Shown in pieces: positions 1 through 27,023 of a DNA stretch of 27,023 bases. Every line of letters begins with the position of its first letter. Positions within the stretch are counted from its first letter, which is position 1. The translations under genes were made by a program, and so were the position numbers. Origin of the DNA: a virus; IMG/VR virus record IMGVR_UViG_3300007735_000556, positions 1 to 27,023 of that record. One strand, given 5' to 3'. The notes under the pieces are model-generated. The model saw only the letters and a list, made by a program, of their open reading frames with translations. It made no database searches and was not told the origin of the DNA.

Positions 1-765
1 AGGTGTTCCAGTTCCAATACCTACATTACCACTACCACTTACAAATAGTATATTATTAACTGCGGGTGAATCTATCTCTAATAAAGTATTATTATTTGCT
101 CCACTTATATGTAATCTAGCTTGTGGAACAAAATTACCTCCTATTGAAGCGCTATTTGTAGCTCTTAAATTAGTAGCAGTTAAACTTGGGGTGCTTATTG
201 ATAAATTATTTGTGAGTGTATCGTTTTGGAGAGTAGCTATAGTAGTTGTGCCTTCTATATTTACTCCTCCTTGTCCTCTAATAATTAAATCACTATCAGT
301 TCTAATAGCTATTTTGCCTGGATTGTTAGCTAAATCTTCACCAAAAAATGCTGTTCTAAGTCCAGTGCTAGTTCCTACATGAACTTGGTTCCAAGTGCGT
401 GAACTTTCCCCTAAAGTAAGATTGTAAGTAGCATCTGTGGGTGATAAGTTAGTAGTTACATACCCATTTACTGCTAGAGTAGTTGTATCTACTGTATTAC
501 CTGCTGTTATATTTCCAGTTACATCTAAATCACTGCCATTAAATGTTAAACCTGCTTCACCATTTATTGTTCCTCCTCCTGTTGCTGTTAATACCCTATT
601 ATTAGTATTATTTGTTATAGCAGGAGCTATGTCTGAAGTAGTAGATGAAGTAATAGCTAATGCATTTACAGCTTGTCCATTACCTTTTTGGACAGCATTA
701 CTGCTTGTTATTTGTAGTAAATCCTGATATGATTGATTTATTAATTGTGGACCTAAATTTGGCAT
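1..765 (-). CDS. Tail fibre-like protein, N-terminal part (runs off the left edge)
   Basis: An open frame of 255 codons starts at ATG 765-763 and is still open at base 1. The start is supported by an AGGAAG ribosome binding site just upstream. The protein begins MPNLGPQLINQ and becomes rich in Thr, Asn, Gly and Ser, with short beta-strand-like units (GNITAGNTV, LAVNGYVTT). Near the edge it contains ARLHISG and SGSGNVGIG. The NVGIG..TP pattern is common in fibre proteins of Bacteroidota phages and often comes before a C-terminal chaperone domain, which would lie outside the window. The likely role is a host-contacting tail fibre or appendage. It follows the adaptor gene with a 16-nt gap. A related fibre C-terminus lies at the right edge. 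Family assignment is by motif only. Confidence 0.7.
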   Translation of the reverse strand, partial: MPNLGPQLINQSYQDLLQITSSNAVQKGNGQAVNALAITSSTTSDIAPAITNNTNNRVLTATGGGTINGEAGLTFNGSDLDVTGNITAGNTVDTTTLAVNGYVTTNLSPTDATYNLTLGESSRTWNQVHVGTSTGLRTAFFGEDLANNPGKIAIRTDSDLIIRGQGGVNIEGTTTIATLQNDTLTNNLSISTPSLTATNLRATNSASIGGNFVPQARLHISGANNNTLLEIDSPAVNNILFVSGSGNVGIGTGTP

Positions 766-781
766 ATCTTCCTGTTTTTAA

Positions 782-1420
782 TTAACATTCTCTACAACCA
801 GGCCAAAATATATTAGAACCATAAGGCATGAACGGATATTTTGAATCTGCCATTCTCATACCGGAACTATATGCTTGCTTTTGCCATTGGTTAAATCTAG
901 AACTTACAAAAGGTGAACGATATCCACTACCATAATCGGGATATTGTTTCCAAAATTCACCATTGTTATTTAATTCAGGAAAGCTGGATTGATTTTGTAT
1001 TAAGTATTGTGTAAGTTTATCACCATAGAATTGAGATTTATTATCAGCCAATTGCCTCTTTTTCTCAAATAACTTTTGGTCTACATTAATACTATTTTCA
1101 CCACCAGTAGGGGTTAATAAGCCATTATTGCGTGGTCTTAAATAGATATATTCCAATGATTCCCAATATGCCGCCCATGTTAAATAGGGGACTATAAAAG
1201 AATTAACAAGGGTATCATAAACCCCTGATAGTGTATTATTGTCTATATCATTAATTATTCTTTGATATAATGCAGTACTTATCAGCCGCTGTAAATATAC
1301 ATCTTGAGCAGTAGCAATAGCGGTTGTTAATAATTTAGCATCTACATTCTGGTTTAAATCAGTAAATGAGCGAAGTTTTGTTTCGCTGATAAGTAAGGTA
1401 GTAGTAGGTGGATATGACAT
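782..1420 (-). CDS. Putative head-tail adaptor (connector) protein, 212 aa
   Basis: The N-terminus has the pattern of small phage connector proteins: LLISETKLRSFTDLNQNVD followed by a helix reading IATAQDVYLQRLIST. After this come further helices (YLTWAAYWESLEYIY) and an aromatic, Asn-rich C-terminus ending WPGCREC with two Cys. Many Bacteroidota phages have a protein of about this size and with this start directly after the portal, and that is the position here. The role inferred is a ring that joins portal and tail. The start has an AAAGGAA binding site 9 nt upstream of ATG. The gene lies 14 nt after the portal gene, so the two are probably co-transcribed. Function is inferred from position and the N-terminal pattern. 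Confidence 0.65.
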   Translation of the reverse strand: MSYPPTTTLLISETKLRSFTDLNQNVDAKLLTTAIATAQDVYLQRLISTALYQRIINDIDNNTLSGVYDTLVNSFIVPYLTWAAYWESLEYIYLRPRNNGLLTPTGGENSINVDQKLFEKKRQLADNKSQFYGDKLTQYLIQNQSSFPELNNNGEFWKQYPDYGSGYRSPFVSSRFNQWQKQAYSSGMRMADSKYPFMPYGSNIFWPGCREC

Positions 1421-1434
1421 GGTGTTATATTCCT

Positions 1435-2712
1435 TTAAGGTTGTATTGGTTCAATATTATTCTCTATATCAGTTTGCTCTATTTCCGATTCCAAAACTAC
1501 ATCCTCTCCAACTTCAGCTTCAATCCCTGTAACAACATCAGTTTCAGTAGAACCATCATTATATAGATTAAGTTGTTGAACACCAACACTAAAATTTTCT
1601 GCAGTTGGATATTGGTAATGAAGCATATCCTCTACACATTGAACAAGCGTTTGCTGCATCGGTCTTAGGACTGTGTTTGTGAATAAGAGATAAGCATCGG
1701 TAACTTCAGTTCTACCACCCAATTGACCTTCCGTTTTAATACCCAATATCATAGGTGATGTTATACGATGAGCAGTTAATATTTTTTGTTGAACCATATT
1801 ATTTAACTGTAGATAGTATTCATCAGTTCCATTTGATTGTATAGGTTCTATTTTAGGTGCATTCTCAGGCGAATCTACATCCATATAAATTAAACTACCT
1901 GCATTATTCGTCCCAGCGTATTGATTTCTCAACATTGATTCTATTTCCATTCGCTGGTCTGGGTCAGCATTCAAAAAGGTTGTAATAGCAAGAGATGGGG
2001 TTAATCCATTCCTTAAATTATTAGCATGGAAATTATCAGTTTCTATATCTACTTCAATCGCCCTCAATGCTCCAGCATAGTCTGGGAGTGGGTAATATCT
2101 TTGACCCGGCTTATATGGATTATAGACATATAATTGCTTTGGTTGTTCTAAAGCCTTCTTCGGGTTAAAAGTTGGGAGGTAGGGCAACTCAGTATTTACA
2201 CCGGCGCTTTGATACTGGTTATATATCCCTCCTCCAATTCCATATTTGTATTTTTCAGACCATTCATCTGAGATGTAATAACCAGGTATTTTACCCGATT
2301 TTGTTTTCTCAGCAGCTCTAATCCACGAAAAATCCAAATGGTATATTTCACTTATACGGGACCTGTCCTTGCTCCAAATAACCTCTAAAGCAAAACCACC
2401 ATATAATTTGTAATCTAATCCAATTTTCTTATATACATCATTCCATGTTTCATCTCCGTTTGCATGGTCTAACATACTGCTATGCTTTTCATCACATACC
2501 AATCCTTCACCAACCACTCCTTCAACTACTGCATTAATGCATGTATTATGTATAGAACTATTATTATAAAGATAGATTAAAAACTCTGGGAAATCATTAT
2601 ATAATCCGTATTTGTAAAAATCTCCAAGCTTCTGCTCAACAGGAAATATCCTATCATCGGAGTTAGTAGAATAATTAATCTTAGTAAATTTGTATTTATT
2701 TTTCGTTTCCAT
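1435..2712 (-). CDS. Portal protein, 425 aa
   Basis: This looks like a phage portal, the dodecameric ring at the capsid vertex through which DNA enters and leaves. Portal-like features in order are an N-terminal segment leading to FPEFLIYLYNNSSIHNTCI, the wing region with YGGFALEVIWSKD, a central TDNFHANNLRNGLTPSLAI, and the late helix region TAHRITSPMILGIKTEGQLGG with NTVLRPMQQTLV. A Gly-rich turn before the final helices (GQLGGRTEV) is typical of portals. The C-terminus is acidic (many Glu and Asp). The length is normal. ATG 2712-2710 lies 6 nt after a TATTTATA element and has no Shine-Dalgarno sequence. The portal is placed after the capsid gene, which is unusual (see findings). Confidence 0.85.
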   Translation of the reverse strand: METKNKYKFTKINYSTNSDDRIFPVEQKLGDFYKYGLYNDFPEFLIYLYNNSSIHNTCINAVVEGVVGEGLVCDEKHSSMLDHANGDETWNDVYKKIGLDYKLYGGFALEVIWSKDRSRISEIYHLDFSWIRAAEKTKSGKIPGYYISDEWSEKYKYGIGGGIYNQYQSAGVNTELPYLPTFNPKKALEQPKQLYVYNPYKPGQRYYPLPDYAGALRAIEVDIETDNFHANNLRNGLTPSLAITTFLNADPDQRMEIESMLRNQYAGTNNAGSLIYMDVDSPENAPKIEPIQSNGTDEYYLQLNNMVQQKILTAHRITSPMILGIKTEGQLGGRTEVTDAYLLFTNTVLRPMQQTLVQCVEDMLHYQYPTAENFSVGVQQLNLYNDGSTETDVVTGIEAEVGEDVVLESEIEQTDIENNIEPIQP

Positions 2713-2714
2713 TG

Positions 2715-2733
2715 TCTATATAAATATCATTTA
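2715..2733 (-). promoter_or_regulatory. TATTTATA promoter-like element in front of portal
   Basis: On the minus strand this reads TAAATGATATTTATATAGA. Its TAA is the stop codon of the upstream gene and the portal ATG begins 6 nt after TATTTATA. The same AAATGATATTTAT string recurs in front of the scaffold-like gene and after the terminase gene. The promoter role is inferred from recurrence and position. Confidence 0.5.
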
Positions 2734-3300
2734 ATTGTTTTTTGTTGTATAATATCCTATTTCATTTGAAGAAACATATCTTACAAAACTTCCACTTTCA
2801 TTAGCTGAAATATAGCGTGTATATGAGCCGGATTCATTTGAAGAAATATATGTTGTAAAATTACCAGTTTCATTTCCACTTATATAACGGGTAAATGAGC
2901 CTGTTTCGTTTGAGGATATATAATTTATGTATTGCGGATTGTTTGAACCACTTACAAATATTCTTAGGGTATCAAAAGGTGTGTTTGCAAATCCTGCTGA
3001 ATTCCAATTATAGTTTGCATCATTCCAAGCAATTGCAGAACCTGCCCATGTCAATAAATCAGCATCCGCATAGTAAGTATCAACTAAATACCACCCACTT
3101 GCAGCAGGTATATATGAAGCTGATATTTGTGTTATTATATATGGAGTAGTTGAAGTAGATATTACATCCCCTACAAGTGTTACCCCATTTTGATTATATT
3201 CAGATGAACCGCTAAAATAAATAGCTGTAGGTAGGATGGAAGGAGGTGCTTCCGGCAACCATGCAATTGTGTTTATTGGCTGAGACTTATTTAAATACAT
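2731..3300 (-). CDS. Structural protein with five tandem 12-residue repeats, 189 aa
   Basis: I do not recognise the family. Residues 1-126 are rich in Ser, Tyr, Asn and Trp and look like a beta-rich virion protein (AIYFSGSSEYNQNGVTLVGD, SAIAWNDANYNWNS). Residues 127-186 are five tandem units of 12 residues with the pattern Y[IV]S.NE.G.[FY]..; the first unit is YISSNETGSFTR. A regular 12-residue beta repeat fits a small beta-helix or a surface-exposed fibre or decoration protein. The gene sits between a tube-like gene and the portal, preceded by a strong terminator, so it may belong to a separate transcript. No clear Shine-Dalgarno site is seen before ATG 3300-3298. Its function is unknown; decoration or minor fibre protein is the best guess. 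Confidence 0.6.
   Translation of the reverse strand: MYLNKSQPINTIAWLPEAPPSILPTAIYFSGSSEYNQNGVTLVGDVISTSTTPYIITQISASYIPAASGWYLVDTYYADADLLTWAGSAIAWNDANYNWNSAGFANTPFDTLRIFVSGSNNPQYINYISSNETGSFTRYISGNETGNFTTYISSNESGSYTRYISANESGSFVRYVSSNEIGYYTTKNN
2743..2922 (-). repeat. Five tandem 36-nt coding repeats (12 aa each)
   Basis: The 3' end of the gene encodes five consecutive 12-residue units, Y[IV]S.NE.G.[FY].., without gaps. The units have diverged in DNA sequence, so they are not a recent slippage product. They keep Tyr at position 1, Asn-Glu at positions 5-6 and Gly at position 8. Confidence 0.85.
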
Positions 3301-3313
3301 GTGAATATAATAT

Positions 3314-3347
3314 TAAAAAAAAAGGGGAGAGTTCACCACCCTCCCCC
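3314..3347 (-). terminator. Rho-independent terminator after the tube-like gene
   Basis: On the minus strand GGGGAG (3346-3341) pairs with CTCCCC (3329-3324) around an 11-nt loop, and nine T residues follow at once (3323-3315). It lies 26 nt beyond the stop of the gene at 3373-3948. This is a textbook intrinsic terminator pointing in the direction of transcription. It would lower expression of the following genes relative to capsid and tube-like genes. Confidence 0.85.
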
Positions 3348-3372
3348 TATTGAAAATGAATATAAAATACAA

Positions 3373-3948
3373 TTAAGCTGGTCCGAATGCGGAGCCGGTC
3401 TGAATAGTTAATCCATTAAGTAGTGTTGATAATCCACTATACGATGATGCGGACAGATACAACGCTGGTTCAGGTTCACGCGATACAAAGGTTAAGGTAT
3501 ATCCATTTCTATCAGTCATACTAGTACCTGAAGTACCAGCTGAAGTAGTTAAGGTTACACCATTATCTCTACCCACATAAATGAATTTAGATGTTGCGTC
3601 TGTATTGTTAGTTTCAACAATCATTTTAATGTTTTGATTGCCGGAGAGTAAACGAATTTGGTTACGAGTGGATACTTGCATTTTGAAGAATACTGCGTTA
3701 GTAGTAGTTTCATATACAATAGTTCCATTCTCAGGAGTTACCGTCATCGTTTCAGCGAAATCGCTGGTCTCTCTGAACAATTCAAACTTAAAAAACGAAC
3801 CGCTACCCGTTAATTGAGTTACCAAACCTTCAGTTGGTGCAACTACTGCTGTAACTGAACCACTAAGGATGAAGATATTTTTGATTGACCCGATATTATC
3901 GCGGCAACCTAATGTATATCCCGATGTAATTTGACAAGGTGCTGGCAT
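3373..3948 (-). CDS. Probable tail tube-like (major tail) protein, 191 aa
   Basis: The protein starts MPAPCQITSGYTLGCRDN, then GSIKNIFILSGSVTAV, FFKFELFRETSDFAETMTV and a late NGYTLTFVSREPEPA. Related proteins with the same Cys-containing start and the NGY..TF...EPEPA end occur in Bacteroidota phages next to the major capsid gene. The beta-rich content, size and a strong terminator directly after it fit an abundant tube-forming virion protein. It follows the capsid gene by 20 nt and has an AGGAAAAA binding site 5-6 nt before ATG. An alternative is a capsid decoration protein. The assignment rests on pattern and position, so the exact role is only moderately certain. Confidence 0.6.
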   Translation of the reverse strand: MPAPCQITSGYTLGCRDNIGSIKNIFILSGSVTAVVAPTEGLVTQLTGSGSFFKFELFRETSDFAETMTVTPENGTIVYETTTNAVFFKMQVSTRNQIRLLSGNQNIKMIVETNNTDATSKFIYVGRDNGVTLTTSAGTSGTSMTDRNGYTLTFVSREPEPALYLSASSYSGLSTLLNGLTIQTGSAFGPA

Positions 3949-3968
3949 GTGTTTTTCCTATTTAATTG

Positions 3969-4907
3969 TTAAGCTAAATCGTTACTTACCCAAAATTCAG
4001 GATATGCTATGTTCACACCCATTTTGGTTGCTATTCTATGGCGTAAGGTATCCGTATTGATATCATACCATAATTGGAATTCGCTGAAGTCGGATAGTAA
4101 ATCTGTTCCTACAACAATGTGTTTGGAAGGACCTAATACAACTCTATTTGAACCTTGCAATCCTACAGTTCCTACTACCTTAATATTTGGTGAGAATGGA
4201 TATGCCATTTCATACAAATTAGGACGGTTGGTTACTGAACCTGGATCGAAGTAGAAGTTGTTAGCGCTTCTCAATGCTGTGATATAACTACGGAAGTTTG
4301 ATACACTCATAAAGAATGTCAAGTCTTCACGATTTGCTACATCTGCGGAAGAGGATTGAATCATTGCATCCATTGTATTCAGAATGTTAGCTGGTGCTAC
4401 TGATGTTACAGTTGAAGCAACTACCCCAGCGGTTGAACCTGTGATAATTCTATTCAAACCTGATACATTACAAGTTCCACCATAAGTAGAGGATGAACCA
4501 CTAACTTGCTGCCATAAGAATAAATCGTTTGCTTTTTGGAATTGGTTTACTAACAGTTGCGAATATGCATCTGCTAATGCCCATGTTTCGTTGTATGAAC
4601 CTTTACCTACTGAAGAAATACCTAAATATTTTTTATCTAAATCTTTCAAACATAGTGCATCAAATGATGTACGAGGACATACTTCAATGTTTCTTTGTGA
4701 AAAGGTAGCTGAACCTGCAGCAGATGATACGCAAGTGGAGTTGTTCATTGTAATAGAGACATCAAATAGATTGATAGGCTCTTGGAACTTTACACCCTCT
4801 TGAACGGTCACATACTCTACGGTTGAACCACCATATACCATCTTTAATACGAGCTCGCCTGCGAGCTGGTTATTAAAATCTGCTAATGCTGTTGTTACTA
4901 GTGCCAT
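3969..4907 (-). CDS. Major capsid protein, 312 aa
   Basis: This is most likely the HK97-fold shell protein. It follows a scaffold-like gene and comes soon after the capsid protease gene. Features that fit are an N-terminal arm (ALADFNNQLAGELVLKMVYG), a long central helix region with WALADAYSQLLVNQFQKANDLFLWQQ, then NILNTMDAMIQSSSADVANRED and FFMSVSNFRSYITAL, and a C-terminal beta region ending HRIATKMGVNIAYPEFWVS. A 312-residue length is normal. The start has an AAGAGAAAA purine run before ATG. It lies 18 nt after the scaffold-like gene. I see no protease cleavage site by eye. Confidence 0.85.
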   Translation of the reverse strand: MALVTTALADFNNQLAGELVLKMVYGGSTVEYVTVQEGVKFQEPINLFDVSITMNNSTCVSSAAGSATFSQRNIEVCPRTSFDALCLKDLDKKYLGISSVGKGSYNETWALADAYSQLLVNQFQKANDLFLWQQVSGSSSTYGGTCNVSGLNRIITGSTAGVVASTVTSVAPANILNTMDAMIQSSSADVANREDLTFFMSVSNFRSYITALRSANNFYFDPGSVTNRPNLYEMAYPFSPNIKVVGTVGLQGSNRVVLGPSKHIVVGTDLLSDFSEFQLWYDINTDTLRHRIATKMGVNIAYPEFWVSNDLA

Positions 4908-4925
4908 TTTGTGTTTTCTCTTTTA

Positions 4926-5579
4926 TTAGTTTGTTTTCTTATTTTTAATTAATTCTCTCATCATTGCATAACGCTTAACATCTATAATATCGTTGTTACG
5001 GGCATCAAGTGAGAACGATTTTTTAGCCGGAATTGTTTTTTCAGCGGCTGGTTCAGCAGAGTATTTTTCCATTTTGGTTTTTAATTCTGCCATTTCTTTC
5101 TTTACGAACTCCATTTCGCTTTTGATTACTTCTGCAATAGCTTCGGCGATTTGTGGGAATGTCAATGTATCTTGCACTCCTTCACCTTCTGCTGCCATAT
5201 TGATTTCAACAGGCAGTTTAATTATTGAATCAGTAACTGGATTTGCATTTGGGTCTGCTGATTTTTCAGTAGTAGTATTAGTTTCTTCAATAGCTGGAGG
5301 AGTTACCTGCTCTACCAATTCGGCTTCTTTTTCCATCTCTACAACGATACCACCTTCAGTTTTGATTGTGATACCGCCTTCAAGGTTGTGATAACCATCT
5401 GGTGCAGATAATTCCTGTCCTTCTGCTGTTCTAACCGTTACTGCTTTACCGAGTTCTAATGCTTCACCTTCAAATATGAGTGTGAATGCACCATTAACAT
5501 CTTTAAGCTCACCAAAAGCCATTTTATCCTGCAAATTGAAGTAACTTTTAACGAGTTCTTTTAAATCTTTTGCTTTCAT
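4926..5579 (-). CDS. Scaffold-like capsid assembly protein, 217 aa
   Basis: Residues 1-85 form a beta-rich segment with ELKDVNGAFTLIFEGEALEL and repeated 'GG-I-x-E' turns. Residues 86-125 are a disordered Thr/Glu/Pro linker. Residues 137-175 form a charged coiled coil (IAEVIKSEMEFVKKEMAELK). The end is basic (MRELIKNKKTN). This mix of coiled coil, acidic disorder and basic tail just before the capsid gene is typical of scaffolding proteins, which hold the procapsid together and are then removed. The nearby XkdF-like protease would be the natural enzyme for removal. ATG 5579 has an AAGAGAAAG purine run, and a TATTTATA element lies about 35 nt upstream. Confidence 0.65.
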   Translation of the reverse strand: MKAKDLKELVKSYFNLQDKMAFGELKDVNGAFTLIFEGEALELGKAVTVRTAEGQELSAPDGYHNLEGGITIKTEGGIVVEMEKEAELVEQVTPPAIEETNTTTEKSADPNANPVTDSIIKLPVEINMAAEGEGVQDTLTFPQIAEAIAEVIKSEMEFVKKEMAELKTKMEKYSAEPAAEKTIPAKKSFSLDARNNDIIDVKRYAMMRELIKNKKTN

Positions 5580-5613
5580 GTTGCTTTCTCTTGGTTTTTG
5601 TTTAATTAATTCT

Positions 5614-5631
5614 TATATAAATATCATTTAC
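5614..5631 (-). promoter_or_regulatory. TATTTATA promoter-like element in front of scaffold and capsid genes
   Basis: On the minus strand it reads AAATGATATTTATATAAG and overlaps the TAG TAA double stop of the upstream gene. It is nearly identical to the copy before the portal gene. It lies 36 nt before the ATG of the scaffold-like gene, so transcription from here would serve the scaffold, capsid and tube-like genes up to the terminator near 3320. Confidence 0.5.
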
Positions 5632-5978
5632 TATTGATTCTCAGCTTGTCTCTTACGAGCCAATATGCGATTATAGCAAACTTTCTCAAACGCAGGGGAT
5701 GTGTAAGTATTTCCTGGCGCATTTCCCCTTAAATCCGCCATGCATTGTGCAAGCTCTTCTTCTGATACTGATTGGATTTCTTCAAATGTATCTTTTTTGA
5801 TTTGCTCATAAGTTCTGTAATTATCAATATTGCTTTTCATTCTCATTTTTCCATTAAATTGGTTATAGCAAATTGCCAATGATTGCTTTTCATCTTTTCC
5901 TTCATTTTGTAAGAACTCACTACATCTTGCAATAAATTCTTCTTGATTTTCATTTGTTTTTGGAGTTGGTATTGGCAT
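5631..5978 (-). CDS. Small conserved capsid-cluster protein, 115 aa
   Basis: The N-terminus MPIPTPKTNENQEEFIARCS followed by a helix and LAICYNQFNG matches a short module (PIP.P...E....FI.RC ... K...AICY) that I know from head gene clusters of many phages, either free or fused to a prohead protease. The rest is charged and helical (EEIQSVSEEELAQCMADLRG) and ends KVCYNRILARKRQ. It lies between the protease gene and the scaffold-like gene. Its exact role is not known to me. ATG 5978-5976 is only 4 nt after a TATTTATA element and has no Shine-Dalgarno site, so translation may start near the 5' end of the message. Confidence 0.7.
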   Translation of the reverse strand: MPIPTPKTNENQEEFIARCSEFLQNEGKDEKQSLAICYNQFNGKMRMKSNIDNYRTYEQIKKDTFEEIQSVSEEELAQCMADLRGNAPGNTYTSPAFEKVCYNRILARKRQAENQ

Positions 5979-5979
5979 C

Positions 5980-6585
5980 TTATATAAATATCAATGGGTT
6001 TTGTTTACGTTCAGCCCACCATGCTTTCTTTGCAGCGCTGATATTTGCGCAATGTTCTGCGGTGCGTGGTGGTTTAGGTTTACGCATGTTAGCTTTTCCT
6101 TCTTCACTTTTAGGTTTACGCAATTTTGCTTTTGTTTCTTCGCTTAATGTTCTACCTGTTGCTGCAGCTCTTAGTTTTTCTATTGTTTTTTCGCTTGCCT
6201 TTTTACCTTTTCGTGTATCACTCATTTTTGCTTTTGTTTCTTCGCTCTTTGGTTTACCAAGCGATGCAGCACTTTGTTTTGCTTTTGTTTCTGTAGTATG
6301 TTTAAGACCTGATATTCCTTCACCACCATCTGTCATATTCACCAACCCACCTTTACCTAAGTCCTTGCGACCATATAAACCTATCAGGTATTGCTCTACT
6401 TTACAGGCTTCCTCCCAGCTTATACCTTCATATATAATATCAACAGAGTATCCTGCTTTATTTACTAATTTATGCCAATGGTCATTTCTTGCATACTTAC
6501 TATATGCACGCTTGGTTGTCTTGCCTATACCCACATAAAAGGGTGAGCCTGTGTCGTTGCGTAAATGTCTATATACTGTTGCCAT
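5980..6585 (-). CDS. GIY-YIG homing endonuclease with NUMOD3-like repeats (copy A), 201 aa
   Basis: Residues 3-27 hold the GIY-YIG core in variant form (VYRHLRND, then FYVGIGKTTKRAY), with the downstream EQYLIGLYGR and LVNMTDGGEG motifs. From residue 95 on there are NUMOD3-type DNA-binding repeats around SEETKAKMSDTRKGKK and SEETKAKLRKP. This is a free-standing homing endonuclease that cuts target DNA to spread its own gene. It sits between the protease gene and the next head gene in the same direction and interrupts neither. It is a clear paralogue of the gene at 20330-20959. The stop codon lies inside a promoter-like element. Its function in the phage life cycle is probably selfish. Confidence 0.9.
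   Translation of the reverse strand: MATVYRHLRNDTGSPFYVGIGKTTKRAYSKYARNDHWHKLVNKAGYSVDIIYEGISWEEACKVEQYLIGLYGRKDLGKGGLVNMTDGGEGISGLKHTTETKAKQSAASLGKPKSEETKAKMSDTRKGKKASEKTIEKLRAAATGRTLSEETKAKLRKPKSEEGKANMRKPKPPRTAEHCANISAAKKAWWAERKQNPLIFI
5981..5994 (-). promoter_or_regulatory. TATTTATA promoter-like element, 4 nt before an ATG
   Basis: On the minus strand it reads TTGATATTTATATA. It contains the TAA stop codon of the upstream homing endonuclease gene, and the ATG of the next gene follows 4 nt after TATTTATA. If TATTTATA acts as a -10 box, the message would be leaderless or nearly so. Confidence 0.45.
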
Positions 6586-6617
6586 ATGTTTCGTTTATTA
6601 TATAACGCCTGAAATTG

Positions 6618-8021
6618 CTATTTAGTTCCCAAATTAGCAAAAAACTTTTCTGTGAACCATCCCTCTACACTAAACCCCTTGATTTCACCACTTTTAACTT
6701 TATCCCATACATCAGGATTATCTATTTTGTATGCAGTCATCCATGTACCTTTTGGATATTTCTTGCCATACAGGTTGCTTTTATCGTTATTATTGTTCTC
6801 TATAAGCCAGGTTTCAGTAAGATAAACATTGTCTAATGCTATACCATCATGCTCTATATTCATGGAATGGATTGTCCCACTTTTAATAAACTTTTCCGAA
6901 AGCTCTTTTATAGTTTCTTCGCTGAAATAAACCCAGTATTCTTCTTCATTATCCTCATCCCATCTTCTAATAAGACGATTGGGAATCATTACCGGTCCAA
7001 CTAATTTACGCTGAGCATTTTCATAATCCGGCAAAGAACCTACTTCAAGTCCTAATTGCTCTGCAAATATATGCGTAAATACCATATTCTCTATATCATT
7101 AAATGAGTATTCTTTATCTACTTCAGCTCCTCTGCTTGTTGAAGCATCACCTTTAGCAGTATCTTCACCTTTTGGAGTTGGATTTGGAGTATCACTTTTA
7201 GGTGCTTTAGGAGATTCTTTTACACCACCACGTGGGCCTATTTCAGCAAATTGTTGTCCTATTTGTCCTAATTCAGCAACTACTTTGGGGTTATTATCGT
7301 AATGTTTTTCAATTCCAAGTTGTTTAATAGTATTTACTTTTTCTAAATTACTACTAACAGCATAAACATTAGCTGGATTTACACCATAGGGTCTAACTAA
7401 TTCTAATATAGCAGATTTATTATCTCTAGCTGAAATAACATATACTTCATATCCTTTAGCTATTAATTCTTGTAATAATATTCTACCATCAGCAGTAGTT
7501 AATACACCATCAAAGTCAAGTGATACTTTAGAAAATGTTTGTTTGGATTCAGCAAATGAATCTAATATTAAAAATTCTTCATTAAATATATTTCCTGCTT
7601 GTCTTAACTTCTTTTCAGCCCATGGTAAAGCAGTTGGTCCTCCCCAAAGCAAATAACTTATATATCCACACGCAGTATAATCTTTCCTACTTTGTGCTAA
7701 TTCATAACTATCTTTATGTCTGATAAGGAATGAACGCATTCTTCGGATAGTGTCCAATGATAACTTTTCACCTCTTACTATTTGTTGAGCACGAACTTTT
7801 CCAACTTGAGTTGCGCATTGATTATCTATTCCTTCGTTTCTTTTAATTCCCATCGCAGCAGCATCTTTTACTGATTGAGGGTAATCATTATAGGTTTCAA
7901 ATAGGTATTTTTGTGCATTAAATGCGTAGAAATCTTCTTCAATCGCAGGTTCTTGCACCAAAGCAACAGCATCTATTTCAGCTGGTAATAAATCATTAGG
8001 TTTTAATTCTACTACTTTCAT
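6618..8021 (-). CDS. XkdF-like capsid maturation protease with an internal HAD-like domain, 467 aa
   Basis: Three parts are visible. Residues 1-145 hold an N-terminal module (AVALVQEPAIEEDFYAFN, then a region ending YLLWGGPTALPWAEKKLRQA). Residues 165-245 look like a HAD-fold phosphatase: SLDFDGVL with D169 and D171, YEVYVISAR, and KHYDNNP. A linker (GPRGG...KAPKSDTPNP) leads to residues 340-460, an XkdF-type prohead protease with IHSMNIEHDG (H385, H391) and GFSVEGWF (S451). The protease would trim scaffold and capsid proteins. XkdF proteins usually lack the HAD part. The gene lies upstream of scaffold and capsid genes. An AAAGAA run precedes the ATG, and a TATTTATA element lies 15 nt upstream. 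Confidence 0.8.
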   Translation of the reverse strand: MKVVELKPNDLLPAEIDAVALVQEPAIEEDFYAFNAQKYLFETYNDYPQSVKDAAAMGIKRNEGIDNQCATQVGKVRAQQIVRGEKLSLDTIRRMRSFLIRHKDSYELAQSRKDYTACGYISYLLWGGPTALPWAEKKLRQAGNIFNEEFLILDSFAESKQTFSKVSLDFDGVLTTADGRILLQELIAKGYEVYVISARDNKSAILELVRPYGVNPANVYAVSSNLEKVNTIKQLGIEKHYDNNPKVVAELGQIGQQFAEIGPRGGVKESPKAPKSDTPNPTPKGEDTAKGDASTSRGAEVDKEYSFNDIENMVFTHIFAEQLGLEVGSLPDYENAQRKLVGPVMIPNRLIRRWDEDNEEEYWVYFSEETIKELSEKFIKSGTIHSMNIEHDGIALDNVYLTETWLIENNNNDKSNLYGKKYPKGTWMTAYKIDNPDVWDKVKSGEIKGFSVEGWFTEKFFANLGTK

Positions 8022-8034
8022 AATATTCTTTCTG

Positions 8035-8047
8035 TGTATAAATATGG
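8035..8047 (-). promoter_or_regulatory. TATTTATA promoter-like element in front of the protease gene
   Basis: On the minus strand it reads CATATTTATACAC and lies in the 26-nt gap between the tape-measure stop and the protease ATG. It lacks the GTTTNC box. It matches the core seen at other gene starts. Confidence 0.4.
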
Positions 8048-10243
8048 TTACAATCTTCGTCTATTCTGCAATTGTTGTTCAGCTTCCAACCCATTACTTA
8101 TATCTGATGATACAACATAAGCACGGATAGGTTGTGTGTTCATTGGTTGAGGTGGAGCATTCATTGGAGAACCACTACTACCAAAAGGTTGATTGCCGGG
8201 ATCGTTTGGATTAGGTATAGGTTGATTAAATCCTCCACCCAGTAATGCTGTAGCAGTTCCACCTGTTGCACCACCAGCCGTACCTCCACCACCGGCTGCA
8301 CCAGCACCACCACCTCTACTTGGGGGAGTTGGAGTAGAACCTGTATATTGTTGTTTTTTGATACTTGAAACTGTATTTGCCATTTGGGCTAAAATCATAG
8401 CCGATAAAACACCACCAACAATCGGACCTAAAATAGGACCTAACGACATCGCACCTCCGAATGCTTGGAATGCTGCAGATAAACCTGATGTGATAGTATC
8501 AGCAATTTTTAATTTTTTGTTATCATCATAGGCTCGTTTTCTTTCTGCCTCCATTTTAACATTTTTCTCATACTCCAATTGTTCGGTTTGAGCAGCTATT
8601 TCTTCTTCAGTTCCAACAACATTTTGTAATTTTTTATTATATTCAACTTCAATAGCGTTTAATCTATCTTCACTATTTTGTTCTGCCATAGATAACATTC
8701 CACTGGTGACAGAATTTAAAGCAGATAATACACCACCAACTTGTTGACCTATTTCATCACCAAAGAATTTAGCTAATTCAGTTGTTTTTTCAATAGTAGA
8801 AGCAGTATTTTTTGCTATTTCATTATTAATTTCAGTTACATCTTGACCATAATCCTGATATAATTTTTTTAAAGCAAGTAATTTTTCTAATTCTAACTTT
8901 TTTGCTTTTTTATCGTACTCTTCTTTTTTTAAGTTTTGTTGCAATAATAAAGTATCCTGTTCAGTATAATATCTTTCAATAAATGTTTTATTATCATCAA
9001 ACTCTTTTTTCTTTCTATCAGTAAAATCTTTTGAAGCGTCTTGTTCACGTTGTATTCTATCCGCTTCTCTTTGTTTATCTATTAAATCATATTTTAAACC
9101 TATTAGTATTTTTTGTTTTTCGTATATCTCTAATTGATTTTGAGCTTCTTGAGAACCTTTGTCAAATGTTTCTGTAATTGTTTCCCAATAATTCGTTTCT
9201 AACTCAGCTAATTCTGAAGTTCTAGTACGGGTATCATCTACTATTTCATTTGTACTAGCCTTATATACATAACCTAACTCTGCAGCTAATTGTCCGATTT
9301 CATTGTTTATATCTTCAATTTGCTTTTTTTGAAGTTCGCGTCTTTTTTGTATTTCTTTTTCAAAGTCAGTTAATTCTTTTTTAGGAGCTTTTGGTGGTTT
9401 ATATTCTTTGATTTGAACATTTAAACTTTTAAGTGCATTTTCATATTTAATAACTTGATTTCGTGCATCATCATATGCTTTACTAACTTCTTTTAAATCT
9501 TCTTGTCTTTGTTTTTCTGCTGCAGCATCTTTTTGCTTTATAGTTAATGCTATCATTCTATTTGATAAATCATCTCGTACAGCTGCGGTTTGTTTAATTA
9601 ATTCTGCAGTTTGTTCTTTTTGTAATTTAAGAATTTGTAAATCACTCGCACCTTTTAATTTAGCATCTAATACCAAACCCTCATTTATTAATGCTTGATA
9701 ATTTAAATAAGCGTTGGTATCATCTAGTTCATCATTTAATTTTTTCTGTGCTACAGCAACATCTTCTGTTGTCGCTGCATATGCAACTAATGAAGCTATG
9801 ACAGCTGTTAAAGCAACTGCTATTGCTCCAATAGGATTTCTAGCTATAGCTGCTGTAAGTGCTGTCCAAGCTGCTCTAACTCTTCCTAAAATACCAACTG
9901 ATGTTGTTTGAGCTGCGTTATTTGCAGTAGTAGCTACTGTATTTGCGGTAGTTACTGTAGTAGCAATTTGTTGTGCTTTACTAAATAATTGTGATGCTTC
10001 CCTTAATTCTTTATATCCTTCAAATACCCTTTTAGCACCATCTGCAAATGCAATCGCTGATGTGGCTGCTTCTTGGAATTGTTTTTGGACTTTATCATCA
10101 ATACCAATTAATCCCATTGAACCTACAAGCAGTTCTACTGAGCCACCTAATATATTGATAGCACCACCAATAGCTTTAATTTTGGCTTCTACGGCATCTA
10201 AATTACCTGCCTGAAAATTAATATTTACGGTTTCATTTACCAT
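8048..10243 (-). CDS. Tail tape measure protein, 731 aa
   Basis: This protein sets tail length and is ejected ahead of the DNA. It shows the usual layout: a helical N-terminus (LDAVEAKIKAIGGAINILGG), a hydrophobic stretch near residues 135-160 (NPIGAIAVALTAVIASLVAY), a long charged coiled-coil core (about residues 170-560), a second hydrophobic segment with LGPILGPIVGGVLSAMILAQ, and a Gly/Pro-rich tail. It ends IRAYVVSSDIS...RRRL, a C-terminal pattern common in Bacteroidota phage tape measures. At about 1.5 A per residue it would measure a tail of roughly 110 nm. AAAGG precedes the ATG. It follows the large tail-tip gene rather than preceding it. Confidence 0.85.
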   Translation of the reverse strand: MVNETVNINFQAGNLDAVEAKIKAIGGAINILGGSVELLVGSMGLIGIDDKVQKQFQEAATSAIAFADGAKRVFEGYKELREASQLFSKAQQIATTVTTANTVATTANNAAQTTSVGILGRVRAAWTALTAAIARNPIGAIAVALTAVIASLVAYAATTEDVAVAQKKLNDELDDTNAYLNYQALINEGLVLDAKLKGASDLQILKLQKEQTAELIKQTAAVRDDLSNRMIALTIKQKDAAAEKQRQEDLKEVSKAYDDARNQVIKYENALKSLNVQIKEYKPPKAPKKELTDFEKEIQKRRELQKKQIEDINNEIGQLAAELGYVYKASTNEIVDDTRTRTSELAELETNYWETITETFDKGSQEAQNQLEIYEKQKILIGLKYDLIDKQREADRIQREQDASKDFTDRKKKEFDDNKTFIERYYTEQDTLLLQQNLKKEEYDKKAKKLELEKLLALKKLYQDYGQDVTEINNEIAKNTASTIEKTTELAKFFGDEIGQQVGGVLSALNSVTSGMLSMAEQNSEDRLNAIEVEYNKKLQNVVGTEEEIAAQTEQLEYEKNVKMEAERKRAYDDNKKLKIADTITSGLSAAFQAFGGAMSLGPILGPIVGGVLSAMILAQMANTVSSIKKQQYTGSTPTPPSRGGGAGAAGGGGTAGGATGGTATALLGGGFNQPIPNPNDPGNQPFGSSGSPMNAPPQPMNTQPIRAYVVSSDISNGLEAEQQLQNRRRL

Positions 10244-10267
10244 TGTTTACCTTTGATTATATTATTT

Positions 10268-13200
10268 TTATACCAAATTTTCATCACCACCCAACTGATA
10301 TTGGTCATTTTCCCAATTTACATTTACTTGTGCAATACAAGAACTTTGACATTCCGCTTCATAAGTAGTAAGAGTATCTATCGTATCAGTCCATATTATT
10401 ACTTGATAATAGCTCTCATTACAAGCATCATATGTACTATGATTTATTAATAGAGATTTACTTAATGTGTAAGGATGATTTTTTGAATGAGCGAATCCAC
10501 TTACAAAACTATACGCAACAGGTACCCCATTTTTATGTAATCCTATACTAAAATTAACATTGTTTGTCCCAGCAGGGCCTTCAACATAATATGTTGCTGA
10601 ATAATCAAATGTATATATTCCAGGATATGTCATACGAATTCTTCCACCATCTAAAGGAACACTATTATCATAAGAAATATTGTTTTGCGTTGATAATTGG
10701 TCCCAGGCTACAGAATTACAAAAACTGTTAGCTAATGTTAAAGGTCCAGTTCTAGCATATGATGCATGTGAAGCTTCTCTATATGCTTTGGTTCTACTAA
10801 CTACAACCCATTTATAAGCTTGGGTATTAGAATTAGTATTAACAGGTAAAGCTACTATATGAACAGTTTGTCCTGGTTCACTAAGTTGTATAATATTAGG
10901 GTCTATAGGTTCTGGATAAAATACATCACCATCTCCTAATTCAGACCAAATATTAATTGTTCTACAAGGAGATATATTAGCACCAGCTGTGAAAGTAAAT
11001 ACTCTACCTATTTGTGGGTAATTGCTAATAGCACCTGATATAGTTTCTAAAAATATGTTTATTGTGTAAGTGCCTGTTGTTTGTTTTTGTCCTACTATAA
11101 AGTTATATTTGTTTCTATATTCAGCTGTTGATAAATTTACACCTCCAGTTCCATCAACAAAAATATTTGCAGGTTGAGCATTCCACCACATACCTTCAGC
11201 GAAAGCAGTAGTTGCCATAACATTTTTACCATATACAATATTAGTATTATTTTCATATAGGTTTCCTAATGTGGGACGATTATTTTGGAATCTACCTATA
11301 AAATTACTATTGTTGATATTAGCTATTTTTGAACCACTAACATTTATTGCTACTATATTTTGTGTTGGTGTATAACTATTTGGTAAAGTAGCTTCTATAG
11401 TATTTTCGCCTCCAGCAATAGCTGTAATATTACTTAATGTAGAACTATAACCAGCAATATCATTATCATTACTATTCGCTAAACTTATATTTGTTGTAGT
11501 TCCCTGCAAAGTATTATCGTTTCCTACTATATTGACATTAGCAGATGAAGGAGATATTCTATTTTTCTCACCTATTATACTAATGGATGAATTAGCGCTT
11601 TTTATTTGGTTATTTCCAATGTTTACACTATTATTAAAATCTACTATTTGTTTAGGATTACTTTCATTATTATATCTAAAAGTAGCTGTAGTTGCAGAAG
11701 ATGAAGCAATTAAATTATCTTTACCTGCTACAAAATTAACTATATTAGAATCAGTAACAGAAAGTCCAGTTGAAGCATCTATATAACTAGCTGCTCCATT
11801 TTGATTAATACTACCAATACGAACATTACTTGTCGTTGTATTATCAGCTGAAGTTAATATATCTCTAACACTAGTTCTTCTTGATGGGTAAGTAGTTGTA
11901 ATACCTGGTATTTTAATAAACTCAATAGTGGTTGTATTTTTGCGGGTTAAATCAACATTACTAATTTTATTAATTCTCCAATACTCACCCATTATGAAAT
12001 ACTTGTTGTTTAATCTTAAAGCAAGTGCTTCATTTGGGTCTAATATGATATTACAAGTCATTTTTCTTGCTTCATCATCGTATATCTCATTCAAATACCC
12101 ACCCCAATAACTAGCGTATAAATCATTTTTAGCTACAGTTGATATATTAGGGTTTGTAATTCCTAAAGCAAGAGCGTAGTAAGGAGTCCAATAGATGTCA
12201 TTAAAGTGAAGCGGCTTACCGGTATTAAAATTAGGTGGGAACTCACTTTGATAACTTACTTGTAACCAATATTGTTGTTTTACTGCTACCCCACTATCAT
12301 TTAACATCCAATACTTACCTCTATCTATAGTTCCACCTGAAAAATTAAAAGTATATCCCAAAGCATCTTGAGGAACAGCTTTTCTGCCCAAATTGTATAA
12401 TAGTCTGGGTTTAAATTGTATAGGTGTTTTAGCACCACTACTTTGGTCTACTTGATATAAATGTGGTACAATAAAACTTGGTCCATTTGGTATATAAGTT
12501 GTAGGAGTTGGAGCAAAATAACTTCCTATACTCTTTTCATCACTTGTACTGATATCATTATCAGCATCAAAGACATATGTTCCATAAGGGTATTTATCTT
12601 TGTTTTTAGATATAGCATCCTTATTTAGAATATCACTATCCTCTAACATTTTAAAGACAATCTTTTTAGGTTGCTCTAAAGCTGGGTGTATTAATTCTAC
12701 TTTACTTTCTAAATCAAGCTTATCAGTCCAATCTACTTTCTCTCCCTGTGATAACCAATTATTGTATGGTTCTATTCTGAATTTACGAGCTTCATTTGGT
12801 ATAGGTTCAATAACTAAATTAAAAGCATCTATTAAACCTTTGAGTAAATCCCAACAACTATCCTCAGGATTAAATTGTTGTCCTATGTTTACATTATAGC
12901 CAATGTTCATTTGTTGTCCAGTAGAACATTCCATAAAAGTAGCTGAAGCAGCGGATGGATATAAGGGTAAAGTTGCTACAGTAATTGTTTCTGCTGATTT
13001 AAGTGAACCTACAGTTGCATCAATTAAAGCATGTTGTATTCTAATTACATCTCCACTCGCGAAATAGGTGCTGGGTAAAGTATAATTAATTTGAGGTGTT
13101 AGTTGCCCTGTAATAGTTGTTACTACAAGCGAATTAGGAACTTCAACTCCATTTCTTAATACTCGCATTGCAAGTTGTAATGGGTTATTATCTTGATTGT

Positions 13201-15004
13201 AGATATAATAACTAACAGTAGCTTTAACATCATAAAAACCAGCATCAGGTATTGTCCACCTATCTGTGGTTAAATTGAAATAAGTAGCATTGTATAAATT
13301 AGAATCTGCGGTTATATCAAAATATGAAGGTGAATTTGATGGAGAAGGAGATAATGTATCCCAAACTGAGGCTTGATATACTTGAGAAGTATTCTTTGTA
13401 GGATTATCAGGCACAGGTCCTAAATTAGCATTAGCTGAAGGTAGAACGAAAGTATTTGTAAACGGAGCTGTTGTTAAGAAGGATGATGTATATTGCGCAC
13501 CTACTTTAGCGAACATCTTATCCAATATAACTTTAGTTCTAATAGCAGGCTTAAAGTCAATTTGTCGTAAAGGTTTTATATTAGTATCAAATCCAAATGG
13601 TTGATTAGTTCCAGATGAAATAGTAAACTGATAATTTGGAGCAGTAGTATCATTAGTTGGAGCTCCATAAGCAACATGGGGATAGATTACATCACCATTT
13701 TTTAAACCATTTGTATTCCAACTTGAAGTGATATTACCATACGTAAAAGTATGGTCATAATCTTTCCAATCTAAATTAGCAATAGTTAATGCTTCTAATG
13801 ATTTTTTTAAGCTATTATTAGTATCAGTTAAAATACAATTATATTCAGTATTCCCCCTTAAATCGCTTATTATTTTATTGATATACAAACTACCTTGGAA
13901 TAATTCATTTCCCTTATACATTACAATAGCAGGATAATGTTTGGTAATATCGGTTTTAGATACAGCACCAAATTTACCTAATTCACCAAAAAATGTGTCT
14001 GCGGTTGTTCTTTCTACTGGAGTGAATGGTATATTAAGTAGGGAATATGCGATTTGTTTAGCATATGCATCTGCTTGGGTTGAAGTAATACCTAAAGTAT
14101 TAATTTGGTGTTTGGAGTGATTGAATAGATACATCTGAGTATCTGCTTCGGTTGTATTACTGACAACACCATAAGCAAAGTATAAATCACCATTAGTAAA
14201 AGCTCCACCAATATTTACATTAGAGGTATATTCACCATTAACATAGCAACGAAAACTATTAGCAGTCGCATCCCAAACTAAAGTTACATTTATCGTTTGG
14301 TCAAAAAATCCATTACCATAAAAAGCAGTATAGGTATTTCCATATCTAAATTCTAATTGTCCACTACTATTTCCAACTAATCCCCATCCAGTTGCATCAG
14401 CAGGAGAACCTACGCTATAAATTGCTAATCTATTAGAAGCTGGAAAGGTTTGTGTTGGTATTAAAAAAGTAGTAGATATAATAAATCCAGTCGCTTCATC
14501 AGGTTGTATATTTGAAAAGGAATCACTTCCTATCATCATATACTCAACTGTTCCCCCATCCTTAGCAAAATACCATTTACCTATTGATTTATTATTACCA
14601 TTATTCCAAACACCACTTAATCTTCTTGTATTACCATTACTATCAAAAGTAGAACCATTATATAAGCTTCTAAATACTACTTGTCCGGTATTTGAATATA
14701 CATTATCTATTACTTGATTATTTGTAGCATTCATGTTTGATTGAGCATCATTAGCATTAATCATCCATTGTGGATATATAAACGATGAACCACTTAATAA
14801 TCCCACACTTGGGACCATATCCCTAATATCTAAATCCTGTAATACAAATTCGTTTGTTCCTAAACCAAATAAGGAGCCGATATCTGTGTTTTCAATATTG
14901 GATATGGTAGCAGATAAGTTAGTATCTTTAGTAGAAAAATCGCAATATTGGGTTGATGAACCTGATGGTTTAAGTAATCTTATTATAGTATTATTAGTTG
15001 CCAT
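10268..15004 (-). CDS. Large multidomain tail-tip / receptor-binding protein, 1578 aa
   Basis: This is the largest gene in the window. Residues about 138-273 look like a LamG/concanavalin-type sandwich (WYFAKDGGTVEYMMIG, LVWDATANSFRCYVNGEY). Residues about 568-690 resemble a C1q/TNF-like jelly roll (RWTIPDAGFYDVKATVSYYI). Residues about 720-1050 look like a tail-hub region (CWDLLKGLIDAFNLVIEP). Residues about 1090-1245 are Asn/Ser/Ile repeats like the YadA head (INISG-type 'I.G..N.I' turns). Residues about 1423-1560 form a second jelly roll (GGRIRMTYPGIYTFDYSATY). The role inferred is a hub plus host recognition at the tail tip. The start is TAA-T-ATG after the preceding gene, showing tight coupling. 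Domain names are by eye. Confidence 0.75.
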   Translation of the reverse strand: MATNNTIIRLLKPSGSSTQYCDFSTKDTNLSATISNIENTDIGSLFGLGTNEFVLQDLDIRDMVPSVGLLSGSSFIYPQWMINANDAQSNMNATNNQVIDNVYSNTGQVVFRSLYNGSTFDSNGNTRRLSGVWNNGNNKSIGKWYFAKDGGTVEYMMIGSDSFSNIQPDEATGFIISTTFLIPTQTFPASNRLAIYSVGSPADATGWGLVGNSSGQLEFRYGNTYTAFYGNGFFDQTINVTLVWDATANSFRCYVNGEYTSNVNIGGAFTNGDLYFAYGVVSNTTEADTQMYLFNHSKHQINTLGITSTQADAYAKQIAYSLLNIPFTPVERTTADTFFGELGKFGAVSKTDITKHYPAIVMYKGNELFQGSLYINKIISDLRGNTEYNCILTDTNNSLKKSLEALTIANLDWKDYDHTFTYGNITSSWNTNGLKNGDVIYPHVAYGAPTNDTTAPNYQFTISSGTNQPFGFDTNIKPLRQIDFKPAIRTKVILDKMFAKVGAQYTSSFLTTAPFTNTFVLPSANANLGPVPDNPTKNTSQVYQASVWDTLSPSPSNSPSYFDITADSNLYNATYFNLTTDRWTIPDAGFYDVKATVSYYIYNQDNNPLQLAMRVLRNGVEVPNSLVVTTITGQLTPQINYTLPSTYFASGDVIRIQHALIDATVGSLKSAETITVATLPLYPSAASATFMECSTGQQMNIGYNVNIGQQFNPEDSCWDLLKGLIDAFNLVIEPIPNEARKFRIEPYNNWLSQGEKVDWTDKLDLESKVELIHPALEQPKKIVFKMLEDSDILNKDAISKNKDKYPYGTYVFDADNDISTSDEKSIGSYFAPTPTTYIPNGPSFIVPHLYQVDQSSGAKTPIQFKPRLLYNLGRKAVPQDALGYTFNFSGGTIDRGKYWMLNDSGVAVKQQYWLQVSYQSEFPPNFNTGKPLHFNDIYWTPYYALALGITNPNISTVAKNDLYASYWGGYLNEIYDDEARKMTCNIILDPNEALALRLNNKYFIMGEYWRINKISNVDLTRKNTTTIEFIKIPGITTTYPSRRTSVRDILTSADNTTTSNVRIGSINQNGAASYIDASTGLSVTDSNIVNFVAGKDNLIASSSATTATFRYNNESNPKQIVDFNNSVNIGNNQIKSANSSISIIGEKNRISPSSANVNIVGNDNTLQGTTTNISLANSNDNDIAGYSSTLSNITAIAGGENTIEATLPNSYTPTQNIVAINVSGSKIANINNSNFIGRFQNNRPTLGNLYENNTNIVYGKNVMATTAFAEGMWWNAQPANIFVDGTGGVNLSTAEYRNKYNFIVGQKQTTGTYTINIFLETISGAISNYPQIGRVFTFTAGANISPCRTINIWSELGDGDVFYPEPIDPNIIQLSEPGQTVHIVALPVNTNSNTQAYKWVVVSRTKAYREASHASYARTGPLTLANSFCNSVAWDQLSTQNNISYDNSVPLDGGRIRMTYPGIYTFDYSATYYVEGPAGTNNVNFSIGLHKNGVPVAYSFVSGFAHSKNHPYTLSKSLLINHSTYDACNESYYQVIIWTDTIDTLTTYEAECQSSCIAQVNVNWENDQYQLGGDENLV

Positions 15005-15005
15005 A

Positions 15006-16445
15006 TTAAATCGCTACCCTTGGGTTTGGTTGATTTGAAGGTTGGAATTGTATAAGATATTGGAATAATTGCTGAGTTCTTTGATTTGTTTTATCTACTA
15101 CTTCAGTTGAGGTAATTACACAAGGTAGCCAATTATTTGATGTTGAACTCCAGTAATATACATTTGGACTGAAAAATAGTTCACGCAACCATAACGAAGT
15201 TGTTGTATCTAACCAATCTGTATTTGCGGTTATAGTTTGCATTGGTTGATTGTAATAATTTTTTGTTCCTCTTCGTTGTGGGCTATAAGTTACAGTAGCT
15301 GTAGTAGCATTATAAGGAACAAATACTTGCTCTGCTTGTGGTTTATCTATTATCCAACTTGAATCTGATTGTAAATTAAAAGTATAGTAATCCCATACAC
15401 CATATATGTTTTTCCAAGCAAATCTAACACCAGGATATCCACAATTGGCTGTAGTATCTTTGTATAATGTAAATGAATCCCAAACTGAAGCAGTATTTGA
15501 TGTAAAACCTGATTGTTGTGGTGAAAAGTCAATAACAACATAATCCCATCCACTAGGATAAGCTGCTGATTGATTACCAGGTCCAACATTAGCTGTTATT
15601 AATCCGTATATATTTCCAGTACTTCCATTTAAATTAGTTTGGGTTGCTGCTGTAGACCATTGAGCAGTAGCACCAGCTCTCGGGCCACCTTGATTTCCTG
15701 TGTTATTTAATGCGGTGTAGGTATATAATAAAGTGCCTGATGAATTGTATGAACGAATACGAACTGAGTGAATATCTTGTGCTTGAGAAGTAATAATAGG
15801 TTGATTTTCATTACCTTGTAAGAATGATAAACTTAACATTTCACCATCTCTAATATACATCTTATTACTAGCTCCTACTGAACTACGAGGCATATTAGTT
15901 AAACATACATTTCTACTAAAATCAGGATTAGCTGGAGAAGGGTATGGAGTAGTAGTGGTAGGAAACCATTTGGTGGTGGAAACAAAATTCCAACTTGATT
16001 TATCATTAGGGTCTGCAACTCCTGCGAATACATTATTATATATTGCTCGAGTTGAACTACCAGCGCTACCACTAAAAGCAGGAGAACCTGTAGTAGCATT
16101 TTGATATCCATTATATATCCCTAAAGAAGTTGTCCCATATTCCTCACCAAAAAGAACAATAAATCTTCTATTATCTGTTACTGCTTGACTAAAAGAAAGA
16201 GTTGAAGTAGATGGTAACCCTTCATAGGTATAATTTGCTAATACATCCCCAATATCAAATACAGCTACACCGGATGGATTAACTGGTTGTTTTAATCGTT
16301 GTATACGGGTTGATGAACCACTAAGGTATATATCGCATACTACTTTGAAGTTACTTTGTGATGATGAGTTTGATGTCAACCCATACACTACATTGTTATT
16401 ACTTACTTGTAGATAATTTGGTTGTGTTCCTATAGTTAAAGCCAT
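15006..16445 (-). CDS. Putative distal tail / tail-tip protein, 479 aa
   Basis: I do not recognise the family with certainty. The protein is beta-rich and full of Ser, Thr, Asn, Tyr and Trp, without signal peptide or membrane segment. It starts MALTIGTQPNYLQVSNNNVV and contains PVNPSGVAVFDIGDVLANYT, an N-terminal pattern seen in proteins next to the tail-hub gene of other Bacteroidota phages. A conserved-looking FAWKNIYGVWDYYTFNL follows, and the end is FQYLIQFQPSNQPNPRVAI. It lies between the neck-type gene and the giant tail-tip gene, each junction being TAA-T-ATG, so the three are translated as a coupled set. A role in the distal tail or baseplate is inferred from position. Confidence 0.6.
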   Translation of the reverse strand: MALTIGTQPNYLQVSNNNVVYGLTSNSSSQSNFKVVCDIYLSGSSTRIQRLKQPVNPSGVAVFDIGDVLANYTYEGLPSTSTLSFSQAVTDNRRFIVLFGEEYGTTSLGIYNGYQNATTGSPAFSGSAGSSTRAIYNNVFAGVADPNDKSSWNFVSTTKWFPTTTTPYPSPANPDFSRNVCLTNMPRSSVGASNKMYIRDGEMLSLSFLQGNENQPIITSQAQDIHSVRIRSYNSSGTLLYTYTALNNTGNQGGPRAGATAQWSTAATQTNLNGSTGNIYGLITANVGPGNQSAAYPSGWDYVVIDFSPQQSGFTSNTASVWDSFTLYKDTTANCGYPGVRFAWKNIYGVWDYYTFNLQSDSSWIIDKPQAEQVFVPYNATTATVTYSPQRRGTKNYYNQPMQTITANTDWLDTTTSLWLRELFFSPNVYYWSSTSNNWLPCVITSTEVVDKTNQRTQQLFQYLIQFQPSNQPNPRVAI

Positions 16446-16446
16446 A

Positions 16447-16962
16447 TTATTTCTTCTTTCCTACTACTATTATTCCAGGTGCAGCAGCTTCTAATTGTTT
16501 TTTTATTTCTTTTACCATATCCACCGCACCTGCATTTGCTATATTTTGTATATTTTGATTTACCGCTAATTTTAATGATGATTGTATAAATGGTTTTGCT
16601 TTTTTGAATCTTTGTCCCTTTGCACCTATAGCTCGGGCTATCAACCAAGCAAACTGAATTTGTTTCATTCCACTTGGAACTCGAATACGCTTAAACTTTA
16701 TCCATTCCAATATATCCTGCACTGGTGGTTGTTTACCAGGTCCACGCTCTGCACCATTATCTACATAGATACCATATTTAAGCATTTCAACTGATATACT
16801 TACATCTTTACTACTTTTCGTTGGTGTTAATAATTTGATAGACTTTGCTAATCGGCCTGTATTATACGAACCATTCTTTTTTAACTCAGCAATAGCATAA
16901 GTAGTATAATCATCAGCGAGTTGCTGTAAAGCCGGTGTAAGTTTTTCCCAATCAATTAGCAT
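16447..16962 (-). CDS. HK97 gp10-like head-tail completion (neck) protein, 171 aa
   Basis: The N-terminal helix (LTPALQQLADDYTTYAIAEL), TGRLAKSIKLL, then MLKYGIYVDNGAERGPGKQP and FAWLIARAIGAKGQR match the HK97 gp10 family of small tail-completion proteins. In that family the 'YG.YVD.G...' strand and the following helix are the most recognisable parts. The length is normal. The protein would sit at the head-tail joint or tail top. It follows the tail-terminator-like gene by 21 nt, with AAAAGG upstream of ATG. The end is very basic (GKKK), and its stop is coupled to the next ATG (TAATATG). Confidence 0.75.
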   Translation of the reverse strand: MLIDWEKLTPALQQLADDYTTYAIAELKKNGSYNTGRLAKSIKLLTPTKSSKDVSISVEMLKYGIYVDNGAERGPGKQPPVQDILEWIKFKRIRVPSGMKQIQFAWLIARAIGAKGQRFKKAKPFIQSSLKLAVNQNIQNIANAGAVDMVKEIKKQLEAAAPGIIVVGKKK

Positions 16963-16983
16963 AAATAATGTTACCTTTTTTTA

Positions 16984-17442
16984 TTATACTTGAGGATAAG
17001 CACAGTAATCTAATACACCACTATCAGTATAATTAACCATACCAACCCATCCGAATGCTCTATCATTGAATGCTTCACTCACTGGGGTTATATTAGCTAA
17101 TGTTACCCATTCTCTTTGTTGTTCACTTCCCAAGTTCATATACCCAATAATATCGTATATATACTGCTCAGTATTTGACATGATTGATAAATAATTTGTT
17201 TCATCCAATGGTGGGACATCTAATGCATATAATTCAAAAGTTAGGGTACGAGTACCTGATGTACCAATTTGATTGATGTTCATACCAGGGGATGTAATCG
17301 GTCTCAAAAATATATAAGGATAGGTTACATTTTGTGATGCAGCATCCAATTCTTCTAAATCACCAGTTGCAAAAGTATTAATTCCCGCATGATTAATGGA
17401 AGCTGATTGAAATCGTGCTACTACCTGTGCGTAAGTATTCAT
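16984..17442 (-). CDS. Putative tail terminator protein, 152 aa
   Basis: The protein has the layout of a tail terminator: an N-terminal helix (MNTYAQVVARFQSASINHAG), a Pro/Tyr strand (TYPYIFLRPITSPGM), TRTLTFELYALDVPP, a helix (NYLSIMSNTEQYIYDIIGYM) and a closing beta strand (FGWVGMVNYTDSG). Proteins of this size and place cap the tail tube during assembly. It lies directly before the gp10-like gene. The ATG is just 2 nt after the stop of the gene before it. Its only ribosome binding site is the GAA repeat that ends that gene. Confidence 0.6.
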   Translation of the reverse strand: MNTYAQVVARFQSASINHAGINTFATGDLEELDAASQNVTYPYIFLRPITSPGMNINQIGTSGTRTLTFELYALDVPPLDETNYLSIMSNTEQYIYDIIGYMNLGSEQQREWVTLANITPVSEAFNDRAFGWVGMVNYTDSGVLDYCAYPQV

Positions 17443-17444
17443 AG

Positions 17445-17711
17445 TTATTCTTCTTCTTCTTCTTCACTTAAAAATTCTTCTAAGTCTGATAATGAAGCAG
17501 TTTCAAATTCTTCTGCTCCACTAATTAAAACTTCAGGAGCTGGATTTGGGGTTGTATCTTCACCAACACCATTGGCTTGAACATCATAAACCAAATCAAT
17601 GGAGCAACCAACTATTGCAGCTATTTTATTAACATCATAGCCTGAACCTAACCAATTTTTAACAATGGTTCGGAGTGTGTAATCTACGGGTGGACAATTT
17701 TTGCAACTCAT
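17445..17711 (-). CDS. Small acidic protein with N-terminal CxxC, 88 aa
   Basis: I do not recognise this protein. It starts MSCKNCPPVDYTLRTIVKNW (C3 and C6), has a helix-turn-helix-like stretch (YDVNKIAAIVGCSIDLVYDV), a Pro-rich linker and a very acidic C-terminus that ends in six Glu codons. It lies between the frameshifted gene and the tail terminator-like gene, so a role in tail assembly is possible. The start has AAGGAAT 9-10 nt upstream. The run of six GAA codons at the end also serves as the purine-rich ribosome binding site of the next gene. Confidence 0.6.
   Translation of the reverse strand: MSCKNCPPVDYTLRTIVKNWLGSGYDVNKIAAIVGCSIDLVYDVQANGVGEDTTPNPAPEVLISGAEEFETASLSDLEEFLSEEEEEE
17448..17465 (-). 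repeat. Six-unit GAA trinucleotide repeat at a gene end
   Basis: Six consecutive GAA codons (poly-Glu) close the upstream gene and lie 5 nt before the ATG of the next one, once the TAA stop and CT are counted. This 18-bp microsatellite is the only Shine-Dalgarno-like sequence there. Confidence 0.8.
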
Positions 17712-17726
17712 ATTCTTTTATTCCTT

Positions 17727-18032
17727 TTATTTTATTCTTTGTTTATTCATTATATTTTTTTCTCTTTGTGCTTTTCTATAATTCAAGTCTTTCTCATGCG
17801 CTAGATAATTCATTACAAATATATAATTTAAATCTGTGATACACTTATCCCCTGTGATGTTAAGGATGGGAGTTTCCGCCAAATGACAAATTGTTGCAAA
17901 CCATCCCCAATGTTTATAGTATTCTTGGGTATCAACTTCTTCATTTGATTTGACCAATTCATCTTCAATTTCTCTTTCTGGTTCATTTGAGAATAAAGCA
18001 GTGAACTTTGATTTACTAAGCTTATTTGAAGC
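17727..18032 (-). CDS. -1 frame extension of the chaperone-like gene (fusion product of 283 aa)
   Basis: If the ribosome slips back one base in the T9 run at 18041-18033, translation joins this frame. It then reads ASNKLSKSKFTALFSNEPER, a charged linker, and a well-composed domain with Trp, Cys and aromatic residues (EYYKHWGWFATICHLAETP, NYIFVMNYLAHEKD), ending at TAA 17729-17727. The total is 283 residues from ATG 18577. The frame has no good start of its own: the best candidate is a TTG at 17957 without a ribosome binding site, in the middle of the domain. The stop is 15 nt before the next gene, so this end, not the zero-frame stop, fits the operon spacing. A one-base sequencing error in the run would give the same picture as a plain single gene. 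Confidence 0.65.
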   Translation of the reverse strand, partial: ASNKLSKSKFTALFSNEPEREIEDELVKSNEEVDTQEYYKHWGWFATICHLAETPILNITGDKCITDLNYIFVMNYLAHEKDLNYRKAQREKNIMNKQRIK

Positions 18033-18577
18033 AAAAAAAAAGATAATGCTCCTAACGCAAATGCGACTGGAAAATGGGCCATTCGTTCCGCTACCACAAC
18101 TGAATTAGAATAGTTGTATGGTTCTACTTCATAATAATCCCAAATATTTACCATCTTACCATTGTTAGAAAATGTATTGTATGTATTGATGACTTTGAAT
18201 TTGAGTGAATTAAACTTATGCTTTGTAATAGGGCGATATAGTATAGCCATAATCTGCGCTAAGTTTTCTTTGGGATACTTAGTCAGCTTTTCCAAATCAA
18301 CATACTCACCTAAGCTCATTTGTGTAATATCAACAAACCCATGCAATACACCATCAATTTCTATGATTGGATAAAATGCTGGAGCGGATGTCTTTTCAAA
18401 TACATCTACTAATTCACCATATTCTTTCATCAGAGTATTTTTGTTCAAATCCCTAACTTCGTCTGGTGTTATGTTTTTGTAATAAGACATGAACAGTTCA
18501 CATCGTTCCATTTCGGTTATCTCTTCACCAAAGCCGTTCCAAACAGTCCAATCTTTTATGCCGAAATATTCTTTCAT
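17828..18577 (-). CDS. Possible tail assembly chaperone, zero-frame product, 249 aa
   Basis: Residues 1-178 look like a conserved soluble protein: FYPIIEIDGVLHGFVDITQM, SLGEYVDLEKL, LAQIMAILYRPITKHKF, YEVEPYNYSNSV and MAHFPVAFALGALSFF. After residue 181 the zero frame continues for another 68 codons of low-complexity Ser/Gln/Lys sequence (LLQISLVNQSSLLYSQ), which looks non-native. The alternative -1 frame looks like real protein (next entry). A gene after the terminase with a -1 slip in the tail cluster recalls the gpG/gpGT tail assembly chaperones of lambda-like phages. The family itself is not one I can name. A TATTTATA element and AAAGGAG lie before ATG 18577. Confidence 0.6.
   Translation of the reverse strand: MKEYFGIKDWTVWNGFGEEITEMERCELFMSYYKNITPDEVRDLNKNTLMKEYGELVDVFEKTSAPAFYPIIEIDGVLHGFVDITQMSLGEYVDLEKLTKYPKENLAQIMAILYRPITKHKFNSLKFKVINTYNTFSNNGKMVNIWDYYEVEPYNYSNSVVVAERMAHFPVAFALGALSFFLLQISLVNQSSLLYSQMNQKEKLKMNWSNQMKKLIPKNTINIGDGLQQFVIWRKLPSLTSQGISVSQI
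18032..18053 (-). promoter_or_regulatory. Programmed -1 frameshift signal: AGGAG, 10 nt, U UUU UUG
   Basis: On the minus strand AGGAG (18053-18049) is followed by CATTATC and nine T residues, then G. The zero frame reads TCT TTT TTT TTG, so the slippery heptamer is T TTT TTG (18038-18032). The AGGAG ends exactly 10 nt before the heptamer, the spacing known for the stimulatory internal Shine-Dalgarno of E. coli dnaX. A weak GCTT/AAGC hairpin follows directly. Confidence 0.65.
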
Positions 18578-18595
18578 TATTTATTTTCTCCTTTA

Positions 18596-18608
18596 TCTAT
18601 AAATAGTT
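18596..18608 (-). promoter_or_regulatory. TATTTATA promoter-like element in front of the tail gene cluster
   Basis: On the minus strand it reads CAACTATTTATAG, then ATAAAGGAG and the ATG 17 nt after the core. It lies just downstream of the terminator at 18638-18672, so it would restart transcription for the tail cluster. Confidence 0.5.
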
Positions 18609-18637
18609 GTTTTTTAAAATATACCCATATAAAAGCA

Positions 18638-18672
18638 TATAAAAGGGGAGCCCCACTCTACAGGCTCCCCTT
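18638..18672 (-). terminator. Rho-independent terminator after the packaging genes
   Basis: A perfect 10-bp stem (18672-18663 with 18652-18643, GGGGAGCC core) encloses a 10-nt loop and is followed on the minus strand by TTTTATATGC. It lies 100 nt after the terminase stop and 60 nt before the next gene, so it separates the packaging genes from the tail genes. Confidence 0.8.
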
Positions 18673-18767
18673 CCTTACCATAAAACTTTCAATGAAAAAA
18701 ATGGAGAATCGGGTCTTAAATTTAGTTTTATGTGCCGTACATCAATTACGTCTATAATAAATATCAT
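18640..18767 (-). ncRNA. Candidate small transcript between a promoter-like element and a terminator
   Basis: A TATTTATT element (18763-18756), placed directly after the terminase stop, points to the terminator 80-90 nt away. No standard gene lies between them. A 30-codon open frame (18767-18675, begins MIFIIDVIDV, ends SLKVLW) fits exactly into the gap and stops 3 nt before the stem, but its ATG is inside the promoter-like element and it has no Shine-Dalgarno site. The element therefore could make a short RNA, encode a tiny protein, or simply be a terminase 3' UTR. Confidence 0.3.
18754..18767 (-). promoter_or_regulatory. TATTTATT promoter-like element directly after the terminase gene
   Basis: On the minus strand it reads ATGATATTTATTAT and starts 5 nt past the terminase stop codon. 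It shares AAATGATATTTAT with the elements before the portal and scaffold-like genes. It points to a terminator about 90 nt on. Confidence 0.4.
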
Positions 18768-18772
18768 TTTGA

Positions 18773-20017
18773 TTATCTTAAATAGCGTGGGTTTTGACCG
18801 ATATACAAGCTTTTGCCTGAATCACCAAATAGTTCATTTCGTGCCAAATTGGCCATCCAAATAGCATCCACTATATCATCATGCCCGGATGGTGGGTGTG
18901 AGAACGATATATTCCCAGTTGCATTTATTTTGTAAGTATATGCTGATAATTCATTATAACACTCCGGCATTAATTTTTTGCTGGGTAGGAGTATATCACC
19001 ATTTTCAATTGAAGATATAAGCTTTCTTACACCCAATGTTTTAGACTCATTAGTAGTAACGAATGGCTTACACCTTATACCACCTTTTTTAATTAATTCA
19101 AACATTCCTTGTCCAATCCCGTTCGTTTCAACATAACATCCCCTAATATTATATCGTTTGAGATGAGTAATGAAAGTTGCAGCAACCTCATGTAAAGATT
19201 CTCCTTTAATTCTAATAATTCTCGCTGCTGTTCCTCCTTCGTCAAATATTGCACAAACGGAGTAATCGCTAGCGACAGCGCTATCAATTCCAATAAAATA
19301 ATTTCTGCCTGGTTCGGGTTCATTCCATTCCTCTAATATTGTGATTAAATCTAAATTTCTAAATACATCATTCGTACTTTCTGAAAATTGTGCAAGGTAT
19401 TCTTGCTTAAATATCTCTTCGGGCAGGGATTGTCTTTGTTCCTCAATAAAACCCTCGTCAGCGTACGGATTATCAGCAGATATACCCTCATATGATATAT
19501 GGGTAGATGATTGCTCCTGGCCCCTCAGGAACCATTGATAGAACCAATTCTTTGAGCGGGGTGTTGATATTACCAAACACTTTCTACCTTTTGCTGTAAG
19601 AGTAGGGATAATCGCTTCGTTGATAGCTTTCTCAGCAATGAATGCCGCTTCATCAATTATCAACCATTCAAACGAATAACCCCTAATACTATCATAACTA
19701 TCAGCTGATAAGAATCGGATTTGTGAGCCATTAATAAAGGTTATTGTAAGTTGTGCTTTGTTTAATGCTTTTATTATATCTTTACAAGCACCGCTCATTT
19801 CCTCAAAAACCTTTTCTGATTGTCGGTATACTGGTGCTACCCACCCACACTTTGTTTTTTGGAATTTCAAAAGCCAATATAATGCTAGGTTTTGTGCCAA
19901 AAGGGATTTTCCGAATTGTCTTCCGGTTGATACGATACCAAATTTATGTTCACTGTCTGCGAACCCATCAATAATTTTTTTTTGCCCAACATGGGGATTA
20001 AATAGTTTTATTACCAC
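18773..20017 (-). CDS. terL: Terminase large subunit, 414 aa
   Basis: This is the packaging motor. The ATPase part has Walker A STGRQFGKS (residues 30-38, K37), Walker B FEWLIIDEAAF (D122, E123) and a coupling motif LVISTPRS near residue 151. The nuclease part has FIGIDSAVASDYS (D245), CYVETNG (E297) and GHDDIVDA (around D380-D384), the three acidic sites of the RNase H-like fold. At 414 residues it is compact but complete. Its ATG overlaps the end of the preceding gene by 7 nt, which indicates coupled translation. The start MVIKLFNPHVGQKKIIDGFA agrees with the N-terminus of this family. The next gene is separated by a strong terminator. Confidence 0.95.
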   Translation of the reverse strand: MVIKLFNPHVGQKKIIDGFADSEHKFGIVSTGRQFGKSLLAQNLALYWLLKFQKTKCGWVAPVYRQSEKVFEEMSGACKDIIKALNKAQLTITFINGSQIRFLSADSYDSIRGYSFEWLIIDEAAFIAEKAINEAIIPTLTAKGRKCLVISTPRSKNWFYQWFLRGQEQSSTHISYEGISADNPYADEGFIEEQRQSLPEEIFKQEYLAQFSESTNDVFRNLDLITILEEWNEPEPGRNYFIGIDSAVASDYSVCAIFDEGGTAARIIRIKGESLHEVAATFITHLKRYNIRGCYVETNGIGQGMFELIKKGGIRCKPFVTTNESKTLGVRKLISSIENGDILLPSKKLMPECYNELSAYTYKINATGNISFSHPPSGHDDIVDAIWMANLARNELFGDSGKSLYIGQNPRYLR

Positions 20018-20337
20018 TTAACCGTATAATTCATTGGATTGGATAGAGTAGGTTTTTCTTCCTCACCCTTAAATTCAATAGCTTGTAATGTTCCCCTCTC
20101 TTCCAACACCAGGATTCCGTCGCAATCAGTTGCGCAACCTTGCTTACGAAAAGCGAACTGCAGTTCTTCCGGGTTTCTTCCATTCTCTGCACAAAAACTT
20201 AACCATTCAGTATGCTCGGGGGTCATCAACTCGGCTATACTCCCACATTTGTCGCAGGTGAATTGGACCTTTTCAAAAAAGTCGTCAGTAATTTTTACTG
20301 CTGATTCTAAAGGTTTATTTAATTTTTGATTATTCAT
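20011..20337 (-). CDS. Small Cys-rich (possible zinc-binding) protein in the terminase cluster, 108 aa
   Basis: I do not recognise the family. There are five Cys: C28 and C31 in FTCDKCGS, C49, and C68 and C72 in GCATDCDG. The CxxC and CxxxC pairs could bind a zinc ion. The C-terminal part is beta-rich and acidic (EERGTLQAIEFKGEEEKP). The gene overlaps the homing endonuclease gene by 8 nt and the large terminase by 7 nt. It was therefore probably part of the original small terminase - this gene - large terminase operon before the endonuclease gene arrived. A packaging-related role is possible but is inferred only from position. Confidence 0.6.
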   Translation of the reverse strand: MNNQKLNKPLESAVKITDDFFEKVQFTCDKCGSIAELMTPEHTEWLSFCAENGRNPEELQFAFRKQGCATDCDGILVLEERGTLQAIEFKGEEEKPTLSNPMNYTVKW

Positions 20338-20959
20338 TTTCCATCCTTTTTTTAGCGTAATATGCTTTTAATGCAGCGCTTAGTTTTGCTTTCGTTTCTT
20401 CACTTCGTTTATAACTATCGTTTGCTCTTCGTGTAGCCACAGTTTTTGCTATATGTTCTTCACTTTGTTTATAACTATCGTTTGCTCTTCGTGTAGCCAC
20501 AGTTTTTGCTATATGTTCTTCGGTAAATTTGTATGTATAACCATTTGCTTTTTTAGTAGCTACACTTTTTGCTACATGCTCTTTGCTTTTGGGTTTACGC
20601 ATGTTAGCTTTTGTTTCTTCACTTTTGGGTTTACCTATCATTATATCTCTTAATTTTGCTATATGTTCTTCGGTATGCTTATAACCTAACACACCATCTC
20701 CACCGTTGGTAAGGTTCGCAAGCGTTCCTAACCCTAAATCAGCTCTACCATATAGCTGGATAAACTCTCGTTCCTTTTGCTGCGCTTCTTCCCATGTCAA
20801 GTCATCAAGCATAATCTGAACTTTATATCCATGCTTATTTACTATACTATGCCAATGCTTATTTCGCTGATGTTTAGCATAAGCACGTTTTTCAGTCTTA
20901 CCTATACCAATATAAAAGGGTTGGTTAGTATCTAATCGTATGTGTCTATAAACTATCAT
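20330..20959 (-). CDS. GIY-YIG homing endonuclease with NUMOD3-like repeats (copy B), 209 aa
   Basis: Residues 2-27 carry the GIY-YIG core (VYRHIRLD, FYIGIGKTEKRAY), followed by EREFIQLYGRADLG and LANLTNGGDG. The rest is a run of NUMOD3-like DNA-binding repeats with SEETKANMRKP, TEEHIAKTVATRRAN and SEETKAKLS. It is the closest relative of the gene at 5980-6585 in this window, sharing long identical stretches. It overlaps the end of the small terminase gene by 14 nt and the next gene by 8 nt. It has thus settled between packaging genes without breaking them. A 60-bp stretch inside it is duplicated in tandem. Homing endonucleases of this type spread by cutting alleles that lack them. Confidence 0.9.
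   Translation of the reverse strand: MIVYRHIRLDTNQPFYIGIGKTEKRAYAKHQRNKHWHSIVNKHGYKVQIMLDDLTWEEAQQKEREFIQLYGRADLGLGTLANLTNGGDGVLGYKHTEEHIAKLRDIMIGKPKSEETKANMRKPKSKEHVAKSVATKKANGYTYKFTEEHIAKTVATRRANDSYKQSEEHIAKTVATRRANDSYKRSEETKAKLSAALKAYYAKKRMENE
20401..20520 (-). repeat. 60-bp tandem duplication inside the homing endonuclease gene
   Basis: Bases 20401-20460 and 20461-20520 are identical except for one position (C at 20406, T at 20466). The duplication is in frame (60 nt is 20 codons) and adds one extra 20-residue DNA-binding unit of the SEEHIAKTVATRRAN type. Such near-identity means the duplication is recent or is kept alike by recombination. Confidence 0.95.
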
Positions 20960-21329
20960 TTGTTCCCCATTTTAATTCAATATTACCAATGATTTCTATT
21001 TTTTCAGTTCCCTCGTTCCCACTATAACGCATCACCTGCTCAACCGCTCTCTGTCTTACTCTCGGGTCTTCATCTTTCAATAATTTGGTCATTTCTTCGG
21101 TCGCAGTACCAACTGAATCTTCAAGCCTTTGTTTCCACGCTTGTTTATATAACTCACCAGCTTTCATCCAATATGCGGTATATTGCTGCTCTGATTTATT
21201 ACCATAATTTTCTTTACACCATTTTAACCACCCATAAACTGTAATAGATGGTATTGTTTCATATCTAAGTTTATAGCACTGCATTGTTCTTAGTTCTACT
21301 TCCGCTTTTGATAATTTTTTCCCTGCCAT
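20946..21329 (-). CDS. Putative terminase small subunit, 127 aa
   Basis: The protein is helical and charged. It begins MAGKKLSKAEVELRTMQCYK, then has a helix-turn-helix-like region (ITVYGWLKWCKENYG), a helical stretch (YWMKAGELYKQAWKQRLEDS) and MTKLLKDEDPRVRQRAVEQV, and ends with a short beta tail. Size, charge and place before the large terminase fit the small subunit, which recognises phage DNA and oligomerises into a ring. The start has AAAGGATAT upstream. The overlap with the homing endonuclease gene means that its 3' end may have been altered by that insertion. The sequence signature is weak, so the call depends on context. Confidence 0.65.
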   Translation of the reverse strand: MAGKKLSKAEVELRTMQCYKLRYETIPSITVYGWLKWCKENYGNKSEQQYTAYWMKAGELYKQAWKQRLEDSVGTATEEMTKLLKDEDPRVRQRAVEQVMRYSGNEGTEKIEIIGNIELKWGTNDSL

Positions 21330-21361
21330 TTTGTATATCCTTTTAATATTTTTATTTATTT

Positions 21362-21607
21362 TTAACCTGCTATTTCCCTAATTTGTGTTTCAAACTGGGC
21401 CCATAAAGATAGACTTATTTTCTGAAAAGTTTGATGTTCACATGCGCATGATGGATTATCTACCTTCTTTCCTCTTACAATACTCTGCATCTTCGCATGC
21501 ATTTGGATTCTTTCTGGGGATAGGTATGAGTGGTTTTTTTCAGGAAACCAAACATCCAATATCCACCTTGCATCTTCTTTACTTATGTGGTTTATTTCCA
21601 TCTTCAT
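21362..21607 (-). CDS. Small protein of unknown function, 81 aa
   Basis: I do not recognise this gene. The product is mildly basic and rich in His, Trp and Ser (HISKEDARWILDVWFPEKNH). It has two Cys in a short run (PSCACEH) and a helical end (LWAQFETQIREIAG). The first ATG overlaps the previous gene by 29 nt. A second ATG two codons later overlaps by 23 nt, so the start is uncertain. A CATATTTATT element lies 24 nt upstream, inside the preceding gene. It comes just before the small terminase gene, so a role in packaging or regulation is possible. Confidence 0.55.
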   Translation of the reverse strand: MKMEINHISKEDARWILDVWFPEKNHSYLSPERIQMHAKMQSIVRGKKVDNPSCACEHQTFQKISLSLWAQFETQIREIAG

Positions 21608-21890
21608 TTATCTTTTTTAATATCCAGCTTAATAAATATGTAAATACACTCAGTAATGCACCTATTCTTATATCCCAAAACCAAATAGTACCAATCCATA
21701 ATCCCAAACATTTACTGCAATTAATTGCTTGGACGAATGGGTATGCAAACCATAGACCTCTTACCGCAATGATTTCGAGGAGGTATTCGGTTATTTTGGT
21801 ACGATAAGGTTGAAATGGGCCGAAGAACCCGGTCCAAAAGTTTATCATCACTCCTACATAAAGGAACTCTATAATGGTATCAATATTCAT
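21579..21890 (-). CDS. Small membrane protein with CxxC motif, 103 aa
   Basis: Three hydrophobic segments are visible: around residues 6-26 (IIEFLYVGVMINFWTGFFG), around 34-55 (TEYLLEIIAVRGLWFAYPFV) and around 61-91 (CLGLWIGTIWFWDIRIGALL, YLLSWIL). Between the last two lies NCSKCLGLW (C58, C61). A 'C..CLGFW' turn next to a membrane helix occurs in small phage and bacterial membrane proteins of the DUF1360 kind, which I mention only as a resemblance. The start overlaps the end of the preceding gene by 11 nt, so translation is coupled. A role at the host membrane is plausible; the function is unknown. Confidence 0.6.
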   Translation of the reverse strand: MNIDTIIEFLYVGVMINFWTGFFGPFQPYRTKITEYLLEIIAVRGLWFAYPFVQAINCSKCLGLWIGTIWFWDIRIGALLSVFTYLLSWILKKINEDGNKPHK

Positions 21891-22137
21891 TTTTTACCTT
21901 TCCGTATGCGCGCATATAAAATTCATCTGCTGTAATCCCTACTACATCTCCTCCATTGGATTCAAATTCATAACTTATATCGGTTGAACAGTGAGTAGTT
22001 GCAACACTATGCATCATCTCTATTATTAATTTTGCTATAACCCCGCTTTGGTTTTTTAGCGGTGTTGATTCTATCATTTTTCTGACTTCTCTTTGAAGCT
22101 CGTAACCATATTCTTCTGGTTCTAGTTCCATCCACAT
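21880..22137 (-). CDS. Small acidic protein of unknown function, 85 aa
   Basis: I do not recognise this gene. It reads MWMELEPEEYGYELQREVRK, a helical middle (GVIAKLIIEMMHSVATTHCS) and a polar end with FESNGGDVVGITADEFYMRA. There is no membrane segment or known motif. AGGAG lies 9 nt upstream of the ATG, in the 12-nt gap after the glycosyltransferase gene, and the end overlaps the next gene by 11 nt. It is thus part of the same operon. Confidence 0.6.
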   Translation of the reverse strand: MWMELEPEEYGYELQREVRKMIESTPLKNQSGVIAKLIIEMMHSVATTHCSTDISYEFESNGGDVVGITADEFYMRAYGKVKNEY

Positions 22138-22149
22138 TTTATATTTCTC

Positions 22150-23274
22150 CTAATTTAATAATTTGTTTAATTCCCTCAAGCTATCCATTTCACTTTCCAT
22201 TAATTGATCGCAACGGTGTAAAGATTGATGTTCTAATTCGGTTCTCCATTTATCATCATCCAATAACCTATCCATTAATTCAAATAACTCCTTTTTAGTT
22301 TTGAAGAATAACCCATTAGGGAATATCTCTCTATAATATGGAGTATCTTGGAATAGGGGCACAGTTCCTACCATCATACTATCCGTAGCAGCGATTGACC
22401 ATCCATGATGAGTTTGTTTAGGTGTAATCTGTATTTTGCATTTAGCCAATCTTTGTAAATACTCCCATTTCGGAAACTTACTTTTAACCATCCAATCATA
22501 TTCTGATGGTGGAGATAATTGAGTAACCCATACTTTCCAATCTTTACGATGCTCTCTATATTCTTCCATCCATTTAACAAATTCAGGATATCCTTTATAT
22601 CCTGCGCATCTATGATTAAACACTATAATATTTTCTTTGTTTATTTCCGGTTCTAATTCTCTTCCTTTTACACCTAATCTCCATACCTTTAATATACTCT
22701 TTAATTTTTCCATTTTTTGGGTTGATAACCATTCTTCCGCATATTTAAGAACTACATCTAACTGAGCTTGAGTATTTACAAAACAGGTATCCATTTGAAG
22801 AACGCCTAATAATTCATTTGGAAACCACATATCTTTAGGTTTACCAGGCCTGTTATCAGGTCCATTCGCACCCTTCATTTCCCACCAATGACAATAACCA
22901 ATGATTTTAGTATCTATAGTTTTTTTATATCTCCCAACTTGCGGCCAGTCTGGTAAATGTGAGTAGATAATATCATAATCAATATCCCTTAGCTTTTTAA
23001 TAAGTTCTGATGAAGGGAATGCTCTTTGATTCATCATATCACCTAATATATCAATAGGGTGTTGGGTTACATTATGGTATTCAGCTAATCGTTTGCTAAT
23101 ATTATTATGAGGCATAAGCACATTAAAGTAATACTTACCAATCTTATTTAAGCCTTTTATGTGGTTATATAATACATCTATAAACGAGTCCTTATCTATA
23201 TTAGAATAGTTAGTTATATTAGGTATTACCAATACTTTTCTTTTATCTGAATTATCATCCCAAAAACTATTCAT
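22150..23274 (-). CDS. Glycosyltransferase (GT-B fold), 374 aa
   Basis: The protein looks like a GT4-type glycosyltransferase. The N-terminal half begins with a beta strand (KRKVLVIPNITNYSN) and has helix-strand units (YDIIYSHLPDWPQVGRYKK, KIIGYCHWWEM). The C-terminal half has IIVFNHRCAGYKGYPEFV, WKVWVTQLSPP and the donor-binding region HHGWSIAATDSMMVGTVP (residues 289-306) followed by LFQDTPYYREIFPNG. It would transfer a sugar from a nucleotide-sugar. In phages such enzymes modify phage DNA bases, virion proteins or host surface sugars, and the target cannot be told from the sequence. AAAGGAG precedes ATG 23274, and a promoter-like element with both boxes is just upstream. Confidence 0.85.
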   Translation of the reverse strand: MNSFWDDNSDKRKVLVIPNITNYSNIDKDSFIDVLYNHIKGLNKIGKYYFNVLMPHNNISKRLAEYHNVTQHPIDILGDMMNQRAFPSSELIKKLRDIDYDIIYSHLPDWPQVGRYKKTIDTKIIGYCHWWEMKGANGPDNRPGKPKDMWFPNELLGVLQMDTCFVNTQAQLDVVLKYAEEWLSTQKMEKLKSILKVWRLGVKGRELEPEINKENIIVFNHRCAGYKGYPEFVKWMEEYREHRKDWKVWVTQLSPPSEYDWMVKSKFPKWEYLQRLAKCKIQITPKQTHHGWSIAATDSMMVGTVPLFQDTPYYREIFPNGLFFKTKKELFELMDRLLDDDKWRTELEHQSLHRCDQLMESEMDSLRELNKLLN

Positions 23275-23289
23275 ACATTCTCCTTTATA

Positions 23290-23316
23290 TATAAATAGTG
23301 TGCAATATAGGAAAAC
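23290..23316 (-). promoter_or_regulatory. Two-box promoter-like element (GTTTTC-N13-TATTTATA) for the glycosyltransferase operon
   Basis: On the minus strand GTTTTC (23316-23311) and TATTTATA (23297-23290) are separated by 13 nt, followed by TATAAAGGAG and the ATG. The same two boxes with the same 13-nt spacing occur at 24132-24158 and, as GTTTAC, at 25333-25359. Confidence 0.6.
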
Positions 23317-23317
23317 A

Positions 23318-23596
23318 TTAAAAATGATGGAAAATTGTGGATTTATTTTTCATATTACACAAATTATTTAGCTTTATTCTACCAATACATACTTCTTCTA
23401 ATATTAAGGCTTTGGTATTAGATAAATTATCAAAGAGTATTTCTACACTAAACCCGTCTTTGGCTTGTTCATACCAACACTTGTTTCTACCATAACGCAT
23501 GTAAGCCCGGTTGCCTGAACCTTTACCAATATAAAATAATTTACCTTCTGAATTAAAGTGAGCGTATATATAATATTTAAAAAAGTTTGATTCCAT
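23318..23596 (-). CDS. Short GIY-YIG protein (copy C, probably truncated), 92 aa
   Basis: Residues 8-35 match the same GIY-YIG core as copies A and B (YYIYAHFN, then LFYIGKGSGNRAYMRYGRNK), and LEEVCIGRIKLNNLCNMKN corresponds to their second conserved block. The NUMOD3 repeats and the rest of the DNA-binding region are missing. The frame ends KSTIFHHF shortly after. It may be a worn-down homing endonuclease, or a minimal nuclease that still cuts. It has a good AAAGGAG site 5 nt before ATG, so it is likely expressed. It lies between the gene-free stretch and the glycosyltransferase gene. Confidence 0.75.
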   Translation of the reverse strand: MESNFFKYYIYAHFNSEGKLFYIGKGSGNRAYMRYGRNKCWYEQAKDGFSVEILFDNLSNTKALILEEVCIGRIKLNNLCNMKNKSTIFHHF

Positions 23597-23928
23597 TTAA
23601 TCTCCTTTCGGGTTAAAATCATAACTTGTTTAAGTATCATATTGCGTATCTAACGATACGGGAGTGATTTGTCATAAATGAAAATCCCTCCTTCCAATCT
23701 TTTCAGGAATATATCTGATAAGTTTATTGGGTGGTGGGGGGTTCGTTTTTACGAACACCACACCGTTCGTGTCGCTACACGAACTATTATGTGCAAGCTT
23801 ACTAAGTATTATTTAACTTAATAATCCAAACTGTATGGCGATTTTTGAAAATTTAATTGAGAAGATGCGGCTGCGCCAGTATGGCTTTTATCACCGCTTT
23901 CACTCTTAATACTTTACCTACTAAAAAC
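23597..23928 (-). other. 332-nt gene-free stretch with several stem-loops
   Basis: No convincing gene is present on either strand. On the minus strand it holds two directly abutting stem-loops (23784-23765 and 23764-23733), a third perfect 6-bp stem with 4-nt loop at 23660-23645, and the strongest Shine-Dalgarno of the window (GGAAGGAGGG, 23695-23686) in front of a 12-codon frame (23675-23637, starts MTNHSRIVRY). No tRNA could be made out. It could be a regulatory leader for the downstream genes, a structured RNA, or an origin-like site. Confidence 0.6.
23733..23784 (-). promoter_or_regulatory. Two abutting stem-loops with interchangeable arms
   Basis: Hairpin 1 (23784-23765) is a perfect 8-bp stem, GTTCGTGT/ACACGAAC, with a 4-nt loop. 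Hairpin 2 (23764-23733) is a 14-position stem with 12 pairs and a loop of four A. It starts at the very next base. GTTCGT and ACGAAC each occur twice, so the second and third arms could also pair with each other. This gives two mutually exclusive folds, as in attenuators. There is no T-run after it. Confidence 0.6.
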
Positions 23929-24126
23929 TTATATTAGTGCAGTTGGGAATTTCACCCCGGTTTGATTACCGTATTCACTAAATTTCATTTCGTTGGAGGC
24001 GCCTATCGGATGTAATTGCCCAATAGCTGGTTCGGACCCCATATAAAATCTTCTCAACTGGGCAGGGTTTAACTTGCTTAGGTATGCCTCTGCCGATTGT
24101 AAGTTATATGTTTGTTTGTAAATCAT
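23929..24126 (-). CDS. Small protein of unknown function, 65 aa
   Basis: I do not recognise this gene. The product begins MIYKQTYNLQSAEAYLSKLN, has PAQLRRFYMGSEPAIGQLHP and ends GNQTGVKFPTALI. It is soluble and without Cys. The ATG lies 5 nt after a TATTTATA element and lacks a Shine-Dalgarno site. This layout is the same as at the portal gene and at the small capsid-cluster gene. The high-confidence two-box promoter-like element directly in front, and codon-like composition, support a real gene. It stands alone between a stem-loop and the gene-free stretch. Confidence 0.55.
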   Translation of the reverse strand: MIYKQTYNLQSAEAYLSKLNPAQLRRFYMGSEPAIGQLHPIGASNEMKFSEYGNQTGVKFPTALI

Positions 24127-24131
24127 TCTTA

Positions 24132-24158
24132 TATAAATATCCCCAAAATTTTGAAAAC
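24132..24158 (-). promoter_or_regulatory. Two-box promoter-like element (GTTTTC-N13-TATTTATA), 5 nt before an ATG
   Basis: On the minus strand GTTTTC (24158-24153) and TATTTATA (24139-24132) are separated by 13 nt. TAAGA and then ATG follow, so a message starting at a -10-like distance would be almost leaderless. Confidence 0.6.
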
Positions 24159-24176
24159 ACTATTTTTTTTTATTTT

Positions 24177-24197
24177 TTGTGACATCTTGTGTCACAA
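24177..24197. terminator. Perfect 8-bp stem-loop at the end of the MORN-like gene
   Basis: TTGTGACA and TGTCACAA pair around a 5-nt loop. Flanking runs are CTTTTTT on the plus-strand right side and nine or more T on the left side. In plus-strand orientation it has the shape of a terminator (stem then CTTTTTT). In the direction of the genes the stem is followed by A residues, so it is not a normal terminator for them. The TGA stop of the MORN-like gene lies inside the stem. Confidence 0.45.
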
Positions 24198-24452
24198 CTT
24201 TTTTCTATCCCTATGTTTTACAAATGCGTTTTTGAATTTCCTACTTAATTTTTCTTTAGCTTTATCTTTTTTTACTTCAATTGGTACTCTATGACTTAAA
24301 TCAAATATTTTGGATAGGCCATATTTTATACCATTATCATAGTGGCATCGCTCCATATACTTTACATTGTTAATAAAATAATATTCCAGCCAAATACCTT
24401 GCTTTTTACCATTTACATAACTACCACAACTAACTTCTTTATTATTTTCCAT
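24192..24452 (-). CDS. Small MORN-like protein, 86 aa
   Basis: Residues 8-45 contain two MORN-like units (GSYVNGKKQGIWLEYYF, then CHYDNGIKYGLSKIFD), short beta-hairpins of the kind 'Y.NGK..G.W' seen in many bacterial and phage proteins. The second half is strongly basic (KKDKAKEKLSRKFKNAFVKH) and ends DRKKL. The role is unknown. The gene overlaps the preceding small gene by 11 nt and shares its N-terminal MENN start, suggesting duplication of the start region or a conserved translation signal. The stop codon lies inside a stem-loop. Confidence 0.6.
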   Translation of the reverse strand: MENNKEVSCGSYVNGKKQGIWLEYYFINNVKYMERCHYDNGIKYGLSKIFDLSHRVPIEVKKDKAKEKLSRKFKNAFVKHRDRKKL

Positions 24453-24612
24453 AACTTAATTTTAAATTTTTACAGTGCTTCTTAATTTCATTATCTAATA
24501 CCAGTTTCTTTTTATATATGGATTTAGAAGCATAACCATATTGTATCATTTGATAGTATGTATTACGCTGAATAATCTTATTTGATAGTAATTTAGCTTC
24601 ATTATTCTCCAT
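24442..24612 (-). CDS. Small basic protein of unknown function, 56 aa
   Basis: The frame begins ATG at 24612-24610 and ends TAA at 24444-24442. The product starts MENNEAKLLSNKIIQRNTYY, has a Tyr- and Lys-rich middle (YGYASKSIYKKKLVLD) and ends CKNLKLSYGK. It is basic and probably helical. Its last 11 nt overlap the start of the MORN-like gene (ATGGAAAATAA), the kind of arrangement used for coupled translation. Both proteins begin MENN. I do not recognise the family. Its reality is supported by the overlap and by the dense packing of neighbours. Confidence 0.5.
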   Translation of the reverse strand: MENNEAKLLSNKIIQRNTYYQMIQYGYASKSIYKKKLVLDNEIKKHCKNLKLSYGK

Positions 24613-24665
24613 AACTTTTTTATTTAATTTTACACAATATACAACAGAAAATCCATATTTCCAAA

Positions 24666-24776
24666 TTATTTTTGTAGTATTTTATGTACCAAATATTTTA
24701 CCCATATAGGTATCCACCAAAGTATAATGACCCAAAATAGAATTATTGATACTATGATTTCTTTTTCAGTCAACAT
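24666..24776 (-). CDS. Tiny single-pass membrane protein, 36 aa
   Basis: The frame starts ATG at 24776-24774, inside the last codons of the sigma-like gene (AATGTTGACTGA), and ends TAA at 24668-24666. The product is MLTEKEIIVSIILFWVIILW followed by a short basic tail (WVKYLVHKILQK). Residues 7-28 form one strong hydrophobic helix. Start-stop overlap with the upstream gene supports translation. Possible roles include a small membrane toxin, a holin-like or spanin-like factor, or an anti-host peptide. None can be shown. It is below the size most gene finders report. Confidence 0.55.
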   Translation of the reverse strand: MLTEKEIIVSIILFWVIILWWIPIWVKYLVHKILQK

Positions 24777-25314
24777 TTTCTTCTAGCTCCCGCTTTAATT
24801 TAGTTAGACATTCGCAACGGATTTTATCAAAGATTTTTTCATATTCTCCGCTCATAGTATTTTTAGGTAAATTATACTTTTTAATGATTTGCCTCATACT
24901 CATCCCTTGAAAGAATCGCATTTGTATTAGCTGATTTTCATACCAATTCAAATTTTTCATCTCATCTTCAATACAACCTATCATATCAAATTCATCAGTC
25001 TTACTACCAGTCCAATCTTCATGCATACCCACATTCAAGTATCCATTTCTGCTATAATATTCTCTATATCTACGAAAGAATGGAGATGAGCCTGATTTAA
25101 TTTGCAATGCAGCAGCTTTAACTAAAAAGTTTTTTATTTTCCCATCCCTCAACATTTGCTCTTGCTGCTCTATCGGTTTTTGAAGAAAGGATTCAATAAT
25201 AAATTGTAGCAAATCATCCGCATACTGGCTCATCTGCCCATTAGCTATTTTAGTTTTGAATTCGTTGCGGAGGTGATTGTAATTCTCATTAAACCACTTA
25301 TGGATTTCTGTCAT
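24766..25314 (-). CDS. Sigma-70-like transcription factor (phage sigma), 182 aa
   Basis: Residues 121-175 match sigma region 4: NLNWYENQLIQMRFFQGMSM, then RQIIKKYNLPKNTMSGEYEK and IFDKIRCECLTKL, a helix-turn-helix that would read a promoter upstream box. The N-terminal part (LLQFIIESFLQKP, IKNFLVKAAALQIKS, FFRRYREYY) is helical and could be a reduced region 2. At 182 residues it resembles ECF-size or T4 gp55-like phage sigma factors that redirect host RNA polymerase. Its own gene is preceded by GTTTAC-N13-TATTTATA, so it may regulate itself. AAAGGAG lies 9-10 nt upstream of the ATG. A tiny membrane protein gene overlaps its stop. Confidence 0.75.
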   Translation of the reverse strand: MTEIHKWFNENYNHLRNEFKTKIANGQMSQYADDLLQFIIESFLQKPIEQQEQMLRDGKIKNFLVKAAALQIKSGSSPFFRRYREYYSRNGYLNVGMHEDWTGSKTDEFDMIGCIEDEMKNLNWYENQLIQMRFFQGMSMRQIIKKYNLPKNTMSGEYEKIFDKIRCECLTKLKRELEENVD

Positions 25315-25332
25315 TTCTCATTCTCCTTTATA

Positions 25333-25359
25333 TATAAATAGTTCCGGTTTACTGTAAAC
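25333..25359 (-). promoter_or_regulatory. Two-box promoter-like element (GTTTAC-N13-TATTTATA) of the sigma-like gene
   Basis: On the minus strand GTTTAC (25359-25354) and TATTTATA (25340-25333) are 13 nt apart, followed by TATAAAGGAG. The TATTTATATATAAAGGAGA segment is identical to that of the glycosyltransferase gene. Confidence 0.6.
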
Positions 25360-25405
25360 ATAAAAAAATAACAAAATATATGAAAAAAATAACAAATATC
25401 TTATC

Positions 25406-25431
25406 GTTTTTGAAAAATTACCATATTTATT
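25406..25431 (+). promoter_or_regulatory. Promoter-like element of the plus-strand homing endonuclease
   Basis: On the plus strand GTTTTT (25406-25411) and TATTTATT (25424-25431) are 12 nt apart, 52 nt before the ATG of the only plus-strand gene. It points toward that gene, which supports the reading that TATTTATA is read in the gene direction. Confidence 0.5.
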
Positions 25432-25483
25432 GTAAAGTATGTTACGATAACACAATTTAAACTTAAAAAAATGGAGACAAGAA

Positions 25484-26023
25484 ATGAACCTACTTACAAA
25501 AACCTGCACTGGATGCAAAAAAACAAAACCTACCAATCAGTTTTCTAAATGTAGTAAAAACCCAGACAAACTACAATATCGCTGTAAAGTATGTAATAAA
25601 AAAACAAATACTGAATTCAGAGAAGTTCGGCCGGAATATGCTAAAGAATGGGATATTGCTCACCCTGGCGTTAAATACACTATTTGTGCACGATGGATAC
25701 AAAATAACTACCATAAGTGGTATAATAAAATCAAAGAAATTAATAACTCATGGGGTGGTGGTGTATATGCTATCGTAAATAATATAACGGGAGATATGTA
25801 TGTAGGTGCTAGCAAAAACCTTAGATTTAGGAAATATCAGCACTTCACAAAAAGAGGATTAAAAAGTAATAGAAATTTAGCAGAAGCGATTCAACACTAT
25901 GGCCGGTCTAACTTCCAGTTCTATATTGTAGAGCATGTGGATAATAATGATTTATTGAGGGAAAGAGAACGAGCTTGGATTAAACACTTGAATCCATCTT
26001 ACAATATACTTAAATATATCTAA
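25484..26023 (+). CDS. GIY-YIG homing endonuclease with N-terminal zinc ribbon (copy D), 179 aa
   Basis: Residues 1-40 form a zinc-ribbon-like module with C8, C11, C34 and C37 (CTGCKK and CKVCNK). Residues 92-178 are a classical GIY-YIG nuclease: GGVYAIVNN, DMYVGASKNLRFRKYQHF, EAIQHYGRSNFQFYIVE, LRERERAWIKHLNPSYN. It is not close to copies A-C in this window. It is the only clear gene on the plus strand. It is inserted between the holin gene and the sigma-like gene, and its TAA interlocks with the holin TAG (overlap 26020-26023). The start has GGAGA 8 nt upstream. It is probably a selfish element with its own promoter. Confidence 0.9.
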   Translation: MNLLTKTCTGCKKTKPTNQFSKCSKNPDKLQYRCKVCNKKTNTEFREVRPEYAKEWDIAHPGVKYTICARWIQNNYHKWYNKIKEINNSWGGGVYAIVNNITGDMYVGASKNLRFRKYQHFTKRGLKSNRNLAEAIQHYGRSNFQFYIVEHVDNNDLLRERERAWIKHLNPSYNILKYI

Positions 26024-26421
26024 ACTTTATGTCTATCTACATTATTCATTATCATCATTAATAATTCGTTTTTTATATACCCTGCTCTTTCAGCATTTTT
26101 AAGAGCTGATATAAGTTGAAATACAATAAATGGAAGAATAAAGGTTTCGCTTAACCAGTCTACTTTAAACCCTCTCTCTACAATTAGAATAGTAGCGAGG
26201 ATGATTACCCAAATAGCAGTATTCCTTAATACGAATATTGCTTTTTTGGTTTTAAATCCTTCCTTTTTTGTTCCTGCTATAATTCCAAATAAACCATCTA
26301 AAAACATTACGGAAACCACTGCTAAGAATTGCTCTGCATTTTCCATAACCAATATATGTAAGTAAGAGCATATAAATGCTATTAAAGCAATTACTGTAGT
26401 TAATATTGATTCAGTTTTCAT
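26020..26421 (-). CDS. Holin, phage_holin_4-like family, 133 aa
   Basis: The layout fits the family of toxin-secretion/phage-lysis holins: an N-terminal membrane helix (LTTVIALIAFICSYLHILVM), a second one (FLAVVSVMFLDGLFGIIAG) followed by the family-typical loop GTKKEGFKTKKAI, a third (NTAIWVIILATILIVERGF), and a fourth (ETFILPFIVFQLISALKNAE). The basic end (MNNVDRHKV) is usual. It would make membrane holes at the end of infection. No lysin is seen near it. The ATG overlaps the stop of the preceding 39-codon gene. Its stop interlocks with the stop of the convergent homing endonuclease gene. Confidence 0.85.
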   Translation of the reverse strand: MKTESILTTVIALIAFICSYLHILVMENAEQFLAVVSVMFLDGLFGIIAGTKKEGFKTKKAIFVLRNTAIWVIILATILIVERGFKVDWLSETFILPFIVFQLISALKNAERAGYIKNELLMMIMNNVDRHKV

Positions 26422-26530
26422 AATGTTTTTTTCTAGTATAAATTTTAGCAGATGGTTTGACCTTTGTAATCATTTTTCTTCGTATAATCTGAGCAATATG
26501 TCTTTCATTCAGACCATTAATCGTTTTCAT
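26411..26530 (-). CDS. Tiny basic protein, 39 aa
   Basis: The frame starts ATG at 26530-26528, inside the last codons of the upstream gene (AATAATGAAAACG), and stops TGA at 26413-26411, inside the first codons of the holin gene (ATGAAAACTGA). The product starts MKTINGLNERHIAQIIRRKM and ends YTRKKHYEN, with many Arg and Lys and a predicted helix. Overlap on both sides is strong evidence for a real gene in a coupled chain. The function is unknown. Nucleic-acid binding is a guess from the charge. Confidence 0.6.
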   Translation of the reverse strand: MKTINGLNERHIAQIIRRKMITKVKPSAKIYTRKKHYEN

Positions 26531-26714
26531 TATTTTGAACCAATAAATTGTATATTATAGAATCTACATCAGCTTCTTTACCATACTTAGCTCTTAACAA
26601 AATATATAATAGTTCATAGTTTGATTCACCCTTCACATACATTATATCATTTGCTTCTATAAATAGTTTAAGCATTCCAACTAATTGTCCAATTTGATTA
26701 TCTAACTCATCCAT
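26517..26714 (-). CDS. Small acidic helical protein, 65 aa
   Basis: The product begins MDELDNQIGQLVGMLKLFIE, continues NDIMYVKGESNYELLYILLR and ends NLLVQNNEND. It is helical and acidic, with no membrane segment. It follows the fibre gene by 13 nt. The last 14 nt overlap the next tiny gene. The function is unknown. It lies in the fibre-holin region, so it could be a fibre assembly or lysis helper, but this is only position. Confidence 0.55.
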   Translation of the reverse strand: MDELDNQIGQLVGMLKLFIEANDIMYVKGESNYELLYILLRAKYGKEADVDSIIYNLLVQNNEND

Positions 26715-26727
26715 AATATTCTTTCAT

Positions 26728-27023
26728 TTAATATAAAGCGTTCCAAGTTGTTCCATCCCAAAAGAAGGGTTTAGGAGGTGTAGAAGAAGATACCATAAAT
26801 GAGCCTGTAGGGATATTTGTTGTAGGAAGGGGATGATGTGGAGTAATAGCAAGTATAGGAGCTAAACCCAATGAAGAAGAAATATGAACTGAAGCAGAAG
26901 GTGTTGTAATACCAACCCCAATACTTCCAGTAATATTAACTACGCTACGTTGTGTACCACCAAATTCCCAAGTTTGTAATAATTTACTACCTGTTCCTGC
27001 TGTTGTAGCGTGAGTAGCATTTA
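26728..27023 (-). CDS. Tail fibre-like protein, C-terminal part (runs off the right edge)
   Basis: An open frame enters from the right edge and ends at TAA 26730-26728. The part seen (97 codons) reads VVNITGSIGVGITTPSASVH, then a Pro/Thr-rich linker and FFWDGTTWNALY at the very end. The GVGI.TPSA.(V/L)HIS pattern is the same module as the GNVGIG and ARLHISG stretches at the left edge of the window. A short C-terminal FFWDG.TW...  motif is common at ends of fibre proteins. It could be the far end of the same gene if the genome is circular or circularly permuted. No chaperone domain follows. Confidence 0.7.
   Translation of the reverse strand, partial: NATHATTAGTGSKLLQTWEFGGTQRSVVNITGSIGVGITTPSASVHISSSLGLAPILAITPHHPLPTTNIPTGSFMVSSSTPPKPFFWDGTTWNALY

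Follow-up and report, generated by a model that had tools for sequence, protein, structure and literature searches.

An uncharacterised phage gene on the minus strand of the window (the whole stretch of DNA analysed here, 27,023 nucleotides of IMG/VR virus record IMGVR_UViG_3300007735_000556) carries a run of nine T residues, T9, at which its coding sequence passes from the zero frame into the -1 frame. Comparison of related loci shows the frame change, its site and the selection acting on the -1 frame, and on these comparative grounds the frame change is judged to be real, widespread and conserved, that is, a deliberate switch, which is unrecognised in the records examined here. The whole scheme, a conserved programmed frame change at T9 by which two products would arise from one start, is given a probability of roughly 60%. 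The elements of the locus are as follows.

17828–18577, minus strand: zero-frame ORF of 249 amino acids, the short product (ATG at 18577, stop at 17828)
18035–18577, minus strand: N domain, from the ATG to SFF, present in both products, supported by an AlphaFold2 model and by relatives
18033–18041, minus strand: T9 slip site, TCT TTT TTT TTG, crossed by the zero frame from 18041 to 18033
17727–18035, minus strand: -1-frame extension with a conserved (F/Y)xKxWGW domain, giving a long fusion of about 283 amino acids
18049–18053, minus strand: AGGAG, a proposed Shine-Dalgarno-like (SD-like) stimulator whose functional role is not supported

All coordinates of the first-pass annotation, which had proposed a programmed -1 frameshift at this place, were correct on recheck. 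Residues 1–181 of the short product make up the conserved N domain, whereas the final 68 residues form an unconserved tail. The N and C domains were aligned and modelled separately; the N domain, which is 19–61% identical to its relatives, was modelled by AlphaFold2 with a pLDDT of 85.6 and a pTM of 0.79. T9 offers two in-phase heptamers, T TTT TTG and T TTT TTT. From T9 onwards the -1 frame has no stop before the TAA at 17729–17727, and the ATG of the next gene (17711) follows 15 nt past this stop, as had been described. Counting the slip site, A/T runs of nine occur four times in the window, so that T9 by itself is weak evidence. Two of the others, at 3315 and 24163, lie outside the frameshift gene, and an A9 on the minus strand at 19975–19983 is located near the start of the terminase large subunit gene, terL, at Q-K-K-I.

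It is the conservation over 159 loci, rather than T9 alone, on which the frame change is accepted as real. A search with the N part yielded one distant relative of equal layout, with a long T run followed by the WGW domain in the -1 frame, and the two-sequence alignment of the window and this relative retrieved at least 381 relatives from IMG/VR, of which 80 were kept. The fused protein of the distant relative matches, among isolated phages, the Nonlabens phages P12024L and S, where each frame has its own annotation as a hypothetical protein (40 and 41), immediately downstream of terL. Searching again with the subfamily to which the window belongs brought in 77 further loci, with L085 as the top match at 61% identity. 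The final set comprises the window, the isolate Nonlabens phage P12024L and 157 IMG/VR loci, 68 of the 159 being non-redundant; one entry, L110, is the contig of L005 fetched again.

Wherever both parts are present, the C domain lies in the -1 frame (82/82 loci in the first set and 77/77 in the second), and a T TTT TTT in phase with the zero frame is found at the junction in 159/159 loci. T runs of nine or more occur only 12 times elsewhere in the approximately 470 kb of these loci, both strands counted. The programmed -1 frame change and its slip site, for which a comparison with homologues had been proposed, thus held up throughout. The 159 loci were likewise screened for a homologue that reads through in one frame and lacks a slippery run, and none was found. 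In GTDB genome contigs no relative was detected, and therefore no prophage and no host could be obtained from that source.

The absence of any single-frame homologue among these relatives also excludes a homopolymer error as explanation. Faulty sequencing or assembly, or decay of the gene, with a true run of ten Ts within one intact frame, has a negligible probability: the identical -1 relation recurs in all 159 loci, which stem from many samples, and the isolate P12024L carries two separately annotated ORFs. Homopolymer errors do exist, since two plasmid records of one related phage show T8 and T7 together with other indels. These records are a Lysinibacillus "plasmid" of 66 kb (CP045836.1; L162) and the E. 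fergusonii "plasmid" pEF06 of 67 kb (NZ_CP040811.1; L163 and L166), each with two copies of one and the same relative of this phage family. The phage copies in the two bacteria are 99.6% identical over the 1.1 kb compared, and both "plasmids" have the appearance of contaminant assemblies in concatemeric form, in which the slip site reads T8 and T7 through homopolymer errors.

Beyond the slip site, substitutions in the overlap follow the -1 frame in their codon-position pattern. Over 47 pairs, amino-acid identity in the overlap is highest in the -1 frame (0.64), with values of 0.56 for the zero and 0.48 for the +1 frame, and of 608 differences between close pairs 246 are synonymous in the -1 frame versus 117 in the zero frame. 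By these patterns the -1 frame is the constrained one, and the zero-frame tail is unconstrained. Its length varies from 7 to 108 residues across the relatives, as expected if the tail is not under selection. Both the real protein domain that had been read in the -1 frame, with its conserved (F/Y)xKxWGW motif, and the random appearance noted for the zero-frame tail are thereby borne out. Separate initiation of the C domain is ruled out: a methionine ahead of the WGW motif is present in only 3/66 relatives and missing in 63/66, and the +1 frame in addition stays open for a median of two codons, so that a frame change, and not a start of its own, leads into the C domain. In the relatives the start of the next gene mostly coincides with the -1 stop (median offset -1 nt).

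The surroundings of the gene in the window comprise the following features.

18773–20017, minus strand: terL, the upstream neighbour
18641–18674, minus strand: intrinsic-terminator-like hairpin of 13 pairs followed by a T-rich stretch, from a consensus scan, between terL and the frameshift gene
17445–17711, minus strand: 88-aa ORF, the next gene
16984–17442, minus strand: 152-aa ORF, a possible tail terminator, named by analogy
16447–16962, minus strand: HK97-gp10-like neck or tail-completion protein, a weak assignment (PF04883, E 0.005, below the cut-off; phrog_5, E 0.007)
8048–10243, minus strand: probable tape-measure protein of 731 aa (phrog_3336, E 0.004; short C-terminal similarity to P12024L_50, E 0.04; composition)
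1435–2712: portal

Because a terminator-like hairpin follows terL, the frameshift gene probably opens a new transcription unit. The gene lies directly downstream of terL, and the tape-measure gene is found several genes further on, which agrees with the earlier remark that it sits after the terminase and away from the tape measure. In those relatives with enough flanking DNA, the possible tail terminator follows in 59/61, the gp10-like neck gene comes after it in 38/51 and terL lies upstream in 36/56 cases. Similarity of the portal to that of P12024L and P12024S, together with the frameshift gene itself, suggests a phage of Flavobacteriia. Elsewhere in the window, homing-endonuclease-like genes (phrog_314) are located among the head genes (5980–6585) and just upstream of the terL region (20330–20959). 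A 467-aa gene at 6618–8021 resembles head maturation proteases in its C-terminal part and phrog_2859 in its N-terminal part, possibly representing a fusion, and a glycosyltransferase-like gene is found at 22150–23274 (PF00534, E 9e-6, just below the cut-off).

With respect to the mechanism, the first-pass annotation had favoured a dnaX-like layout in which an upstream SD-like AGGAG stimulates ribosomal frameshifting. In the window this element does sit 10 nt ahead of T TTT TTG (7 nt ahead of T TTT TTT), and a generally weak use of SD sequences in Flavobacteriia is no argument on its own, since F. johnsoniae, which seldom uses SDs, nevertheless retains an SD-dependent frameshift in prfB (PMC8710568). 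The comparison of homologues that had been suggested for AGGAG nevertheless went against this layout. AGGAG or GGAGG is present in only 3/38 representatives of the first set, and GGA is not enriched at the respective glycine (17/40 in the window's clade versus 74/245 elsewhere, p = 0.14), so that AGGAG is no commoner than glycine codon usage predicts. A stimulatory role of the element was consequently rejected, and a dnaX-like mechanism is considered highly improbable. A downstream hairpin or pseudoknot was also discarded: folding of 80 nt gave a mean z of -0.15 over 68 loci with 1/68 below -2, and a z of +0.28 for the window.

The length of the T run bears on whether the polymerase or the ribosome slips. 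Among the 159 loci the run has 9 Ts in 133, 10 in 25 and 7 in one (L033), but never 8; runs of 9 or 10, found in 158/159 loci, occur in all three phases relative to the zero frame. For the 68 representatives, the numbers of Ts before and after the in-phase heptamer are (0,2) in 37, (1,1) in 19, (2,1) in 6, (1,2) in 4 and (2,0) and (0,0) in one each, and the total T count is at least nine throughout except in L033. In shuffling a mean of 15.7 runs fell below nine and the number was never as low as the one observed, a result which overstates independence because the phase of the run changes only about 8 times on the tree, leaving few independent contrasts by which Ts ahead of the heptamer and Ts behind it could be shown to compensate each other. 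A sturdier comparison concerns the phenylalanine codon that follows the slip: the window's clade uses TTT in 37/37 cases, versus 352/487 elsewhere (p = 1.7e-5, presuming lineages near saturation at such sites); a TTC at this position would shorten the run to T8. Taken together, the run length looks to be under selection.

A ribosomal heptamer requires seven Ts only. Bacterial RNA polymerase slips efficiently on nine As or Ts, its RNA:DNA hybrid having 9–10 bp (PMC5009743), and selection against A/T runs appears at length nine in many bacterial genomes (PMC1088944). As the ribosome needs seven Ts, the polymerase slips on nine and the run is held at nine or more, there is a slight lean, at about even odds, towards RNA polymerase slippage on T9, either as the sole mechanism or combined with -1 slippage of the ribosome on T TTT TTT. 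Several observations speak against this lean. In the clade with V/L-F-F-L at the junction, T9 follows from the amino acids and the heptamer alone, and in the window's clade two overlapping ribosomal heptamers could account for it; furthermore, the T7 of L033 suffices for ribosomes and is short for polymerase slippage. L033 (4795–5591) is the sole relative with T7 and also the sole one with an early zero-frame stop, 31 nt past the start of the heptamer, and its lineage perhaps relies on ribosomal slippage.

Purely ribosomal -1 frameshifting, in which tRNA-Phe pairs would slip on T TTT TTT (and in the window also on T TTT TTG), is assigned a little less than an even chance. T TTT TTT is in phase in all loci, L033 has exactly the seven Ts required, P2 E+E' is produced at TTTTTTG without a downstream hairpin (PMC3091744), and the tail-chaperone frameshifts described in the consulted portion of PMC5009743 are ribosomal. 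Seven Ts would do for such a mechanism, yet T8 is absent and the run counts at least nine in every phase with the exception of one locus, while TTT is fixed past the first heptamer in the window's clade. The open-access literature searched yielded no description of a tail assembly gene that uses polymerase slippage. It is proposed only tentatively that RNA polymerase slippage on a length-conserved T9, and not ribosomal frameshifting, yields the long form of the tail chaperone in a widespread phage family, probably one of Flavobacteriia, so that the ratio of the two forms would be set at mRNA synthesis.

In the proposed two-product scheme the majority product would be the 249-aa protein consisting of the 181-residue N domain and a junk tail. 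The minority product of about 283 aa would join the N domain to the C domain of the -1 frame; if it is RNA polymerase that slips on T9, a fraction of the mRNA molecules would have U10. The N domain may then coat the tape-measure protein, with the rare fusion recruiting the tail-tube protein via its C domain. By analogy of architecture only, the gene likely works as a tail assembly chaperone pair of the lambda G/GT or P2 E/E+E' kind, the fusion being the minority product in this gene as well.

As in genes for such chaperones, the two frames overlap, the C part lies in a fixed shifted frame and the slippery site is conserved; the gene is not placed between the major tail and tape-measure genes in the window. 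Matches to Phage_TAC_7 (PF10109) were obtained for 3/66 members (best E 0.002), weak and amid chance-level hits, and matches to phrog_166, annotated as tail protein, for 10/66 members (best E 2e-4), likewise weak. Comparison by hhalign with P2 gpE (probability 1%) and with lambda G was not significant. Searching the PDB for the fold of the N domain returned nothing at an E value of 0.001 or better, the best Z score by VIA-align being 3.0. Against BFVD the N-domain model matched only uncharacterised phage proteins, among them that of P12024S, while entries annotated there as tail assembly chaperones were insignificant (E 0.5 and 2). No significant fold match was found for the weak model of the C domain (pLDDT 70). 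Because it does not lie where chaperone genes usually do, between those for the tube and the tape measure, and because firm homology is lacking, the gene is not assigned to a chaperone family.

The same observations could indicate that the frame change is real and the gene encodes a structural or head-tail joining protein instead, as it adjoins terL upstream of the possible terminator and neck genes, far from the tape-measure gene, and has no firm homology to any known chaperone. This alternative is regarded as rather unlikely: G/GT genes are typified by just this layout in the tail module, a short product plus a fusion, no other candidate adjoins the tape-measure gene, and there are the weak PF10109 and phrog_166 tail matches. 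The gene is thus put forward as a candidate for the tail chaperone that these phages otherwise lack. Two families of "unknown function", phrog_32199 for the N part and phrog_38404 for the C part, are merged into one frameshifted gene, which occurs in hundreds of IMG/VR contigs. If T9 acts at transcription, a widely conserved ratio of short to long chaperone could be set by a different machine.

Among known systems, transcriptional slippage at T9 or A9 in Shigella mxiE and Thermus dnaX is similar in that a length-conserved run of at least nine joins two frames, although these are bacterial genes. E. coli dnaX likewise has an SD-like element about 10 nt upstream of its heptamer, as do the window and a minority of the relatives, whereas here the element is not conserved, a downstream stem-loop is missing and the heptamer is T-based. 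Genes 40 and 41 of the Nonlabens phages P12024L and P12024S (Inhavirus) are true relatives with T9, the -1 relation and a position directly after terL, but they are annotated as two hypothetical proteins and the fusion is not recognised. P2 gpE/gpE+E' resembles the window gene in having a short product and a -1 fusion, and in its shift at T TTT TTG following a hydrophobic ...VGF stretch without downstream structure (PMC3091744); it differs by a T6G instead of T9, by the size of E (91 aa) and by the position of E directly before the tape-measure gene T. In lambda gpG/gpGT an N domain is also made alone or rarely fused to a C domain of the -1 frame, within the tail genes; contrary to the window gene, to which it shows no detectable sequence similarity, G has V (major tail) on one side and H (tape measure) on the other, whereas the window gene follows terL and has a much longer zero-frame tail.
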